Shown here piece after piece: positions 1 through 64,000 of a DNA stretch of 64,000 nucleotides (the stretch's first letter is position 1; each line of letters begins with the position of its first letter). Under the pieces are notes generated by a model. It was not told the DNA's origin. It saw only the letters and a list, made by a program, of their open reading frames with translations, and made no database searches. The translations under genes and the position numbers were made by a program. The stretch is from assembly GCF_029285175.1 (NCBI RefSeq), contig NZ_JABEDH010000001.1, forward strand, positions 558,001-622,000, read 5' to 3'. Source of the DNA: Sulfitobacter sp. M05 (GTDB taxonomy: Bacteria > Pseudomonadota > Alphaproteobacteria > Rhodobacterales > Rhodobacteraceae).

Positions 1-113
1 ATGATCAGGAACGCATGTACCTGATAGGCCACATCGCGGCCCCAACTGGCGGCTATTGCGGCAAAAAGCGTAATCCCCGCCAGCAGGATTAGCTTGAAAT
101 AGTCAGATGTCAT
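1..113 (-). CDS. ccoN: cbb3-type cytochrome c oxidase subunit I, N-terminal fragment
   Basis: Only the first 37 codons lie in the window; the gene continues off the left edge. The peptide opens MTSDYFKLILLAGITLF and continues through SWGRDVAYQVHAFLI, the pattern of CcoN N-termini (short cytosolic start, first membrane helix, then an RD-AYQVHA stretch). CcoN is the haem/copper catalytic subunit of the high-affinity terminal oxidase used at low oxygen. The identity is supported by context: in Rhodobacter relatives ccoNOQP is divergent from a universal stress protein gene followed by fnrL, exactly as here. An FNR box lies about 90 bases upstream. The start is the ATG whose complement is at 111-113. 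Confidence 0.85.
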   Translation of the reverse strand, partial: MTSDYFKLILLAGITLFAAIAASWGRDVAYQVHAFLI

Positions 114-203
114 AATGGTGCCCCTCTTTTCACCCTCGGCCATAACCAGAGCCGGGGTGTTCATACCTATTGTGCCTTTTCCCAAGGACGGGTGCAGCGG
201 TCT

Positions 204-217
204 TTGATCTGAGTCAA
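204..217. promoter_or_regulatory. FNR/FnrL binding site between ccoN and usp
   Basis: TTGAT-CTGA-GTCAA matches the FNR consensus TTGAT-N4-ATCAA with one mismatch in the right half. It sits between the divergent ccoN and universal stress genes. A weaker copy, TTGGT-CAAG-GTCAA, lies at 236-249. FnrL is encoded 1.2 kb away. Oxygen-limited activation of ccoN, and possibly of the stress gene, is the likely role. Confidence 0.75.
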
Positions 218-307
218 TGTCTATAGGGTTTTTGCTTGGTCAAGGTCAAAGACATTGGCGTCGTATCGCAGCAATCTAGGATGGAACCGGAAGCAGGAGG
301 ACACTCT

Positions 308-1150
308 ATGTCTATTCAGACCGTCACAACGATTCTTACCGATATTGATCAGGCCCCAGCACAGCTTGAGGCGGCCATTGGCACGGCACGGGCGCTGGAT
401 GCGCATTTGCATGTTCTGGCCCTTGCCAGCGGGTTGGTGGATCAGGCCGCCATGATGGGTGCAGCGCTTGATCCCATTCCTGTAAGCCTTGGCGTTGAGG
501 ACAGTCTGGCCCGGGCTAAAGAGTTAGGGGAGCTGGCGACCACGCAGCTGTCTGCAGAAGATATTCGTTGGCATGTTGAAACCGCCGTCGGCAGCGGTGC
601 CAGCAATGCCACGGAAATCGCCCGGCACACCCGTTTCAGCGATCTGGTGGTGCAGCACCGTCTGAGTGGTCCTGCGGATCAGGACCGCACCCGCCGGCTG
701 GCCGAGACTGTGTTGTTTGAATCCGGGGTGCCGCTGTTGCTGCTTCCGGACGCCACGCAGATTGCCGCCCCGCCCAGCAAGGTTCTTGTGTCATGGGACG
801 AAAGCGATACGGCCCTGCGTGCCGTTCGTCAGGCGATGCCTTTGTTGACCAAAGCCACTTATGTGCATGTGGTGATGGTTGATCCGCCAAAAGATGCGCC
901 GGACCGTTCCGACCCCGGCGGGGCCTTAGCGCAATACCTATCGCGACAGGGTATCAAATGTGAACTTTCGGTTTGTAATCAAAACGATGGGAGTATTTCG
1001 TCCACCCTGGAGCGGCGCGCAACCGAATTGGGCTGCGGCATGATCGTGATGGGGGCCTACGGTCATTCCCGCCTGCGTGAGGCCATTTTCGGCGGCACCA
1101 CCCGGAATATCCTAGCGAACGCCACCTTGCCCGTTTTCATGGCGCATTAG
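308..1150 (+). CDS. Tandem-domain universal stress protein (UspA family)
   Basis: This 280-residue protein has two UspA-type alpha/beta domains, roughly residues 5-145 and 155-280. The second ends in GAYGHSRLREAIFGGTT, close to the nucleotide-binding pattern G-x2-G-x9-G, so ATP binding is plausible. The family acts in the cytoplasm in stress or starvation survival; the exact role is unknown. The ATG at 308 is chosen over an in-frame start at 236 because AGGAGG stands directly upstream at 296-301. The gene is divergent from ccoN and convergent with fnrL, matching the gene usually found between ccoNOQP and fnrL in Rhodobacter (about 277 residues there). FnrL control is likely from the box at 204-217. 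Confidence 0.85.
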   Translation: MSIQTVTTILTDIDQAPAQLEAAIGTARALDAHLHVLALASGLVDQAAMMGAALDPIPVSLGVEDSLARAKELGELATTQLSAEDIRWHVETAVGSGASNATEIARHTRFSDLVVQHRLSGPADQDRTRRLAETVLFESGVPLLLLPDATQIAAPPSKVLVSWDESDTALRAVRQAMPLLTKATYVHVVMVDPPKDAPDRSDPGGALAQYLSRQGIKCELSVCNQNDGSISSTLERRATELGCGMIVMGAYGHSRLREAIFGGTTRNILANATLPVFMAH

Positions 1151-1174
1151 GAGCAGCCTCGGGATCAAGCGGGT

Positions 1175-1202
1175 TTTCGAAAGAAGGGGAGGTCTTTCGA
1201 AA
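1175..1202. terminator. Perfect hairpin between convergent usp and fnrL
   Basis: TTTCGAAAG (1175-1183) and CTTTCGAAA (1194-1202) form a perfect 9-bp inverted repeat with a 10-base loop. It lies 25 bases after the usp stop and before the fnrL 3' end. There is no long T tract, so it may be a weak bidirectional terminator or an mRNA end-stabiliser. The rest of 1151-1370 shows no convincing gene. Confidence 0.4.
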
Positions 1203-1370
1203 TGCCGGGGCGGGGGAGTCGCAAGGGCGATTGCCCCGTCCATTGGCGGGGGCATACAGCGTTTCGAGTAAAACTTGAATCAAACGTTTTGGAATAGAGG
1301 CCCTATTCTTGCGCAGAGGTTTCCGACCAACGAAAAATCTCACAAACTGGCGGGTCGAAATTGGCGGGCC

Positions 1371-2117
1371 CTAGTACAGCATCCCGCCATCAGTATCGTC
1401 GCCGGTTTCGGCCATGAGCACGGTCAGATCGGGGATGGTAATGGTGCGACTGCCGGTCATTCCGATCACGCCGTCTTTGCGCAGTGCGGTCATTTGACGG
1501 CTAACGGTTTCGATGGTCAGGCCCAGATATTCGCCCATCGCCTCGCGTGACATCGGCATTTCAAACGACAACCCGTCACCAATTTTCTGAAGATGCAGCG
1601 ACGCTGTCCGCCGCCCGATCAGCGACAATAAACAGCTGATCTTTTCGCGGGCGGTCTTGCGGCCCAACAGCATCATCCATTCGCGTGCCACTTCCAGCTC
1701 GTCGAGCGACATTACCAACAATCGCTGCCCGATATGGGGGGTGACATCGATCAGCGCCTCAAAGGGTTTGCGCCGGAAGCAGCACAGGGTGACGTCCTGA
1801 ATCGCCTCTACATCATAGCTTACATGGTCACGCCCAGGCCTGCCGATAAAGTCGGAGGGCAGCAAAAGGCCCAGCATCTGGATGCGACCGTCGGGCAGGG
1901 TCCGCGACAGTTTGGCTGCCCCCGTCACCACAGACGCTACAAAGTGCATTTCGTCGCCCTGAAACATGATCTGCTGGCCGGCATCAAAGCTACGGTAGTA
2001 TTTAATGTCTTCCAAACGGCTCAATTCTTCAGAATCACAGGTCGCGCAAACTGCGCGGTTTCTGATGTTGCAATCTGCACAGGATGCAAAGTTGCCGCTG
2101 GTATGTGCCAGATTCAT
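1371..2117 (-). CDS. fnrL: Oxygen-responsive Crp/Fnr-family regulator FnrL
   Basis: This 248-residue protein has the FNR layout. The N-terminal cysteine cluster is C13, C16, C24 and C27, with C112/C113 in the sensory domain, enough to ligate a 4Fe-4S cluster. A cyclic-nucleotide-like beta roll follows, then a long dimerisation helix and a C-terminal helix-turn-helix. The recognition helix carries E203-x-x-S206-R207, the E--SR signature of FNR that reads TTGAT half sites. The protein activates microaerobic genes, such as cbb3 oxidase, when oxygen is low. Placement next to usp and ccoN is the conserved Rhodobacterales arrangement. It is divergent from choX, with about 210 bases between. Confidence 0.93.
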   Translation of the reverse strand: MNLAHTSGNFASCADCNIRNRAVCATCDSEELSRLEDIKYYRSFDAGQQIMFQGDEMHFVASVVTGAAKLSRTLPDGRIQMLGLLLPSDFIGRPGRDHVSYDVEAIQDVTLCCFRRKPFEALIDVTPHIGQRLLVMSLDELEVAREWMMLLGRKTAREKISCLLSLIGRRTASLHLQKIGDGLSFEMPMSREAMGEYLGLTIETVSRQMTALRKDGVIGMTGSRTITIPDLTVLMAETGDDTDGGMLY

Positions 2118-2284
2118 GTCTCGGGTCTTTCATTTTTCAGGTACTGCAATTCTATCACCTTGATTTGAAAACTCAATCTAGTGTGGCCGGCACTTTGGCA
2201 GGGGGTGACGCCATGTTTTGCGGTCTTTTCCGTATGAAAGCAGTGTTTCAGCATGATATTGGTTGCAATGCCTCTCGCAATCGC

Positions 2285-2312
2285 TTTTTATTGACGCAAC
2301 GATCAATAAAAA
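2285..2312. promoter_or_regulatory. Large palindromic operator upstream of choX
   Basis: TTTTTATTGA (2285-2294) and TCAATAAAAA (2303-2312) form a perfect 10-bp inverted repeat around an 8-base centre, ending 15 bases before the choX start. The spacing is wrong for FNR. The TATTGA/TCAATA half sites resemble operators of BetI-type TetR repressors, which respond to choline, so I infer choline-dependent control. No betI is in the window. Confidence 0.55.
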
Positions 2313-2327
2313 ATCCGGGAGAATTTT

Positions 2328-3248
2328 ATGAAACGTCTATTGGCCACGACAGCCGTCGCCCTTGGCTTTGCCACATCTTTGTCCGCAGCTGGATGCGACA
2401 AGGTGACCTTTTCTGATGTTGGCTGGACTGACATCACGGCAACCACGGCTGCCGCCTCTGTTGTACTGGATGCATTGGGCTATGAAACCGAAACAAAGAT
2501 CCTGTCCGTTCCGGTCACCTATACCTCAATGGCGGCGGGCGACATTGATGTCTTTCTGGGCAACTGGATGCCGACAATGGAGGCCGATATCGCCCCTTAT
2601 CGCGAGGCCGGCACTGTTGATACCGTGCGCGCCAACCTGACTGGCGCAAAATACACGCTGGCGGTGAATAAAGCCGCTGCGGATATGGGCATCACTTCAT
2701 TTGCCGACATCGCCGCCAAAGCCGACGCGCTGGACGGCAAGATCTATGGCATCGAACCGGGCAATGACGGCAACCGTCTGATCCAGTCGATGATTGATGA
2801 CAACGCGTTCGACCTGAAAGAGTTCGAAGTGGTCGAATCCTCCGAGCAGGGCATGTTGGCGCAGGTTAAGCGCCTAAGCCGTAAAGGTGATCCGATTGTC
2901 TTCCTTGGCTGGGAACCCCACCCGATGAACGCCAATTTCGACCTGACCTATCTGGAAGGTGGCGATGATTTCTTTGGCCCTGATCTGGGCGGTGCGACAG
3001 TGCATACCAACACCCGTGCGGGATATGTCAGCGAATGTCCAAATGTTGGCAAGCTGTTGGGTAACATGGAATTCACGCTGGCCATGGAAAACGAAATCAT
3101 GGGCGCGATTCTGGATGACGGCAATGATCCCGAAGAGGCCGCTGCCATGTGGATCAAGGCAAACGCCGATGTGCTTGGCGGATGGCTTGACGGTGTGACC
3201 ACCAAGGACGGTGGTGAGGCGATGGCCGCGACGGCCGCGCTGAAGTAA
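2328..3248 (+). CDS. choX: Choline ABC transporter, periplasmic choline-binding protein
   Basis: This 306-residue protein opens with a Sec signal peptide of about 21 residues and then a glycine betaine/choline-binding (OpuAC) domain. The aromatic box that cages the choline head group in Sinorhizobium meliloti ChoX (W43, D45, W90, Y119, W205) is matched here by W33, D35, W80, Y109 and W195, all at a constant offset of ten. This supports choline rather than a general betaine. The protein delivers choline to the ChoW/ChoV importer for use as osmolyte precursor or carbon and nitrogen source. GGGAG precedes the start. It is the first gene of choXWV and is preceded by a large palindromic operator. 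Confidence 0.92.
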   Translation: MKRLLATTAVALGFATSLSAAGCDKVTFSDVGWTDITATTAAASVVLDALGYETETKILSVPVTYTSMAAGDIDVFLGNWMPTMEADIAPYREAGTVDTVRANLTGAKYTLAVNKAAADMGITSFADIAAKADALDGKIYGIEPGNDGNRLIQSMIDDNAFDLKEFEVVESSEQGMLAQVKRLSRKGDPIVFLGWEPHPMNANFDLTYLEGGDDFFGPDLGGATVHTNTRAGYVSECPNVGKLLGNMEFTLAMENEIMGAILDDGNDPEEAAAMWIKANADVLGGWLDGVTTKDGGEAMAATAALK

Positions 3249-3266
3249 TCGCGACAGAGTGTAAAA

Positions 3267-3297
3267 AATGCCCGCCCTGATCCTTGGGGCGGGCATT
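3267..3297 (+). terminator. Hairpin between choX and choW
   Basis: AATGCCCGCCC (3267-3277) pairs perfectly with GGGCGGGCATT (3287-3297), followed by GTGTTTT. Because choW follows within 20 bases, this is more likely a partial terminator or 3' stabiliser that raises choX mRNA over choWV than an operon end. Confidence 0.7.
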
Positions 3298-3316
3298 GTG
3301 TTTTCGGGGGGACGTG

Positions 3317-4150
3317 ATGAACTGGCTGACGGACAACAAGATACCGATTGATGACATCGCGGAGGCGGCGTTTGATTGGCTTCAGATCAAGGGCGAGTGG
3401 TTCTTTGACGGGCTGGCGCAGGTGATGGAATGGTTGATTGACGCCATCCTGTGGGTGCTGCAAACGCCACATCCTCTGCTGGTGATTGCCGCTTTTGCCG
3501 CGCTTACCTGGGGTATTCAGCGCAATTGGAAAACCGTGGCCTTTATTGTCATCGGTTTTCTGTTCATCCTTAATCAGGATTACTGGGAGGAGACCACCGA
3601 AAGCTTGACGCTGGTGCTTTCCGCCTGTGTGGTCTGTATGGGCGTCGGCGTTCCGATCGGCATCGCCGCAGCGCATCGTCCGCGCCTTTACCGTTTCATG
3701 CGGCCTGTGTTGGACTTGATGCAGACACTGCCAACATTTGTTTATCTGATCCCTGCCATTGTGTTCTTTGGCATCGGTATGGTGCCCGGCCTGATTGCCA
3801 CGGTGATCTTTGTGCTGCCAGCCCCGATCCGCCTGACCCAGCTTGGCATCGCTTCTACCCCCAAATCTCTGCTGGAAGCGGCGCAGGCCTTTGGCGCAAC
3901 GCCGCGCCAGACCCTGTGGAAAATCGAACTGCCCTATGCGCTGCCCCAGATCATGACAGGGTTGAACCAGACGATCATGTTGTCCCTGTCGATGGTGGTG
4001 ATTGCCGCCCTTGTTGGGGCGGACGGATTGGGCGTGCCGGTGGTACGTGCGTTGAACTCGGTGAACACCGGATTGGGATTTGAAAGCGGTCTGATTATCG
4101 TGGTGGTCGCCATCATGTTGGACCGGATGTTGCGGGTGGGACAAAAATGA
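3317..4150 (+). CDS. choW: Choline ABC transporter permease
   Basis: This 277-residue inner-membrane permease belongs to the ProW/ChoW type. An N-terminal amphipathic stretch is followed by about six hydrophobic helices. The cytoplasmic coupling loop has the EAA form (EAAQAFGATPRQTLWKIELP, about residues 180-200). It forms the membrane channel for choline brought by ChoX. The ATG at 3317 follows a GGGGGG-type ribosome site; an upstream in-frame start would lie inside the intergenic hairpin and is rejected. The stop overlaps the choV start as ATGA, so the two are translationally coupled. Confidence 0.92.
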   Translation: MNWLTDNKIPIDDIAEAAFDWLQIKGEWFFDGLAQVMEWLIDAILWVLQTPHPLLVIAAFAALTWGIQRNWKTVAFIVIGFLFILNQDYWEETTESLTLVLSACVVCMGVGVPIGIAAAHRPRLYRFMRPVLDLMQTLPTFVYLIPAIVFFGIGMVPGLIATVIFVLPAPIRLTQLGIASTPKSLLEAAQAFGATPRQTLWKIELPYALPQIMTGLNQTIMLSLSMVVIAALVGADGLGVPVVRALNSVNTGLGFESGLIIVVVAIMLDRMLRVGQK

Positions 4151-5163
4151 ACACGGCTGTAAAATTCGATAATGTTTCCATCGTCTTTGGCGAGAAACCC
4201 AAGGCGGCGCTGGAACTGATGGATCAGGGCCAGAACCGTCCCGAGATCGAGGCGGCCACGGGGCAGGTGCTTGGCGTACACAACTGCTCGCTTGAGGTGG
4301 CCGAGGGGGAAATCCTTGTGCTGATGGGCCTGTCCGGCTCTGGCAAATCGACCTTGTTGCGGGCGGTTAACGGCCTGAACCCGGTGGCGCGTGGCAATGT
4401 GGTGGTCAACGACGGCGCATGGTCCGCCAACGTGCAGGAATGTAGCCCTGCCGATCTGCGCAAGGTTCGGCGTGAATGTGTGTCGATGGTGTTTCAGCAA
4501 TTCGGCCTGCTGCCGTGGCGCAGCGTACGTGACAATGTGGCGATGGCGCTGGAATTTTCCGACACCCCCAAGGCCGAGCGCAATGCCCGTGCCGAAAAGC
4601 AACTGGCACTGGTCGGTCTGTCCGATTGGGCTGACCGCAAGGTGGGCGATCTGTCTGGTGGTATGCAACAACGTGTCGGGCTGGCGCGTGCCTTTGTGAC
4701 CGAAGCGCCAATTTTGCTGATGGACGAACCGTTTTCCGCACTGGACCCGTTGATCCGCACCCGCCTGCAAGACGAGTTGCTGGAACTCCAGCGGGATCTG
4801 AAACGCACGATTATTTTTGTCAGCCATGATCTGGACGAGGCCTTCAAACTGGGGGGGCGTATCGCGATTATGGAGGGCGGGCGCATCGTGCAGCTGGGCA
4901 CCCCGCGCGAGATTTTCTCGAACCCGGCATCGGATTATGTCGCTGACTTTGTGTCCAATATGAACCCCTTGGGTGTCTTGACGGCCCGCGACGTGATGGA
5001 TCCGGCCAGCGATGAAACGGCCCCTCTGGTGGCGGCCGAGACACCCGTTGCCGCGTTGATCCAGCAACTGACCGGCGAAACCGGGGCGCTTCGGGTGATG
5101 GAAGGGGACAGCGTGCTAGGCACGGTCACAGCCCAAAGCATCGTCGCGCGGCTCTGCGTCTAG
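4147..5163 (+). CDS. choV: Choline ABC transporter ATP-binding subunit
   Basis: This 338-residue ATPase of the ProV/ChoV group energises choline import. The Walker A is GLSGSGKST, the signature LSGGMQQR, and the Walker B ILLMDEP followed by a switch histidine in VSHDLDEA. After the nucleotide domain (to about residue 275) comes a short C-terminal region where related proteins carry CBS modules; here it is only about 60 residues, so at most one degenerate CBS unit. The start overlaps choW by four bases. Just after the stop is a small GC stem (GCCGC/GCGGC), not a clear terminator. Confidence 0.92.
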   Translation: MNTAVKFDNVSIVFGEKPKAALELMDQGQNRPEIEAATGQVLGVHNCSLEVAEGEILVLMGLSGSGKSTLLRAVNGLNPVARGNVVVNDGAWSANVQECSPADLRKVRRECVSMVFQQFGLLPWRSVRDNVAMALEFSDTPKAERNARAEKQLALVGLSDWADRKVGDLSGGMQQRVGLARAFVTEAPILLMDEPFSALDPLIRTRLQDELLELQRDLKRTIIFVSHDLDEAFKLGGRIAIMEGGRIVQLGTPREIFSNPASDYVADFVSNMNPLGVLTARDVMDPASDETAPLVAAETPVAALIQQLTGETGALRVMEGDSVLGTVTAQSIVARLCV

Positions 5164-5390
5164 CGCCGCGCCCTGCCTGCGGCTTTAGCGCCGTGGTTTC
5201 CTATTGATGATCCCGCCTGTGAGTACATTCCGGTCTGCGCTATGTGGCCGCGCGGGGGACGGTGCATGTTCAAACAGATCCGCATCCATTAACAATGTCC
5301 GAAACGGCAAAGCTGTTTTGGACATCAAACATGCAGTATCACCGGCAAGTCATTGTTTATAAATTTAAATTCTGCTGGGAAAGTTTGAAA

Positions 5391-5466
5391 TGGTGCCCCC
5401 ACACGGACTCGAACCGCGGACCTATTGATTACAAATCAATTGCTCTACCAGCTGAGCTATAGGGGC
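5391..5466 (-). tRNA. tRNA-Thr (anticodon UGU)
   Basis: The minus strand folds as a full cloverleaf. The acceptor GCCCCTA pairs with TGGGGGC (one wobble), the D arm is GCTCAGCTGGTAGAGC, and the anticodon stem ATTGA/TCAAT holds a loop with TGT. The T arm is CGCGG-TTCGAGT-CCGTG and an encoded CCA ends the gene at 5391. UGU reads threonine ACN codons. It stands alone between choV and the next gene. The flanks 5164-5390 and 5467-5690 show no gene. Confidence 0.95.
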
Positions 5467-5690
5467 AGGCGTCCTAGGGACGTCTCGACCTTCCGACTGA
5501 CTTGCATCTGCCTAAGGTGTGCGCGTTCTTTAGTAGATCATGTTTTGGGATGCAAGCACTCTCGACACCAAAAATGCATCATTTTTAAAATCGTTTTTTT
5601 CTGCGCCATTCGATCCGATTTAGATGTTTTACACCCAAAGCCCGAGCCTGTATTCAACAGGCCATTATTTCACGTAGCGGGTAGGGATTT

Positions 5691-6566
5691 ATGCAGCTGG
5701 TTTTGCAGACAGGCGCCCATTTTACCGAGCAGGAGCGGCTGATCAAATCAGTCCTGCGCAACAAAGAGGCCTTTGCCAAACGCGGTGTGATCGTCCCGGG
5801 GCCAAACAGCTATCGCGGGTTGGTGCGTGAGACGTTGAATGCAATGCGCAAAACGCCGGCCTCGCCGCAGGCGCGCGAGGTCCTGCTGGATGTGATGCTG
5901 GATGGGTCGCCCGCTGACCGCCTGATCCTGTCGGATGCGAACTTCTTCCGCACGGCAGGCACTGCAATTCAGGAAGGCGTGCTTTATCCGGCGGCGGCCG
6001 GGCGCATGGCGCATATGGCGGCATTGTTTCCCGATGACGAGATCGAGATTTATCTGGCGGTGCGCAATCCTGCCACCTTTATCCCGATCATCTACGGCAA
6101 TGCGATTGATCAATCTGCCGCGGCGTTTTGGGGCGGGCGCCACCCGCAGGATCTGCGCTGGTCCGACACCATTGCTGACATCCGCGAGGCAGCACCAAAT
6201 ATCGCCATCACCGTATGGTGTAGCGAGGATACGCCACTGATCTGGGCTCAGATTATTCGCGAACTCGGTGGCGTTGAGCATCATCAAAAGATTGTTGGCG
6301 GCTTTGATCTTTTGTCGAGCATCATGTCGAAAGAGGGGATGGAGCGGCTGCGCAGCTATATGCATCTGCATCAGGACATCACCGAAGTGCAAAAGCGCAG
6401 GGTCATCGGGGCGTTTCTTGACAAATTCGCTTTGGATGATGCGATTGAAGAAGAACTCGATATGCCCGATTGGACCGAAGCGCTGGTCGATGAACTGACC
6501 GAGCTTTACGACGAGGACATGATGACGGTTCAACGGATGGACGGTGTCCGCATGATCGCGCCCTGA
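5691..6566 (+). CDS. Conserved hypothetical protein, sulfotransferase-like fold
   Basis: This 291-residue protein is of unknown function. The first 35 residues (LVLQTGAHFT ... N ... G-VPG) follow the layout of bacterial sulfotransferase-like proteins, where a GAHKTGTT loop binds PAPS, but here the loop reads GAHFTEQE and lacks the lysine and threonines. Near residue 120 an IYLAVRNP stretch resembles the R-NP motif of that fold. No signal peptide or membrane helix is seen. The C-terminus is acidic. I infer a P-loop-derived fold that no longer binds the usual nucleotide, or a divergent cell-surface modification enzyme. The gene is monocistronic, downstream of the opposing tRNA-Thr. Start 5691 has AGCGGGTAGGG upstream. 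Confidence 0.6.
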   Translation: MQLVLQTGAHFTEQERLIKSVLRNKEAFAKRGVIVPGPNSYRGLVRETLNAMRKTPASPQAREVLLDVMLDGSPADRLILSDANFFRTAGTAIQEGVLYPAAAGRMAHMAALFPDDEIEIYLAVRNPATFIPIIYGNAIDQSAAAFWGGRHPQDLRWSDTIADIREAAPNIAITVWCSEDTPLIWAQIIRELGGVEHHQKIVGGFDLLSSIMSKEGMERLRSYMHLHQDITEVQKRRVIGAFLDKFALDDAIEEELDMPDWTEALVDELTELYDEDMMTVQRMDGVRMIAP

Positions 6567-6829
6567 CAAATACAGGTGCGAGGGGGGACGTCAGCCAAAG
6601 TCGTGCGCGATTTGCGGGGCCAGTTCGGTCGTCACGGCATAGGCGGCGGGATAGCCTCTTTGGTGCAGCGCTCAACACGGCATCGTCGACATGGGTTTGG
6701 GGCAGATAAATCTGACTGCCGCATTTATCGTGTTTAGCTACTCTTGGGTCCACCCGTGGAGATCGGTTACACCTGCGGATACATAGTGAAACAAGATTGC
6801 CGCCAGCGGTGCTTGCGTTGCTCCGCCTC
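6567..6829. other. Gene-free stretch with possible coding remnants
   Basis: No intact gene is seen. On the minus strand one frame reads CGSQIYLPQTHVDDAVL (about 6675-6730). After an apparent frame change it continues as YPAAYAVTTELAPQIAHDFG and stops near 6590. The two parts read like one protein C-terminus broken by a frameshift. I do not recognise the family. Confidence 0.3.
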
Positions 6830-7738
6830 TCAGGCCGATGGGGTGTTTTCGTCTTTCCAGCGCCGGTAGGCTGCGTTTAACCCGGCCAATGTCATGGGCT
6901 CGGCATTTGCAACTGTGGCCGGTGCGCCTTGTGTTTGCAGGGCACGGACATAGGGCGCAGCCGCTGCGTCGGTCCCGATGATGGCGATGTTGGTGCCCAG
7001 CCAATAAGGGCGCGCGGCAGCCAGTTCTGCACCGATCAACAGGCCGGTCAGCCGCGCCCTCCCAACTTCGACGGGGGCATCATCCAACAGCTGATCGGCG
7101 TGAAGCGTGAACAGCCGGGCGGCAAGTTTCTCGGGCTTACTCAGGGCTTCCTCGACGGTGGTGTCAAAGGTGCCCTGATCCCAATCTTCGGACGCAACCG
7201 ACGGGCGCAGCACCGAATGCGCGGCCAGAAGGCTGGCTAGCGTGCCGCTCATATAGGTCTGGAAGCTGACCACTTCGCCAGCGGAAATCTGGGCCCATTT
7301 TGTGTGCGCACCTGGCAGGCAGATCACCCCGTCCCACTCTGGATTCAGCGCAAGGAAACCGGCGATACGGGTTTCTTCGCCATGCATAATGTCCGAGGGT
7401 GTGGTTTGCCGCAGGCCGGCAACGACATGCAGGTTGAAATGCGCGCTTGGGGCGGGAACCGGCCCTTGAGCCAAAGGCGGGCAGGGCACAGCGTGACGGG
7501 GGACATCAATCCAGCCACCAGAGGAGCCGAGCAAACCGCAAGCGATAACCGGGGTCTGTTGTGACACCTGCCAGCCATCCAGAACTGCCGTCAGGGCCAG
7601 TTCGAAACCGTCGCGGGTTGATCCGTCAATTTCGTCGCTGGAGTGTGCTTTGGCCAGTGCGCGTCCTTCGGCCATTGCCCAGGCACACAGGCTATTGCTG
7701 TCCCAGTCTAGCGCGATCCAGTCCGGTGTTACATTCAT
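6830..7738 (-). CDS. 2-dehydro-3-deoxygalactonokinase family protein, divergent
   Basis: This 302-residue protein of the DgoK family (sugar kinase/actin fold) would phosphorylate 2-keto-3-deoxygalactonate in galactonate breakdown. Family landmarks are recognisable: CGLLGSSGGW, HGEETRIAGF and LPGAHTKWA. The phosphate-binding start is altered, however: the usual DWGTSSLRAW reads DWDSNSLCAW. The usual partner, a KDPGal aldolase gene, is absent, and both flanks are gene-free. The gene may be an eroding remnant of a galactonate operon or have changed substrate. The start at 7738 (ATGAATGTAACACC) follows a GGTAAG site; an upstream in-frame start gives a basic, non-family extension. Confidence 0.7.
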   Translation of the reverse strand: MNVTPDWIALDWDSNSLCAWAMAEGRALAKAHSSDEIDGSTRDGFELALTAVLDGWQVSQQTPVIACGLLGSSGGWIDVPRHAVPCPPLAQGPVPAPSAHFNLHVVAGLRQTTPSDIMHGEETRIAGFLALNPEWDGVICLPGAHTKWAQISAGEVVSFQTYMSGTLASLLAAHSVLRPSVASEDWDQGTFDTTVEEALSKPEKLAARLFTLHADQLLDDAPVEVGRARLTGLLIGAELAAARPYWLGTNIAIIGTDAAAAPYVRALQTQGAPATVANAEPMTLAGLNAAYRRWKDENTPSA

Positions 7739-8101
7739 TCTGGTCTTACCCTGTCTGTATCCGTTTGTTTCATTGGTCTTTGTTATCGGGCTGGCATCCT
7801 TATGGGGCCGTCTTTTGTGACCAAGGCCAAGCCTGTTTATCCCCCGCAAGAGTTCCGGACAGCGGCAGGCCAGCGCCTTTCAAGGATGCGCGGTCAATCT
7901 ATCCGGTGCCGCCTGATTGTCCAGTCGTGCGATTGGTCAAATGCCTGCTGTCAGGGCGGGCTGTGCTTGGGCATTAAAAACAGTTTCTTGCGATTTCATA
8001 GTGCAGTGCAGCATTTCCTTTACGTATAAAATGTTTTTACTTGAAGCATGGTTGCTTTGGCCCTAGCCTGATCTCAAGACTGCGGAATTGGGGAGACTGA
8101 A
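7739..8101. other. Intergenic region upstream of the tryptophan/anthranilate operon
   Basis: These 363 bases hold no convincing gene; short open frames here lack ribosome sites and family resemblance. The last 100 bases are AT-rich (a TATAAAAT tract at 8025-8032) and presumably contain the promoter of the operon starting at 8102, which has GGGAGA just ahead of its start. I could not assign a -35 box or a clear MarR-type palindrome. Confidence 0.4.
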
Positions 8102-10393
8102 ATGCGTGCGATTTGTCTGGGCGGCGGGCCTGCGGGCCTTTATTTTGGAATTTCATTAAAGCTGCGCGATCCATCCGCAGAGGTGACGGTGCTTGAACGT
8201 AACAAGCCCGACGACACCTTTGGATGGGGCGTCGTATTGTCAGACGAGACGCTTGATAATCTTGAGGCGAACGATCCGGTTTCAGCCGCCGAGATTCGCA
8301 AGAATTTCGCCTATTGGGATGACATGGCTCTGATCTACAAGGGTCAGAAAACCGTCAGCACGGGGCACGGGTTTTGTGGCATTGGGCGCAAGAAGCTGTT
8401 GCAAATCCTCCAGGCACGGGCGGCCGAGCTGGGGGTGGACCTGCAATTCGAAACCGAGGTGGAGGCCGCATCGACATATCAGGATGATTATGATCTGGTG
8501 GTCGCCTGTGACGGGTTGAATTCGAAAACCAGGCTGGAGTTTCAAGATACGTTCAAGCCTGACATCGACGTGCGAAAATGCCAGTTCATCTGGCTGGGAA
8601 CCCATCAGAAATTCAACGATGCCTTTACCTTTATCTTCAAGGAGACGGACAAGGGATGGCTTTGGGTACATGCCTATCAATTTGACGATGATACCGCGAC
8701 TTTCATTGTGGAATGCAGCCAGCAGACCTTTGAGAACTACGGTTTCGCGGACCTGAGTCAGCAGGAAACAATCGCCATCTGCGAGGAGGTTTTCAAGGAT
8801 CACCTTGACGGTAACGCTTTGATGACAAACGCAAACCACATTCGCGGCTCTGCCTGGATACAGTTCCCGCGGGTGCTGTGCGAAACTTGGCACCACGAGA
8901 ACGTCGTGTTGTTGGGGGATGCGGCGGCGACTGCGCATTTCTCAATCGGGTCGGGGTCGAAACTGGCGCTGGAATCGGCGATCTCACTTGCCGATCACAC
9001 CATCGCGGAAACCGATATTGCCGTGGCGGCCGAGAAATACGAAGCGGCCCGCCGCCTTGAAGTTCTGCGCCTGCAATCCGCTGCGCGCAACTCGCTTGAA
9101 TGGTTCGAGGATGTCGAGCGCTATCTGGATCTTGACCCGGTGCAGTTGAACTATTCCATGTTGACGCGCTCGCAGCGGATCAGCCATGAAAATCTGCGCG
9201 AACGGGATCCAGAATGGCTGGCAGGTGCCGAAAAATGGTTCATGGAACAGGCCGGTGTCCAGACCGATGGCCCCGCCCGTGCGCCGATGTTCGCGCCTTT
9301 CCAGCTGCGGGATATGACACTTGAAAACCGCATCGTTGTTTCCCCAATGGCACAATACAAGGCGGTCGACGGTGCGCCAACGGACTGGCACCTGATCCAT
9401 TACGGCGAACGCGCCAAAGGTGGGGCCGGGCTGGTCTATACCGAAATGACATGTGTGTCGCCGGATGGCCGCATTACGCCGGGCTGTCCGGGGCTTTACG
9501 CGCCTGAACATGAGGCTGCGTGGCAGCGTTTGACATCCTTTGTACATGCGGAAACTGACGCGAAAATCTGTTGCCAGATTGGCCATGCGGGCCGCAAGGG
9601 ATCCACGCGGATCGGTTGGGAGGGCATGGACAAACCTCTGGCCGAGGGGAACTGGCCGATCTGTTCAGCCTCTGCAATCGCGTGGTCGGATGAAAATGCC
9701 GTGCCACAAGAGGCGAGCCGCGCTGATATGGACCAGATTCGCGATGCCTTTGTCTCTTCTGCGGAAATGGCCGAACGCGCCGGTTTTGACATGATCGAGC
9801 TTCATGCCGCACACGGGTATTTCATATCGTCCTTCATTTCGCCGCTGTCCAACACCCGCACGGATGAATACGGCGGCAGTCTGGAAAACCGGATGCGCTA
9901 TCCTCTGGAGGTCTTTGCCGCGATGCGTGCTGTCTGGCCGCAGGGCAAGCCGATGTCGGTGCGGATTTCGGCCAATGACTGGACAGGGGATGATGGTGTG
10001 ACCCCGCAGGAGGCTGTGAAAATCGCACAGATGTTCGAGGCCGCCGGTGCCGATATCATTGATGTTTCGGCGGGACAAACCTCGACCGAGGGTCAACCAG
10101 TTTATGGCCGCATGTTCCAGACCCCGTTTTCGGACCGTATCCGCAACGAGGCCGGGATCAAGACAATGGCCGTGGGCAATATTTATGAGGCCGATCATGT
10201 GAATTCCATTCTGATGGCAGGGCGGGCCGATTTGGTTTGTATCGGGCGCCCCCACCTGAGTGATCCGTTCTGGACGCTGCGTGAAGCGGCGGCGATTGGC
10301 GACCGGCAGGGGAAATGGCCCTTGCCCTATGCCGCAGGGCGGGATCAGATGTGGCGACTGGCCGATAAGGCGACGGAAATGGAGAAAGTATGA
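8102..10393 (+). CDS. Bifunctional 2-aminobenzoyl-CoA monooxygenase/reductase (or salicylyl-CoA 5-hydroxylase-type fusion)
   Basis: This 763-residue fusion has two halves. Residues 1-390 form an FAD monooxygenase: the dinucleotide site is [10 protein letters not shown] at residues 7-16 and the second FAD motif [16 protein letters not shown] at about 275. Residues about 400-760 form an Old Yellow Enzyme-type FMN reductase ([22 protein letters not shown] and [14 protein letters not shown]). This architecture and length match 2-aminobenzoyl-CoA monooxygenase/reductase of Azoarcus, which hydroxylates and then reduces the ring of anthraniloyl-CoA to a non-aromatic oxo-cyclohexene-carboxyl-CoA. The neighbouring anthranilate-CoA ligase, TDO and kynureninase genes make anthraniloyl-CoA the likely substrate. 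It is the first gene of the operon and overlaps the next by ATGA. Confidence 0.85.
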
Positions 10394-11109
10394 GACAGGT
10401 TCTTGTTACGGGAGGTGGTTCGGGCATCGGGCAGGCCGTAGCGCGCGATTTTGCTGCCATGGGCGATGAGGTCACCATTGCAGGGCGCCGTCTTGAGGCG
10501 CTGGAGGAAACCAATGCCGGCGGCAACATGCGCATGGTTCAGGTCGATGTCACCGACGAGGAGTCGGTCAAGGCAATGTTTGATCGGCCTTATGACGTTG
10601 TTGTTGCCAATGCGGGATCCGGACATGCCATGCCGGTTGCCAAGATGCCGATTGAGGTTTGGAATGACACATTGGCGGTTAACCTGACAGGTGTGTTCCT
10701 GACATTCCGTGCTGCCCTTGCTGATATGCCGGCTGGCGGACGGTTGATTGCGATGGCGTCAATCGCCAGCCTGAAAGGCGGCGGGAACCTTGCAGCCTAT
10801 TCGGCGGCCAAACATGGTGTGCTGGGGCTGGTGCGATCCTTGGCCATTGAGGTGGCAAAAACCGGCATCACTTGCAATGCGGTCTGTCCGGGGTTTGTAG
10901 ACACAGAAATGGCCGATGGCGCGGTGCGTAACGTCATGAAGATGATGGATATTGACCGCGAGAAGGCGGAAAAGATGCTGGTCTCCGGCAATCCGATGCG
11001 CCGGATGATTACCTGTGATGAAGTGGTTGCCGCTGTGCGGTTTCTGGCGTCGAAAGAGGCGTCGATGATCAACGGGCATGACCTTTCGGTTTCCGGCGGC
11101 GAGATATGA
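10390..11109 (+). CDS. Short-chain dehydrogenase/reductase
   Basis: This 239-residue classical SDR has the cofactor loop TGGGSGIG (residues 7-14), a NAG motif (VVANAGSG) and the catalytic S-Y-K set in MASIAS and YSAAK. The C-terminal [12 protein letters not shown] is typical of family members whose last strand packs on the cofactor. In this operon it probably oxidises a hydroxyacyl-CoA formed after ring reduction or opening of anthraniloyl-CoA. The exact substrate cannot be read from sequence. It overlaps both neighbours by four bases (ATGA at each end), showing tight coupling to the monooxygenase/reductase and the MarR gene. Confidence 0.85.
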
Positions 11110-11570
11110 CAGAGGCAAAGGATCGCGTACGTCTTTGGCTGCGCCTGCTAAAGACTGTGCGTGGAATTGAAAATGACCTGCGCGAAACGCTGCGGCGTGA
11201 CCACAAAACGACATTGCCGCGGTTTGATGTGATGTCAGCCCTGTCACGCCATCCGCAAGGCCTGAAAATGAGCCAGCTGAGCGGTGTTTTGCGGGTCTCT
11301 AACGGTAATGTCACGGGCATTGCCGACCGGCTGAGCGATGAGGGGCTGGTCGAAAGGGTGGCCGTGCCGGGAGACCGGCGTGCCATCGTTTTGCGGCTGA
11401 CGCAGGCCGGCCTGGCCGAGTTTGAGACCCAGGCGCAGGCGCATGAAGAATGGATTAATGAAAGGCTCAGTGGTGTTAGTCCCGAAGAGGCGCGTGCCAT
11501 GGCCGCGCGGCTTCAGGATTTTGCTGATGCAGCCGAGATGACGATGGAGAAAACGACAGATGCGCAGTGA
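11106..11570 (+). CDS. MarR-family transcriptional regulator
   Basis: This 154-residue winged-helix protein shows a dimerisation helix, a recognition helix ([19 protein letters not shown]) and the wing signature [13 protein letters not shown]. Members inside aromatic-CoA operons usually repress the operon and are released by the aromatic acyl-CoA, so anthraniloyl-CoA or anthranilate is the likely effector (inference). Its place inside the operon, overlapping the SDR and the enoyl-CoA hydratase genes, suggests autoregulation. Confidence 0.88.
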
Positions 11571-12360
11571 TGTGAAGCACTTTCTATGTGAAATCGAAGA
11601 TGGAATTGCCACCGTGCGGCTGGACCGGCCGGACCGCAAAAACCCGCTGACTTTTGAAAGCTATGCCGAGATGCGCGATTGGTTTCGGGATCTGGTTTAC
11701 GCGGACGACGTGGATGTGGTGGTCTTTGGATCGAACGGCGGTAACTTTAGCTCCGGCGGCGATGTGCATGATATCATTGGACCTTTGACGCGCATGAATA
11801 TGAAGGAACTGTTGCAGTTCACCCGTATGACTGGTGATCTGGTCAAGGCGATTGTGAATTGCGGTAAGCCAGTGATTGCGGCGGTGGACGGGATTTGTGT
11901 CGGGGCCGGTGCGATTATCGCAATGGCCTCGGATTTGCGCATAGCCACACCTGAGGCAAAGACCGCGTTCCTGTTCACCCGAGTCGGATTGGCGGGCTGT
12001 GATATGGGGGCCTGCGCCATCCTGCCGCGTATTATCGGTCAAACCCGGGCGGCGGAACTGCTCTATACTGGACGCTCTATGAGCGCCGAGGAAGGCGACC
12101 GCTGGGGCTTTTTCAACCGGTTGGTTTCGGCAGAGGAGTTGGAGGCCGAGGCCTTGGCCTTTGCAAAGCAAATTCAGGCCGGTCCGAATTTCGCTCATAT
12201 GATGACCAAGACAATGTTGGCACAAGAATGGTCGATGTCGATTGAACAGGCGATTGAGGCCGAGGCACAGGCGCAGGCGATCTGTATGCAGACCGGCGAT
12301 TTCGAGCGGGCCTATAAAGCGTTTGTTGCCAAAGAGCGCCCGGTTTTCCAAGGCGACTAG
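11560..12360 (+). CDS. Enoyl-CoA hydratase/isomerase (crotonase) family protein
   Basis: This 266-residue crotonase has the oxyanion-hole segment FSSGGDVHD (about residues 61-70) and a second hole strand [19 protein letters not shown]. At the two positions where hydratases usually carry glutamate (the PE before the second loop and the E of the G-GGTQ region) this protein reads [13 protein letters not shown]. The usual acid pair therefore seems altered, and it may be a hydrolase or isomerase instead of a simple hydratase. It belongs to the lower, beta-oxidation-like part of the pathway. It overlaps marR by 11 bases, with a GGAGAA site inside marR. Confidence 0.85.
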
Positions 12361-12416
12361 GCGTAGCCCGCCGCGGAATGAGTTTATTGGCAAGATGAAA
12401 TTGGGGAGCGCAATTC

Positions 12417-13565
12417 ATGTCTGACCGGAGTTTTTTGACCTGGCCGTTTTTTGAAGATCGGCATCGGGAGTTGGCGGAAGCATTGGATGTGTGGGCGGCG
12501 AGCAACCTGGCCGGCGTTGATCACAGGGATACGGACGCGGCTTGCCGGTCCTTGGTTGAAATGATGGGTGCCGGTGGGTGGCTGCGTCATTCGGCAGCCA
12601 TGGGGGAAGAGAGGTTGGATGTGCGGTCCCTCTGCCTGACACGCGAAACCCTTGCTCGTCACGACGGGTTGGCGGATTTTTGTTTTGCGATGCAGGGGCT
12701 TGGCACCGGTGCGCTTTCGCTTTTTGGCACTGCCGAACAACAGGCAGCCTGGTTGCCCAAAACACGTGAAGGCCAGGCGATTTCCGCTTTTGCACTGACG
12801 GAGCCGCAATCGGGATCGGATGTGGCCAGTTCCACGATGACCGCGACACGGGAAGGCGACGATTTCGTTTTGGACGGGCATAAGACCTGGATTTCCAATG
12901 GTGGGATTGCTGATGTCTATACTGTGTTTGCCCGTACCGGTGAGGGGCCGGGTGCCAAAGGGCTGTCAGCCTTTGTTGTGCCTGCGGACACGCCCGGTTT
13001 GAAGGTAGAGGCGCGGTTGGAGGTGATTGCGCCACATCCGCTTGCGACATTGCATTTCGATGGAGTCAGAGTGCCGGCAACGGCCCTGATCGGAGAGGCG
13101 GGCAAGGGTTTTGGTATCGCCATGTCGGTTCTGGATGTGTTCCGCTCGACTGTCGCGGCGGCGGCCTTGGGGTTTGCACGCCGTGCCTTGGACGAGGCGG
13201 TGGAGCGTGTCACCACGCGCCATGTTCAGGGGGCCCCGTTGTCGGATTTGCAAATGGTGCAGGGGCATATTGCGGATATGGCGGTGGATGTGGACGCCTC
13301 CGCATTGCTGATTTACCGGGCGGCATGGGCAAAGGATTCCGGTGCGGCGCGGGTCACCCGCGAGGCGGCGATGGCGAAACTGTTTGCCACCGATCACGCC
13401 CAGCAAGTTATTGATAAAGCAGTTCAATTACATGGCGGTGATGGTGTGCGGCAGGGCCAGATGGTCGAAAGCCTTTACCGTGAAATACGTGCTTTGCGGA
13501 TTTACGAAGGCGCGTCTGATGTGCAGCGGGTGGTGATTGCGCGCCAGACTTTGGGAGGACGTTAA
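12417..13565 (+). CDS. Acyl-CoA dehydrogenase family protein
   Basis: This 382-residue flavoprotein has the usual order: alpha domain, the central strand domain with [11 protein letters not shown] (about 122-132) and [18 protein letters not shown], then the C-terminal helix bundle. FAD-site patterns include QLHGGDG and [12 protein letters not shown] near the end, the latter containing the glutamate region used as base in the family. It oxidises an acyl-CoA at the alpha-beta bond and passes electrons to ETF. Here it probably acts on an alicyclic or opened intermediate of anthraniloyl-CoA. A GGGGAG site precedes the start. Its end carries the ribosome site for the ligase. Confidence 0.88.
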
Positions 13566-13566
13566 G

Positions 13567-15186
13567 ATGTTGGGACGCTCGGGGCATGTGGATGGATTTA
13601 CGCGGGACAATCTGCCGGATGTGGCGGCCTGGCCTGAATTGTTGCTGGACGGGTTCGCCTATCCCGAGCGGCTGAATGTTGGCGTCGAACTGACGGATAA
13701 GATGGTGGAAAAAGGGTTCGGTGATCACACTGCCCTGATCGGCAACGGGCGCCGGCGCACCTATAAGGAACTGGCCGACTGGACCAACAAGCTGGCGGCA
13801 GCGATGGTTGAAAACCTTGGGATCAAGCCGGGCAACCGGGTGCTGATCCGTTCGGCCAACAACCCGGCGATGGTGGCCTGTTGGCTGGCCGCAACCAAAG
13901 CGGGGGCGGTGGTTGTGAATACCATGCCGATGCTGCGGGCGGGCGAATTGGGGGCGATTGTCGATAAGGCCGAAATCAGCCATGCGCTTTGTGACACAAG
14001 GCTGATGGATGAGATGACGGGCTGCGCCAAAACTTCGTCCTATCTGAAAACCGTGGTCGGGTTTGACGGGACCAGCAATCATGACGCCGAGCTGGACCGT
14101 CTGGCGCTGGAGAAACCGGTGCAGTTTGATGCGGTGGACACGGCGCAAGACGATGTTGCCTTGCTGGGTTTTACATCAGGAACGACGGGTGACCCAAAGG
14201 CAACAATGCATTTTCATCGGGATTTGCTGATCATCGCGGATGGCTATGGCCGTGAGGTTTTGCAGGTCACACCGCAGGATGTCTTTGTCGGATCACCGCC
14301 TTTAGCCTTTACCTTCGGGCTGGGTGGTTTGGCGATCTTTCCGCTGCGGTTTGGGGCGGCGGCGACGCTGTTGGAAGCGGCCAGCCCGCCCAACATGATC
14401 GAGATCATCGAAAAATTCAAAGCCACAGTATGTTTCACCGCGCCGACAGCCTATCGGGCAATGTTGCAGGCGATGGAAGAGGGCGCGGACCTGTCTTCGC
14501 TTAGGGCGGCGGTCAGTGCGGGCGAGACCCTGCCGGCACCAGTCTACCACGACTGGGAGGCAAAAACCGGCAAGCCCATGCTGGACGGGATCGGTGCGAC
14601 AGAAATGCTGCATATCTTTATCTCGAACCGGTTTGATGACCACAAAGCGTCTTGTACCGGCAAGCCGGTGACGGGCTACGAGGCTAAGGTGGTGGACGCC
14701 GACGGCGTCGAAGTGGCGCGTGGCGAAGTGGGCCGGTTGGCCGTCCGAGGGCCAACGGGCTGTCGGTATCTCGCGGACGATCGCCAAGCCGCCTATGTGC
14801 AGGACGGATGGAATATTACTGGCGATAGTTTTTCAATGGACGCAGAGGGTTACCTGTATTTTGCCGCGCGCAACGACGATATGATCATCAGTTCTGGATA
14901 TAACATTGCCGGCCCCGAGGTTGAGGCCGCATTGCTGAGCCATCCGGCGGTCAGCGAATGCGGTGTGGTCGGCGCCCCAAACGAGGCGCGCGGCTCGATT
15001 GTACAGGCCCATATCGTGCTGGTTGACGGGGTGACCGGGGATGATGCCTTGGTGAAAACACTGCAGGATCATGTCAAGCAAACCATCGCGCCCTTCAAAT
15101 ATCCACGTGACATCCGATTTATTGACGCCTTGCCCAAGACAGCGACCGGCAAGATTCAGCGATTTGCCCTAAGGGAGCAGAAATGA
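13567..15186 (+). CDS. 2-aminobenzoate-CoA ligase (benzoate-CoA ligase family)
   Basis: This 539-residue ANL-superfamily enzyme has the A3 motif [18 protein letters not shown], the benzoate-ligase feature [11 protein letters not shown], the hinge region [17 protein letters not shown] and the C-terminal catalytic lysine in TGKIQRF. It would activate anthranilate with ATP and CoA to anthraniloyl-CoA, the substrate of the monooxygenase/reductase at the operon start. The ATG at 13567 follows GGGAGG; an in-frame start at 13537 lies inside the previous gene without a site. It overlaps the TDO gene by ATGA, so anthranilate production and activation are translationally linked. Benzoate itself remains possible but is less consistent with context. 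Confidence 0.85.
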
Positions 15187-16010
15187 CCGATTTCGAAAAG
15201 GCCGCCGAGGGGGCCAAAATGGATTTCGCCAAGGACATGTCCTATGGTGATTATCTGGGGCTTGATGCCATTTTGTCGGCGCAGCATCCGTTAAGTGATG
15301 CCCATGACGAGATGCTTTTTATCGTGCAGCATCAGACATCTGAGCTGTGGATGCGGCTGGCGATTCACGAGTTGCAAGAGGCGCGGCGCGTTATGTTGGC
15401 AGGGGGGCTGAAGCCGGCCTTCAAAATGTTGACCCGGGTGGCCCGGATATTCGAGCAACTGAATTCTGCCTGGGATGTGTTGCGCACCATGACGCCCAGT
15501 GAATACACCGCTTTTCGCCCCTCCTTGGGCAATTCATCGGGGTTTCAGTCGCATCAATACCGGCTTGTTGAATACCTCTTGGGCAACCGTATCGGGGCGC
15601 TGATGGCGCTGCACAAACACAAAGCCGCAGCTTTTGACGCCTTGAGCGCCGAACTGGCTCAGCCAAGCCTCTATCAGGTGGCGATTGATGTGACCTGCGC
15701 GCGTCTGGGCATAGCGTCTTTGGCGGGACTGCCCGGAGAGGGCGATTGGCAGGCCGTTCCGGCGGTTCAGGATATGTGGCAGCAGGTTTACCAAGATCCT
15801 AAAGCCCATTGGGAGCTTTACGAACTGGCTGAAAAGCTCGTTGATCTGGAAGACTATTTTCGACGTTGGCGGTTTAACCATGTGACAACCGTCGAACGGA
15901 TCATCGGGTTCAAACGAGGTACGGGGGGAACATCGGGGGTGGCCTATCTGCGCAAAATGCTCGAAGTTGAGCTGTTTCCCGAATTATGGCAAGTCAGAGG
16001 AGTCTTGTAA
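15183..16010 (+). CDS. kynA: Tryptophan 2,3-dioxygenase
   Basis: This 275-residue haem dioxygenase is of standard bacterial length. Diagnostic segments are [20 protein letters not shown] with the distal H50, [17 protein letters not shown], and [20 protein letters not shown] with the proximal haem ligand H233 and the substrate-contacting GTGG loop. It opens the indole ring of L-tryptophan to N-formylkynurenine in the cytoplasm. It overlaps the ligase gene by four bases and abuts kynureninase. Kynurenine formamidase, needed between the two, is not encoded in this window. Confidence 0.95.
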
Positions 16011-17201
16011 GTGACGAATGTAGTGAGAAAAGAGCAGTTTATCCTGCCTGAGGGAGTCATTTATCTGGATGGTAACTCGCTGGGGCCAATGCCCAAATCC
16101 GTGCCGGCGCGTCTGGCCAATGTGATGAACGAAGAATGGGCCCAGATGCTGATCGGCGGCTGGAACAAAGCTGGATGGATGGCCCAGCCAAGCGAAGTTG
16201 GTAACTCCGTAGGGCGATTGGTTGGTGCGGCCGCCGGTTCGGTCGTTATGGGGGATACCCTTTCGGTCAAGGTGTATCAGGCGCTGGCCGCTGGTATTAA
16301 GATGCGGCCAGAGCGCCGGGTGATCCTGAGCGACACGGGCAACTTTCCAAGCGACCTTTACATGGCTGAAGGGTTGGTGGGGTTGCTGGGGCAGGGCTAT
16401 GAGCTGCGCACCGTCGCCCCCGAAGAAGTCGCCAAATCCATCACCGACGACATTGCCGTGGTGATGTTGACACAAGTGGATTACCGCAGCGGACGCGTGC
16501 ATGACATGCCGGCGATGACCAAACTGGCCCATGATGCGGGCGCGGTGATGGTCTGGGATCTGGCCCATTCGGCAGGGGCCATTCCTGTCGATCTTGCGGC
16601 CTCCAATTGTGAATTTGCTGTGGGTTGTACCTATAAATATCTCAACGGTGGCCCCGGTGCGCCGGCCTTTATCTATGTGCGCCCTGATCTGGCCGACACG
16701 GCAGAGCCGGCGTTGAGTGGATGGTTGGGTCATGCCAACCCATTTGATTTTGATCTGCATTACACCCCCGGCAAAGGGATCGAGCGGATGCGTGTCGGCA
16801 CGCCGCCGGTATTGCAGATGGCCGCATTGGAAGAGGCGATGAAAGTCTGGGACGGCGTGGATATGGCCGATGTCCGGCAGGCATCCATCGCATTGCAAGA
16901 GCAGTTCATCGAAGAGGTTGAACAGGCGGTGCCCGAACTTGAGCTGGCCAGCCCGCGTGATTCAAGCACACGTGGCTCGCAGGTCTCGTTTCGCTTTGAA
17001 CATGGCTATGCGGCGATGCAGGCGGTGATCGAACGCGGCGTTGTTGGGGATTTCCGCGCGCCGGACATCATGCGTTTTGGTTTCACACCGCTCTATCTGG
17101 ATTCCGGTGACGTGAGTGCAGCCGTTGCGGTGATCAAGGATGTAATGACCAATGCGCTTTGGGATGATCCGAAATACAAGGTGCGCAGCCGCGTGACCTG
17201 A
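16011..17201 (+). CDS. kynU: Kynureninase
   Basis: This 396-residue PLP enzyme splits kynurenine to anthranilate and alanine. The aspartate contacting the pyridine ring lies in VWDLAHSAGAIPVDL, and the PLP Schiff-base lysine is K209 in CTYKYLNGGPG. The N-terminal YLDGNSLGPMP motif is also typical. The start is GTG, directly after the TDO stop, with AGAGGAG upstream; no ATG alternative fits. It is the last gene of the operon, ending five bases from the convergent znuB stop. Together with the TDO it supplies anthranilate to the ligase encoded just upstream. Confidence 0.95.
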   Translation: MTNVVRKEQFILPEGVIYLDGNSLGPMPKSVPARLANVMNEEWAQMLIGGWNKAGWMAQPSEVGNSVGRLVGAAAGSVVMGDTLSVKVYQALAAGIKMRPERRVILSDTGNFPSDLYMAEGLVGLLGQGYELRTVAPEEVAKSITDDIAVVMLTQVDYRSGRVHDMPAMTKLAHDAGAVMVWDLAHSAGAIPVDLAASNCEFAVGCTYKYLNGGPGAPAFIYVRPDLADTAEPALSGWLGHANPFDFDLHYTPGKGIERMRVGTPPVLQMAALEEAMKVWDGVDMADVRQASIALQEQFIEEVEQAVPELELASPRDSSTRGSQVSFRFEHGYAAMQAVIERGVVGDFRAPDIMRFGFTPLYLDSGDVSAAVAVIKDVMTNALWDDPKYKVRSRVT

Positions 17202-17206
17202 TTGGG

Positions 17207-18001
17207 TCAGCGGGTACGCAGCAGCGGCGACAGACCGGTCGAAAAAATAAAGATCACCGCCGCTGCGGTAACAATGCTGGGGCCGGTGGGCGTGTCAAAC
17301 TGGAACGAGCCCAGCAGCCCCGCACCCACCGCAACCGCCCCCAGCGCCATGGCCCAAAGCACCATCATCTCCGGTGTGCGGGCAAAGGGGCGGGCAGCAG
17401 CGGCCGGGATGATCAGCATGGCGGCAATCAGCAAGGCACCAACCACCTTGAGGGCAACCGCAACCGTGATCGCAAGTGCAACCGTCAGAATGAGCTGTTC
17501 ACGTTTGGGATGTCCCCCTGACGCTGTGGCCAGATCGGGGTTCAGTGTGGCCGTCAGCAAGGCTTGCCAGCGCCAAAGCAGCAGTAGCGCCACCAATATG
17601 GCACCCGACCAGATTAACAGGACATCGCCTTTGTTCACGGCCAGAATGTCACCGAACAAATAGGCAGAAAGATCAATGCGTTGCCCCGGAACAAGGGAGA
17701 TCGCGACAAGCCCCAGCGCCAGCCCCGCATGGGCCAGAACCCCCAAAAGAGTATCCGTGCTGACATTATGTTCTGACAGGGTGCTGACGATCAGGGCCAT
17801 AGCAAGGGCGACAACCAAAACACCACCAATCACCGGTAGATCCATCGCCAGCGCAAGGGCAACCCCCAAGAGCGCGGCGTGGCTGGTGGCATCCCCGAAA
17901 TAGGCCATACGCCGCCAGACCACAAAACAGCCCAGAGGGGCAGCGGCCAAAGCAACGCCAAGACCCGCAAGGGCGGCGCGAAAAACAAAGTCGTCCATCA
18001 T
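17207..18001 (-). CDS. znuB: Zinc ABC transporter permease
   Basis: This 264-residue protein has about eight hydrophobic helices and the ABC-3 (ZnuB/MntB) permease pattern, including WRRMAYFGDATSHAALLGVALA near the N-terminus. It forms the inner-membrane channel for zinc delivered by ZnuA. The start MMDDFVF at 18001 overlaps the znuC stop as ATGA. A longer in-frame extension encodes a low-complexity antisense-like stretch inside znuC and is rejected. The order on this strand is zur-znuC-znuB. Confidence 0.92.
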   Translation of the reverse strand: MMDDFVFRAALAGLGVALAAAPLGCFVVWRRMAYFGDATSHAALLGVALALAMDLPVIGGVLVVALAMALIVSTLSEHNVSTDTLLGVLAHAGLALGLVAISLVPGQRIDLSAYLFGDILAVNKGDVLLIWSGAILVALLLLWRWQALLTATLNPDLATASGGHPKREQLILTVALAITVAVALKVVGALLIAAMLIIPAAAARPFARTPEMMVLWAMALGAVAVGAGLLGSFQFDTPTGPSIVTAAAVIFIFSTGLSPLLRTR

Positions 18002-18747
18002 TGGCAATGCTCGTCGGTGTGATCGTGATCGTGAGAATGGTGATGCGCGTGATCGTGCTGGTGCCGGTAAAGCGCCAGCGTGCCCTGTGTGCCGGTGCCA
18101 AACAGGGCGCGGTATTCCGGGGCATCCGCAACAATTTCGGGGGTGCCTTCGCAACAAATATGACCGTTCAGGCACAGCACCCGGTCAGAGGCGGCCATGA
18201 CGACATGCAGATCGTGCGACACCATCAACACAGCAATGCCCAAGGCGTGGCGGACTTCTTCGATCTGGCGGTAAAAGGCGGCAGCACCGGGTTGGTCCAG
18301 CCCCTGTGTCGCTTCGTCAAGGATCAGGATGTCCGGCGTCCCCAGCAGCGCCCGCGCCAAAAGCACGCGCTGGAACTGGCCCCCCGACAAGGCGGCCATC
18401 TGGGCGCGGCCCAGTTCCGGTACACCTGCACGGAGCAGCGCCCCCTGTATCTCATCTGTCTTCTGGCGCTTGGGCAGGTTCAGAAAACGATGAACGGTCA
18501 AGGGCAGGGTGGCATCAATGTGCAGCTTCTGAGGGACATAGCCAATGCGCAGCCCATCTGCCCGCGTGACACTGCCCGACACCGGTTTCAAGGCCCCGAT
18601 CAGGGCGCGCAGCAGGCTGGATTTGCCCGATCCGTTGGGGCCGACGATGGTGACGATTTCGCCGCGTTCGATGGCAAAAGTCACATCACGCAGCACCGGG
18701 GCACCGCGGTATCCCAATGTCAGGTTCTGGGTGTTAATCAGGCTCAC
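17998..18747 (-). CDS. znuC: Zinc ABC transporter ATP-binding protein with His-rich tail
   Basis: The protein has 249 residues. Walker A is GPNGSGKSS, the signature LSGGQFQR and the Walker B ILILDEA, followed by VSHDLHVVMA. The last 25 residues are very rich in His and Asp (HQHDHAHHHSHDHDH), giving a likely zinc-binding tail. I place the start at a GTG (18747) that overlaps the zur stop as GTGA, the coupling used throughout this operon; an ATG at 18774 would overlap zur by 31 bases. The protein powers zinc import with ZnuB and ZnuA. Confidence 0.92.
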   Translation of the reverse strand: MSLINTQNLTLGYRGAPVLRDVTFAIERGEIVTIVGPNGSGKSSLLRALIGALKPVSGSVTRADGLRIGYVPQKLHIDATLPLTVHRFLNLPKRQKTDEIQGALLRAGVPELGRAQMAALSGGQFQRVLLARALLGTPDILILDEATQGLDQPGAAAFYRQIEEVRHALGIAVLMVSHDLHVVMAASDRVLCLNGHICCEGTPEIVADAPEYRALFGTGTQGTLALYRHQHDHAHHHSHDHDHTDEHCQ

Positions 18748-19223
18748 GCGGTATCTTTCTGGCAGCTTGGACACAGGCCTTCGGCCTCTACCACGGTGCG
18801 TTCGATCCGGAAACCCGCATCTGACGCCGCATCATTCAACCGCCCTCTGCCAAGGGTTGTGTCGGTTTCGGCGACAGAATTGCAGGCCCGGCAGATTAGA
18901 AAGGCGGGCATCTGGCATTCGCCTAAATGGGCGCAGGCGATATAGGCGTTAAGCGCTTCGATTTTATGGGCAAACCCCGCTTTCACCAGAAAGTCCAAAG
19001 CGCGATAGGCGACCGGCGGCTGTGCCCCCAGACCTTCTGTGGCGAGCACTGCCAGCAGATCATAGGCCCCTAATGCGCGGTGATCAGCCAACAGGATCTC
19101 CAACGAACGGCGGCGCACCGGCGTCAGGCGCAACCCGTTGTCCGCACAGTGTTGTTCGGCCTTTCGCAACGTGTCCGCGACGCAGTTTCCGTGATCGTGC
19201 GGCGCAAATCCGATGGTGTTCAT
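18744..19223 (-). CDS. zur: Zinc uptake regulator, Fur family
   Basis: This 159-residue Fur-type repressor has an N-terminal winged helix (LRLTPVRRRSLEILL, PVAYRALDFLVKAGFAHKIE) and a C-terminal dimerisation domain. CRAC and CPSC pairs form the structural zinc site, and further His/Cys residues (ACAHLGEC) suit regulatory zinc. When zinc-loaded it should repress znuA and the zur-znuCB operon from the palindrome at 19251-19262. The ATG at 19223 has GGAGG eight bases upstream; a TTG four codons earlier is rejected. Confidence 0.93.
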   Translation of the reverse strand: MNTIGFAPHDHGNCVADTLRKAEQHCADNGLRLTPVRRRSLEILLADHRALGAYDLLAVLATEGLGAQPPVAYRALDFLVKAGFAHKIEALNAYIACAHLGECQMPAFLICRACNSVAETDTTLGRGRLNDAASDAGFRIERTVVEAEGLCPSCQKDTA

Positions 19224-19250
19224 GAGGGCCTCCAAATCTTGGCTATTGAT

Positions 19251-19262
19251 ATGTTATAACAT
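19251..19262. promoter_or_regulatory. Zur box between zur and znuA
   Basis: ATGTTATAACAT is a perfect 12-bp palindrome in the 78-base gap between divergent zur and znuA. It matches the TGTTATA/TATAACA core of Zur operators. A single site can control both directions. Confidence 0.8.
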
Positions 19263-19301
19263 TAACTGTAGCAAGCCCTCGAATTTCATTTGGAGGATAC
19301 C

Positions 19302-20525
19302 ATGCGTTATCTATTTCTAGCCTTAACGGTCCTGCCTGCAATGGCCCGCGCAGAGGTGCCTGCCGTCGCGGTGGACATCGCACCGGTGCATAGTCTTGTG
19401 TCCCGTGTGATGCAGGGCGTGGGAACACCCGATCTGGTGGTTCCGCCCGGTGCCTCGCCGCATGGCTACGCGATGCGCCCTTCCGAGGCCCGCAGCCTGA
19501 GCGGTGCAGATCTGGTGGTTTGGGTCGGTTCCGGATTGACGCCCTGGCTTGCCGACCCGATCGACGCATTGGCCCCGCAGGCGCATAAACTGGCGCTGAT
19601 GGATGCAGATGGCATGTCGTTGCTTGGGTTCCGTACCGGAGCAGGTTTTGAAAACGCCCATGACCATGATCACGGGCATGATCATGGAGGGCACGACGCC
19701 CATGATGATCATGAAGACCACGATGATCATGAAGGCCACGATGATCATGAGGGGCATGAAGACCATGAGGGGCACGGACACGACGCAGCGGCCCATGATG
19801 ATGGTAAGCACGAAGGTCATGATCACGCCGATCACGAAGGACATGACGAGCATGCCCATGATGAACACAACCACGACGCCCATGCGGAGGACAGCCACAA
19901 AGAAGAGGGTGATCATGCCCATGATGAAGCGGCCCATAACGAAGAGGGCCATGACGATCACGACCATGAAAAATCTAATGACGCCCATGCACAGCACGCT
20001 GATGGTGAACGGCAGGACCCCCATATCTGGCTCGACCCGGCAAACGCCGCTGTCGCACTTGAGGCAATCGCCGTTGCCCTGTCTGATCTGGATCCGGAAA
20101 ACGCGACGATCTACCATCAGAATGCCGAAGAGGGTCAGGCCGAATTGGCGACCCTTACACAAGAAGTAACCGCGCAGTTGAAAGCCGCACAGGGGCGTCC
20201 GTTTATCGTATTCCACGACGCTTATCATTATTTCGAAGCGCGGTTTGGTGTCGAATCCGTTGCCGCAGTCAGCACCGGCGATGCGGCGGCTCCGGGGGCG
20301 GCGCGGGTCGCAGCTTTGCGCGCTCAGGTAACCGAGGCAGCGCCTGTCTGTGCTTTTGCAGAACCACAGATGAACACCGCGTTGTTGGAGACCGTGTTCG
20401 AAGGGCAGGCGACAAAGCTGGCGATGCTTGATCCGCTTGGGGCAGCGTTGACGCCGGGGGCTGACCTTTATGGTGATCTGATCCGTGGTGTTGCCACGTC
20501 CATCGCGGATTGCCTCGCACCATAA
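19302..20525 (+). CDS. znuA: Zinc ABC transporter periplasmic-binding protein with extended His/Asp loop
   Basis: The protein has 407 residues, about 100 more than typical ZnuA. A signal peptide (1-20, ending MARA) is followed by the cluster A-I lobe with the first ligand histidine in APVHSLVSRV, then the PHGYAMRPSEA motif. Residues about 119-240 form a loop of repeated HD, DDHE, EGH and DHEGH units with about 36 histidines. The second lobe starts with QDPHIWLDPANA, and another ligand lies in VFHDAYHYF. The protein captures zinc in the periplasm for ZnuBC; the loop may buffer or shuttle zinc. ATG 19302 follows TGGAGGA. It is divergent from zur across the Zur box. Confidence 0.95.
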   Translation: MRYLFLALTVLPAMARAEVPAVAVDIAPVHSLVSRVMQGVGTPDLVVPPGASPHGYAMRPSEARSLSGADLVVWVGSGLTPWLADPIDALAPQAHKLALMDADGMSLLGFRTGAGFENAHDHDHGHDHGGHDAHDDHEDHDDHEGHDDHEGHEDHEGHGHDAAAHDDGKHEGHDHADHEGHDEHAHDEHNHDAHAEDSHKEEGDHAHDEAAHNEEGHDDHDHEKSNDAHAQHADGERQDPHIWLDPANAAVALEAIAVALSDLDPENATIYHQNAEEGQAELATLTQEVTAQLKAAQGRPFIVFHDAYHYFEARFGVESVAAVSTGDAAAPGAARVAALRAQVTEAAPVCAFAEPQMNTALLETVFEGQATKLAMLDPLGAALTPGADLYGDLIRGVATSIADCLAP

Positions 20526-20909
20526 CCTGCTGCGGCCCTGCCAACCTCACTCGGGGGCGGGCAACGATCTGTGTGGTTTGTCAGGGCGGTCCTTGCTGGG
20601 GTCGCCCTGTTGTTTTCTGACATAGTGCGCGGGCACTCTGGTGCCAAACCGGGATGCAAACAAATTTATGTGTTCATGCCGGCATCCGACTACGGTGGCA
20701 CCGGCCCGCGCAACCCCTTGTCTGCGCAGGCCCAACCGCCTTGCGCTTGTCATTAACCTCATTGTCATTGCCTGTGATTAAGAGGGGGGCGGCCCGTATT
20801 CCCGCCTCCCTGGGCTGCGCCCCCCTTGAAGCTCCCCCGGCCCGCGACTAATCTGATGATAACGGTTATGCGGGTATGGTCCCGCAAACGCAGATACAGG
20901 CAAGCACAG
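20526..20909. other. Intergenic region between znuA and clpP
   Basis: These 384 bases carry no convincing gene. The distal part holds a heat-shock-type promoter candidate (separate entry) and a small palindrome ATAACgGTTAT near 20859-20869 just ahead of clpP. No clear terminator was found after znuA. Confidence 0.4.
20824..20854 (+). promoter_or_regulatory. Possible RpoH (sigma32) promoter of clpP
   Basis: CCTTGAAG (20824-20831), preceded by more C residues, matches the -35 core CCCTTGAA of heat-shock promoters. CTAATCT (20848-20854) lies 17 bases after TTGAA and could be a -10 of the alphaproteobacterial CYTAT-T type. ClpP is a classic heat-shock protein. The -10 match is imperfect. Confidence 0.45.
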
Positions 20910-21575
20910 ATGAATGATCCCTATGAAACCTACATGAACCTCGTTCCCATGGTCGTTGAACAGACCAGCAGGGGCGAACGGGCCTACGATATTTTCTCGC
21001 GGCTGTTGAAAGAACGGATCATTTTCATCAATGGGCCGATCCACAGCGGCATGAGCCACCTGATCGTGGCGCAGCTGCTGCACCTTGAAGCGGAAAACCC
21101 GTCCAAGGAAATCAGCATGTATATCAACTCGCCCGGTGGCGAAGTCTCTGCCGGTCTGTCGATCTATGACACCATGCAGTACATCCGCCCCAAGGTGTCG
21201 ACGCTGATCTGTGGTATGGCGGCCTCGATGGGGTCGGTGATTGCCATCGGTGGCGAAAAAGGCATGCGTTTTGCCCTGCCAAACGCCGAAGTGATGGTAC
21301 ACCAGCCCTCAGGCGGTTCCCAAGGCAAGGCCACCGATATCCTGATTTCGGCGCGCCACATCGAACAGACCCGTGAACGGATGTACCAGCTTTACATGAA
21401 ACACTCCGGTCAGGATTATGAGACTGTGCAAAAAGCGCTGGATCGCGACCTCTGGATGACGCCAAGCGAGGCATTGGAGTGGGGCCACATCGACGAGATT
21501 GTTGCAAACCGCGGCAAAGAAGACGATAACGACGCGCCGAAAAGCAAGCCTAAGAAGGGCAAAGGCGACAAGTAG
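20910..21575 (+). CDS. clpP: ATP-dependent Clp protease proteolytic subunit, variant form
   Basis: The protein has 221 residues. The catalytic triad is intact: S106 in AASMGS, H131 in MVHQPSGG and D180 in ALDRDLW, each nine later than E. coli S97/H122/D171. Two usually strict spots differ: GQAASMG reads GMAASMG, and the strand segment NSPGGVV reads NSPGGEVS. The C-terminus adds a lysine-rich tail of about 20 residues. ClpP forms the 14-mer degradation chamber that works with ClpX, encoded next. The start at 20910 ([10 protein letters not shown]) matches family N-termini, though the ribosome site is weak; a longer frame to 20826 is rejected. Confidence 0.92.
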
Positions 21576-21698
21576 GCCAAAGCCTTAGGCGCTGCGATTT
21601 TGCGATTGTAGCGCCCTAGGCACTGGCTTAGTGTTTGAGGTTAGGACCGCGCGTCTGATTTGGCGCGCACAATTCACGACAGACCTGAAAGGGCTGAC

Positions 21699-22964
21699 AT
21701 GGCGAATAATTCCAGCGGTGATAGCAAAAACACCCTCTACTGTAGTTTCTGCGGCAAAAGCCAGCATGAGGTGCGCAAGCTAATTGCCGGGCCGACCGTG
21801 TTCATCTGTGATGAATGTGTCGAACTGTGCATGGACATCATCCGCGAAGAGACCAAGGCGTCAGGGCTGAAAGCCACGGATGGTGTGCCCACGCCCAAAG
21901 ATATCTGCGAGGTTCTGGACGATTATGTGATCGGTCAGGCCACGGCGAAACGGGTTTTGTCGGTGGCGGTACACAACCACTACAAGCGGTTGAACCATGC
22001 CCAGAAGGGCGGCGATATCGAACTGGCGAAATCCAACATCCTGCTGATTGGTCCGACCGGTTGCGGTAAGACCCTGTTGGCCCAGACACTGGCGCGGATT
22101 CTGGACGTACCGTTTACAATGGCGGATGCGACCACATTGACCGAAGCTGGCTATGTCGGTGAAGATGTTGAGAACATTATTCTCAAGCTGTTGCAGGCAT
22201 CCGAGTACAATGTTGAGCGTGCGCAGCGCGGCATCGTCTATATTGACGAGGTCGACAAAATCACGCGCAAATCCGAGAACCCGTCGATTACCCGTGACGT
22301 GTCGGGTGAGGGTGTGCAGCAGGCCTTGCTGAAGTTGATGGAAGGCACAGTCGCCTCTGTACCACCACAGGGCGGGCGCAAGCATCCGCAACAGGAATTC
22401 CTGCAGGTCGACACAACGAACATTCTGTTCATCTGTGGCGGTGCCTTTGCTGGTCTGGACAAGATCATTGCCGCACGTGGCAAAGGGTCTGCGATGGGGT
22501 TCGGCGCGGATGTGCGTGACAATGACGCCCGCGGCATCGGCGAGATTTTCACCGATCTTGAGCCGGAAGACCTGCTGAAATTCGGTTTGATCCCGGAATT
22601 TGTTGGCCGTTTGCCGGTGTTGGCAACGCTGGAAGATCTGGACGAGGACGCGCTGGTCACAATCCTGACGCAGCCTAAGAACGCTTTGGTCAAGCAATAC
22701 CAGCGTTTGTTCGAACTGGAAGATACCCAGTTGAGCTTTACCGATGATGCACTGATGGCGATTGCCAAGCGGGCCATCGAACGCAAGACCGGTGCGCGCG
22801 GGTTGCGCTCTATCCTTGAAGATATCCTGCTGGATACGATGTTTGATCTGCCCGGGTTGGAATCGGTCAATGAGGTTGTGGTCAATGAAGAGTCCGTTAC
22901 TTCGGACGCTGCGCCCTTGATGATCCACGGCGAAGCCGAAAAAGAGCCCGCAAGCGCAGGCTAA
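21699..22964 (+). CDS. clpX: ATP-dependent Clp protease ATP-binding subunit ClpX
   Basis: This 421-residue AAA+ unfoldase is of standard length. The N-terminal zinc-binding domain uses C15, C18, C37 and C40. Walker A is GPTGCGKT, Walker [11 protein letters not shown], and the pore loop GYVGEDVEN and sensor regions are present. It unfolds tagged substrates and feeds them into ClpP. ATG 21699 follows AAAGGG; the in-frame start at 21660 is unlikely. An imperfect GC stem (21586-21620) lies between clpP and clpX, and a strong terminator follows clpX. Confidence 0.96.
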
Positions 22965-22987
22965 GGCGCGTTGACGTATAGGTTTTT

Positions 22988-23019
22988 GAAAGGGGCGTGT
23001 CATGGACGCGCCCTTTTTG
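22988..23019 (+). terminator. Terminator of clpX
   Basis: GGGCGTGTC (22993-23001) pairs with GACGCGCCC (23005-23013) with one G-T wobble and a three-base loop, followed by TTTTT. It is positioned 24 bases after the clpX stop. Confidence 0.85.
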
Positions 23020-23033
23020 TTTGTGCAGGGAAA

Positions 23034-23190
23034 AGGGGCCGCGGGGCTCACCATAACCAACATTGGTTTGCGGCCCCTCCCTTGACTGATCTCTGCCTGC
23101 CTGATGGGCGCGCCACCCTCAAGTGAAATGGCCGTCTCCCGCAAGCGGGGCCCTCGGCAATTTCCCTTGACGTTGCCGCGCCCATCAGGC
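23034..23190. other. Structured intergenic region between clpX and the Rid gene
   Basis: Two nested inverted-repeat units occupy this gap. Unit one is AGGGGCCGC (23034-23042) with GCGGCCCCT (23070-23078), enclosing AACCAA/TTGGTT (23055-23068). Unit two is GCCTGATGGGCGCG (23099-23112) with CGCGCCCATCAGGC (23177-23190), a perfect 14-bp repeat enclosing a CCCGCAAGCGGG stem. No protein frame is evident. It could be a small RNA, a structured leader of the Rid gene, or a repeated extragenic element. Confidence 0.5.
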
Positions 23191-23238
23191 TGTCTGTTCT
23201 CAGGCAAGGGCGGCTCCGAAACCAACAGGAAAATGGCG

Positions 23239-23595
23239 ATGAAGCGGATTTATTCAGGCGGCGAATTTGAGGCCAAAATTGGCTATTGCCGTGCGGTTGT
23301 GGCAGGTGGTTTTGTCCATGTGGCCGGCACTGTGGGGCAGGGCGAAGATGTGGTCAGCCAATGCCGCCACGCGCTGGAGGTCATTGGAAAGGCGCTGGAA
23401 GAGGCGGGTGTTGGGTTTGCCGATGTGGTGCGGGTGACCTATATGCTGCCGGATCGGCAGGAATTTGCCCCGTGTTGGCCGGTTCTGGTTGCGGCGTTTG
23501 GCGAGAACCCGCCAGCCGCTACGATGATCGAATGCGGCTTGATCGACCCCAAATACCGGATCGAAATCGAGGTGACAGCGGTGTTGCCCGCTTAG
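23239..23595 (+). CDS. Rid-family (YjgF/YER057c) protein
   Basis: This 118-residue small trimeric-fold protein of the Rid superfamily has HVAGTVGQGEDVVSQ and VVRVTYMLPDRQEF as family segments. RidA proper deaminates reactive enamines using an arginine before the CVEV strand (R105). Here the region reads PPAATMIECGLIDPKYRIEIEV with threonine in that place, so it more likely belongs to a Rid subgroup without this activity. The ATG at 23239 has AGGA eight bases upstream; a start two codons earlier would be too close. It ends four bases into the convergent glycosyltransferase gene. Confidence 0.82.
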   Translation: MKRIYSGGEFEAKIGYCRAVVAGGFVHVAGTVGQGEDVVSQCRHALEVIGKALEEAGVGFADVVRVTYMLPDRQEFAPCWPVLVAAFGENPPAATMIECGLIDPKYRIEIEVTAVLPA

Positions 23596-25307
23596 GTCAC
23601 CACCTCAAATTTGTCGCCAAGACGTTTTTGGACATCCTCGGGGTCAAGCGACACCCAAGGCGTGGATGTTTGGGAAATGAAGCCGGCCTCGGCCAGTGCG
23701 TTTTGCAGGGCTGGCATGTCCAGTTCGCCCATCCACATCCGGGGTTTGGCGGCACCCAGCGGTTTCCATGAGCGCAACAGGTGGGTGATGCTGACGGGGG
23801 CGCGGCCAGTAAAGGATTCCAGGTGGCGCTCAAGGTTGCGCGTCGCACCAGAAGGGCGGCGAACGATCATTGCGACATCGGTGGCGGGGTCCGCAACCAT
23901 TGCCAGCATATGCAGGGTTGATCCTTCGGCGGCGATGACTTTTCTGGCCCCTTTATAGGTCGCGATCTGGTGGTGAATATCGTGTTTTTCCGGATGATAG
24001 ACGACATAGCCTTCTTTGATCAGATAGGTTTCCAGCTCTGTTTCGCCGATCAGGTTACCCCGCCCTGAGGGCAGTTTGCTGCGGCTGACATAGAGTTTTT
24101 CCGGCCCGTCCGCCTGAACGCTTTTGGCAAAGCGATTGGCAAAGGCTTGGCGGAAGGCATCGGTGCCGGTGATCATCGGGCCAAGGCCAAATCCCTGTCC
24201 GGGCACAATAAGCCGTTCGACCTGTTCGGGGTCGGGGGTACAGACCACCGGGGCATCGGTGCCCATCAGGCGCACCAGATCGCGTTGGTATTGCGACACC
24301 TCATCCGCATTGCGGGGGCGTTTGGGCACAAACAGGATGCCGTCAATTTCATGCTTCAGGTGGTCAAGCGCCCAGAGTCGTGATGTGCTTTCCACTAGAA
24401 AGTGACCAAAGTGCATCCACAGAACCCCGCCCCAAAGCCACGTGCCCTTGCGGGTTTTCAACGGTCCCTCGGGCATTTGCGGCGCGATGGTCAGGGCACG
24501 TCCGTTGCGCCACAATGCCCCTTCGCCGTGATACGTACCCTCTGCGGTCAGCACGCCTGCCTGTTGCACAAATTCCTGATCGCTTGGCGGGACAACAATA
24601 GCGTTTTCCAGGGTAGTGGTTTGCGAGGTCCATGCGACGTCGGGCATCGGCCCTTGCAGCGTTTCATCGCGCACACAGGTCCAGACAAACCGTGTGCAAT
24701 GATCGGGCACCTTGGCAAAGCCGGCATTTTCGATCAGGGTTTTGCATTCGCGCATACCGTCGCGCCCGTAAACGTCTGGGTTGAACTCGATGACCAGCGC
24801 GCGGATGCCCTTTAGCGATGCCGCACGCAAAAGCCCCAGTTCGCCACCTGCCGCCTTGATCAACACCACGTCGGGGGCAAGTTCCTTGTGCAGTTGTTTA
24901 AAATTCGCAGTTGGTACGTCGGGATGGACCGGGGGGTGATCCACCCCAGCAGTTGCGTAGGTCAAGGCGGCACTGCGCAGCTCAATCGTGCGGTCCAATC
25001 CGTTCATCTGATATAAGGCATTGATAGGGGCAATCCGCGCAGGATCGCTTTCTACAGTGACAATTCTGGCTGGCTTGGCGTTTCGGGCGACTACCGCCCC
25101 AAGCAGCCCGATTTCCGCGCCGATTTCCAGCACGGTATCGCCTTGTCGGACAACCTTGAGCGCGCCGGCAATTTCGTGGCGTTCGTACCGTGCCGCGTTG
25201 ATCTTGTTGATCCAGACGGGGGTGAGCATCGGGCTGTCCGGCACCATGATCCCGTGGCATTCGGCCACATGGGTGCTGGCGTCATCTCTGGTGGGTTTGG
25301 CTGGCAT
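23592..25307 (-). CDS. Fusion of SAM methyltransferase-like domain and GT61 glycosyltransferase
   Basis: The protein has 571 residues. Residues about 30-215 look like an FkbM/Rossmann methyltransferase: the SAM loop [16 protein letters not shown], an acidic strand-2 end (VTVESD) and a later strand [14 protein letters not shown]. Residues about 250-560 match the GT61 (DUF563) family: [36 protein letters not shown], and [13 protein letters not shown]. Such proteins modify surface glycans, so a role in capsule or lipopolysaccharide decoration is inferred. There is no signal peptide. The ATG at 25307 has GGAG upstream; the frame extends to a TTG at 25358. It is monocistronic with no other glycan genes nearby. 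Confidence 0.8.
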
Positions 25308-25484
25308 CACCGGTGTCTCCGTTTTGGAAACAATAGCTTCGCGGGCAAAGCGCGCCAATGGCTATACGAATTTCAACGATTTTGCGGTCTTTACACGAGT
25401 CTTTGCCGCAACACTTGTACAGGTCTGCTGGACGTGGCCGACGCAGTGGTGCATAACCGGATCAAGTTGAGCGCGGAGAGCATC

Positions 25485-25868
25485 ATGGGCATTCTGAACA
25501 CTATATTCCGGGGATTGACCTGGTGGCATGGCAACACCCTGAACACACAGCTTTGGAGCTGGCGTAAGGGCGTGAAAGTTGGCGAGGACGAGCAGGGAAA
25601 TACCTATTTTCGTAACGCTGATAACACCCGTCGCTGGGTTATGTTTAATGGCGAGATGGAGGCGAGCCGCGTGTCACCTGATTGGCACGGCTGGTTGCAC
25701 CATACCTGGGATGAGCCGCCCACGGACAAGCCGATGGCGCATAAGCCATGGGAAAAGCCGCATGTTGAGAACCTGACAGGGACCATGCTGGCCTATGCGC
25801 CTGCGGGATCACTGCGTAAGGAAACCCCGAAAGACCGTTCAGACTACGAGGCGTGGAGCCCCGAGTGA
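25485..25868 (+). CDS. NADH:ubiquinone oxidoreductase accessory subunit, NDUFA12 family
   Basis: This 127-residue protein is of the NDUFA12/B17.2 family, an accessory subunit of alphaproteobacterial complex I. The segment [19 protein letters not shown] and the following [25 protein letters not shown] are the conserved core. The C-terminal part [12 protein letters not shown] is also typical. It sits on the matrix-facing (cytoplasmic) arm of complex I. GGAGAG precedes ATG 25485. Its stop overlaps the GTG start of the next gene (GTGA). Confidence 0.9.
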
Positions 25869-26242
25869 AAACGCCGTTTCGTTCCGTTCTGGCGGTGATG
25901 GCAGCCCTTGGCGCGCTGGCTGGCGCGCCGCTTGCCGCGCAGCAGGCCAGCAATGCGTCGGGCGGTGTTCTGCGTGCGCTCGATAAGACCTCCGGTCAGA
26001 CCACCGATTTTGAAATGCGCGCGGGTCAGGCCTTTCGCATTGGGTCTTTGCAGATCGTGATGAACGAATGCCGCTATCCTGCGGGGAATCCCTCTGGCAA
26101 CGCCTATGCTGCGTTGGAAATTTCTGAAAACGGTAAAGAAGGTGTGCTGTTTTCGGGTTGGATGATCGCATCCGCACCGGCGCTGTCCGCTTTGGAACAC
26201 CAGCGTTATGACGTTTGGGTCATCCGCTGCACAACATCATAG
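25865..26242 (+). CDS. DUF2155 secreted protein
   Basis: This 125-residue protein has a clear signal peptide (about 1-26, ending APLAAQQ) and a DUF2155 domain of unknown function. The core includes [20 protein letters not shown] and a C-terminal [11 protein letters not shown]. Two cysteines (in NECRYP and VIRC) could form a periplasmic disulfide. The start is GTG at 25865, overlapping the previous stop. Its 3' end overlaps the convergent aat gene by 37 bases. The pairing with NDUFA12 and aat is conserved in Rhodobacterales, but no function follows from it. Confidence 0.85.
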
Positions 26243-26841
26243 AGTGGTAAAACATCTTCCGAGGTAAATAGGGCTTGCTGTGCGGTCGCGTGTTCAAGGC
26301 GTGCATGATACGCGCGGCGGGTGATTTCCATGGCCCCGAGTGAAGCCAGATGTGACGTCAGGAACTGCGTGTCAAACAGCGCAAAGCCGGTTCGGTTCAG
26401 GTGATCGACCAATGCGGCTAATGCCATCTTTGATGCATTAGTGCGCCGCGAAAACATGCTTTCGCCGAAGAATGCAGCCCCCAATGTCACGCCGTAAACA
26501 CCGCCGACCAGATCGTCGTTATCCCAGATTTCAAAGGAATGGGCTTTGCCTTTGGCGTGCAGGGCACTGTAAAGTAAAGAGATTTCGGCGTTTATCCAGG
26601 TTTCAGGCCGGTCTGCACAGGCGGCGACCACACCGTCAAAATCACTGTTGATACGCACGTTGAATGTGCTGCGTCGCATGGCGCGGGCCAAAGATCGGGA
26701 AAGGTGAAAACCGTCCAAGGGCAGGATGCCGCGCCGTTCCGGATCGACCCAGAAAATTTCCGGGTCATCACGGTGTTCTGCCATCGGGAAAATCCCGATG
26801 GCATAGCCATGCAAGAGCAGCTCTGGCGTCAGTTCCGACAT
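26206..26841 (-). CDS. aat: Leucyl/phenylalanyl-tRNA--protein transferase
   Basis: This 211-residue enzyme of the N-end rule pathway adds Leu or Phe to proteins with N-terminal Arg or Lys, marking them for ClpAP. Family landmarks are GIFPMAEHRDDPEIFWVDPERRGILPLD, ETWINAEI, HAKGKAHSFEIWDNDDLVGGVYGV and ESMFSRRTNASKMAL. It is downstream of accC by six bases on the same strand, so probably transcribed with accBC. The 3' end overlaps the DUF2155 gene. Confidence 0.95.
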   Translation of the reverse strand: MSELTPELLLHGYAIGIFPMAEHRDDPEIFWVDPERRGILPLDGFHLSRSLARAMRRSTFNVRINSDFDGVVAACADRPETWINAEISLLYSALHAKGKAHSFEIWDNDDLVGGVYGVTLGAAFFGESMFSRRTNASKMALAALVDHLNRTGFALFDTQFLTSHLASLGAMEITRRAYHARLEHATAQQALFTSEDVLPLYDVVQRMTQTS

Positions 26842-26847
26842 TACCAG

Positions 26848-28200
26848 TCAGGTATTACCAAGGTTGGTTTCCAGCCAGTGTTCCAGCCAGTGAATGTTGT
26901 AGTTACCTGCCTGCACATCCGGTTCTTCCAGAAGCGCGTGAAACAGCGGCACAGTGGTATCGACACCATCAACGATCAATTCACCCAATGCACGGTTCAG
27001 ACGCGCCAGCGCTTCGGGGCGGTCGCGACCATGCACGATCAGCTTACCAATCAGACTGTCGTAATAGGGGGGGATGGAATAGCCGTCATAAAGGGCGCTG
27101 TCCATCCGCACCCCCAATCCGCCGGGCGCATGATACTGGGTGATCCGTCCGGGGCAGGGGCTGAAGTTCGGCAGTTTCTCTGCGTTGATCCGCACCTCGA
27201 TGGAGTGGCCGTTGATCTTCAGGTCTTCCTGATGGAACGACATGTCCATCCCGGCGGCGACACGGATTTGCTCGCGTACCAGATCGACGCCAAAGATGGC
27301 TTCGGTGACTGGATGTTCCACCTGCAAACGGGTGTTCATTTCGATGAAATAGAATTCGCCGTTTTCATAAAGGAACTCGATTGTGCCGGCACCGATATAG
27401 TTGATATCGCCCATGGCGTCGGCGCAGACCTTGCCGATACGTGCGCGTTCCTCAGCGGAAATCGCGGGGCCGGGGGCCTCTTCGAATACCTTCTGGTGGC
27501 GGCGCTGAAGGGAGCAATCCCGCTCGCCCAGATGTACGGCACGACCCTTGCCATCGCCGAACACTTGAATTTCGATGTGGCGCGGCGTGGTCAGGTATTT
27601 CTCAATATAGACTTCGTCATTGCCAAAGTTTGATTTTCCCTCAGCGCGCGCGGTCTGAAAGGCGCGTTCCATTTCCGCTGCCGTTTGCGCAACCTTCATG
27701 CCCTTGCCGCCGCCACCTGCCGTGGCCTTGATGATCACCGGATAGCCCATTTCCGCGCCAAGCGCTTTGGCTTCTTCAAGGGTGGCAACACCCCCGGCAG
27801 AACCCGGGACGCAAGGCACACCCAGCTTTTTCATGGTATCCTTGGCGGTGATCTTATCCCCCATCACCCTGATATGCTCGGCTGTGGGTCCGATAAAGGT
27901 CAGCCCGTGATCCTGAACCACCTGCACAAAACCGGCGTTTTCAGACAGAAAGCCATAGCCGGGGTGGATCGCTTCGGCACCGGTGATTTCGCAGGCGGCA
28001 ATGATTGCAGGGATCGACAGATAGGATTGCATCGACGAGGGCGGGCCAACGCAGACCGATTCATCGGCCATACGCACATGCATCGCATCGCTGTCGGCCG
28101 TGGAATGCACAGCGACAGTGCCGACGCCCATTTCGCGGGCGGCCCGGATCACCCGCAGGGCAATTTCACCCCGGTTGGCGACTAGGATTTTATTGAACAT
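26848..28200 (-). CDS. accC: Acetyl-CoA carboxylase, biotin carboxylase subunit
   Basis: This 450-residue ATP-grasp enzyme carboxylates the biotin on AccB, the first step of fatty acid synthesis. It opens FNKILVANRGEIALRVIRA and contains the glycine-rich ATP lid KATAGGGGKGMKV, the RDCSLQRRHQKVFEEAP segment and MNTRLQVEHPVTEAI with catalytic Glu and Arg residues. The length is standard. It lies 11 bases after accB. Confidence 0.96.
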   Translation of the reverse strand: MFNKILVANRGEIALRVIRAAREMGVGTVAVHSTADSDAMHVRMADESVCVGPPSSMQSYLSIPAIIAACEITGAEAIHPGYGFLSENAGFVQVVQDHGLTFIGPTAEHIRVMGDKITAKDTMKKLGVPCVPGSAGGVATLEEAKALGAEMGYPVIIKATAGGGGKGMKVAQTAAEMERAFQTARAEGKSNFGNDEVYIEKYLTTPRHIEIQVFGDGKGRAVHLGERDCSLQRRHQKVFEEAPGPAISAEERARIGKVCADAMGDINYIGAGTIEFLYENGEFYFIEMNTRLQVEHPVTEAIFGVDLVREQIRVAAGMDMSFHQEDLKINGHSIEVRINAEKLPNFSPCPGRITQYHAPGGLGVRMDSALYDGYSIPPYYDSLIGKLIVHGRDRPEALARLNRALGELIVDGVDTTVPLFHALLEEPDVQAGNYNIHWLEHWLETNLGNT

Positions 28201-28211
28201 TTGCGACCACC

Positions 28212-28715
28212 CTATTCGATGATGACCAGCGGTGCGCCGAATTCAACCGCATCACCGTCACCGACCAGAATGCGCTTGATCGTGCCAGAGCGCGGGGCGG
28301 GGATGTGGTTCATGGTCTTCATCGCTTCGACAATCAGCAGGGTGTCGCCTTCGGAAATCGTGGCCCCGACAGAGATGAACGCGGGCGCGCCGGGTTCCGC
28401 TTGCATATAGACGGTGCCGACCATCGGTGACGTGACCGCCCCGGGATGGCTGGCCGGGTCTGCGGCCTCTTCGGTTGCGGCAGCTGCTGGCGCCGCGGCG
28501 GCGGCGGGGGCAGCAGCGGCGGGCGCGGCGACAGTGGCCTGCATCTGCGGCGCTGCCATGATTTGTTGCGGCGGTTTGCGGCTGACGCGGACGTTCAGAC
28601 TGTCGTCCTCGGCATAGTCACGCTTGACCTGCAATTCAGTCAGGTCATTTTCATTCAACAACTCGGCCAGCGCCCGGATGAAGGCCACATCCGCGTCATG
28701 GGTATTTTTAGTCAT
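28212..28715 (-). CDS. accB: Acetyl-CoA carboxylase, biotin carboxyl carrier protein
   Basis: The protein has 167 residues. The N-terminal dimerising helix ([19 protein letters not shown]) is followed by an Ala/Pro-rich linker (about residues 55-90) and the biotinyl domain with the target lysine in [10 protein letters not shown] (usual form EAMKMMN). It carries CO2 between AccC and the carboxyltransferase. GAGGAA precedes the start. It is divergent from the acyl-CoA ligase across 143 bases. Confidence 0.95.
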
Positions 28716-28858
28716 ATTTTCCTCGACTTGTCCCTTGTCCGGCGGTGTTTCGCGCCGTTACGTCAGAGTTGCTTATAGGCCAATGTGTGCAGCGTGAAAA
28801 GCCGCCAGTTGTGTGTTGCGGACATGGCATGCATGTTGCCCATGCAAGGAGAAACAGG

Positions 28859-30367
28859 ATGAATTTGTCACACGGGCTGGACCGGTCCGCCAAAGCGACC
28901 CCTTGGGCACCGGCGTTGATCACCGGCACAGGGCAGGATGCGGATTACGCGGGGTTCGCCCGCCGCGTCAGTCAGGTTGCGGGATGGCTGGAAGCACAGG
29001 GCGTATCGGCGGGCGACCGGGTTGCGATTTTCATGAAGAACACGCCGGCGTTTCTGGTCTGTCTCTATGGTATCTGGAAGGTTGGGGCCGCCGCGGTGCC
29101 CATCAACGCCAAGCTGCATGGACGGGAAGCGGCGTTTATTGTCGCGGATTCCGGTGCGAAACTGGTGCTGGCCAGCGCCGGGCAGGCGGCCGCATTGGTG
29201 CAGACCAACCTGCACACACGGGTGATAGATGTGGATGACACCGGGTTTGGCCAAGCGATTTCGGACGCAGTGGCCCGAACCGACATTACCGCGCGCAGCG
29301 CCGCTGATCTGGCTTGGCTTTTCTATACCTCGGGCACCACCGGCCAACCCAAAGGGGTGATCATCACCCACGGGATGCTAGCATCCATGGCGCAGAGTTA
29401 TGGTCGCGACGTGGATACTGTCCGTGCCGAAGATGCCGCCCTCTATGCCGCCCCGCTCAGCCATGGGGCCGGGCTCTATGCGGTGATGCATGTGCAGGCC
29501 GGTGCGCGCCATGTCTTTCCGGTATCGGGCGGGTTTGATCCAAAGGAGATACTGGACTTGGCCGCCGCACATGGATCGGTTCACATGTTCGCCGCCCCGA
29601 CAATGGTCAAGCGTCTGACACATAAGGCCAAGGCGCTGGGGGCAAAAGGCACCGGGTTGCGCACGGTCGTCTATGCCGGTGGGCCGATGTATCTGGCGGA
29701 TATTCTTGAGGCCTCAGATTGGTTTGGACCGGTCTTTGTGCAGATCTACGGGCAGGGGGAATGTCCGATGGGGATCACCGCCCTGTCGCGGGCTGATGTG
29801 ATGGACCGTACACACCGCGACTGGCGCAACCGCCTGGCTTCGGTTGGACGCGCGCAAGCGGGCATCGAGGTCCGGATCGCCGGCCCTGATGGGGTGCCAG
29901 TTCCGGCCGGCATCGAAGGCGAGATTATGGTGCGCGGTGCCACGGTGATGCCAGGCTATTGGCAGAACCCGGGCGCAACCGAAAAGACTCTGCGCGATGG
30001 GTGGTTGATGACAGGGGATGTGGGGGTGTTGGACAAGGCCGGATACCTGACCCTGAGGGACCGCAGCAAGGATGTGATCATCACTGGCGGATCAAACGTC
30101 TATCCGCGCGAGGTGGAGGAGGTCATATTGATGCATGACGGGGTGCGCGAGGTTTCGGTGGTGGGGCGTCCACATGCCGAATGGGGCGAGGAAATCGTGG
30201 CGTTCGTTGTGGGAGAGGCCAAGGAGGCGGCGTTGGACCAGCTGTGTCTTGAACATATTGCGCGGTTCAAACGGCCCAAGGTCTATGTCTGGCTCGATGC
30301 TCTGCCGAAGAACAACTATGGCAAGGTTTTGAAAACCGATCTGCGTGCCTTACTCGCGCGGCAGTGA
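28859..30367 (+). CDS. AMP-dependent acyl/aryl-CoA ligase
   Basis: This 502-residue ANL enzyme has the A3 motif FYTSGTTGQPKGV, an A5-like YGQGECPMG, the hinge DRSKDVIITGGSNVYPREVEE and the terminal lysine in PKNNYGKV. The size and motifs fit ligases for short or aromatic acids (4-coumarate or malonyl type); the substrate is unknown. It is convergent with the LIV-type ABC genes, which share a terminator region with it, so a link to uptake of an aromatic or branched acid is possible. ATG 28859 follows AAGGAG. Confidence 0.82.
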   Translation: MNLSHGLDRSAKATPWAPALITGTGQDADYAGFARRVSQVAGWLEAQGVSAGDRVAIFMKNTPAFLVCLYGIWKVGAAAVPINAKLHGREAAFIVADSGAKLVLASAGQAAALVQTNLHTRVIDVDDTGFGQAISDAVARTDITARSAADLAWLFYTSGTTGQPKGVIITHGMLASMAQSYGRDVDTVRAEDAALYAAPLSHGAGLYAVMHVQAGARHVFPVSGGFDPKEILDLAAAHGSVHMFAAPTMVKRLTHKAKALGAKGTGLRTVVYAGGPMYLADILEASDWFGPVFVQIYGQGECPMGITALSRADVMDRTHRDWRNRLASVGRAQAGIEVRIAGPDGVPVPAGIEGEIMVRGATVMPGYWQNPGATEKTLRDGWLMTGDVGVLDKAGYLTLRDRSKDVIITGGSNVYPREVEEVILMHDGVREVSVVGRPHAEWGEEIVAFVVGEAKEAALDQLCLEHIARFKRPKVYVWLDALPKNNYGKVLKTDLRALLARQ

Positions 30368-30417
30368 CCGAAAATTTCTAAAATTTTCGGGCCGGACTTT
30401 TCAATAAAATCTGGCCC
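30368..30417. terminator. Bidirectional terminator between acyl-CoA ligase and livF
   Basis: Two hairpins share the gap. CCGAAAATTT (30368-30377) with AAATTTTCGG (30381-30390) is perfect. GGGCCGGACTTTT (30389-30401) with AAAATCTGGCCC (30406-30417) has one mismatch and one wobble. A/T-rich arms suit termination in both directions. Confidence 0.7.
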
Positions 30418-30435
30418 GTTTGCAAGCCGTACCGA

Positions 30436-31188
30436 TCAGATCGCGAGGTATTCCGCGCGCAGCTCAGCATTGTCCAGCACCTCTTGCGCAGTGCCGTCAA
30501 AGACAATCCCGCCGGTGTCCAGAATGACCGCACGATCCGCCAGTTGCAGCGCCCGCACAGCGTTCTGTTCAACCAGAATCGTCGTGATGCCCTGTTCCTT
30601 GATGATGCCAAGTGTCTTTTCGATCTCGTCCACAATCACCGGTGCCAGACCTTCATAGGGTTCGTCCAGCAACAACACCTTGATGTCGCGCGCCAAAGCC
30701 CGGGCAATTGCTAGCATCTGCTGTTCGCCACCCGACAGGGTGACACCATCCTGTGATTTACGTTCCCCCAGACGCGGGAAAAGGTCATAGATACGCTCCA
30801 GTGACCACCCGATGGGCGGGGCGATTTGCGCCAGTTTCAGGTTCTCTTCGACGGTCAGGCCGGGAATGATGGAACGGTCTTCCGGCACCAGTCCCAGCCC
30901 GGCCTGGGCGGCCTCAAAGGACTGCATCTTGTGCAGGGGCTGGTGATCAAGCCAGATTTCCCCTTTGTGAACTTCAGGTGAGGACATCCGCGCAATGGCG
31001 CGCAATGTCGAGGTTTTGCCAGCACCGTTGCGCCCCAGCAGGGCAAGGATTTCACCCTCATGCACATTAAAGCTGATGCCCTGAACGATATAGCTTTCGC
31101 CATAATAGGCCTCAAGGTTCCAGACCGACAGAAAGGCCGGGGCAGTGGCTGCATGGTTGGCGTTTTTCTCAAGCGTTTGGGTGGTCAT
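30436..31188 (-). CDS. livF: Branched-chain/amide-type ABC transporter ATP-binding protein (LivF-like)
   Basis: This 250-residue ATPase has Walker A GRNGAGKTST, signature LSGGEQQM and Walker B VLLLDEP, followed by EGLAP, which is typical of LivF. An N-terminal extension of about 20 residues is unusual but not unique. It is the last gene of a five-gene operon (substrate-binding protein, livH, livM, livG, livF). The 122-base gap after livG is larger than elsewhere in the operon; AAAGGATC precedes the start. Confidence 0.9.
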   Translation of the reverse strand: MTTQTLEKNANHAATAPAFLSVWNLEAYYGESYIVQGISFNVHEGEILALLGRNGAGKTSTLRAIARMSSPEVHKGEIWLDHQPLHKMQSFEAAQAGLGLVPEDRSIIPGLTVEENLKLAQIAPPIGWSLERIYDLFPRLGERKSQDGVTLSGGEQQMLAIARALARDIKVLLLDEPYEGLAPVIVDEIEKTLGIIKEQGITTILVEQNAVRALQLADRAVILDTGGIVFDGTAQEVLDNAELRAEYLAI

Positions 31189-31310
31189 AATCGTGATCCT
31201 TTTTGACGGCAGGGGGCACCCACCTTAGGGGGTCGGCAGAGGGGCGGAAGGACATGCAGGGGGGCGAAGGGCGGGGTGATACGAGCATTACCCGCTGCAC
31301 CCCGCGCGGG

Positions 31311-32075
31311 TCAGGCCGCTTCCTGAATTTCGCCCAGATAGGCCTCACGTACTTTCGGGTGGCCCTTGATTTTGTCCGGAGTGTCTTCGACCAGCGGGGT
31401 GCCTTGGGCGAGAACGGTGATCCGATCCGACAGGGAGAACACCACATGCATGTCATGTTCGATGATGGCGATGGTGATGTCGCGCTCTTCCTTGATCTGT
31501 TTCAACAGGTCGATGGTATTGTTGGTGTCCGCCCGCGCCATCCCCGCTGTGGGTTCATCCAGCAGCAACAGGCGTGGGTCCTGCGCCAGACACATGGCGA
31601 TTTCCAGACGGCGTTTGTCGCCGCGCGACATAGAGGATGCCTGCATCTCGCGCTTGTCGATCAGCTTCATGTCGACCAGCATTTCCTCGGCTTTGGCGAT
31701 GATGTCGCGTTCCTGACCGATGCTTTCCAGCGCGTGCATCCGAAAGGCACCGTCACGTTTGGCAAAACAGGGGATCATCATGTTTTCCATGACGTTCAGA
31801 TCTCCGAAAATCTCGGGTGTCTGGAACACCCGAGAAATGCCCATCTGGTTGATTTCATAAGGTTTGCGCCCCAGCACCGACTGACCGTCAAACATGACTG
31901 ACCCGGTGTCGGGGGTCAATTTGCCAACCAGACAATTCAACAGTGTGGATTTACCGGCCCCGTTTGGCCCGATAATCGCATGACAGGAGTTTTCCGCGAT
32001 GTTCAGGTTCACATCGCCCAGCGCCTGAAGGCCGCCAAACCGTTTGCCTACATTTTTTACTTCAAGAATAGCCAT
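31311..32075 (-). CDS. livG: Branched-chain/amide-type ABC transporter ATP-binding protein (LivG-like)
   Basis: This 254-residue ATPase has Walker A GPNGAGKSTLLN, a signature MSRGDKRRLEIA where the usual LSGG reads MSRG, and Walker B LLLLDEPTAGMARADTN. The altered signature is a visible departure; LivG proteins generally keep LSYG or LSGG. The C-terminal GHPKVREAYLG is family-typical. It pairs with LivF to drive import through LivHM. Confidence 0.9.
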   Translation of the reverse strand: MAILEVKNVGKRFGGLQALGDVNLNIAENSCHAIIGPNGAGKSTLLNCLVGKLTPDTGSVMFDGQSVLGRKPYEINQMGISRVFQTPEIFGDLNVMENMMIPCFAKRDGAFRMHALESIGQERDIIAKAEEMLVDMKLIDKREMQASSMSRGDKRRLEIAMCLAQDPRLLLLDEPTAGMARADTNNTIDLLKQIKEERDITIAIIEHDMHVVFSLSDRITVLAQGTPLVEDTPDKIKGHPKVREAYLGEIQEAA

Positions 32076-32086
32076 GATGTCTTTCC

Positions 32087-33286
32087 TTATTCTGCAGGTG
32101 TTTTGCTGGCGTCAGTTGTGTCGTCCGACGCCTTTTTGCCGCGGAACATTTTCGCGATGCGCTGGCCGCCTTCAACCAGACCACCGGGCAGAAAGATCAC
32201 AACCAGCATGAACAGCAGGCCCAGCGTCAGGTGCCAGCCTTTGCCGACAAATGGATAGACCAGCGCGATCATCACGTCTTCGATGCCGTCGGGCATAAAG
32301 GCGAACCACTGTTCCAACACCGATTTGTTGATCTTGGAGACGATGTTCTCCATGTATTTGATAAAGCCTGCGCCCAGCACAGGGCCGATCAAAGTGCCGG
32401 CACCGCCTAGAATGGTCATCAGGACAACTTCGCCGGATGCGGTCCAAAACATGCGTTCCGCCCCCACCTGCGTGTCCATCGCCACCAGAAGGCCGCCGGC
32501 CAGACCGGCATACATGCCTGAGATGACAAAAGCTGCCAAAGTATAGGGTTTGGTGTTCAGGCCGGTGTAATTCATCCGCTGCTGGTTCGATTTGACTGCC
32601 CGCAGCATCATCCCGAAAGGGGAGCGGAAGATGCGGATCGACAGGTAAAAGGCGATCAGCATGACAACCGCCGCGATGTAATAGCCGGCGTTAAAGGTGA
32701 ATACCCAGTTGCCCATGGCCAGCTCGAACCCGTCGTTCATTTCCAGCCCGAACAGGTTTGCCCGTGGTGACTGGCCTGCCTCCAACGTCCCGTCAAGGAT
32801 GCGCGGATCGTCGTATTTTGGCTGCAAGCCCGTTTCACCACCGGTAATCGGGGTCAAAACCGAATAGGCCAGAGCATAGGACATCTGGGCAAAAGCCAGC
32901 GTCAGGATCGAGAAGTAGATGCCCGAGCGGCGCAGGGAAATCCAGCCCACCAACAGCGAGAATAGCCCGGCAAACAGCACTGACACGATGATGGCAGGCA
33001 CCACGTTCATTGTCAGCAGCTTCATCATCCAGATTGCTGCATAAGACCCGACACCCAGAAACGCCGCATGGCCAAAGCTGAGATAGCCGGTAAGGCCAAA
33101 CAGGATATTGAACCCGATGGCAAAGATGCCAAAGATTACCAGACGTTGCATCAGGTCAGGATAGCCCGCGTTGAACTGTGCCATGGCTGAACCTTCGGGG
33201 AAGGGGTTCAGGATGAAGGGGGCGGCAAGGGCGAGGAAGGCCACGACCAGCAGAATACCCGTGTCTTTTTTGTTAAGTCCGAACAT
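32087..33286 (-). CDS. livM: Branched-chain/amide-type ABC transporter permease (LivM-like)
   Basis: This 399-residue permease has about ten hydrophobic segments. [21 protein letters not shown] is the diagnostic LivM/LivH loop, and [16 protein letters not shown] the later conserved segment. It is longer than usual because of a periplasmic insertion around residues 140-190 ([13 protein letters not shown]...), as in some amide/urea-type systems. GGAGGAG lies over the end of livH. Confidence 0.9.
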
Positions 33287-33290
33287 GTTC

Positions 33291-34322
33291 TTACTCCTCC
33301 ATCACGCCTTTGCGCCCCATCAGGCCGCGTGGTCGGGTCAATAGAATGATAATCGCCACCAGATAGATGATGATCTGGTTGATCCCGGGGATGATCTCCA
33401 AAACGGCGGCCATTGAGGCAAAGCTTTCAAGAATACCCAGCAGGAAGCCCGCCAGCACCGCGCCGGGCAGGGAGCCCATGCCGCCGACAACCACAACCAC
33501 AAAGCTGAGAACCAGAAAATCCATGCCCATATGGTAATTGGGTGAGTTGATCGGTGCATACATCACACCGGCCAGCCCCGCGACCGCAGCCGCGATGCCG
33601 AACATGATGGTAAAGCGTTTGTCGATATTGATGCCCAGCAGCCCCACGGTTTCCCGATCCGCCATGCCGGCCCGTACCACCATGCCAAAGGTGGTGAATT
33701 GCAAGAACGCAAAGACCGCGCCGATGATTAGCGCCGAAAACGCAAAATAGACCAGTCGCCAGTAGGGGTAGATGATGGAATTAGCGTCAAACCCCAACAT
33801 TGCGCCGAAATCGAATGATCCGGCAAAGACCGCCGGGGCGGGGGTTGGAATGGGGTTGGCCCCGTAGAAATACTTGATCACCTCTTGCAAAACGATCGCA
33901 AGGCCGAAGGTCACAAGGATCTGGTCCGCATGGGGGCGTTTGTAGAAATGTTTGATCAGCCCGCGTTCCATTACAAAGCCGATGCCGATCATCACAGGGA
34001 TGGTGAACAGGATCGAAAGCGGCACCGCCCAGTCGATGATCGCGTTCCCGGTGGCCTGTCCGAACAGGTCATGGATATAGGGGACGTCCACCTTAAGCGG
34101 ATTGCCAAGGAAGTCCTTTTGCGTCTCGTCGATGATCGTATGGCTGAACGACAGCATCTTGCTAAAGGTTACGGCGCAGAAGGCACCAATCATAAACAGC
34201 GCGCCGTGGGCAAAGTTTACCACACCAAGCGTACCGAAGATCAAGGTCAGCCCCAAGGCAATCAGCGCATAGGCAGATCCCTTGTCCAGACCGTTGAGAA
34301 TTTGCAGGATAATTGCGTCCAT
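33291..34322 (-). CDS. livH: Branched-chain/amide-type ABC transporter permease (LivH-like)
   Basis: This 343-residue permease has [40 protein letters not shown] at the start, the classic LivH pattern (shown here by its key Gly and Asn-Phe-Ala-His residues), and [19 protein letters not shown] near the end. An insertion of about 50 residues after the second helix carries [12 protein letters not shown]. It forms the pore with LivM. TTGGAGG precedes the start; a hairpin lies between it and the binding-protein gene. Confidence 0.9.
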
Positions 34323-34365
34323 GGTGCCCCACCTCCAAGCGCGGTCAGCCCAAATGGGCCAAGGT

Positions 34366-34390
34366 CAGGGCGAAGAAGGTCCTCGCCCTG
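34366..34390 (-). terminator. Hairpin between the substrate-binding gene and livH
   Basis: CAGGGCGA (34366-34373) and TCGCCCTG (34383-34390) form a perfect 8-bp stem in the 105-base gap after the binding-protein stop. It has no T tract, so it is likely a stabiliser or partial terminator giving excess binding-protein mRNA, as in the cho operon. Confidence 0.55.
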
Positions 34391-34427
34391 AAAGTTCAGT
34401 TGATTAAGTAACTTGACCCTGTCGCGC

Positions 34428-35774
34428 TTATGCGCCCGGGTTACAGGACCCCAGTGAGCCGCCCGCCATCTGCGGGTGATCGGGATCGTATGTTACCTGC
34501 TCGACAGGGGTCACTTCCACGATTTCCAGAAGATCGAATTCCGATGTCGGGTTCTCTTTACCCTTCACAACCAACACGTCCTTAAAGCACTGGTGATCCG
34601 CGCCACGGTAGAGGGTCTTGCCGTTGCCCATGCCGTCGAATTCGAAATCTTCCAGCGCTTCAACAACCGCACAGGGGTTGAAAGACCCAGCCCGTTCAAC
34701 CGCATCCGCATAGAGCAGCGCCTGAACATAGCAGGTGTGTGCCGCCTGTGAGGGAGGGAAGCCGTATTTCGTGCCGAAGGATTTGACAAAGGCCTTTGAA
34801 CCTTCGTCTTGCAACGACCAGTGCCAGTTGGTGGAACCAAAGATGCCTTTAACGTTGGCACCGGCACCTTTCGCCATCAGGCGCGAGTAGAGTGGAACAA
34901 CGATTTCAAAGTTCTTGTCGTTGACCAGCTTGTCACGCAGGCCAAACTGAACCGCATTCGTCAGCGAGTTCACCATGTTGCCGCCGTAGTGGTTCAGCAC
35001 CAGCACATCCGCGCCGGATTGCAGCACAGGCGCGATATAGGCAGAAAAGTCGGTCTGGGTCAGCGGTGTCTTTACAGCCGCAACTGTTTCCCAGCCCATG
35101 GCCTCTGTTGAGGAACGAACCGCTTCCTCGGTTGTGTAACCCCAGTTGTAATCCGCGGTCAGGTGATATGCCTTGCGGTCTGTGCCATAGTTGGCGGCCA
35201 GAACCGGCGCAAGGGCGGCACCGGACATATAGGAGTTGAAGAAGTGGCGGAAGCCATTGGCCCGCTTGTCCTTACCTGTTGTGTCGTTGGAGTGCGTGAG
35301 GCCCGCCATAAAGATAACGCCCGCCTCTTGGCAAAGCGCCTGAACCGCAACGGCCACACCAGAGGACGAACCGCCGGTGACCATTACGGCACCGTCTTTT
35401 TCGATCATCGACTTTGCAGAGGCGCGTGCAGCATCTGATTTGGTCTGTGTATCGCCTGTGACGTACTCGACCTTCTTGCCGAGAATACCGTTTCCTTTCA
35501 ACGCATCCGAGCTGAAAGTGTTCATCAGGCCGCCATCGCCGCCACCATTCAGGTGTTCAACAGCCAACTCGTAGGCGCGCAGTTCGTCAGCACCCTCGTC
35601 GGCATAGGGGCCGGATTGGGGGACGTTAAAGCCCAATGTGACAGTGCTGCCCTGCGGTGCGTTGGTGAAACCGGCATGGCCGTCGGCGCGCAAATAGGTC
35701 GGCAGCGCCAGACCGGCGCTTGCAACAGCACCTGTTTTAATCAGACCACGACGTGTGGGGTTCGAAAATGACAT
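34428..35774 (-). CDS. ABC transporter substrate-binding protein, LIV/amide type, Tat-exported
   Basis: This 448-residue type I periplasmic binding protein has a twin-arginine signal in place of a Sec signal: NPTRRGLIKTGAVASAGLALP (residues 5-25), cleaved near YLRADG. The mature protein shows the Leu/Ile/Val-binding fold (GFNVPQSGPYADEG, ELAVEHLNGGGDGG). The C-terminus holds two Cys-containing stretches (NPCAVVEAL, HQCFKD, GSCNPGA) that could form disulfides. The ligand is unknown; the size resembles urea/amide or aromatic-acid binders more than amino-acid LivK. ATG 35774 follows GGGAGGA. It is the first gene of the transporter operon. Confidence 0.85.
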   Translation of the reverse strand: MSFSNPTRRGLIKTGAVASAGLALPTYLRADGHAGFTNAPQGSTVTLGFNVPQSGPYADEGADELRAYELAVEHLNGGGDGGLMNTFSSDALKGNGILGKKVEYVTGDTQTKSDAARASAKSMIEKDGAVMVTGGSSSGVAVAVQALCQEAGVIFMAGLTHSNDTTGKDKRANGFRHFFNSYMSGAALAPVLAANYGTDRKAYHLTADYNWGYTTEEAVRSSTEAMGWETVAAVKTPLTQTDFSAYIAPVLQSGADVLVLNHYGGNMVNSLTNAVQFGLRDKLVNDKNFEIVVPLYSRLMAKGAGANVKGIFGSTNWHWSLQDEGSKAFVKSFGTKYGFPPSQAAHTCYVQALLYADAVERAGSFNPCAVVEALEDFEFDGMGNGKTLYRGADHQCFKDVLVVKGKENPTSEFDLLEIVEVTPVEQVTYDPDHPQMAGGSLGSCNPGA

Positions 35775-36011
35775 GAGTTCCTCCCGGGGTTGTAAATCGC
35801 CTGCCTCTTTTCTCCCAAGCAGTGCGGCACAATTGTGCAAAGCAACTATCGCCGATATTGCGAAAATTGATCAATAACCCCCTTGAACGTCTCGCTAAAT
35901 TTGTAAATATTTTAGCTGCGGTATCTATGAAATTGTAAATTCTCTAATGTTGCAGCGCAGAAACGCATTGAAATTGCGCGGTTTTGCCCATTTGATCAAA
36001 GGTTGTATTTG
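35775..36011. promoter_or_regulatory. Divergent control region with repeated TTGATCAA palindromes
   Basis: This AT-rich gap separates the ABC binding-protein gene from the ScfR-type regulator. It contains two copies of TTGATCAA within longer palindromes, ATTGATCAAT (35866-35875) and TTTGATCAAA (35991-36000). It also has two similar TTGTAAAT elements (35901-35908 and 35933-35940). The TTTGTAAA elements recall the TTTGCAAA motif of RamB/ScfR regulators. Which protein binds which element is not known. Confidence 0.45.
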
Positions 36012-37307
36012 ATGGCACGTGAAGCACTAACGGGCAGTCGGATCCGGGAACGGCGGATTATGGCGGGCATAAAGCAGGCAGATCTGGCGCGTCTGGCCGG
36101 CATCTCGCCCAGCTATCTGAATTTGATTGAACACAACCGGCGCAGAATCGGCGGCAAACTGCTGCTGAACATTGCCGGCGCTTTGGGCGTCGAGGCGCAG
36201 GCGCTGACTGATGGGGCAGAAGCGGCCCTGATCGCTACCCTGCGCGACGCGGCGGATGCAGCGGGCATGAGCGGGGATGAAGTTACGCGCGCTGATGAAT
36301 TTGCCGGGCGATTCCCCGGGTGGGCGGATGTGCTGGCAGGCACGGCAAAACGCGCCGCAGCGCTGGAGCAAACAGTCGAAGCCCTGAGTGATCGCCTTGC
36401 CCATGATCCGCATTTGGCGGCTTCGATGCACGAGCTGTTGTCGACGGCAGCGGCCATCCGGTCCACGGCGGCCATTCTGGCCGAGAACGAAACGCTTGAG
36501 CCGGAGTGGCGCAACCGGTTTCATGCCAACATTGATGAAGACAGCCGCCGCCTGTCCGACAGCACCGAGGCAATTGTGGCCTATCTGGATGCCGATGCGG
36601 ATACCGCAGATGCAGCCAGTTCACCGCAGGAAGAAGTCGAATCCTACCTGTCTGCGCAGGATTTCAGCTTTGCCGCGCTGGAGGCGGATCATGTTGCCCC
36701 TCATCTGATCGACCAAATGGTCCAAAGCGCCCCGCAACTGCGGTCTCAAGGCGCGAAATTCATTGCTGGGCTGGTGTTGCGGCAGGTGACTGAGGACGCT
36801 GCACTCCTCAAACTGTCGACACTGCGCGCGGCGGTCACCAGTCTTGGCACCGATCCTTTGGCACTGGCCAGCCATCTGAATTGCCCGATGCCCTGCCTTT
36901 TGCGCCGGATGGCGGCCTTGCCTGAGCTTGGGGCCGGGTTGGTGGTCTGTGATCGTTCGGGCACGGTTATTTTCCGCAAATCCATCGAAGGGTTCACGGT
37001 GCCGCGTCACGGGGCCTGCTGCCCCTTGTGGCCGCTATTCTCGGCGCTTGGTCAGCCCGGCAGTGTAATCCGCAGCCATGTCACCCAATCGGGGCGCGCG
37101 GATGCGCCATTTGTTGGTTATGCCGCCGCCGGGGCCATCGCAACGCAGGGATATAACGCGGCACCGCTGATGCAGGCGGTTATGTTGCTGTTGCCCGCAG
37201 GGGCGGGCACCGGGGATGCAGTGGCTGTTGGCTCAACGTGCAGGGTCTGTCCGCAGGAACCCTGCCGCGCGCGGCGTGAACCGTCGGTGATCAGTGCGGG
37301 CGTTTAA
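36012..37307 (+). CDS. XRE-family short-chain fatty acyl regulator (ScfR/RamB type)
   Basis: The protein has 431 residues. The N-terminal helix-turn-helix (residues about 5-60; RIMAGIKQADLARLAGISPSYLNLIE) is of the XRE class. The remainder matches the long C-terminal ligand/DUF2083-type region of RamB/ScfR regulators, with CCPLWPLF (about 337) and a terminal CRVCPQEPCRARREP that could bind metal or a cluster. Family members control acetate, propionate or short acyl-CoA metabolism. It is followed 118 bases later by a response regulator and SLC5-type kinase of the kind that senses acetate in other bacteria, a suggestive pairing. ATG 36012 has only a weak AAAGG site. Confidence 0.82.
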   Translation: MAREALTGSRIRERRIMAGIKQADLARLAGISPSYLNLIEHNRRRIGGKLLLNIAGALGVEAQALTDGAEAALIATLRDAADAAGMSGDEVTRADEFAGRFPGWADVLAGTAKRAAALEQTVEALSDRLAHDPHLAASMHELLSTAAAIRSTAAILAENETLEPEWRNRFHANIDEDSRRLSDSTEAIVAYLDADADTADAASSPQEEVESYLSAQDFSFAALEADHVAPHLIDQMVQSAPQLRSQGAKFIAGLVLRQVTEDAALLKLSTLRAAVTSLGTDPLALASHLNCPMPCLLRRMAALPELGAGLVVCDRSGTVIFRKSIEGFTVPRHGACCPLWPLFSALGQPGSVIRSHVTQSGRADAPFVGYAAAGAIATQGYNAAPLMQAVMLLLPAGAGTGDAVAVGSTCRVCPQEPCRARREPSVISAGV

Positions 37308-37424
37308 GCCGGGCCGGCAGATCATCTTTTGACAGCCTCTCCCGTCCGGTGCATGGTTGCCGCCACTGTGTGACCTTTCGCGATAGACGGACGGCATATG
37401 GGACAAGGGGAGGTGGCGCTGCGC

Positions 37425-37790
37425 ATGAGTAAACATGTTGTGCTGGTCGAGGATGAACTGAACATTGCCGAAGCGATCCGGTTTCTGCTGTCCAACGAGG
37501 GATGGCGGGTTGAAACGCTTGCCAATGGGGCGACCGCAGTCGAGGTGATCCGCAAGGCAGCACCCGATCTGGTGATGCTGGATGTGATGTTACCCGGCAA
37601 ATCAGGGTTCGATATTCTGCACGATTTGCGGGCCGACCCGGCGATGCAGGGCTTGCCGGTTTTGATGCTCACTGCGCGGGGACAGGCCCGCGACCGCGAG
37701 ATGGCGGAAAAGGCAGGTGTCAGCCGGTTCATGACCAAGCCGTTTTCGAATTCGGAAATGCTGGACGCAGTGCGCGAGCTGACCAGCTGA
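37425..37790 (+). CDS. Single-domain response regulator (receiver only)
   Basis: The protein has 121 residues, just one CheY-like receiver. The acidic pair is in VVLVEDE, the phosphorylation aspartate D52 in LVMLDVMLPGKSG, a T in LMLTARG and the lysine in MTKPF. There is no output domain, unlike CrbR or CbrB, the partners of SLC5 kinases elsewhere. It must act through another protein or as a phosphate relay. It precedes the kinase gene with only a small membrane protein between. Start 37425 is preferred because AGGGGAGG lies upstream; ATG 37398 lacks a site. Confidence 0.85.
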   Translation: MSKHVVLVEDELNIAEAIRFLLSNEGWRVETLANGATAVEVIRKAAPDLVMLDVMLPGKSGFDILHDLRADPAMQGLPVLMLTARGQARDREMAEKAGVSRFMTKPFSNSEMLDAVRELTS

Positions 37791-37803
37791 GCAGGGGGTG
37801 CCA

Positions 37804-38070
37804 ATGGCGAACGGTCCTGTTTTTCTGGAACGCCGGTCCTACCGGGCAAGGCGATTGATGGATGCGGTGCGCCTGTTGCCGCTCTTTGGTCTGGCGTTAT
37901 GGATGGTGCCCCTGATGTGGCCCTTGCCGCAAGCCGAAGACGGTGGCATCGCCATGAGTACGGCATTGCTCTACCTGTTTGGCGTCTGGCTGATGCTGGT
38001 GGCAATGCGGGCGGTGCTGTGGTGGAAAACCGCCCGGCTGCGCGAACGTGAAACGGATGCGCCTGAATGA
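37804..38070 (+). CDS. Small two-helix membrane protein
   Basis: This 88-residue protein has a basic N-terminus (FLERRSYRARRLMDAVRLLP) followed by two hydrophobic helices (about 28-45 and 55-72). No family is recognised. It lies between the receiver and the SLC5-histidine kinase and overlaps the kinase start as ATGA, so it is probably an accessory subunit of that signalling unit. ATG 37804 follows CAGGGGGT. Confidence 0.7.
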   Translation: MANGPVFLERRSYRARRLMDAVRLLPLFGLALWMVPLMWPLPQAEDGGIAMSTALLYLFGVWLMLVAMRAVLWWKTARLRERETDAPE

Positions 38071-40772
38071 GTGTCGGCATCAACCAGCTGATTTTTGTAT
38101 GTCTGGCCTATGTGGTTTTTCTGTTCGTGGTTGCTTTCCTTGCGGAACGGGCGTCGGCACGGGGGCGTTTCGCCGCCATCCTGCGCTCGCCCTTGGTTTA
38201 TACCCTGTCCTTGTCAATCTATTGCACCGCATGGACGTTTTACGGCGCGGTAGGCTATGCCGCCCGTTCAGGGCTGGAGTATCTGACGATCTATCTGGGG
38301 CCCTCGTTGGTGATGATCGGCTGGTGGTGGATATTGCGCCGCCTTGTCAGCATCGGGCGCAGCCAGAGGGTGACGTCGATTGCCGACCTGATTTCATCGC
38401 GCTATGGCAAGTCGAACGCCTTGGCGATTGTTGTTACCCTGATGGCAGTTATTGGGGTGACACCCTATATTGCTTTGCAATTACAATCGGTTGTCTTGTC
38501 CTTTTCGATCTTTGCCACATCTGACGGGGGCGGCGGACAAGGGCTGCACCCGATCCGCGCGGCCTTTTGGGTGGCGATGGGGTTGGCGCTGTTTACGGTA
38601 CTGTTCGGCACCCGCAACCTAAACGTCAACGAGCGCCACCACGGCATCGTCATCGCCGTCGCCGTTGAGGCTGTTGTCAAACTTGTAGCTTTGCTGGCGG
38701 TGGGCATCTTTGTGGTCTGGGGGCTTGCCGGGGGGTTGACTGAAATGCTGGCGCGGATCGACGCGTCAGACATTGGCGAATGGGAGGTGCAAAGCAGCCG
38801 CTGGGCAACGCTGACCCTGTTGTCAGCCGCGGCCTTTTTGTGCCTGCCGCGGATGTTTCAGGTGATGGTGGTCGAAAACGACGATGACCGCTCTTTGCAG
38901 ATCGCCTCGTGGGCCTTTCCTGCCTATCTGATGTTGATGAGCCTCTTTGTCGTGCCCATCGCGGTTGTTGGGCTGGACCTGTTGCCAGCGGGATCAAACC
39001 CGGACCTCTTTGTTCTCAGCCTGCCGCTGAGCCAGAACCAGAACGGGTTGGCGATGCTGTCGTTTTTGGGCGGATTTTCTTCGGCGACCTCGATGGTGAT
39101 CGTGGCAACCCTCGCACTGAGTACCATGGTTAGCAACCATATCATTATGCCGGTCTGGCTGGCGCTGCGTCAGGGCGGGGCGGCGCAATCGGGGGATGTG
39201 CGCGGCGTGATTATCCAGTCGCGGCGGTTTTGCATCCTGTTGGTGATCGCATTGGGGTTCCTTTATTATCGCGCTTCTGGCGGCAGCGGCGCATTGGCGG
39301 CGATTGGCACCATCAGCTTTGGCGGTGTGGCGCAGTTCCTTCCGGCGCTGCTTGGGGGCATATTCTGGCGCGGGGCCACAAGGACCGGGGCGTTTTGTGG
39401 CTTGGGTACCGGCTTTGCCTTGTGGGTGTTTACCATGCTGTTGCCCAGTTTCGGCATCGACGTGGCGCTGTCAAAAGAGACCTTTGATCAGGGGCTGCTG
39501 GGGGCGGGCTGGCTGCGGCCACGGGCCTTGTTTGGGATCGAAGGGTTGGACCCGACTGTACATGCGGTGGTCTGGAGCCTGTCGCTGAATACGCTTGTGT
39601 TCACTGTGATCTCGATCTTTTCCTTCCCCGAGCCGGTCGAGCGGTTGCAGGGGGCGCAGTTTGTAAATGTGACGGATCATGCCGGTCCCTCGCGGGTCTG
39701 GACCGCTTCGGTGGCGGGCAGCGAAGATTTGATGATCATGAGCCAGCGCATCATGGGCGCTGCCGAGGCGCAGGCATTTTTTCGCAAACAGACACAGGCA
39801 CAGGGCCTGTCGGGGCATTTGCCAGAACCGACGCCAGCCTTTATCGAAGCGCTTGAGCGCGAGCTGGCGGCCTCTGTCGGGGCGGCGACCGCCCATGCGA
39901 TGGTCGGACAGATTGTCGGGGGCAGTTCGATATCGGTGCAGGATTTGCTGGCGGTTGCTGATGAATCGGCGCAAATGCTGGAGTATTCCAGCCAGTTGGA
40001 ACAGAAATCACGCGAGCTGTCTGTCACAGCGGCGCAGTTGCGGGCCGCAAACGAGAAGCTGACCCAGCTGTCGCTGCAAAAAGACGGGTTCCTGAGCCAG
40101 ATCAGCCATGAGTTGCGCACGCCGATGACCTCAATCCGGTCGTTCTCGGAAATTCTGCGCGATACCGGGAGTCTGAGCGAGGCGGACAAGACGCGCTATG
40201 CTTCGATCATCCACGCCGAAACGATCCGCCTGACCCGGTTGCTGGATGATTTGCTGGATTTGTCGGTGCTGGAAAATGGTCAGGTTTCTTTGCATCTGGG
40301 GCAAGAGCCGCTGCACGCTGTGCTTGAACGGGCGGTGACGACGGTGGTGTCGGGCGGCGAAGAGGGGTTGCACGTTCGGGTGGCACCGCAGGAAACCCAT
40401 GTGGTGCTGAACACCGACCTTGACCGGTTGGTGCAGGTTTTTATCAATCTGATCAGCAATGCACGGAAATACTGTCAGGCTGAGACCCCCGAACTGACCA
40501 TCACCCCCCGTCTGACCGCAACGGGGCTGACGATTGATTTCGTTGATAATGGCAAGGGGATCGCCGGCGATGAACAGGCCGTTGTGTTCGAGAAATTCTA
40601 CCGTGTCGGCGGATCACAGGGCGATGGGGCCGGGCTTGGCCTAGCCATTTGTCAGGAGATCATGGAGCGGTTGGGTGGCAAGGTGCGCTATCTGGCCGGG
40701 ATGCAAGGTGGCGCGTTTCAGGTCACCCTGCCACATAAAGCACTGGTGGTGAAAACCGTTCCGTCTCCTTGA
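38067..40772 (+). CDS. SLC5 symporter-STAC-histidine kinase hybrid sensor
   Basis: The protein has 901 residues. Residues 1-520 form a sodium:solute symporter domain with about 13 helices (SIYCTAWTFYGAVGYAARSGLEY, TSIADLISSRYGKS). Residues about 545-665 are a STAC-like linker (ADESAQMLEYSSQLEQKSREL). The kinase core follows: H box QISHELRTPMTS (His about 681), N box NLISNARKY, G1 DNGKGIAG and G2 GAGLGLAI. Domain order equals CbrA/CrbS sensors, which sense amino acids or acetate; no PAS domain is evident. It probably phosphorylates the receiver encoded upstream. It sits in the inner membrane. Confidence 0.92.
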   Translation: MSVGINQLIFVCLAYVVFLFVVAFLAERASARGRFAAILRSPLVYTLSLSIYCTAWTFYGAVGYAARSGLEYLTIYLGPSLVMIGWWWILRRLVSIGRSQRVTSIADLISSRYGKSNALAIVVTLMAVIGVTPYIALQLQSVVLSFSIFATSDGGGGQGLHPIRAAFWVAMGLALFTVLFGTRNLNVNERHHGIVIAVAVEAVVKLVALLAVGIFVVWGLAGGLTEMLARIDASDIGEWEVQSSRWATLTLLSAAAFLCLPRMFQVMVVENDDDRSLQIASWAFPAYLMLMSLFVVPIAVVGLDLLPAGSNPDLFVLSLPLSQNQNGLAMLSFLGGFSSATSMVIVATLALSTMVSNHIIMPVWLALRQGGAAQSGDVRGVIIQSRRFCILLVIALGFLYYRASGGSGALAAIGTISFGGVAQFLPALLGGIFWRGATRTGAFCGLGTGFALWVFTMLLPSFGIDVALSKETFDQGLLGAGWLRPRALFGIEGLDPTVHAVVWSLSLNTLVFTVISIFSFPEPVERLQGAQFVNVTDHAGPSRVWTASVAGSEDLMIMSQRIMGAAEAQAFFRKQTQAQGLSGHLPEPTPAFIEALERELAASVGAATAHAMVGQIVGGSSISVQDLLAVADESAQMLEYSSQLEQKSRELSVTAAQLRAANEKLTQLSLQKDGFLSQISHELRTPMTSIRSFSEILRDTGSLSEADKTRYASIIHAETIRLTRLLDDLLDLSVLENGQVSLHLGQEPLHAVLERAVTTVVSGGEEGLHVRVAPQETHVVLNTDLDRLVQVFINLISNARKYCQAETPELTITPRLTATGLTIDFVDNGKGIAGDEQAVVFEKFYRVGGSQGDGAGLGLAICQEIMERLGGKVRYLAGMQGGAFQVTLPHKALVVKTVPSP

Positions 40773-40853
40773 TCCGTTGGGCCTGCCTAAAGGCTCTGGT
40801 AATACTTGTTCCGCTATATCTGACATCAGGGACCGCATGAGCGGGTAAAGTTG

Positions 40854-42122
40854 ATGGGATCAGAACAGGATATGGCAGGGTCGGCAAGCACCGCAGAAAG
40901 TGGCGATGCACCCATGGACACAATCTTGCATCGCAAGGCCAAAGCGGGGCGTGCCGAGCATCAGGCCCGGGCGATGTCCCTTGCCAAGGCGCTGCGCGTG
41001 ACGCTGGCCAAGGTTGCGGAAGAAAAGTTTGAAATGTCACTCGCCGCCCTCAGCATCCGCAGCCAGATGTGCGAGGGCGAGGAAATTGACCAACAGCTAA
41101 GCGAAAAGGACTTGCTTATGTTGTTTGATGGGCCCGATGGGGCGCGCGCCGCTTTGATGATGAACCCGGCGATGGTCGGGGCCTTGATCCAGCAGCAAAC
41201 CATGGGGCGGGTGCTGCCGGAAACCGATGCCGCACCACGTCCGATGACCCCGACAGATGCTGCCATTGCCGCCCCGTTTCTGGATGCCTTGCTGGTGCGT
41301 GCGGCCGTTTTGCCCGAAGATCCGGCAGAGCAGCGGCTCATTTCTGGTTTTCGGTTCGGTGCGCCGGTCGAGGATGTTCGCGTGATGGCCCTGTCGCTGG
41401 ACGCGCCCGCGTACAAGATCCTGCATGTTGACGTTGATATCGCGGGGGGCGTGCGGCAGGGCCGCATCGTGATGTGTTTGCCGCAGGTGGAAGAAGGCGG
41501 GGCTATTCCTGAACCGCAAGGACAAGACAGCCAAACGCCGACACCCGTCCGCCCTCAGCAACCGGTCACCTTGGCTGATACGGTGATGAAGCTGTCAGTT
41601 GATTTGCGTATATCGCTGGCCCGGTTGCGTATCCCGTTGCGGGATCTGGGCAAGTTGGCAGCGGGAGATATCCTTGACCTTGGAGCAACCGATTTCGCCA
41701 AAGTGCGCGTTCAGACGCTTGCAGGGCGTGGGGTCGGTCGCGGAACATTGGGCCAGCTTGACGGGGTGCGGGCCGTGCAATTGGACGCAACCGGCGATGT
41801 CCTGCCAAAAATGCAACGCCGCGCTAGTGATCGTGAGCAGATGGACCTGCCGGATATCTCTGCCCCGGCATTCACTGCCGATACCACAGAGCAGGGGGGG
41901 GCATCAGCACAGGCGCAGGCCTCAGGTTTGCCTGATCTGCCAGATTTACCCGATCTACCAGACCTGCCGGATATGCCAGACATGTCTGATCTTCCCGGGC
42001 TTGATGACGAGGGGGCAATAGCGCCGGCTGATGTTTTGCCGGATCTGCCTGATTTGCCGGATATGTCCGATTTACCCGACCTTGAGTTAAGCCCGGACCT
42101 GCCAGAATTAGACGCGGGATAA
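40854..42122 (+). CDS. FliM/FliN-family (SpoA-domain) protein with LPD repeats
   Basis: This protein of about 422 residues has a mid region (about 130-205; MTPTDAAIAAPFLDALL, VMALSLDAP) resembling the FliM CheC-like fold. A SpoA/FliN domain at about 240-315 (MKLSVDLRISLARLRIPLRDLGKLAAGDILDL) is the flagellar C-ring module. The last 100 residues are low-complexity: tandem LPD/LPDM/MSD units (41930-42110). No other flagellar gene is nearby. Members of this kind are found as orphans in Rhodobacterales and may be motor-switch components; binding through the acidic tail is my inference. Start 40854 is uncertain (weak site); 40872 is an alternative. Confidence 0.75.
   Translation: MGSEQDMAGSASTAESGDAPMDTILHRKAKAGRAEHQARAMSLAKALRVTLAKVAEEKFEMSLAALSIRSQMCEGEEIDQQLSEKDLLMLFDGPDGARAALMMNPAMVGALIQQQTMGRVLPETDAAPRPMTPTDAAIAAPFLDALLVRAAVLPEDPAEQRLISGFRFGAPVEDVRVMALSLDAPAYKILHVDVDIAGGVRQGRIVMCLPQVEEGGAIPEPQGQDSQTPTPVRPQQPVTLADTVMKLSVDLRISLARLRIPLRDLGKLAAGDILDLGATDFAKVRVQTLAGRGVGRGTLGQLDGVRAVQLDATGDVLPKMQRRASDREQMDLPDISAPAFTADTTEQGGASAQAQASGLPDLPDLPDLPDLPDMPDMSDLPGLDDEGAIAPADVLPDLPDLPDMSDLPDLELSPDLPELDAG
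41933..42110 (+). repeat. Tandem LPD-coding repeats
   Basis: The DNA repeats a 9-base unit of the form CTG-CCA-GAT with silent variation, coding for two blocks of LPD/MPD/MSD (about 41933-41998 and 42033-42110). The synonymous differences show selection for the peptide, not a recent DNA slippage product. Confidence 0.8.
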
Positions 42123-42214
42123 CGCCCTTGGAAAAGGGCGTCTTTCATGCCTGTTTGCCTGGAGTGCAGAATGGCCATTGCGCGGTGCTGGGGACACTTA
42201 AGTTCTGAAGTGTC
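42122..42214. terminator. Two hairpins between convergent fliM/N-like and DUF442 genes
   Basis: ACGCCCTT (42122-42129) with AAGGGCGT (42134-42141) has a GGAA loop followed by CTTTC, a terminator for the plus-strand gene. GACACTT (42193-42199) with AAGTGTC (42208-42214) may serve the minus-strand gene. Confidence 0.65.
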
Positions 42215-42241
42215 TTACCCCACTAGCACAGAGGCATGGCC

Positions 42242-42664
42242 TTAGCCGAATTTCTGCGCCAGCACCTGACGCATGTTGGACAGATCATATCCACCATCCT
42301 GTGCCGCCTGAATAATGGTGTCCGGTTCCATCTCGCCGGCTTGGCCAAGAGCCCACGCGATTGTTGAGCGTGTGCCCGATGCACAATAGGCCAGAACGAC
42401 GTCGCCGGTGTCTACGCCAAGCGCGCGATTGTTGGCGATCACCTCGGGCACCATGGTCTGATGGGTCAGGGGCTGCGCATCAAAGGACAGGCCGGCGGCC
42501 TCGGCTGCCGCGCGGATGGCTGCGGCGCTGTGACTGGGCGGCACTTCGGCATCCGGACGGTTGCACAGGATGCGTGTAATGCCAGCCGCGGCCAGGTCGG
42601 CCATATCTTCGGCGGCAATCTGGGGGCTCACGAAATAGCGGGGGGTCAACTGTCTGATATCCAT
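42242..42664 (-). CDS. DUF442/TIGR01244 protein, dual-specificity-phosphatase-like
   Basis: This 140-residue protein of the beta-lactamase-hydrolase-associated phosphatase-like family starts DIRQLTPRYFVSPQI. The active-site-like loop YCASGTRS gives the C-x5-R signature of protein tyrosine phosphatase and rhodanese-type folds. Related domains are linked to sulfide oxidation enzymes (Blh) or act as sulfur transferases; here it stands alone. Start 42664 (MDIRQL) is chosen over an upstream in-frame start that codes for a non-family extension. Confidence 0.85.
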   Translation of the reverse strand: MDIRQLTPRYFVSPQIAAEDMADLAAAGITRILCNRPDAEVPPSHSAAAIRAAAEAAGLSFDAQPLTHQTMVPEVIANNRALGVDTGDVVLAYCASGTRSTIAWALGQAGEMEPDTIIQAAQDGGYDLSNMRQVLAQKFG

Positions 42665-42825
42665 GGGGCAGATGTACGAAAGCCCACCCGGCCTGTCCAT
42701 AGGTGTCTTTCTGTCCGCCCATCAAATCAGGCTGGGGGGCAGGGAGAACGTTGAGAGCTGGTATTGGTGTCGGGGTGGAAAAAGGCTTCGCGGATGCTGG
42801 GGTTTTCCAGTGGTGGGCAGGGCAC

Positions 42826-43065
42826 CTAGGCCAGGAATATGCCGATGATCACCATCATAAGCCCGATTACGGACAGGAACAATGCGCCCAGATTGAGCGG
42901 CATCGCGGACTGGATCACCTTGCGCATTGCCTCGTCATCCAGATTGGCCCGTTTGGCGCGGCTGACCCGTACGATGCACCAGACCAGCCCGAACAGGCCC
43001 AGCATGGACAATCCGGCACCCGTCCAGATGATGATGTCGAAAACTGATGTTACTTTTGGTTCCAT
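42826..43065 (-). CDS. Small two-helix membrane protein
   Basis: This 79-residue protein has two hydrophobic helices (about 8-28 and 56-78) separated by a basic-acidic cytoplasmic loop (RVSRAKRANLDDEAMRKVI). No known family is recognised with confidence; similar small proteins occur in Rhodobacterales. ATG 43065 opens MEPKVTSVFD. It is divergent from gapR across 114 bases. Confidence 0.7.
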   Translation of the reverse strand: MEPKVTSVFDIIIWTGAGLSMLGLFGLVWCIVRVSRAKRANLDDEAMRKVIQSAMPLNLGALFLSVIGLMMVIIGIFLA

Positions 43066-43179
43066 GGGCGCTTGGCTACGACAAATGAAATGGCAGGGCA
43101 AGGGCGGCTTGCAGGTCGCAGGGCGGGGCGGTAATCAGGCAGGGAAACAGACACACCTCAACGTCAGGATCCCGAATAT

Positions 43180-43476
43180 ATGAGCGACTTTTCCACCAAT
43201 CCCGCCCCGCAATCCGATGTTGTCGAGGCACAGGGCGATGCGACCTATCGTGTCACCGCCAACGAATTGCGCCAGTTTGTCGAACGGATCGAACGGTTGG
43301 ACGCCGAAAAGAAAGATCTGGCTGAGCAGCAGAAAGAGGTCATGGCCGAAGCCAAATCACGCGGTTACGATGTCAAAGTGCTGCGCAAGGTGATTGCCCT
43401 GCGCAAGCGTGACAAAGATGACATCGCCGAAGAAGAGGCGGTCATGGAAATGTATAAAGAAGCATTGGGCATGTAA
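43180..43476 (+). CDS. gapR: GapR-family nucleoid-associated protein (DUF2312)
   Basis: The protein has 98 residues. The core is YRVTANELRQFVERIERLDAEKK followed by a long helix (QQKEVMAEAKSRGYDVKVLRKVI) and an acidic end; this is the DUF2312 fold. In Caulobacter, GapR clamps overtwisted AT-rich DNA ahead of replication and transcription and aids topoisomerases. The high Lys/Arg content along the two helices fits DNA clamping. AGGA lies ahead of the ATG. Single gene. Confidence 0.92.
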   Translation: MSDFSTNPAPQSDVVEAQGDATYRVTANELRQFVERIERLDAEKKDLAEQQKEVMAEAKSRGYDVKVLRKVIALRKRDKDDIAEEEAVMEMYKEALGM

Positions 43477-43516
43477 CGCCCTGTGCCGATGATAACGAAA
43501 TAGAAATATCCTGCCC

Positions 43517-43567
43517 TTAGTCCGTTTCTCAGAGCTGTTGACCCGAACATGCCGAGAAACGGATTAA
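43517..43567 (+). promoter_or_regulatory. Large stem-loop leader of the PilJ-like gene
   Basis: TTAGTCCGTTTCTC (43517-43530) pairs with GAGAAACGGATTAA (43554-43567) over 14 positions with a single G-T wobble and a 23-base loop. It ends at the ribosome site AAGAGG (43566-43571). Folding would partly hide that site. It could be a translational switch or the terminator of gapR read-through. Confidence 0.55.
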
Positions 43568-43581
43568 GAGGAATGCTTGAT

Positions 43582-44466
43582 ATGCGCAAACTCCTGCTGG
43601 TAAGCGCGCTCTTACTTTCATTTGCGGCTTTTTCCCCTCTTTCCCAAAGTATCGCCGGCCCATCGAAATGGACAAGCGCGCAAATATCCAAGCGGATTAA
43701 TATTGCGGGCCGCCAGCGGATGCTCAGTCAGAGGATGTCAAAGGCGGTATGTTATGCCATTGTCGGGATCGACGCTGACAACCAACGCCGGATTGCCTCC
43801 ACCTCAGCGATTGAATTCGCTGAAAATTTGGACTTTCTGCTGAATGGCAACGCTGAAATGGGCGGGGAGAACGAGGGGGCGGCCCGCGCCGCGCTTGATG
43901 ACGTTCAAAGCATAGCGCACCCATTGGTGCAATCAACCTTGCAACTTGCCGCTGGTGATCTGCATTCCGTGCCGATGCAATTGGTGATTGAGCGTAACCT
44001 GCCGACCCTGAAACGGATGAACGAGGCGGTTGGCCTGATCGTGCAGGCGGCAGGCGGCTCTGGTTTGGGTGCGGATGTAAAAACCACACTTGATCTGGCG
44101 GGCCGCCAGCGGATGCTCAGCCAGCGGATTGCCAAGGACATGTGCTTTATTAACGTCGGGATGGACGTGGATGCCAGTTTGGCAGATTTGCGCAGCTCGA
44201 TGTTTCTGTTTCAAGAGACATTGCGCGGCTTGATCGACGGGAATGCAAAACTTGGCTTGTTGGCTGCACCGACGCCCGAAATCAAAGAACAACTGGCGCT
44301 GGTGGCGGAGCTTTGGTCCGGCGTGGAGCCAGCATTCAAAAGCACATTGAACGAACAACAATTGTCTCTGGCCCAGATGTTGACTGTTGTCGCAGAGATA
44401 GATCTGGTTTTGGTCGAGATGAATCGCGCAGTCGGGTTTTGGGCAAAGCACGCAGCCGCAAACTGA
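43582..44466 (+). CDS. Secreted protein with two PilJ/type IV pili MCP N-terminal-like modules
   Basis: This 294-residue protein has a signal peptide (about 1-26, ending SIAG). Two homologous modules follow, each opening with the PilJ-type sensor signature: NIAGRQRMLSQRMSKAVC (about 40-57) and DLAGRQRMLSQRIAKDMC (about 173-190). In PilJ and NarX-like sensors this LAGRQRMLSQ helix senses small ligands in the periplasm, but here no membrane anchor, HAMP or signalling domain follows. It may be a free periplasmic ligand-binding or partner protein. ATG 43582 is favoured over 43573 by spacing from AAGAGG. Confidence 0.8.
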   Translation: MRKLLLVSALLLSFAAFSPLSQSIAGPSKWTSAQISKRINIAGRQRMLSQRMSKAVCYAIVGIDADNQRRIASTSAIEFAENLDFLLNGNAEMGGENEGAARAALDDVQSIAHPLVQSTLQLAAGDLHSVPMQLVIERNLPTLKRMNEAVGLIVQAAGGSGLGADVKTTLDLAGRQRMLSQRIAKDMCFINVGMDVDASLADLRSSMFLFQETLRGLIDGNAKLGLLAAPTPEIKEQLALVAELWSGVEPAFKSTLNEQQLSLAQMLTVVAEIDLVLVEMNRAVGFWAKHAAAN

Positions 44467-44586
44467 GGTCGCTTTGTTTGTGTGGCTCTAGCCTGAGGTG
44501 CGCCGGGGGCTATTCCCTGATACAGCCCTGCGCAAAGGCCTCTTGCACCTTGGCACGCACCCAAATAGAAGGATGAAAATTTTACC

Positions 44587-44605
44587 CCGCGCGGGCCCCG
44601 CGCGG
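44587..44605. repeat. GC-rich hairpin in the trigger factor leader
   Basis: Two copies of the self-complementary octamer CCGCGCGG (44587-44594 and 44598-44605) lie 21 bases before the tig start. They would form a very stable stem in the mRNA leader. There is no T tract, so it is not a classical terminator. Confidence 0.5.
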
Positions 44606-44625
44606 CTTATTCCTATGGAGCACAC

Positions 44626-45960
44626 ATGCAGGTCAATGAGACGCTGAACGAAGGTCTGAAACGCGGATATTCCATCGTGGTTACGGCCGCCGAACTGGAA
44701 GCCAAGGTCAACGAAAAGCTGGTCGAAGCGCAGCCAGAAGTCGAGATGAAGGGTTTCCGCAAAGGCAAAGTGCCAATGGCGCTGTTGAAAAAGCAGTTTG
44801 GCCAGCGTGTTATGGGCGAAGCGATGCAGGAGAGCATTGATGGCGCCATGGCCGAGCATTTTGAAAAATCCGGCGACCGCCCAGCGATGCAGCCTGAAGT
44901 CAAAATGACCAACGAAGACTGGAAAGAGGGCGACGACGTTAACGTTGAAATGTCCTATGAGGCGCTGCCTGAAATTCCAGAACTGGACATGTCCAAAATC
45001 AATTTGGAAAAATTGGTTGTTAAAGCCGACGATGCAGCCATCGACGAAGCGCTGACCAATCTGGCCGAGACCGCACAGGACTTTAAGGTCCGCAAAAAGG
45101 GGTCAAAAGCCAAAGACGGCGATCAGGTTGTTATGGATTTCCTTGGCAAGGTTGATGGCGAAGCCTTTGAGGGCGGCGCAGCTGAAGATTTCCCGCTGGT
45201 GCTGGGCTCCGGCAACTTTATCCCGGGCTTCGAAGAGCAGCTGGTTGGCGTGAAAGCCGAAGAAGAGAAACTGGTCACAGTCAGCTTCCCTGACGATTAT
45301 CAGGCCGAGCATCTGAAGGGCAAAGAAGCCACCTTCGAATGCTCGATCAAAGAAGTAAAAGAACCTGTCGCCGCCGAGATCAACGACGAGATGGCGGCCA
45401 AGTTCGGTGCCGAAGATCTTGCTGGTCTGAAGACCCAGATCGCTGAACGTCTGGAAGCCGAATACGCTGGCGCATCCCGCGCGGTCATGAAGCGCGGTCT
45501 GCTGGACGAACTGGACAAGATGGTTGATTTCGATCTGCCCCCTTCCTTGGTTGAAGCCGAAGCTGGCCAGATCGCACATCAGCTGTGGCACGAGGAAAAC
45601 CCTGAAGTTCAGGGCCACGACCACCCTGAAATCGAAACCACGGATGAACACAAGACACTGGCAACACGCCGCGTGCGCTTGGGCCTGCTGTTGGCCGAAC
45701 TGGGTCAGAAAGCCGAAGTTGAGGTGACCGACGCCGAAATGACACAGGCAATCATGAACCAGGCACGTCAGTACCCGGGTCAGGAGCGCCAGTTCTTTGA
45801 GTTCGTTCAGCAAAACCAGCAGATGCAGCAGCAGTTGCGTGCACCTTTGTTCGAGGACAAAGTTGTCGATCACATTGCGGAAGGTGCGAATGTGACCGAA
45901 AAAACCGTTTCCAAGGAAGATCTTCAGAAGGCGGTTGAGGCACTCGAAGACTCTGAGTGA
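44626..45960 (+). CDS. tig: Trigger factor (ribosome-associated chaperone and prolyl isomerase)
   Basis: This 444-residue protein is of standard length. The N-terminal ribosome-binding domain includes the loop signature GFRKGKVP (about 42-49). The FKBP-type isomerase domain begins near residue 150 ([35 protein letters not shown]). The C-terminal helical chaperone arm follows, with a Gln-rich segment ([10 protein letters not shown]). It protects nascent chains at the ribosome exit. TATGGAG precedes the start. A strong terminator follows. Confidence 0.97.
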
Positions 45961-45983
45961 GATCACCTTAACTACTGATTTAG

Positions 45984-46017
45984 AAGGGGCCGTGCAGGAA
46001 TGTACGGCCCCTTTTTT
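45984..46017 (+). terminator. Terminator of tig
   Basis: AAGGGGCCGT (45984-45993) pairs perfectly with ACGGCCCCTT (46004-46013) and runs into TTTTTT. Confidence 0.92.
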
Positions 46018-46177
46018 CACATCACGTTATAGATGTATTTGATTTTTGGAATGCAACCTATGCCCATCAATCGCCTAACCCATTTCACTAAGTGACCACA
46101 ATTCGACGTCATTTGCTGCGCTTAGAAGAGATCGGTGGGTATCCTGATCTTGGGAGAGGTTTTGGGAGACTACGGAA

Positions 46178-46498
46178 ATGGACTTTGAAAGAATGGATCC
46201 TATTGAGAGTGAAGATGATCCTGAAAGGATTGTTTTAACACTGAAATCCATTGCTGCCTTACTTGCCGAGGACGCGGGGGAGTTTTCCCGGTTTCCGGCA
46301 GAGACCGGCCATTCCAGAGCGACGCCAGCGGCTGGATTTGGATGGACCGCATATTGTCAGAACTGTGCCGCGAATACGCCAAGGGGCGAGGCCGAGGAAT
46401 TGCCGCTTGTATCGCCGGAACAGGGACATACCCTACTAAAAGGTTTCCCCAGCAAGGGCCGCCAGTTGTTAAGCCGGATTTTCCGGGATAACACGTAG
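46178..46498 (+). CDS. Hypothetical protein, possible orphan
   Basis: This open frame of 106 codons starts 14 bases after TGGGAG. The product opens with an acidic stretch (MDFERMDPIESEDDPERIV) and contains CQNCAANTP, a possible metal-binding pair. It resembles no family I know. Codons such as AGA, AGG, TTA and CTA, rare in neighbouring genes, are used several times, so it is either recently acquired or not a true gene. Confidence 0.35.
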   Translation: MDFERMDPIESEDDPERIVLTLKSIAALLAEDAGEFSRFPAETGHSRATPAAGFGWTAYCQNCAANTPRGEAEELPLVSPEQGHTLLKGFPSKGRQLLSRIFRDNT

Positions 46499-46867
46499 TA
46501 CCAAACGCGGAGTTGGGCCAGTATGGCCCAGCTTTGTACGGCGCAAAGCGCCCTTTTAGCCCCCGGAATGGTCAACTGACCCGCCTTCTTGCCGGTTGAC
46601 CATTGGGGTATTCCAGTAAAAACCAGACAGTGAATTAGGCAGACCATGCGTGTTAGGGGCAGGACCCTAGAGCATCCCGCCTTAAACATGAAACTCTCGT
46701 TCGCGGCTTCTCACTTTGGTCGAACGCGAAAAGCGATTATGATGGCTCAGGTTAAAGGTGGAAGGCTTTACTGGGCAGTGGCTGACTTTTGCGGTGCTGT
46801 CATTGGCGCGCATGCTCGTCATTGTGGGGCAGGGGTGATCAGATCGGGGCGCTATCAGGGCAAAGCA
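46499..46867. other. Gene-free stretch before the ribosomal protein operon
   Basis: These bases carry short open frames on both strands but none with a ribosome site and a recognisable product. The composition is lower in GC than the flanks. It looks like a remnant or non-coding insertion between tig and rplI. Confidence 0.35.
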
Positions 46868-46897
46868 AAACGCCGCGCAGAGGACTGCGCGGCGTTT
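46868..46897 (-). terminator. Terminator of the rpsF-rpsR-rplI operon
   Basis: AAACGCCGCGCAG (46868-46880) pairs perfectly over 13 bp with CTGCGCGGCGTTT (46885-46897) around an AGGA loop. Read on the minus strand it ends in TTTTGCTTTG. It lies 39 bases after the rplI stop. Confidence 0.9.
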
Positions 46898-46935
46898 CTA
46901 TTTCTTTTCAACACGGCCCTTAAGCCTTTGCCGTT

Positions 46936-47568
46936 TTAGGCGCTGGCTGTGTCGTCCTGGTCGCCGGCTTCTTCGCCCTCAGGTGTCGAAACCAGATCGT
47001 CGTCTTCGGATGCCGCGGCACCGATATCGTCGAACAGTTCTGCGATTTCGAAGTCTGCAGCGGCTTCTTCTTCAGCGGCCAGTTCCTGAATGGACTTGCC
47101 AGATGCCTGAAGCTCAGCCTCTTCAACGGAACGTGCAACGTTCAGCTGAATGGTGGCTTCCACTTCGGGGTGCAGAACAACAGAAACGTCGTGCAGGCCC
47201 AGCTCTTTGATGGGCGCGGACAGGACAACCTGTTTGCGATCCACGGTAAAGCCTTCGGCAGTTGCCGCTTCGGCTGCGTCACGGGTGGTGACGGAACCGT
47301 AAAGCGCGCCAGCGTCAGACGCAGAACGAATCACGATGAACTGCTGACCGTCGAGCTTGGCAGACATTGCTTCTGCTTCTGCTTTGGTCTCAAGGTTCTG
47401 CGCTTCGAGTTGTGCCTTGCGGCCCTCGAAAGCTTCGATGTTGGCTTTGGACGCGGACAGCGCCTTGCCCTGTGGCAACAGGAAGTTGCGCGCAAAGCCT
47501 GGCTTTACGTCAACGACGTCGCCCATCTGGCCCAGTTTGGCCACACGTTGGAGAAGGATAACTTGCAT
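46936..47568 (-). CDS. rplI: 50S ribosomal protein bL9 with acidic C-terminal extension
   Basis: The protein has 210 residues. The N-terminal domain is canonical ([32 protein letters not shown]), with the long connecting helix and a C-terminal rRNA-binding domain to about residue 150. About 55 extra residues follow, strongly acidic ([16 protein letters not shown] and an E/D-rich end), a feature seen in some Rhodobacterales. It is the last gene of the operon rpsF-rpsR-rplI. AGGAGA lies ahead of the start. Confidence 0.95.
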
Positions 47569-47579
47569 GATGGTTCTCC

Positions 47580-47807
47580 TTACTTAACGGCGTAGGGCAG
47601 CAGGGCGAGGAAGCGGGCGCGTTTGATGGCACGGGCCAGTTCACGCTGCTTTTTCGCCGATACGGCTGTGATACGGGAAGGAACGATTTTGCCGCGCTCA
47701 GAGATGTAGCGTTGCAGCAGACGTGTGTCTTTGTAATCGATCGCAGGTGCATTGTCGCCCGAGAAAGGGCAGACTTTGCGACGGCGGAAAAATGGTTTTG
47801 CAGCCAT
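47580..47807 (-). CDS. rpsR: 30S ribosomal protein bS18
   Basis: The protein has 75 residues. [13 protein letters not shown] at the start and [49 protein letters not shown] (key residues YKD, GKI-PSR and RAIKRAR) are the bS18 signature. It binds 16S rRNA next to bS6, encoded just upstream. Confidence 0.97.
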
Positions 47808-47836
47808 GGTTTAAGTCCTTTTCTTCAAGCTGGTGA

Positions 47837-48199
47837 TCAACGGCGCTCGCGGCGTTCGCCGCGCTCGGGACGCTCGTCACGCTTTTGCATCTGAACGGAT
47901 GGCAGCTCTTTGTGCTCGTCCATTTTGATGGTCAAAACGCGCATCACGTCGTCGTGCAGACGCATCAGGCGTTCCATTTCCTGAACGGCGGTTGCTGGTG
48001 CATCCGAACGCAGGAAGGCATAGTGGCCCTTGCGGTTTTTGTTGATCTTATAGGCCATTGTCTTGACGCCCCAGTACTCGCTATCCACGAGTTTCCCGCC
48101 GTTGTCGGCGAGGACGGTGCCAAAATGTTCGATAAGGCCTTCAGCTTGCGTGTTGGACAGGTCCTGACGCGCAATCATAACATGCTCATATAGCGGCAT
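47837..48199 (-). CDS. rpsF: 30S ribosomal protein bS6
   Basis: The protein has 120 residues. PLYEHVMIARQDLS and GGKLVDSEYWGVKTMAYKI match bS6, and the basic tail (ERPERGERRERR) is a common alphaproteobacterial extension. It forms a heterodimer with bS18 on the 30S platform. The ATG at 48199 has GGAG five bases upstream; a GTG two codons earlier is rejected. Confidence 0.96.
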   Translation of the reverse strand: MPLYEHVMIARQDLSNTQAEGLIEHFGTVLADNGGKLVDSEYWGVKTMAYKINKNRKGHYAFLRSDAPATAVQEMERLMRLHDDVMRVLTIKMDEHKELPSVQMQKRDERPERGERRERR

Positions 48200-48350
48200 G
48201 TGCACTCCTATTTATATCAAGGCGCATTTCATAGGCAGGGCAATATCCTTTGCGGCCCTACCACGAGAGACTGCGCGGTTCATTCGTCTTGCAAAGGAAC
48301 TGCCCATATACACGGTATAGCGGGCAGGGCAAGGGGGCTGCGCGGTGCCG

Positions 48351-49730
48351 TTACCGTGAGGCGGCAGCCGTGAAAAGCCCGCGCCGCAGGTTCAGGGCCG
48401 TTGACGCCTGATGCAGAACGGCAATGGTCAAAAGCGCCATCAGGATTTCGGCAAGCGGGCCGGCCATCCAGATACCGGGTTCACCCCAGATCGCGGGAAG
48501 GGCGAATGTTAGCGGCAAGGCAAAAGCATAGGGTTTGCTCAGGCCGAGGATTGCAGCGCGGGACGCGTTGCCGATGGCTTGGAAATAGCTTGCGATGACG
48601 ATCAACGGCCCGGCGAGCCAGAGCATGGCAACCGTGAAGGAGATGATATGGGCAAAGGCTGCAATCACCGCGGGGTCATCCACAAATGCTTTTGCGATGG
48701 TTTCGGGAAATACCATCAGGATCACTTGAAAGAAGCTGCAATAGATGAAGGCAATCCAGATCCCCAGTCGCAAGCTTTGATCCGACCGCTGCCATTCCTG
48801 CGCCCCGTAGTTGTTTCCGACAATGGATTGCAAAGCAAAGGTCAGCCCCAGCAGGGGCAAGAACAGAAACGTCATCACGCGGGTAACGATCCCGAAGGCA
48901 GATACCGTGTTTGCATAATTTAGGACCTCAAACATTTGCAGCGCAGTGATCACGGCAGCAGACCCAAGCGCGATCCCGATGAAGTTCAGGCTTTGCGGGG
49001 CACCAAGAGCAAGGATGCGCGACCAGCCCTGCGTGAGCGAGGTCTGCATGACGACCCGCGGGTGCAGCTCGGCGTGGTCCGTCAGTCGGTAAGTGAGAAT
49101 AATCGCAAAGGCCAGCAGCTGGGCAAGGGCGGTCCCAATGGCAGATCCGGCCACACCAAGGCCCATCATGGCGATCAGCACATAGTTGAACCCGATGTTG
49201 GAGATCGAAACCAGCAGGCTCATCGCGGCCATAAACCCCACGCGGCCCTCATTGCGCAGGGCGTCAGAATGGACAGACAACAGGAAGGCCAAGGGCGACA
49301 CAAAGGCGGTGATGGCCAGATAGGTCTGCGCCATATCCGCCAGCGGTTCAGAGCCGGAGGCAAGTGCCAGACTGAGTGTGCGACCAAACAGCAGGTAGCC
49401 AAGGATCAGGGCCGCGCTCACGAACAGGGCAAAGCCATGTGCCCCGGCAAAGGTAGCGCGGGCACCGGCCATGTCTGCCGCGCCCAACTGACGCGCAAGA
49501 ATACTGGACATGCCCCCAGATACCAAGGTGGCGAGGGCAACAATCAGCATATAGAACGGAAAGATCAGGGTAACGGCGCTGAGGGCTTCGGCACCGACAT
49601 AGCGCCCCAGAAAGATGGCATCGACCACGGTAAGCAGCCCGTTCATGCCCATCACAAAAATGATGGGCAAGGCGGTCTTGGCGAAAATTTGGCCCAGGGG
49701 ACCATGCGTGAAGGAATTGGGGTGTGACAT
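48351..49730 (-). CDS. MATE-family efflux transporter
   Basis: This 459-residue membrane protein has about twelve helices arranged as two MATE halves. The first shows ALPIIFVMGMNGLLTVVDAIFLGRYVG and GGMSSILARQLGA; the second shows GAPQSLNFIGIALGSAAV and FALQSIVGNNYGA. Family members export drugs or metabolites using sodium or proton gradients; the substrate is unknown. ATG 49730 (MSHPNSF) has GAGGTT upstream; the longer frame to 49802 lacks one. Downstream of rpsF in the other orientation sense, it ends 150 bases before that operon start. Confidence 0.88.
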   Translation of the reverse strand: MSHPNSFTHGPLGQIFAKTALPIIFVMGMNGLLTVVDAIFLGRYVGAEALSAVTLIFPFYMLIVALATLVSGGMSSILARQLGAADMAGARATFAGAHGFALFVSAALILGYLLFGRTLSLALASGSEPLADMAQTYLAITAFVSPLAFLLSVHSDALRNEGRVGFMAAMSLLVSISNIGFNYVLIAMMGLGVAGSAIGTALAQLLAFAIILTYRLTDHAELHPRVVMQTSLTQGWSRILALGAPQSLNFIGIALGSAAVITALQMFEVLNYANTVSAFGIVTRVMTFLFLPLLGLTFALQSIVGNNYGAQEWQRSDQSLRLGIWIAFIYCSFFQVILMVFPETIAKAFVDDPAVIAAFAHIISFTVAMLWLAGPLIVIASYFQAIGNASRAAILGLSKPYAFALPLTFALPAIWGEPGIWMAGPLAEILMALLTIAVLHQASTALNLRRGLFTAAASR

Positions 49731-50063
49731 CTTGAACCTCTTTTCAGATGTTCCGCATGTAAGAGGGGGCTCGCATTGCCGACCGTCGGGAACATTGGAC
49801 AAAGGTCAGACGGAATAATGTCGACACTTCACCAAGGAAAAACCCGCGAGCGGCTGGTGGCCGGACCATAAGTTCATTGGCTAATCGCTTGGATGTTCCT
49901 GCGCAAGCCTGTTTCGGCATGATCGTGTTGGTGCGGTTCGGCATCGTATTACCCAGACATCGACGCAGGCCGGGCCAGTTGGTGCCGCATTTGCGCCGCG
50001 TTTGCGCAGCAATGGTTAATCAACAGGAAACGAAAAACAAAAGAAGACTGAGGAATCGAGACA
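49731..50063. other. Intergenic region between the MATE gene and a membrane protein gene
   Basis: These 333 bases separate two divergent genes. Short open frames occur but none is convincing. I see no clear promoter boxes or large palindromes. Confidence 0.35.
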
Positions 50064-50558
50064 ATGACGATAGCAGCTGATTTTGCAAATGCCCGGCCCC
50101 AAGCCATTGAGCCGGTTCGTATGGCGGACGGGGGGCGTATGATTGCACGTGGTGCCCAGCGTCTGGTTGGTGTGTCCTTAACGCTTGCCGCATTGGGGCT
50201 GTGGCTTGCACCGGGGTCATCATGGGAAAGCGATGTTATGTTGTTCAAGCTGATCTTGTCACTGACCGCCATCATCGCAGGTCTTGGTCTGATCAGTCAG
50301 GGGGCGTCACCGCGGGCCCCCGAAGTTGAGATCGACACCATTCGCCGCGAGGTTCGTCTTGTGCGCCGGCAGCGCGGGATGGAGGATCAGGTTTTGCAAA
50401 GTAGCAGTTTTGCCGATCTGTCCCATGCCGAACACGAGGGCAATAACGTGCGTTTGTGGGATCCGGCTGGCCGGTTTCTGGCAGAGGTAAGCCTCACAGA
50501 CCGCAACGCCCTGACCAGCCTTGTCGCCGGATTGCGGGACGCCGGCAAGCTGGCCTGA
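50064..50558 (+). CDS. Hypothetical membrane protein
   Basis: The protein has 164 residues with two adjacent hydrophobic helices (about 30-50 and 58-78). A soluble C-terminal domain of about 80 residues follows (EIDTIRREVRLVRRQRGMEDQVL ... NVRLWDPAGRFLAEVSLTD), which reads like a small beta-rich domain. No family with known function is recognised. GAGGAA lies 15 bases before the start. Monocistronic. Confidence 0.65.
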   Translation: MTIAADFANARPQAIEPVRMADGGRMIARGAQRLVGVSLTLAALGLWLAPGSSWESDVMLFKLILSLTAIIAGLGLISQGASPRAPEVEIDTIRREVRLVRRQRGMEDQVLQSSSFADLSHAEHEGNNVRLWDPAGRFLAEVSLTDRNALTSLVAGLRDAGKLA

Positions 50559-50810
50559 AAAGCCCTGAATGCCAGCGGCTGGATGTTTGTGGCTGACGCA
50601 TGGTCCTTGGCGCAAGCTGTCAGAAGCATCCGTAGGCCCGACATCTTATCACGGCAGATCACAGTATCGTGCGTTTTTGTGGGTTTGGCGGTTATTCGCC
50701 ATGTATATGTGCGCAAGAGCGCAAAGGCTGTGGGGTGGTACAGGGTTGTAAACGACGCGGGGCATGGCAAACTAACCGGGACAGCCCCTTAATCACAAGA
50801 GAGAGACCCG

Positions 50811-51380
50811 ATGAAAACAATGATCCTTGCCGCCGCGTTGGCCCTTGGTGCCAGCAGCGCCTTTGCCGCTGATAAATATGTTCTGGATGCAAGCCACAGT
50901 CAGGTACTGTTTAGCTATAACCACCTCGGGTTTTCGACAACCTACGGGATGTTCTCGGGTTTCGAGGGCGAGATCATGTTCGATGCTGATGCACCAGCGG
51001 ACTCTTCTGTGACAGTATCTATGCCGGTGAGTTCGATGTTTACCGGTTGGGAGAAACGCACTGGCCACTTCATGACGGCCGATTTCTTTGATGCGCAAGA
51101 CGGCGACATGGTGACTTTCGCCTCCACCGGTATTGAAATCACCGGCGATGACACCGCCAAGATCACTGGCGATTTGACCATGAATGACGTGACCAAGTCC
51201 GTCGTGTTGGATGCCAAATTGAACAAGGCAGACACCCACCCAATGGCCGGTAAGAAGTGGATGGGTTTTGATGCCACGGCGACAGTGCTGCGCTCTGACT
51301 TCGGCTTGGGTGCCTTTGCCCCCGCCGTGAGCGATGCGGTTGCGCTGAACATTTCAGTTGAGGCGATGAAAGCCGAATAA
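50811..51380 (+). CDS. YceI-family periplasmic protein
   Basis: This 189-residue protein has a signal peptide (1-19, ending SAFA). The YceI lipocalin-like beta barrel follows: YVLDASHSQVLFSYNHLGFSTTYGMFSGFEGEI and the second half with GDLTMNDVTKSVVLDA and WMGFDATATVLRSDFGLG. YceI proteins bind isoprenoid quinone-like lipids in the periplasm. It is convergent with a cytochrome b561-YceI fusion gene, so two YceI domains are encoded back to back. AGAGAGA is upstream. Confidence 0.92.
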   Translation: MKTMILAAALALGASSAFAADKYVLDASHSQVLFSYNHLGFSTTYGMFSGFEGEIMFDADAPADSSVTVSMPVSSMFTGWEKRTGHFMTADFFDAQDGDMVTFASTGIEITGDDTAKITGDLTMNDVTKSVVLDAKLNKADTHPMAGKKWMGFDATATVLRSDFGLGAFAPAVSDAVALNISVEAMKAE

Positions 51381-51404
51381 GCCGGGCTGAATGATCACCA
51401 AGAG

Positions 51405-51439
51405 AAAGCCCGCCGGATTGCTGATCCGGCGGGCTTTTT
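51405..51439. terminator. Bidirectional terminator between yceI and cytochrome b561-YceI genes
   Basis: AAAGCCCGCCGGAT (51405-51418) pairs perfectly with ATCCGGCGGGCTTT (51424-51437), with T residues on the plus strand and A residues before the stem for the minus strand. Confidence 0.92.
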
Positions 51440-51463
51440 CCTATCTTGGGGGCGGCCTGCGGA

Positions 51464-52666
51464 CTATTCCTCTGGCGCGCGGGTGGCGGTCAGTTTCACG
51501 GCCAGCTTGACCGCAAAGGCCAGGCTGCCCTCGTCACCAACATTGTCACCAATGCCAAAGTCGCGCCGATCCAATGTCAGGTCCGCCCGCATTTCGGCGA
51601 CGTCCCCGTTCACAGCCAGACCGAACGGCATCACCAAAGGGACAGAGCGGTCTTTGATGGTCAAAGTGCCCGCCGCTTCATAACCGTCGATGCCGTGGCG
51701 AATTACACCATCATAGACCGCGGTGGCATAGGTTTCTGCGTCAAAGAAATCTGCGCCCATTGCCTGCTGGGTTACAGAGCCAAGCGTCAAAGACGGAACT
51801 GCGATTGTTGTGGTGACATGGCCGACCTCGCCATCGGGAATTGTTTCGTCAAACTGGATAGCGGCAGTCCAGTCTACGAAACTGCCAGAGACTTCATTGC
51901 CAAATTGCACAACAGTGATGGCGATGCTGCCGTCCTGAACACGCCATTGCGAGGTGACATCCGCAAGGGCAACATCGGGTCTGGCGGTATCCTTGCCAGT
52001 TGTGCCCATCACCGAACCGGCAGCAATCACCATCGCCCAGACAAGGCTGGCCGCAAGGACTGGCGTTTTGCTGTGGGTTTGGGCGGGCAGTGGTCCGATC
52101 ACCGGCTCACCCGGCAACATCCGCCGCAGTGTGGCATCGCGGTCAATAACGTGGTGTTTCAGCGCACCAGCAATGTGCAGCGCCAGCGACAGGGCAAGAA
52201 CCTTGGTCGCGATCCAGTGCAGCGCGCCAAAGACATGTTCGACACCTGTGGATTTTGGCACCAGGGGCAGCCCCTGACCAAAGGGCCACCAGATCGGGGC
52301 AAAGCCGGCGGCCGCGGCATGGGAAATCCAGCCGGACAGGGGCACAATGACAAGGGCGGCATAAAGCAACCAATGCACCAGTTCGGCGGCAAAGCTTTCT
52401 GCCGGTTTGTCGGCGTTCAACAGGCCGGGTTTGGCTTGGGACAGGGCCCAGAGGATGCGCAGCACCGCGACAAGGAATGCGCTCACGCCCAGGGTTTTGT
52501 GCAGCGAAAACAGCCATGCCTTCTGCGCCAGTTGGGCGTCGGTTTCATAAGGCAGCCAGTTGGCAATCAATCCCAGCGGCAGCAATGTCAGGATCAACAA
52601 TGCGGTCAGCCAGTGAAAGCCTTTGCTGATGCTGCCATAGCGGGTTTCGGTGTTGGTGATGGCCAT
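51464..52666 (-). CDS. Cytochrome b561-YceI fusion protein
   Basis: This 400-residue fusion starts with residues 1-190, a four-helix bacterial cytochrome b561 with haem-ligand histidines in ISKGFHWLTALL, LFSLHKTLGVS, LVHWLLYAAL and LHWIATKVLALSLALHIAG. A fifth helix (about 218-238) leads to a periplasmic YceI domain (about 245-400; WRVQDGSIAITVVQFG, GADFFDAETYATAVYDG, LTLDRRDFGIGDNVGDE). It probably passes electrons between the quinone pool and a periplasmic acceptor, with YceI presenting the lipid. ATG 52666 follows CAGGAGC. Confidence 0.9.
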   Translation of the reverse strand: MAITNTETRYGSISKGFHWLTALLILTLLPLGLIANWLPYETDAQLAQKAWLFSLHKTLGVSAFLVAVLRILWALSQAKPGLLNADKPAESFAAELVHWLLYAALVIVPLSGWISHAAAAGFAPIWWPFGQGLPLVPKSTGVEHVFGALHWIATKVLALSLALHIAGALKHHVIDRDATLRRMLPGEPVIGPLPAQTHSKTPVLAASLVWAMVIAAGSVMGTTGKDTARPDVALADVTSQWRVQDGSIAITVVQFGNEVSGSFVDWTAAIQFDETIPDGEVGHVTTTIAVPSLTLGSVTQQAMGADFFDAETYATAVYDGVIRHGIDGYEAAGTLTIKDRSVPLVMPFGLAVNGDVAEMRADLTLDRRDFGIGDNVGDEGSLAFAVKLAVKLTATRAPEE

Positions 52667-52808
52667 CTTTTGCTCCTGCTGTGTGTTCTGCATAGTTACT
52701 GCACAGGGGGGCGGGGGCAATCTGATGTTTGCGCACAGGGCTTCTGCGCTCTTGTTCCCTCAATCATGGCGGGCTAGACGGGATGCCAAATCAGTGAAAG
52801 GGCCAGTC

Positions 52809-53741
52809 ATGAGCATCGCATTTGTTTTTCCGGGGCAAGGGGCCCAGACCATCGGCATGGGGCAGGCCTTGGCCAAGGCCTATCCGGCAGCGCAGGCGGT
52901 TTTTGACGAGGTCGACGACGCCTTGGGAGAGAAACTGTCCGCGCTCATCTGGTCGGGCGAGATTGAGGCGTTGACCCTTACCGAAAATGCGCAACCTGCG
53001 TTGATGGCAACGTCGATGGCGGCAATGGCGGCGATGAAGGCCGAGGGCGTCGGGCTGGATCGGGCGGCTTTCGTCGCGGGGCATTCGCTGGGCGAATATT
53101 CGGCGCTTTGTGCGGCGGGGGCCGTATCGCTGGCGGATACGGCGCGTCTGTTGCGCATTCGCGGACGGGCCATGCAAGCGGCGGTGCCGGTCGGGCAGGG
53201 CGCGATGGCGGCGGTCCTGGGGCTGGATGCGGAAACAGCAGCCAAGGTGGCCGAGGATGCCGCGCAAGGCGATGTCTGCCAATTGGCCAATGAAAACGAT
53301 CCGACGCAGAATGTATTGTCTGGCGACAAGGCGGCGATTGAACGTGCTGTTGTGCTGGCCAAAGAGGCTGGTGCCAAGCGGGCCTTGCCTTTGCCGGTTT
53401 CAGCTCCGTTCCACTGCGCGCTGATGCAGCCGGCAGCGGATGAAATGGCAAAGGCGCTGGAGGCGGTGCAGTTCGACAACCCTTCCGTGCCTCTGGTGGC
53501 GAATGTTCTGGCGGATGCGGAATCAGATGCGACCCGGATCAAGGCCTTGTTGGTCGAGCAGGTCACAGGGCGTGTGCGCTGGCGGTCTTCTGTTGAGTGG
53601 ATGGCGGCCCAGGGCGTTACGGAGTTCTGGGAGATCGGTGCCGGCAAGGCCCTTTCGGGGATGATCCGGCGTATTGCCAAAGAAAGTGCCTTGCGGGCTG
53701 TTGGCACGCCTGAGGATGTTGCGGCATTGAAAGACGCGTGA
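52809..53741 (+). CDS. fabD: Malonyl-CoA:ACP transacylase
   Basis: The protein has 310 residues. FVFPGQGAQTIGMG at the start, the acyl-serine S93 in GHSLGEYSAL, an arginine in RGRAMQ and a histidine in PFHCALM are the family active-site set. It loads malonate onto ACP for fatty acid synthesis. It heads the block fabD, lipoprotein gene, fabG, acpP. ATG 52809 has AAAGGG upstream. Confidence 0.96.
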   Translation: MSIAFVFPGQGAQTIGMGQALAKAYPAAQAVFDEVDDALGEKLSALIWSGEIEALTLTENAQPALMATSMAAMAAMKAEGVGLDRAAFVAGHSLGEYSALCAAGAVSLADTARLLRIRGRAMQAAVPVGQGAMAAVLGLDAETAAKVAEDAAQGDVCQLANENDPTQNVLSGDKAAIERAVVLAKEAGAKRALPLPVSAPFHCALMQPAADEMAKALEAVQFDNPSVPLVANVLADAESDATRIKALLVEQVTGRVRWRSSVEWMAAQGVTEFWEIGAGKALSGMIRRIAKESALRAVGTPEDVAALKDA

Positions 53742-54304
53742 TGCGTCTGGGGGCTGTCCTTGGACTGGCCCTTTTGGTGCTGGGCTGTGCGGTTGCTGAC
53801 AATGCGGTGGACCGCACAACGATGCAGCTGGATGGTGCGCGGTTGGTGCTGAATGGAGAGATCACCAGCCGCACACCGGCGCATTTCATCGCGGCCTTGA
53901 ATGCAAACCCGCAGGTGCAGGTGATTGTGCCATTTGATATGGCTGGCTCAACGGATGAAGAGGCGGTCTACCGGATGGGGGATGCCATTCGTAACCGTGG
54001 GCTGGACACGCATTTGACGGCCGAAAGCGAGATTTATTCAGGGGCGGTGAACCTGTTTCTGGCGGGCAACCGGCGCACCATTGAACCTGGTGCCATACTG
54101 GGGGTGCATTCCTGGGCGGATGGGTTTGGCGAGGGCAGCAACTATCCGCGGGATGCGGGGGAACATGCCGGCAATGTCGCCTATACCCGCGCGATGCTGG
54201 GCAGTGACGCGTTTTACTGGTTTACCTTGCAGGCAGCGCCGTCGGACGGGATACATGTGTTAACACAGGCCGAGATCACAGGTTTCGGGCTGGTGACGGA
54301 ATGA
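53741..54304 (+). CDS. ClpP/crotonase-fold-like lipoprotein
   Basis: The protein has 187 residues. The N-terminus is a lipoprotein signal with lipobox VLGC (C16). The rest resembles periplasmic ClpP-fold proteins (COG3904 type): RLVLNGEITSRTPAHFIAAL, then AGSTDEEAVYRMGDAIRNRGLDT in place of the usual S-GG strand. EIYSGAVNLFLAGN has S100 where C-SAC usually lies, and ILGVHSW has H123. An intact serine-histidine pair suggests a membrane-attached hydrolase, but this is not proven. It overlaps the fabD stop by one base (TGATG) and precedes fabG by 16 bases, an unexpected guest in a fatty acid operon. Confidence 0.7.
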   Translation: MRLGAVLGLALLVLGCAVADNAVDRTTMQLDGARLVLNGEITSRTPAHFIAALNANPQVQVIVPFDMAGSTDEEAVYRMGDAIRNRGLDTHLTAESEIYSGAVNLFLAGNRRTIEPGAILGVHSWADGFGEGSNYPRDAGEHAGNVAYTRAMLGSDAFYWFTLQAAPSDGIHVLTQAEITGFGLVTE

Positions 54305-54320
54305 AAGAAAAGGAACGGAT

Positions 54321-55058
54321 ATGTTTGATCTGACAGGGAAAAATGCGCTGGTGACAGGTGCTTCGGGCGGCATTGGTGCAGAAATCGCGCGCCAGCTGCA
54401 TGTGCAGGGCGCGGTTGTGGGCCTGTCGGGCACACGGGTGGAGCCGTTGGAGGCACTGGCCGCCGAACTGGGGGAGCGGGCGCATGTATTGCCTTGCAAT
54501 CTGAGTGATATGGAGGCGGTTGAAGCACTGCCCAAACAGGCCGCAGAGGCAATGGGATCGGTTGATATTCTGGTCAATAACGCCGGTATCACCCGCGACA
54601 ACCTGTTCATGCGGATGTCGGATGACGAATGGAACTCTGTGGTCAACGTCAACATGACCGCGACGTTCAAGCTGTGCAAAGGTGTGATGCGGGGCATGAT
54701 GAAGGCGCGTTGGGGCCGGATCGTCAATATTTCCAGCGTTGTCGGGGCCACTGGCAACCCGGGGCAGGCGAACTATGCCGCCAGCAAAGCGGGTATGATC
54801 GGCATGTCAAAATCACTGGCCTATGAGGTGGCGAGCCGTGGCATCACGGTAAATGCAATTGCACCGGGGTTTATTGAAACGGCCATGACGGACAAGCTGA
54901 CCGATGATCAAAAGTCGGGTATCATGGGGCAAATTCCTGCCGGTCGGATGGGCAATCCCGCGGAAATCGCCAGTGCTGTGGTCTATCTGGCAAGTGCCGA
55001 AGCGGGCTATGTCACCGGTGCCACCTTGCATGTCAACGGCGGTATGGCCATGTTGTAA
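54321..55058 (+). CDS. fabG: 3-oxoacyl-ACP reductase
   Basis: This 245-residue SDR enzyme has cofactor loop TGASGGIG, VNNAGITRDNLFMRM (a stretch diagnostic of FabG) and the catalytic set SSVVG, Y-x3-K in NYAASKAG. It reduces beta-ketoacyl-ACP with NADPH. AAGGAA lies ahead of the ATG. Confidence 0.96.
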   Translation: MFDLTGKNALVTGASGGIGAEIARQLHVQGAVVGLSGTRVEPLEALAAELGERAHVLPCNLSDMEAVEALPKQAAEAMGSVDILVNNAGITRDNLFMRMSDDEWNSVVNVNMTATFKLCKGVMRGMMKARWGRIVNISSVVGATGNPGQANYAASKAGMIGMSKSLAYEVASRGITVNAIAPGFIETAMTDKLTDDQKSGIMGQIPAGRMGNPAEIASAVVYLASAEAGYVTGATLHVNGGMAML

Positions 55059-55077
55059 AGCGTATCTGATACCGTTT

Positions 55078-55097
55078 GCGCATGGCGTGCCATGTGC
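55078..55097. promoter_or_regulatory. Palindrome upstream of acpP
   Basis: GCGCATGG (55078-55085) and CCATGTGC (55090-55097) form a 7-of-8 inverted repeat 163 bases before acpP. It could be an operator for a fatty acid regulator; no known consensus is matched. Confidence 0.3.
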
Positions 55098-55259
55098 TAA
55101 AGGGGTGCAGAATCGAAATCGGGGAGGCTGCTTTGTCGCCCCCGCCTTGTGCAAACAGGGATAAGAGCCGCCTCCGGATCCGGGGGCATCCTCCAACTGC
55201 CTAACAGGGCGTGCGGATATAAAATGGGTCGGTTGGCCCGGAAGAATGAGGACTTTATT

Positions 55260-55493
55260 ATGAGCGACGTCGCAGACCGCGTTAAAAAGATCGTTGTAGA
55301 ACACCTTGGTGTTGAAGAAGACAAAGTTGTCGAGAATGCGTCATTCATCGACGATCTGGGCGCTGACAGCCTTGATACCGTTGAGCTGGTGATGGCGTTC
55401 GAAGAAGAATTCGGCATCGAAATCCCTGATGACGCGGCTGAAAACATTCAGACGTTCGGCGATGCGGTTAAATTCATCACTGAAGCCTCTTAA
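55260..55493 (+). CDS. acpP: Acyl carrier protein
   Basis: This 77-residue, strongly acidic protein has the phosphopantetheine serine S37 in [15 protein letters not shown]. It carries the growing acyl chain in fatty acid synthesis and interacts with FabD, FabG and FabF encoded around it. ATG 55260 fits the standard length; upstream in-frame codons are leader sequence. It is separated from fabG by 201 bases, so it probably has its own promoter, and has its own strong terminator. Confidence 0.97.
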
Positions 55494-55533
55494 GTCCGCA
55501 GTGCCCTGAACGGGGCATCGGCAATCATAATCT

Positions 55534-55574
55534 GAAACGGCGTTGTTCCAAGCGGAATAACGCCGTTTCTTTTT
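55534..55574 (+). terminator. Terminator of acpP
   Basis: A 16-bp stem (55534-55549 with 55554-55569, one G-T wobble, AAGC loop) is followed by TTTTT. It lies 41 bases after the acpP stop. Confidence 0.93.
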
Positions 55575-55660
55575 GCGCAGGGCGCATCCGGGGTTGCTCA
55601 TCGGCGGCGCGCTTCGCACACTGTGTCAAACGCACAAAAGTGTGAGGGGCAGACCGGGCA

Positions 55661-56194
55661 ATGTCGCGAACAATTCCTACCATCAACACGTCACGCGTGA
55701 CCCTGAGGGCCATGCGCGCCGAGGACTTTAACCGTTTCGCGGAAATCTGGGCCACACCCGAAGTTGTCACCCATATCTCCGGCCAACCCCGCAGTAAGCC
55801 GCAATCCTGGGATGCGTTTCTGCGCAATGCCGGCCATTGGCAGATCAGTGGTTTCGGGCAATGGGCAATTCAGCCGCATGGCGCGGGACAGATGGCGGGG
55901 CAGTGCGGCTTTTTCTTTGGTTCCCGGGGGTTGGGGGAGGACTATGATCCTTATCCAGAAGCGGGTTGGGTGTTGTCACCAGACGCGCAAGGCAAGGGGT
56001 TGGGGCTGGATGCGGCGCAGGCCGCGCATGACTGGTTTGATCGGGTGATTGCGGGGCGTACGGTGTGTATGATTGCACCACAGAACCGGGCATCGCTGAG
56101 GATTGCCGAGGTGCTGGGGTATCATTTGTTACGCGAAGTCGGGATTGATGGCGAAAATGTCTGTCTGATGACACGCAAAGGGCCGCCGGTTTGA
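55661..56194 (+). CDS. GNAT-family N-acetyltransferase (RimJ/RimL-like)
   Basis: This 177-residue protein opens with TSRVTLRAMRAEDFNRFAEIW, the RimJ/RimL-type start. The acetyl-CoA site is in WVLSPDAQGKGLGLDAAQAAHDW (Q-x-x-G-x-G/L pattern), followed by NRASLRIAEVLGYHLLRE. The substrate (an amine on a small molecule or protein N-terminus) is unknown. It lies between acpP and fabF without obvious coupling to either. Confidence 0.88.
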   Translation: MSRTIPTINTSRVTLRAMRAEDFNRFAEIWATPEVVTHISGQPRSKPQSWDAFLRNAGHWQISGFGQWAIQPHGAGQMAGQCGFFFGSRGLGEDYDPYPEAGWVLSPDAQGKGLGLDAAQAAHDWFDRVIAGRTVCMIAPQNRASLRIAEVLGYHLLREVGIDGENVCLMTRKGPPV

Positions 56195-56276
56195 AGGGGG
56201 CGAGAACAGCACAAGTCTTGAATATTTGCCCGCTCGCAAGGTATAGCCGACACAAATCGAATTTAGGGGCAGGTTT

Positions 56277-57533
56277 ATGCGCAGAGTAGTTGTAACGGGG
56301 TTGGGGCTGGTAACGCCTTTGGCTGACGGGGTTGAAGAAAGCTGGAGCCGCATTCTGGATGGGCAGTCTGGCGGCGGGGCGATCACTGGTTTTGATGCGT
56401 CGGCATTGGTCACACAGTATGCCTGTGAGGTGCCGTTGGGCGATGGCACGGACGGGACGTTTAACGCTGACAAATACATGGCCCCAAAAGAGCAGCGTAA
56501 AGTCGATACCTTTATTCTGTTCGGCATGGCGGCAGCACAGCAGGCCGTAGAAGACTCTGGTTGGATGCCTGAGGCGCGTGAGGATCAGGAACGCACCGGT
56601 GTTCTGATCGGGTCCGGTATTGGCGGGCTGAACTCTATCGCCAACACAGCCGTGATGATGAAGGAAAAAGGCCCGCGCCGCGTCAGCCCGTTCTTTGTGC
56701 CCGGTGCCTTGATCAACCTGATCTCGGGTCAGGTGTCGATCAAATACGGTTTCCGCGGACCAAACCATTCGGTTGTGACGGCCTGTTCAACAGGGGCCCA
56801 TGCAATTGGTGATGCGTCTCGTCTGATTCAGCACGGGGATGCGGATGTGATGGTTGCGGGCGGTGCGGAAGCGGCGATTTGCGAAATTGGCATTGCCGGT
56901 TTCAACGCCTGTAAGGCGCTCAGCACCAAACGCGGTGATGATCCACAAAAGGCATCCCGTCCCTATGATGCGGACCGGGACGGCTTTGTCATGGGGGAAG
57001 GTGCGGGGATCGTCGTGTTGGAGGAATACGAACATGCCAAGGCGCGCGGTGCCAAGATCTACGCCGAAGTGATCGGCTATGGTCTGTCTGGCGATGCCTA
57101 TCACATCACCGCACCCTCTGAGGATGGCGAGGGTGGCGAGCGGTCTATGCGGGCGGCATTGCGCGGCGCGGGCAAGGAACCCAAGGATATTGACTACATC
57201 AACGCGCATGGCACCTCGACAATGGCCGATACCATCGAGCTGGGTGCGGTTGAGCGAATGATGGGCGAGTATGCGTCAAAGGTGACCATGTCCTCGACGA
57301 AATCCGCCACGGGCCATCTGTTGGGCGCAGCGGGTGCGATTGAAGCGATCTTTTCGATCCTTGCGATCCGCGATCAAGTGGCACCGCCGACGATCAACCT
57401 GGACAACCCAGCGGTAGAGACCAAGATTGATCTGGCTGCGAACAAGGCTGTGAAACGCGAAATCAATGTCGCGCTGAGCAATTCCTTCGGGTTCGGTGGC
57501 ACCAACGCCAGCGTTCTGTTCGGAAAGGTCTGA
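56277..57533 (+). CDS. fabF: 3-oxoacyl-ACP synthase II
   Basis: This 418-residue condensing enzyme carries the catalytic cysteine in VVTACSTGAHAIG, the two histidines in NAHGTSTMADT and SATGHLLGAAG, and the closing SFGFGGTNASVLF. It elongates acyl-ACP with malonyl-ACP. Its end holds GGAAAGG, the ribosome site for mltG, so the two are coupled. Confidence 0.97.
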   Translation: MRRVVVTGLGLVTPLADGVEESWSRILDGQSGGGAITGFDASALVTQYACEVPLGDGTDGTFNADKYMAPKEQRKVDTFILFGMAAAQQAVEDSGWMPEAREDQERTGVLIGSGIGGLNSIANTAVMMKEKGPRRVSPFFVPGALINLISGQVSIKYGFRGPNHSVVTACSTGAHAIGDASRLIQHGDADVMVAGGAEAAICEIGIAGFNACKALSTKRGDDPQKASRPYDADRDGFVMGEGAGIVVLEEYEHAKARGAKIYAEVIGYGLSGDAYHITAPSEDGEGGERSMRAALRGAGKEPKDIDYINAHGTSTMADTIELGAVERMMGEYASKVTMSSTKSATGHLLGAAGAIEAIFSILAIRDQVAPPTINLDNPAVETKIDLAANKAVKREINVALSNSFGFGGTNASVLFGKV

Positions 57534-57536
57534 TAC

Positions 57537-58697
57537 ATGTGGCGCAATGTTGCCTCGAACGCGTTCAGTTTTCTGGTCGTGGTTCTTTTTCTGCTGGGGG
57601 GGGTGATCCTTTGGGGTCGGTCCACCTATCAGGCGGAGGGTCCGCTGGAAAATGCGATCTGTGTACAGGTCAAACCGGGATTTACCATGCGGCGGGTTTC
57701 AAAGGATCTGGCCGATGAGGGGGCTGTCAGTTCGGCAGCGATTTTCCGGATGGGGGCGGACTATGAGGAAAAGACCAGCCAGTTGAAGGCGGGGAGTTTT
57801 CTGGTCGAGGCGGGCGCGTCGATGTCCGAGATTGTCGATACGGTGACCAAGGGCGGCGCAAGCACCTGCGGCACTGAAGTGGTGTACCGCATCGGGATCA
57901 ACCGCGTATCGGTGCAGGTGCGTGAACTGGATCCGGTGACGAACCGGTTTGAAGAGCGCGCTGAATTTGTGCCCGGCGCGGATGAAGTTCCCGAGGCCTA
58001 TGTGAAAACCAAGGCCGAAGCGGACACGCGGTTCCGCATTACATTGGCCGAGGGTGTGACCAGCTGGCAGGTGGTCAACGCAATGAAGGCCATGGATGTG
58101 CTGGAAGGTGCGGCTGGGGATGTGCCAGCCGAGGGGACTTTGGCACCTGACAGCTATGAGGTGCGTCCGGGTGACGCCCGCGCTGCGGTATTGCAGCGCA
58201 TGATTGCCGCACAGGAGGTCCGCCTTGCCGAGGCATGGGAAGCACGCGACCCGGATCTGCCGATTGAAAGCCCTGAAGAGTTGCTGACGTTGGCGTCGAT
58301 TGTCGAGAAAGAGACCGGCGTGGCCGCAGAGCGGCGTCAGGTTGCAGCGGTGTTTGTGAACCGGTTGAACCAAGGTATGCGGTTGCAGACTGACCCGACA
58401 GTGATCTACGGCATCACCAAGGGGGAAGGTGTTCTGGGACGGGGCTTGCGTCGTTCTGAACTGCGGGCGGAAACGCCGTGGAATACTTATGTTATCAACG
58501 GCTTGCCCCCGACACCGATTGCCAACCCCGGACGTGCGAGCTTGATGGCTGCGGCACAGCCCGACGAAAGCGAGTTCATCTTTTTTGTGGCTGATGGGAC
58601 CGGCGGGCACGCCTTTGCTGTCACCTTGGCCGAGCATAACGAGAACGTCGCGCGCTGGCGCAAGATCGAGGCGGAACGCGCTGCTGGTTCAGAGTGA
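57537..58697 (+). CDS. mltG: Endolytic murein transglycosylase MltG
   Basis: This 386-residue protein has one N-terminal membrane helix (about 8-26) and a periplasmic YceG domain. The catalytic glutamate lies in LASIVEKETGVAAERRQVAAVFVNRL, followed by LQTDPTVIYGI and NTYVINGLPPTPIANPG. It cleaves nascent glycan strands in the inner membrane and sets their length. The fabF-mltG pairing suggests coordination of lipid and wall synthesis. It is the last housekeeping gene before the GTA. Confidence 0.95.
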   Translation: MWRNVASNAFSFLVVVLFLLGGVILWGRSTYQAEGPLENAICVQVKPGFTMRRVSKDLADEGAVSSAAIFRMGADYEEKTSQLKAGSFLVEAGASMSEIVDTVTKGGASTCGTEVVYRIGINRVSVQVRELDPVTNRFEERAEFVPGADEVPEAYVKTKAEADTRFRITLAEGVTSWQVVNAMKAMDVLEGAAGDVPAEGTLAPDSYEVRPGDARAAVLQRMIAAQEVRLAEAWEARDPDLPIESPEELLTLASIVEKETGVAAERRQVAAVFVNRLNQGMRLQTDPTVIYGITKGEGVLGRGLRRSELRAETPWNTYVINGLPPTPIANPGRASLMAAAQPDESEFIFFVADGTGGHAFAVTLAEHNENVARWRKIEAERAAGSE

Positions 58698-58795
58698 AGA
58701 GCCCAAAAATTGTGGTAAATTGACTGCATGAGAATTCCCCCGCCGGCCTGTTTCAGGGTGGCGGGGAACCCGGACTCCGATTTGAAGTCGGGCGT
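58698..58795. other. Post-mltG region with GC hairpins
   Basis: CCCCGCC (58738-58744) with GGCGGGG (58760-58766), and CCCGGACT (58770-58777) with AGTCGGG (58786-58792, one bulge), form two stems between mltG and the GTA control region. Neither is followed by a T tract. Confidence 0.4.
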
Positions 58796-58810
58796 TTAAC
58801 CAATATTTAA
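58796..58810. promoter_or_regulatory. Full CtrA binding site upstream of the GTA cluster
   Basis: TTAA-CCAATAT-TTAA is an exact match to the CtrA consensus TTAA-N7-TTAA. It lies 46 bases before the -35 box of the next promoter and 180 bases before GTA g1. CtrA is required for GTA production in Rhodobacter capsulatus, so direct input here is plausible. Confidence 0.7.
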
Positions 58811-58824
58811 TCAATGAACGCACG

Positions 58825-58847
58825 GGGTTACAAGGTTTTGATAACCC
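58825..58847. promoter_or_regulatory. Inverted repeat between the CtrA site and the promoter
   Basis: GGGTTA (58825-58830) and TAACCC (58842-58847) form a 6-bp inverted repeat with 11 bases between, ending nine bases before the -35 box. An activator such as the GTA regulator GafA could bind here; this is inference. Confidence 0.4.
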
Positions 58848-58855
58848 TCTTTTCC

Positions 58856-58884
58856 TTGACTTTGAGAACGCTCTGAAGTACAAA
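58856..58884 (+). promoter_or_regulatory. Sigma70-type promoter ahead of GTA g1
   Basis: TTGACT (58856-58861) and TACAAA (58879-58884) are separated by exactly 17 bases. Transcription would begin near 58891 and meet a strong terminator at 58911-58947, before g1. Confidence 0.6.
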
Positions 58885-58910
58885 TTCTGACATGCTAGAG
58901 GACGTGGGTA

Positions 58911-58947
58911 AGCGGCTTTGGGAGGGATCCCGAGGGCCGCTTTTTTT
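58911..58947 (+). terminator. Terminator within the GTA leader
   Basis: AGCGGC (58911-58916) pairs with GCCGCT (58936-58941), with an inner GGGA/TCCC stem and wobble pairs between, followed by seven T residues. It stands between the promoter at 58856 and g1 at 58990, so it would act as an attenuator or end a short RNA of about 57 bases. Confidence 0.8.
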
Positions 58948-58989
58948 ATGTCCGCTCGGTCGGGGGACCTGTGAAAGGTAGGGGCGACA

Positions 58990-59334
58990 ATGGCACTAGA
59001 CACCCACGACCAAGACATTGCGCGCGGCAGCGAACTGCTTGCTTCTGTGCATGATGCAATCACCGATCTGAGGCAAGAGATCGAGGGGCTGACGCAGCAG
59101 GCGCAGTCCGAAAATACCATAAATGAAACAGCAGCAAAGCAGTCCTTGGGCAAGCTCAAGGATCTGGTGATGCAATGCATCAAGGCGGAGAACTATCTCA
59201 ATGAATGCAAAAGCAAACAGGATGGCGTTGCAAGAGGCGGCTATGCCCTTGACCTCGATAGAGCGCGGGTTGAGATCGGGTGCAAATTGGATCGCTTGCG
59301 CCGATGCGGCCGTCCAAGAGCAGTTCCTGAATGA
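58990..59334 (+). CDS. GTA small terminase subunit (ORFg1)
   Basis: This 114-residue protein has an N-terminal helical, coiled-coil-like stretch (ELLASVHDAITDLRQEIEGLTQQAQ), a central helix (KQSLGKLKDLVMQCIKAENYLNEC) and a basic end (CKLDRLRRCGRPRAV). Position, size and helical make-up fit GTA g1, the TerS protein that recruits DNA to the packaging motor. In GTAs it lacks specific recognition of its own DNA, so random host DNA is packaged. Its 3' end overlaps the g2 frame by 92-134 bases depending on the g2 start. AAAGGTAGGGG lies upstream. Confidence 0.85.
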   Translation: MALDTHDQDIARGSELLASVHDAITDLRQEIEGLTQQAQSENTINETAAKQSLGKLKDLVMQCIKAENYLNECKSKQDGVARGGYALDLDRARVEIGCKLDRLRRCGRPRAVPE

Positions 59335-60613
59335 ACTGGATGAAGTCGAGCTGTTGGCGCTGCCCTTTCTATTTGAATTCTGGGCAATGGATCATCAACT
59401 GCCCCCGGACGGGGCGTGGCGCACTTGGGTTGTGATGGGCGGCCGCGGTGCGGGCAAAACGCGGGCGGGTGCGGAATGGATTCGTTCGGTCGTTGAGGGG
59501 GCGCGGCCCTTGGACCCTGGCAAGTGCCGCCGGATCGCCTTGGTCGGTGAGACGATCGAACAGGTGCGCGAGGTGATGGTGTTTGGCGACAGCGGTATTC
59601 TTGCCTGTTCGCCAGAGGACCGTCGCCCGGTATGGGAAGCAGGGCGCAAGCGGCTGGTCTGGCCTAACGGCGCGATTGCCACGGTGCATACGGCGCATGA
59701 CCCCGAAGGGCTGCGCGGACCGCAGTTTGATGCAGCTTGGGTCGATGAATTGGCCAAGTGGAAGCGCGGGCAGGAGGCGTGGGATCAGTTGCAGTTTGCT
59801 TTGCGCTTGGGCGAGGACCCGCGGGTCTGTGTCACAACGACGCCGCGCAATGTCGATGTGTTAAAGCGGCTGTTGGGTTCACCGTCAACGGTTCAGACCC
59901 ATGCGCCGACTGAGGCGAACGCGGCCAACCTGGCGTCGTCCTTTTTAGAGGAAGTCAAGGCGCGCTATAAAGGCACGAGGTTGGGGCGCCAAGAGCTGGA
60001 CGGGGTTTTGCTGGCCGATACCGAAGGAGCGTTGTGGACCTCGCAGTCGCTGGAGGCGCAGCGGGTTGAACATCCGCCCGCGTTTGATCGGATTGTTGTG
60101 GGGCTGGACCCTGCGGCATCAGCGGGCATGGGGGCGGATGAATGCGGAATTGTGGTTGTCGGTGCGGTGACACAAGGAGCGGTGCAGCATTGGCGGGCGG
60201 TTGTTTTGGCGGATTGTACGATCCAAGGGGCGACGCCCAGCGGCTGGGCCAAGGCCGCAATTGCGGCGATGGAACAGTTTGGTGCCGACAAGCTGGTGGC
60301 GGAGGTCAATCAGGGGGGCGCGATGGTTGGGGAGGTCCTGCGCCAGATTGACCCGCTGGTGCCGCTGAAATCGGTATATGCGTCGCGGGGCAAGGTGGCC
60401 CGGGCGGAACCTGTGGCGGCCCTGTACGAGCAGGGACGGGTAGGGCACCTTCGCGGGCTTGAGCAGCTGGAGGATCAGATGTGCCGGATGACCGCGCAGG
60501 GCTATGAGGGGGGTGGATCGCCGGACAGGGTGGATGCGTTGGTCTGGGCCTTGCATGAGCTGATGATTGAGCCGGCGGCCAAGTGGCGGCGTCCGGCGCT
60601 TCGAACTCTGTGA
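59243..60613 (+). CDS. GTA large terminase (ORFg2)
   Basis: This protein has 456 residues from the start chosen here. The ATPase has Walker A GGRGAGKTRAG and Walker B AAWVDELAKW, with a coupling motif TTTPR. The RNase H-like nuclease has GLDPAASAG, EVNQGGAMVGEVL and PDRVDALVWAL, holding the metal-binding aspartates. It pumps DNA into GTA heads and cuts it by headful. The start is uncertain: 59243 has AAGAGG five bases upstream, while 59201 also opens the frame and would increase the overlap with g1. Confidence 0.93.
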   Translation: MPLTSIERGLRSGANWIACADAAVQEQFLNELDEVELLALPFLFEFWAMDHQLPPDGAWRTWVVMGGRGAGKTRAGAEWIRSVVEGARPLDPGKCRRIALVGETIEQVREVMVFGDSGILACSPEDRRPVWEAGRKRLVWPNGAIATVHTAHDPEGLRGPQFDAAWVDELAKWKRGQEAWDQLQFALRLGEDPRVCVTTTPRNVDVLKRLLGSPSTVQTHAPTEANAANLASSFLEEVKARYKGTRLGRQELDGVLLADTEGALWTSQSLEAQRVEHPPAFDRIVVGLDPAASAGMGADECGIVVVGAVTQGAVQHWRAVVLADCTIQGATPSGWAKAAIAAMEQFGADKLVAEVNQGGAMVGEVLRQIDPLVPLKSVYASRGKVARAEPVAALYEQGRVGHLRGLEQLEDQMCRMTAQGYEGGGSPDRVDALVWALHELMIEPAAKWRRPALRTL

Positions 60614-60621
60614 GAGGATGC

Positions 60622-60723
60622 AATTTCTTCTGATGAAATTAGGGCGGGCTTTTTTGAAAAGCCCGAATTGGTTTCTTTGAAAGAAACCGAGGCCGCGTGG
60701 CACGTTTGCGATGTTGCGCGGCC
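60622..60723. other. Cluster of four stem-loops between GTA g2 and g3
   Basis: In the 193-base gap are AATTTC/GAAATT (60622-60640), CGGGCTTTT/AAAAGCCCG (60645-60665), GGTTTCTT/AAGAAACC (60670-60688) and GGCCGCG/CGCGGCC (60691-60723), all perfect. No protein frame with a ribosome site covers them. A regulatory or processing RNA element inside the GTA transcript is likely. Confidence 0.65.
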
Positions 60724-60806
60724 CGGCGCACGGTGAGGTCGCGGCGAATTAATCAATTTGAGGCAAATTGTTTTCAAGACGAAACGGCGGACAAGGATGG
60801 GAACAT

Positions 60807-61979
60807 ATGTTTGATTTTCTGCGACGGGGAACGGCGGCGGCTTCTGTGCCGGAGGCCAAGGCCTCGGCGACGGGGCCGGTGGTTGCTTATCAGACGTCTG
60901 GCCGGGTTGCATGGAGCCCACGGGATACCGTGAGCTTGACCAAAGTGGGGTTTTGCGGAAATCCGGTGGGGTTCCGTTCTGTTAAGTTGATTGCAGAGGC
61001 AGCGGCGGCTTTGCCCTTGGTGGTGCAGGACAGTGAGCGCCGCTATGATACCCATCCGGTAATTTCCCTGTTGGCCACGCCAAACGGGGCGCAGGGCAAG
61101 GCAGAGCTGTTGGAGGCACTTTATGCGCAGTTGTTGCTGAGTGGGAACGGTTATGTCGAGGCGGTCGGAGAGGGGCTGCCGCAGGAATTGCATGTGTTGC
61201 GGTCCGACAGGATGTCAGTGGTGCCGGGGGCAGACGGATGGCCGGTGGCCTATGAATATGCTGTAGGCGGGCGCAAACACCGGTTTAATGTGTCGGGTGC
61301 GGCGAAACCGGTGTGCCATTTCAGAAGTTTCCACCCCCAAGACGATCACTACGGGTTTGCCCCGATGCAGGCGGCGGCCATGGCGATGGATGTACATAAT
61401 GCGGCCTCGCGGTGGTCCAAGGCGCTATTGGACAATGCGGCACGGCCATCTGGCGCGATGGTTTACAAAGGGTCCGAAGGACAGGGGCACCTGAGTACCG
61501 AGCAATACGAGCGGTTGGTGGCAGAAATGGAAAGCCATCATCAGGGAGCGCGCAATGCAGGGCGACCGATGTTGCTGGAAGGGGGGCTGGATTGGAAACC
61601 GATGGGGTTCTCGCCCTCTGACATGGAGTTTCACAAGACCAAAGAAGCCGCAGCGCGCGAGATTGCTTTGGCCTATGGTGTGCCGCCGATGTTGCTGGGC
61701 ATTCAGGGGGACGCGACCTATGCAAATTATCAGGAGGCCCATCGGGCATTTTACAGGCTGACGGTGCTGCCGTTGGCAACCCGAGTGACGGCGACCTTGG
61801 CGTCCTGGCTTGGCGGGTTCACGGGGGAGGCGGTGGAGGTGCGGCCCGATCTGGATCAGGTGCCGGCCTTGGCTGCTGAAAGGGATGCGCAATGGTCCCG
61901 TGTGGCACAGGCGGATTTCCTGACCGAGGCCGAAAAGCGCAGCCTGTTGGGGCTGCCAGCGGTGGCGACAGATGGGTGA
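60807..61979 (+). CDS. GTA portal protein (ORFg3)
   Basis: This 390-residue protein belongs to the HK97-type portal family: KVGFCGNPVGFRSVKLIAEAAAALPL near residue 50, HPVISLLATPNG, LLLSGNGYVE, and the later KTKEAAAREIALAYGVPPMLLGI and YANYQEAHRAFYRLTVLPLA. It forms the ring at the head vertex through which DNA passes. ATG 60807 (MFDFLRRG) has AAGGATGGG upstream; a longer frame to 60768 is unlikely. Confidence 0.93.
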   Translation: MFDFLRRGTAAASVPEAKASATGPVVAYQTSGRVAWSPRDTVSLTKVGFCGNPVGFRSVKLIAEAAAALPLVVQDSERRYDTHPVISLLATPNGAQGKAELLEALYAQLLLSGNGYVEAVGEGLPQELHVLRSDRMSVVPGADGWPVAYEYAVGGRKHRFNVSGAAKPVCHFRSFHPQDDHYGFAPMQAAAMAMDVHNAASRWSKALLDNAARPSGAMVYKGSEGQGHLSTEQYERLVAEMESHHQGARNAGRPMLLEGGLDWKPMGFSPSDMEFHKTKEAAAREIALAYGVPPMLLGIQGDATYANYQEAHRAFYRLTVLPLATRVTATLASWLGGFTGEAVEVRPDLDQVPALAAERDAQWSRVAQADFLTEAEKRSLLGLPAVATDG

Positions 61980-62196
61980 TCCCGCGATGTACGAACGGTT
62001 CGACTGCGCGCCGGGTCTGAAGCTGGAGGCGCATGAGCGGTTAATGGCGATCCAGCAGGAAAACCTGAGCAGACGCATGGACCGGTTGGATGAAATGATG
62101 GAACGCATGGAGCGGCGGTTGTGGCTGACGGTTTATGGGGTGGTCGCACTGATGCTGGCGCAAGCGGTGCAGGGCGTCATGACAGTCGCGCCTTAG
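61972..62196 (+). CDS. GTA small membrane-type protein (ORFg3.5)
   Basis: The protein has 74 residues. A charged coiled-coil (ERLMAIQQENLSRRMDRLDEMMERME) leads to one hydrophobic helix (LWLTVYGVVALMLAQAVQ). A gene of this size lies between portal and protease in Rhodobacter GTA and is called g3.5; its role is not known. It overlaps the portal stop by eight bases; a later start at 61987 is possible. Confidence 0.75.
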   Translation: MGDPAMYERFDCAPGLKLEAHERLMAIQQENLSRRMDRLDEMMERMERRLWLTVYGVVALMLAQAVQGVMTVAP

Positions 62197-62222
62197 GGCA
62201 CTGAAATTAAACAGGAGTTGTC

Positions 62223-62852
62223 ATGGGATATGACGTAGGTGACTTCGGCTTTGGGCTGGAGAACGGGAAAGATATGTCTGGTGGCCTGCCGGATTTGGAA
62301 CGCAAGTTTGTGGCGTTTCAAGAGGTGAGTAAAGTGCAAGGCGGCACTGAGATCAGCGGCTATGCGAGCCTGTTTGGTGCGGTGGATCAGGGTGGCGATA
62401 TGGTTGTGGCCGGCGCTTATGAAACGTCGCTAAAGACCGTGGCGCAGGCGGGGCGCAGCATCAAAATGCTGTGGCAACATGATCCATCACAACCAATCGG
62501 TATTTGGGATGAAGTGCGCGAGGACAGCAAGGGGTTGTTCGTTAAGGGGCGCATTCTGGACAGTGTCGCCAAAGGACGCGAGGCGGCGGCGCTGGTGGCT
62601 GCGGGTGCAATTGACGGGTTGTCGATCGGCTATCGCACGGTGAAGGCGACAAAGAACACCAAGGGCCAGCGGCTCTTGTCGGAACTGGAGCTTTGGGAGG
62701 TGTCACTGGTGACCTTTCCGATGCTGCCCAGTGCGCGGGTATCAGCGAAAGGCGAGGTGATCGCCGTCGGTGACATGCTGCGTGATATGGCGGCGTCCTT
62801 TGAGGGGGCGCGGCAGAGGTTGGCGCAGCGGGAGCCAGCGCCGGAAATCTAG
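62223..62852 (+). CDS. GTA prohead protease (ORFg4)
   Basis: This 209-residue protein is of the HK97 prohead protease family. It has ISGYASLFGAVDQGGDMVVAGAY, the putative catalytic histidine in MLWQHDPSQPIG and serine in IDGLSIGYRTV, and ELWEVSLVTFPMLP. It cleaves the N-terminal scaffold part of the capsid protein during head maturation. CAGGAG precedes the start. Confidence 0.93.
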   Translation: MGYDVGDFGFGLENGKDMSGGLPDLERKFVAFQEVSKVQGGTEISGYASLFGAVDQGGDMVVAGAYETSLKTVAQAGRSIKMLWQHDPSQPIGIWDEVREDSKGLFVKGRILDSVAKGREAAALVAAGAIDGLSIGYRTVKATKNTKGQRLLSELELWEVSLVTFPMLPSARVSAKGEVIAVGDMLRDMAASFEGARQRLAQREPAPEI

Positions 62853-62939
62853 CCAAGGCGCGTTGTGTTGGTGGGCATCGTGAGATGCATCCACATCCGA
62901 CAGAAACACAAAGTGTCGCGGCAAACTCGGGAGTGACGG

Positions 62940-64000
62940 ATGAGCAAGACGGAACTGGGGCGGGTGTCCCCGGCTGAGGAAGTGCGCGCGGCAGTGACGG
63001 GATTTGTCACTGACTTCAAGGGCTTTCAGGCTGAAATCGAGACAAAAATTCAACAAACAGAAGAACGGATGACCATGCTGGATCGAAAAATGACACTGCC
63101 TGCGCGTACCCCCCTTGCGGGAGCGACAGAGACCGGAGCGCCGCATCAGAAAGCGTTTAGTACTTATCTGCGCAATGGTGATGATGATGGGCTGCGCGGG
63201 CTTGAGCTGGAAGGGAAATCCCTGTCGACGGCGGTGAATTCCGATGGCGGTTATCTGGTTGATCCGCAGACCAGTGCAACGGTGCAATCCGTGCTGAATG
63301 CAACTGCGTCGATCCGGGCGATTTCGAGCGTCGTGCAGGTCGAGGCGACATCCTATGACGTGCTGGTGGATCACACGGATGTAGGGGCTGGATGGGCGAC
63401 AGAGGCGGGACCACAGGCCGAGACAGACACGCCGCAGATTGACCGGATCACCATCGGCTTGCATGAATTGAGCGCCTTGCCCAAGGCATCGCAGCGGTTG
63501 CTGGATGACAGCGCGTTTGACATCGAGGGTTGGCTGGCCGGCCGGATTGCAGACAAGTTTGCCCGAGCTGAGGCGGGTGCCTTTGTGAACGGTGACGGGA
63601 TCGACAAGCCCATGGGGTTTCTGACCCATCCGGCGGTGGACAATGACGTCTGGACCTGGGGCAACCTTGGCTATGTGCCTTCTGAGGTTGACGCGGAGGT
63701 GACGGCGGAAGCAATTGTTGATCTGGTATATGCGCTGGGGGCGCAGTACCGCGCCAACGGTGCGTTTGTGATGAACTCCAAGGTGGCGGGGTTGGTGCGC
63801 AAGCTGACCGATGCAGATGGGCGGTTCTTGTGGTCTGACGGTTTGGCGGCGGGGGAACCTGCGCAGCTGATGGGCTATCCGGTGCTGGTGGCCGAGGACA
63901 TGCCGGATGCGGCCAGCAACAGTTTCTCGATTGCCTTTGGTGATTTCCGCGCTGGGTACACCGTGGCCGAACGCCCTGATCTGCGCATCCTGCGCGACCC
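62940..64000 (+). CDS. GTA major capsid protein (ORFg5), cut by the window end
   Basis: The first 353 codons are present and the gene runs off the right edge. Residues 1-60 form a helical scaffold domain (EEVRAAVTGFVTDFKGFQAEIE, EERMTMLDRKM), removed by the g4 protease. The HK97 fold follows: NSDGGYLVDPQTSATVQSVLN, VDHTDVGAGWATEAG, AFVNGDGIDKPMGFLTH and FVMNSKVAGLVRKL. It builds the GTA head. GGGAG lies ahead of the ATG at 62940. Confidence 0.94.
   Translation, partial: MSKTELGRVSPAEEVRAAVTGFVTDFKGFQAEIETKIQQTEERMTMLDRKMTLPARTPLAGATETGAPHQKAFSTYLRNGDDDGLRGLELEGKSLSTAVNSDGGYLVDPQTSATVQSVLNATASIRAISSVVQVEATSYDVLVDHTDVGAGWATEAGPQAETDTPQIDRITIGLHELSALPKASQRLLDDSAFDIEGWLAGRIADKFARAEAGAFVNGDGIDKPMGFLTHPAVDNDVWTWGNLGYVPSEVDAEVTAEAIVDLVYALGAQYRANGAFVMNSKVAGLVRKLTDADGRFLWSDGLAAGEPAQLMGYPVLVAEDMPDAASNSFSIAFGDFRAGYTVAERPDLRILRD

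Follow-up and report, generated by a model that had tools for sequence, protein, structure and literature searches.

An eight-gene operon on the forward strand of Sulfitobacter sp. M05, occupying positions 8102 to 17201 of the window (the whole 64,000-nucleotide stretch of DNA analysed here), appears to encode the catabolism of L-tryptophan and anthranilate, running from tryptophan through kynurenine, anthranilate and 2-aminobenzoyl-CoA to a dearomatised CoA ester; judging from sequence, we put the probability of this reading at about 85%. A conserved 29-bp imperfect palindrome precedes the operon and also stands before a second operon, for an ABC transporter and a RidA-family protein, and we consider it likely that the two form a regulon under this shared control site. 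The pathway is already known in outline, and the new elements are the shared palindrome and the proposed dispersed tryptophan/anthranilate regulon. The features are as follows.

8018-8046, no strand: candidate MarR operator (imperfect palindrome of 29 bp), 55 bp upstream of the fusion gene
8102-10393, + strand: fusion of the 2-aminobenzoyl-CoA monooxygenase/reductase type (FAD monooxygenase plus old yellow enzyme), 763 aa; NF006101 1294 bits, cut-off 1078; PF01494 and PF00724
10390-11109, + strand: short-chain dehydrogenase (SDR), 239 aa; PF13561 3e-50; 3-hydroxybutyrate/3-oxoacyl reductase-like
11106-11570, + strand: MarR-family regulator, 154 aa; PF12802, PF01047
11560-12360, + strand: crotonase-family protein, 266 aa; NF006107 475 bits, cut-off 330; closest solved relative 3g64
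12417-13565, + strand: acyl-CoA dehydrogenase (ACAD), 382 aa; PF00441, PF02770, PF02771
13567-15186, + strand: aryl-CoA ligase, probably 2-aminobenzoate-CoA ligase, 539 aa counted from ATG
15183-16010, + strand: tryptophan 2,3-dioxygenase (TDO), 275 aa; TIGR03036, PF03301, 2nox
16011-17201, + strand: kynureninase, GTG start, 396 aa; TIGR01814, 1qz9

The start, end and strand given for the operon by an earlier sequence-only reading hold, as do the protein families, which NCBIfam and Pfam profile matches bear out. That reading counted nine genes, although its own list names eight functions, and eight are present; it also described most genes as overlapping by four bases, which is true of three of the seven junctions (10390/10393, 11106/11109 and 15183/15186). 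At the remaining junctions, the MarR and crotonase genes overlap by 11 bp, gaps of 56 bp and 1 bp separate crotonase from ACAD and ACAD from the ligase, and TDO and kynureninase abut. No ninth gene was found: some relatives have RidA, thioesterase and cupin genes inserted between ACAD and the ligase, which are missing here, and the window's sole RidA-like match falls outside the operon (34% in one search; 27 bits, near 23290, in another). The SDR scores under the cut-offs of all 25 NCBIfam families listed for it, and the ACAD, which resembles acryloyl-CoA reductase and cyclohexanecarbonyl-CoA dehydrogenase, scores under the cut-offs of those families. A scan for sigma-70-like promoters upstream of the operon returned none on the + strand and one on the - strand. 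Terminator-like sites on either strand inside the operon numbered 7 (expected 4.4, s.d. 2.0) and 7 (expected 5.2, s.d. 3.0); every + strand site falls inside a gene.

The kynurenine arm is represented by two enzymes. TDO scores 374 bits against TIGR03036, under the cut-off of 390.7, and 242 bits against PF03301, over the cut-off, and aligns near full-length with the solved TDO 2nox; kynureninase scores 279 bits against TIGR01814 (cut-off 246) with a near full-length match to the solved 1qz9. Both enzymes are also found in KynBAU kynurenine operons, but KynB is not in the operon here. A whole-genome profile search for KynB (TIGR03035) gave no match over the cut-off, the best reaching 34.6 bits against 223, which rules out the canonical KynB as formamidase. 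An alpha/beta hydrolase gene adjoins TDO in some relatives, and its product is a candidate formamidase in place of KynB. Among the operon's eight genes there is no formamidase, RidA-type deaminase or thiolase, so that the route cannot be called complete, as had been proposed.

From the gene families we infer the following course. TDO would open the indole ring, a formamidase encoded outside the operon would yield kynurenine, and kynureninase would release anthranilate and alanine. The ligase would convert anthranilate to 2-aminobenzoyl-CoA, which the fusion enzyme is predicted to hydroxylate and reduce to a non-aromatic enamine, 2-amino-5-oxocyclohex-1-ene-1-carbonyl-CoA. The RidA-family protein of the second operon, which has a like control site, may hydrolyse this enamine to the 2,5-dioxo ester, and crotonase, SDR and ACAD would carry out ring opening and then start beta-oxidation. 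MarR probably represses both its own operon and the ABC-transporter/RidA operon through the shared palindrome, and could be released by an intermediate such as 2-aminobenzoyl-CoA.

The palindrome, a candidate MarR operator, is a new finding of this work. Its consensus, drawn from an alignment that includes the site at 8018-8046 itself, has a single match in the window, with one mismatch, and none in 100 shuffles. It is kept upstream of the fusion gene in 14 aligned relatives. Of 65 loci outside this training set, 49 scored at least 20 and 7 less than 12 upstream of the fusion gene with a matrix trained on fusion-gene promoters only, the best score falling elsewhere in the locus in 3; one of the best 80 loci was dropped because its upstream stretch was short. 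In the genome of strain M05, the nearest RidA match (58% identical) is encoded by the last gene of an ABC-transporter operon on contig C7. Before this operon the matrix scored 31.5, whereas 20 random sequences of 4.07 Mb, matched to the window in dinucleotide frequencies, gave at most 21.7. Orthologous ABC/RidA operons carried scores of 27.9-29.7 upstream in three of three cases, whereas a non-orthologous transporter (43% identical), the only such case examined and one with no RidA found next to it, had no palindrome site. Only the matrix result is independent of the C7 site: a shorter pattern, written with the C7 and C11 sites already seen, gave 4 genome matches with up to two mismatches against 3 for its reversed control.

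The linkage between the kynurenine enzymes and the aminobenzoyl-CoA core recurs widely. At least 120 fusion copies were found. Of 119 genomes of the order that carry the fusion, at least 38 have TDO no more than 25 kb away, whereas random placement in a 4-Mb genome would give about 1.4 such cases (calculated for the 109 genomes with both genes listed); genome G003 adds one more linked case. In the best 80 of at least 581 loci, ranked by similarity (61 with full 10-kb flanks on both sides, several near-duplicates), all five core partners share the strand of the fusion gene in 71. Together with the proximity of TDO, this indicates that the clustering is not due to chance. TDO falls within the examined flanks in 43 of these 80 loci: on the strand of the fusion it is downstream in 30 and upstream in 2, and in 11 it is divergent. 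A further set of 60, out of the 119 other copies, was selected to include all 37 other cases with TDO nearby and 23 more, and gene counts from it do not represent frequencies.

It is conceivable that TDO and kynureninase form a separate module, for example for NAD precursor supply or kynurenine signalling, which adjoins a core for external anthranilate by accident. This would account for the many genomes in which fusion and TDO are apart, since 71 of the 109 with both genes show no TDO within 25 kb among the matches listed (assemblies partly fragmented). The joining nevertheless recurs in varied arrangements across the 43 loci and in genomes outside the order, and 7 of the 11 loci with a divergent TDO run have a palindrome of score 20 or higher upstream of the fusion gene, on the side facing that run. 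We therefore regard an accidental neighbourhood as very improbable. A less remote, though still improbable, alternative is that the fusion and the ligase use salicylate, or a 5-hydroxylated product that passes to gentisate, in which case gentisate 1,2-dioxygenase would finally cleave the ring. NCBIfam does name NF006101 'bifunctional salicylyl-CoA 5-hydroxylase/oxidoreductase', a name that does not separate salicylyl from 2-aminobenzoyl substrates; the cluster includes a thioesterase gene in some relatives, and the M05 genome has gentisate-dioxygenase-like genes on C7 and C15. The C7 gene, with FAA-hydrolase and alpha/beta hydrolase genes, is convergent to the RidA gene in all four Sulfitobacter-type genomes that have the orthologous operon. 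One of these genomes also has a palindrome-like site (12.6), which begins about 50 bp before the dioxygenase gene.

Several observations favour 2-aminobenzoyl-CoA as the substrate over salicylate. Anthranilate would be made by the TDO and kynureninase of the same operon, and the ligase has as its top solved relative 4wv3, 'Anthranilate-CoA ligase' (295 bits), followed by a benzoate-CoA ligase (247 bits); against TIGR02262 it scores 363 bits, slightly under the cut-off of 375. The halves of the fusion match solved VioD and OYE-type NADPH dehydrogenases, and the old-yellow-enzyme half should dearomatise its substrate, for which gentisate cleavage has no need. Both gentisate-dioxygenase-like proteins score under the TIGR02272 cut-off, and NCBIfam and Pfam identify no gentisate 1,2-dioxygenase among the operon's eight genes. 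A better candidate for a salicylyl-CoA/gentisate route is the C15 cluster, which has two hydroxylase domains without a reductase half, one of them fused to an aryl-CoA ligase, beside gentisate-dioxygenase-like, FAA-hydrolase and GST genes. A tryptophan route without gentisate ring cleavage is plausible; the two gentisate-dioxygenase-like modules of the genome lie outside the operon, on C7 and C15.

The enzymes acting after the fusion can be described more tentatively. A RidA gene lies within the examined flanks in 43 of the best 80 of at least 581 loci, in every case on the same strand as the fusion. At the position of the PAR-motif Arg, which two of three aligned solved homologues carry, the RidA-family protein of strain M05 has Met, and known deaminases therefore give no guide to its substrate; that it deaminates the enamine product of the fusion enzyme is possible, at somewhat under even odds. 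In Arthrobacter grown on anthranilate, the available part of PMC3534580 describes the CoA ester of an acid of formula C7H8O4, interpreted there as possibly cyclohexanedione-carboxyl-CoA, which fits enamine hydrolysis. Earlier work cited there found that acid treatment deaminated this ester; hydrolysis may therefore be spontaneous, and RidA may not be needed. On contig C11, a weak palindrome-like site (10.4) precedes a cupin/FMO/hydrolase operon. By itself it has no genome-wide significance, since each random genome yields 6 to 17 scores of this size, but it gains support from loci L174 and L183, where identical site letters (14.6) precede an orthologous cupin-FMO-(second cupin)-hydrolase run situated about 1 kb past the cluster's RidA gene. 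The alpha/beta hydrolase of the C11 operon is likewise a candidate formamidase. We tentatively propose, as a speculation that is less likely than not to hold in full, that one MarR and one palindrome link the operon, ABC uptake, RidA and the cupin/FMO/alpha-beta-hydrolase operon, that RidA without its usual arginine is a new CoA-ester enamine deaminase converting 2-amino-5-oxocyclohex-1-ene-1-carbonyl-CoA to the 2,5-dioxo ester, and that the hydrolase is an N-formylkynurenine formamidase unrelated to KynB.

The anthranilate cluster of Azoarcus evansii, as reportedly described by Schuhle and colleagues in 2001, comprises eight genes, including those for an ABC substrate-binding protein, a MarR regulator and a 'translation inhibitor' (RidA family). 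Six genes here resemble a cluster of this type, going by its reported content: the ligase, the two-domain monooxygenase/reductase, three beta-oxidation-type enzymes and MarR. Sulfitobacter sp. M05 differs in that its operon also includes TDO and kynureninase, and in that the ABC transporter and RidA, said to belong to the A. evansii cluster, are encoded by a separate operon preceded by a similar palindrome. Phaeobacter inhibens DSM 17395 is said (Druppel and colleagues, 2014) to degrade tryptophan by this same route, in which kynurenine leads to 2-aminobenzoate and this is broken down as in A. evansii. The route given by the sequence-only reading remains the best reading of the genes, but with this reported precedent the combination of the two pathways is not new. 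Phaeobacter does not appear among the best 80 of at least 581 loci, and no title or abstract among the literature matches listed states a link between tryptophan and 2-aminobenzoyl-CoA in roseobacters. The available part of PMC5653290 confirms only that the P. inhibens study included tryptophan-grown cells, and that of PMC4539516 describes the aerobic 2-aminobenzoate route of A. evansii.

Related clusters receive anthranilate from other sources. In Arthrobacter sp. Rue61a, according to the available part of PMC3534580, anthranilate is a product of the quinaldine upper pathway; two anthranilate-CoA ligases, each paired with a putative fusion gene, were active when expressed in E. coli, and anthraniloyl-CoA and a presumed hydroxyanthraniloyl-CoA were detected. 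The main text of PMC3534580 contains neither 'kynuren' nor 'tryptophan'. The available part of PMC6221969 cites work on an indole degrader (Qu et al. 2017) whose 2-aminobenzoyl-CoA cluster proteomics and genetics found vital for anthranilate degradation; there anthranilate comes from indole, whereas in Sulfitobacter sp. M05 we propose that it comes from tryptophan through TDO and kynureninase.

The steps past the dearomatisation of 2-aminobenzoyl-CoA are poorly defined, and the conserved candidate operator points to genes for a RidA-family protein and an uptake system, and perhaps to one for a hydrolase. Because it gives named, deletable genes for the lower steps and for the missing formamidase, an old gap would become directly testable in culturable marine bacteria.

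The operon, its flanking genes and two gentisate-type modules elsewhere in the genome are as follows.

Features in the window and on two other contigs of the genome
8102-17201, +, operon of eight genes: fusion flavoprotein, SDR, MarR, crotonase, acyl-CoA dehydrogenase (ACAD), aryl-CoA ligase, TDO, kynureninase
6830-7849, divergent from the operon, flanking 2-keto-3-deoxygalactonokinase-family gene
17207-18175, convergent to the operon, flanking zinc-ABC-permease-like gene
Contig C15, stretch L035:1284-11635, -, candidate salicylyl-CoA/gentisate cluster, by gene content
Contig C7, stretch L105:4367-7269, +, gentisate-dioxygenase-like, FAA-hydrolase and alpha/beta-hydrolase genes, convergent to the ABC/RidA operon

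The gene annotation of the sequence-only reading proved sound apart from small counting errors: the operon has eight genes, not nine, and the 4-bp overlaps ascribed to most of them occur at only three of the seven junctions, the others being an 11-bp overlap, gaps of 56 bp and 1 bp, and one abutment. Simple scans for promoter and terminator signals gave nothing clear for or against the operon, and no thiolase is among its genes. On NF006101, a model named salicylyl-CoA 5-hydroxylase, the fusion reaches 1294 bits; one half matches VioD-type monooxygenases and the other OYE-type reductases. Anthranilate-CoA ligase is the ligase's best solved relative, with benzoate-CoA ligase behind, and TDO and kynureninase give near full-length matches to solved enzymes. 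The SDR, crotonase and ACAD families are too broad for substrate assignment from sequence. At its fixed position (10390-11109 in the window; L108-L187, the 80 named relatives' loci), the SDR falls into two groups: a comparison of 14 (the window's and those of 13 loci) gave identities of 64-90% inside the window's group, 64-93% inside the second group and 39-49% from one group to the other. The split holds also for loci with fusion genes 80-90% similar to that of the window, and across 77 loci a few are intermediate (51-59%). The SDR gene looks to have been replaced in place.

The genome carries one full fusion gene. In the order sample of 292 genomes, at least 119 together carry at least 120 copies of full length (780 bits or more), and 176 have a TDO match (E <= 0.001). 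The proposed search for TDO near the fusion was positive, with linkage within 25 kb in at least 38 of the 119 fusion-bearing genomes (26 same strand, 12 opposite). The class sample has the fusion (E <= 1e-150) in 61 of 337 genomes and TDO (E <= 1e-30) in 51, the two lying within 10 kb by coordinates in four genomes labelled 'same class' only (G555, G467, G449, G319). Sulfitobacter provides the closest named relatives among the matches listed. The 80 named loci, the best 80 of at least 581 by similarity, include core partners (MarR 77, SDR 77, crotonase 76, ACAD 76, ligase 75), kynurenine genes (TDO 43, kynureninase 35) and accessory genes (RidA 43, ABC substrate-binding 34, thioesterase 31, alpha/beta hydrolase 21, of which 8 adjoin TDO on its strand). 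Four (L144, L170, L172, L177) carry on one strand, in order, fusion, SDR, MarR, crotonase, ACAD, ligase, TDO, kynureninase, thioesterase and RidA, the L172 kynureninase being in two pieces. Since the pathway is already known and joined clusters are widespread, the claimed novelty of the joined pathway falls.

In an alignment of 15 upstream regions (window and 14 relatives), the fusion gene is preceded by a shared block of the pattern CTTnAnnnnTAAAATATTTTnnCTTGAAG, an imperfect palindrome at 8018-8046 in the window. With a symmetrised matrix from 14 distinct fusion-gene promoter sites, 49 of the 65 other named loci reached a score of 20 or higher ahead of the fusion and 58 a score of 12 or higher, these loci being mutually non-independent. 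Directly before the C7 ABC/RidA operon the matrix reached 31.5 (runner-up in the same 16-kb stretch, 5.1), against a maximum of 21.7 over 20 random genomes. The C7 site had been spotted by eye before the matrix was run, and training used fusion-gene promoters only; three orthologous ABC/RidA operons of close relatives, a fresh test, scored 27.9, 29.6 and 29.7, with the site about 110-117 bp ahead of the gene for the binding protein. A matrix scan found no palindrome before one non-orthologous transporter. The site before the C11 cupin gene scores 10.4 (next in stretch, -1.1), a value that each random genome yields 6 to 17 times; in L174 and L183, 14.6 sites precede an orthologous cupin-FMO-hydrolase run adjoining the cluster. 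In L145 a divergent run including hydrolase, TDO and kynureninase has a 22.5 site about 450 bp ahead of it, and in L149 a 12.2 site lies 163 bp upstream of the gene for an ABC binding protein. Extra strong palindromes (L170:21144, 26.6; L177:21143, 29.7) lie about 1.2 kb past the RidA gene, before no query-set gene; a further regulon member may lie nearby.

The C7 operon ends in the genome's closest RidA match (58% identical), and its binding protein shares 67% identity with the binding protein that follows the cluster in L041, a relative's locus. The C11 hydrolase, behind the cupin and an FMO-like gene, is the genome's closest to the TDO-linked hydrolase of L069 (63%); a putative esterase is its top solved match, kynurenine formamidase a weak one, and its NCBIfam name is hormone-sensitive lipase. 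Some relatives (L062, L066, L084, L090 and others) have between ACAD and ligase a conserved gene for a small cupin of about 150 aa; among three own-genome stretches compared its match (48% identical) starts the C11 operon.

The C15 cluster is likely a salicylyl-CoA/gentisate pathway: one FAD monooxygenase stands alone and a further monooxygenase is joined to an aryl-CoA ligase in one 914-aa protein, and the other genes encode a TRAP transporter, a gentisate-dioxygenase-like cupin, an FAA hydrolase and a GST. The three genes convergent to the ABC/RidA operon occur in all four Sulfitobacter-type genomes with that operon (C7, L197-L199); in L199 a palindrome-like site (12.6) begins about 50 bp upstream of the gene for the dioxygenase.

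BadI-type hydrolysis is a ring opening. The steps as far as the dearomatised CoA ester rest on known enzymes (PMC6221969, PMC4539516). PMC3534580 cites earlier work in which acid gave hydrolytic deamination of the enamine ester and records a CoA ester of formula C7H8O4 in Arthrobacter grown on anthranilate. By our arithmetic this is the formula of 2,5-dioxocyclohexane-carboxylate. Because the ester from the fusion would be an enamine, deamination was seen with acid and a C7H8O4 CoA ester was found, the RidA-family protein behind the shared control site would be a natural deaminase for it. Alignments place Met in the C7 protein where two solved homologues have the Arg of the PAR motif. In known RidA substrates it is the carboxylate group that this Arg binds, and a protein lacking it would suit a CoA ester substrate. 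Deamination may also be spontaneous, without RidA. After deamination, by RidA in our proposal, the crotonase would open the ring in BadI-like fashion to 4-oxopimeloyl-CoA, leading to beta-oxidation, in an order that we infer. The proposed regulon, of two or perhaps three operons, may merit follow-up, as may the enzyme candidates to which it points.
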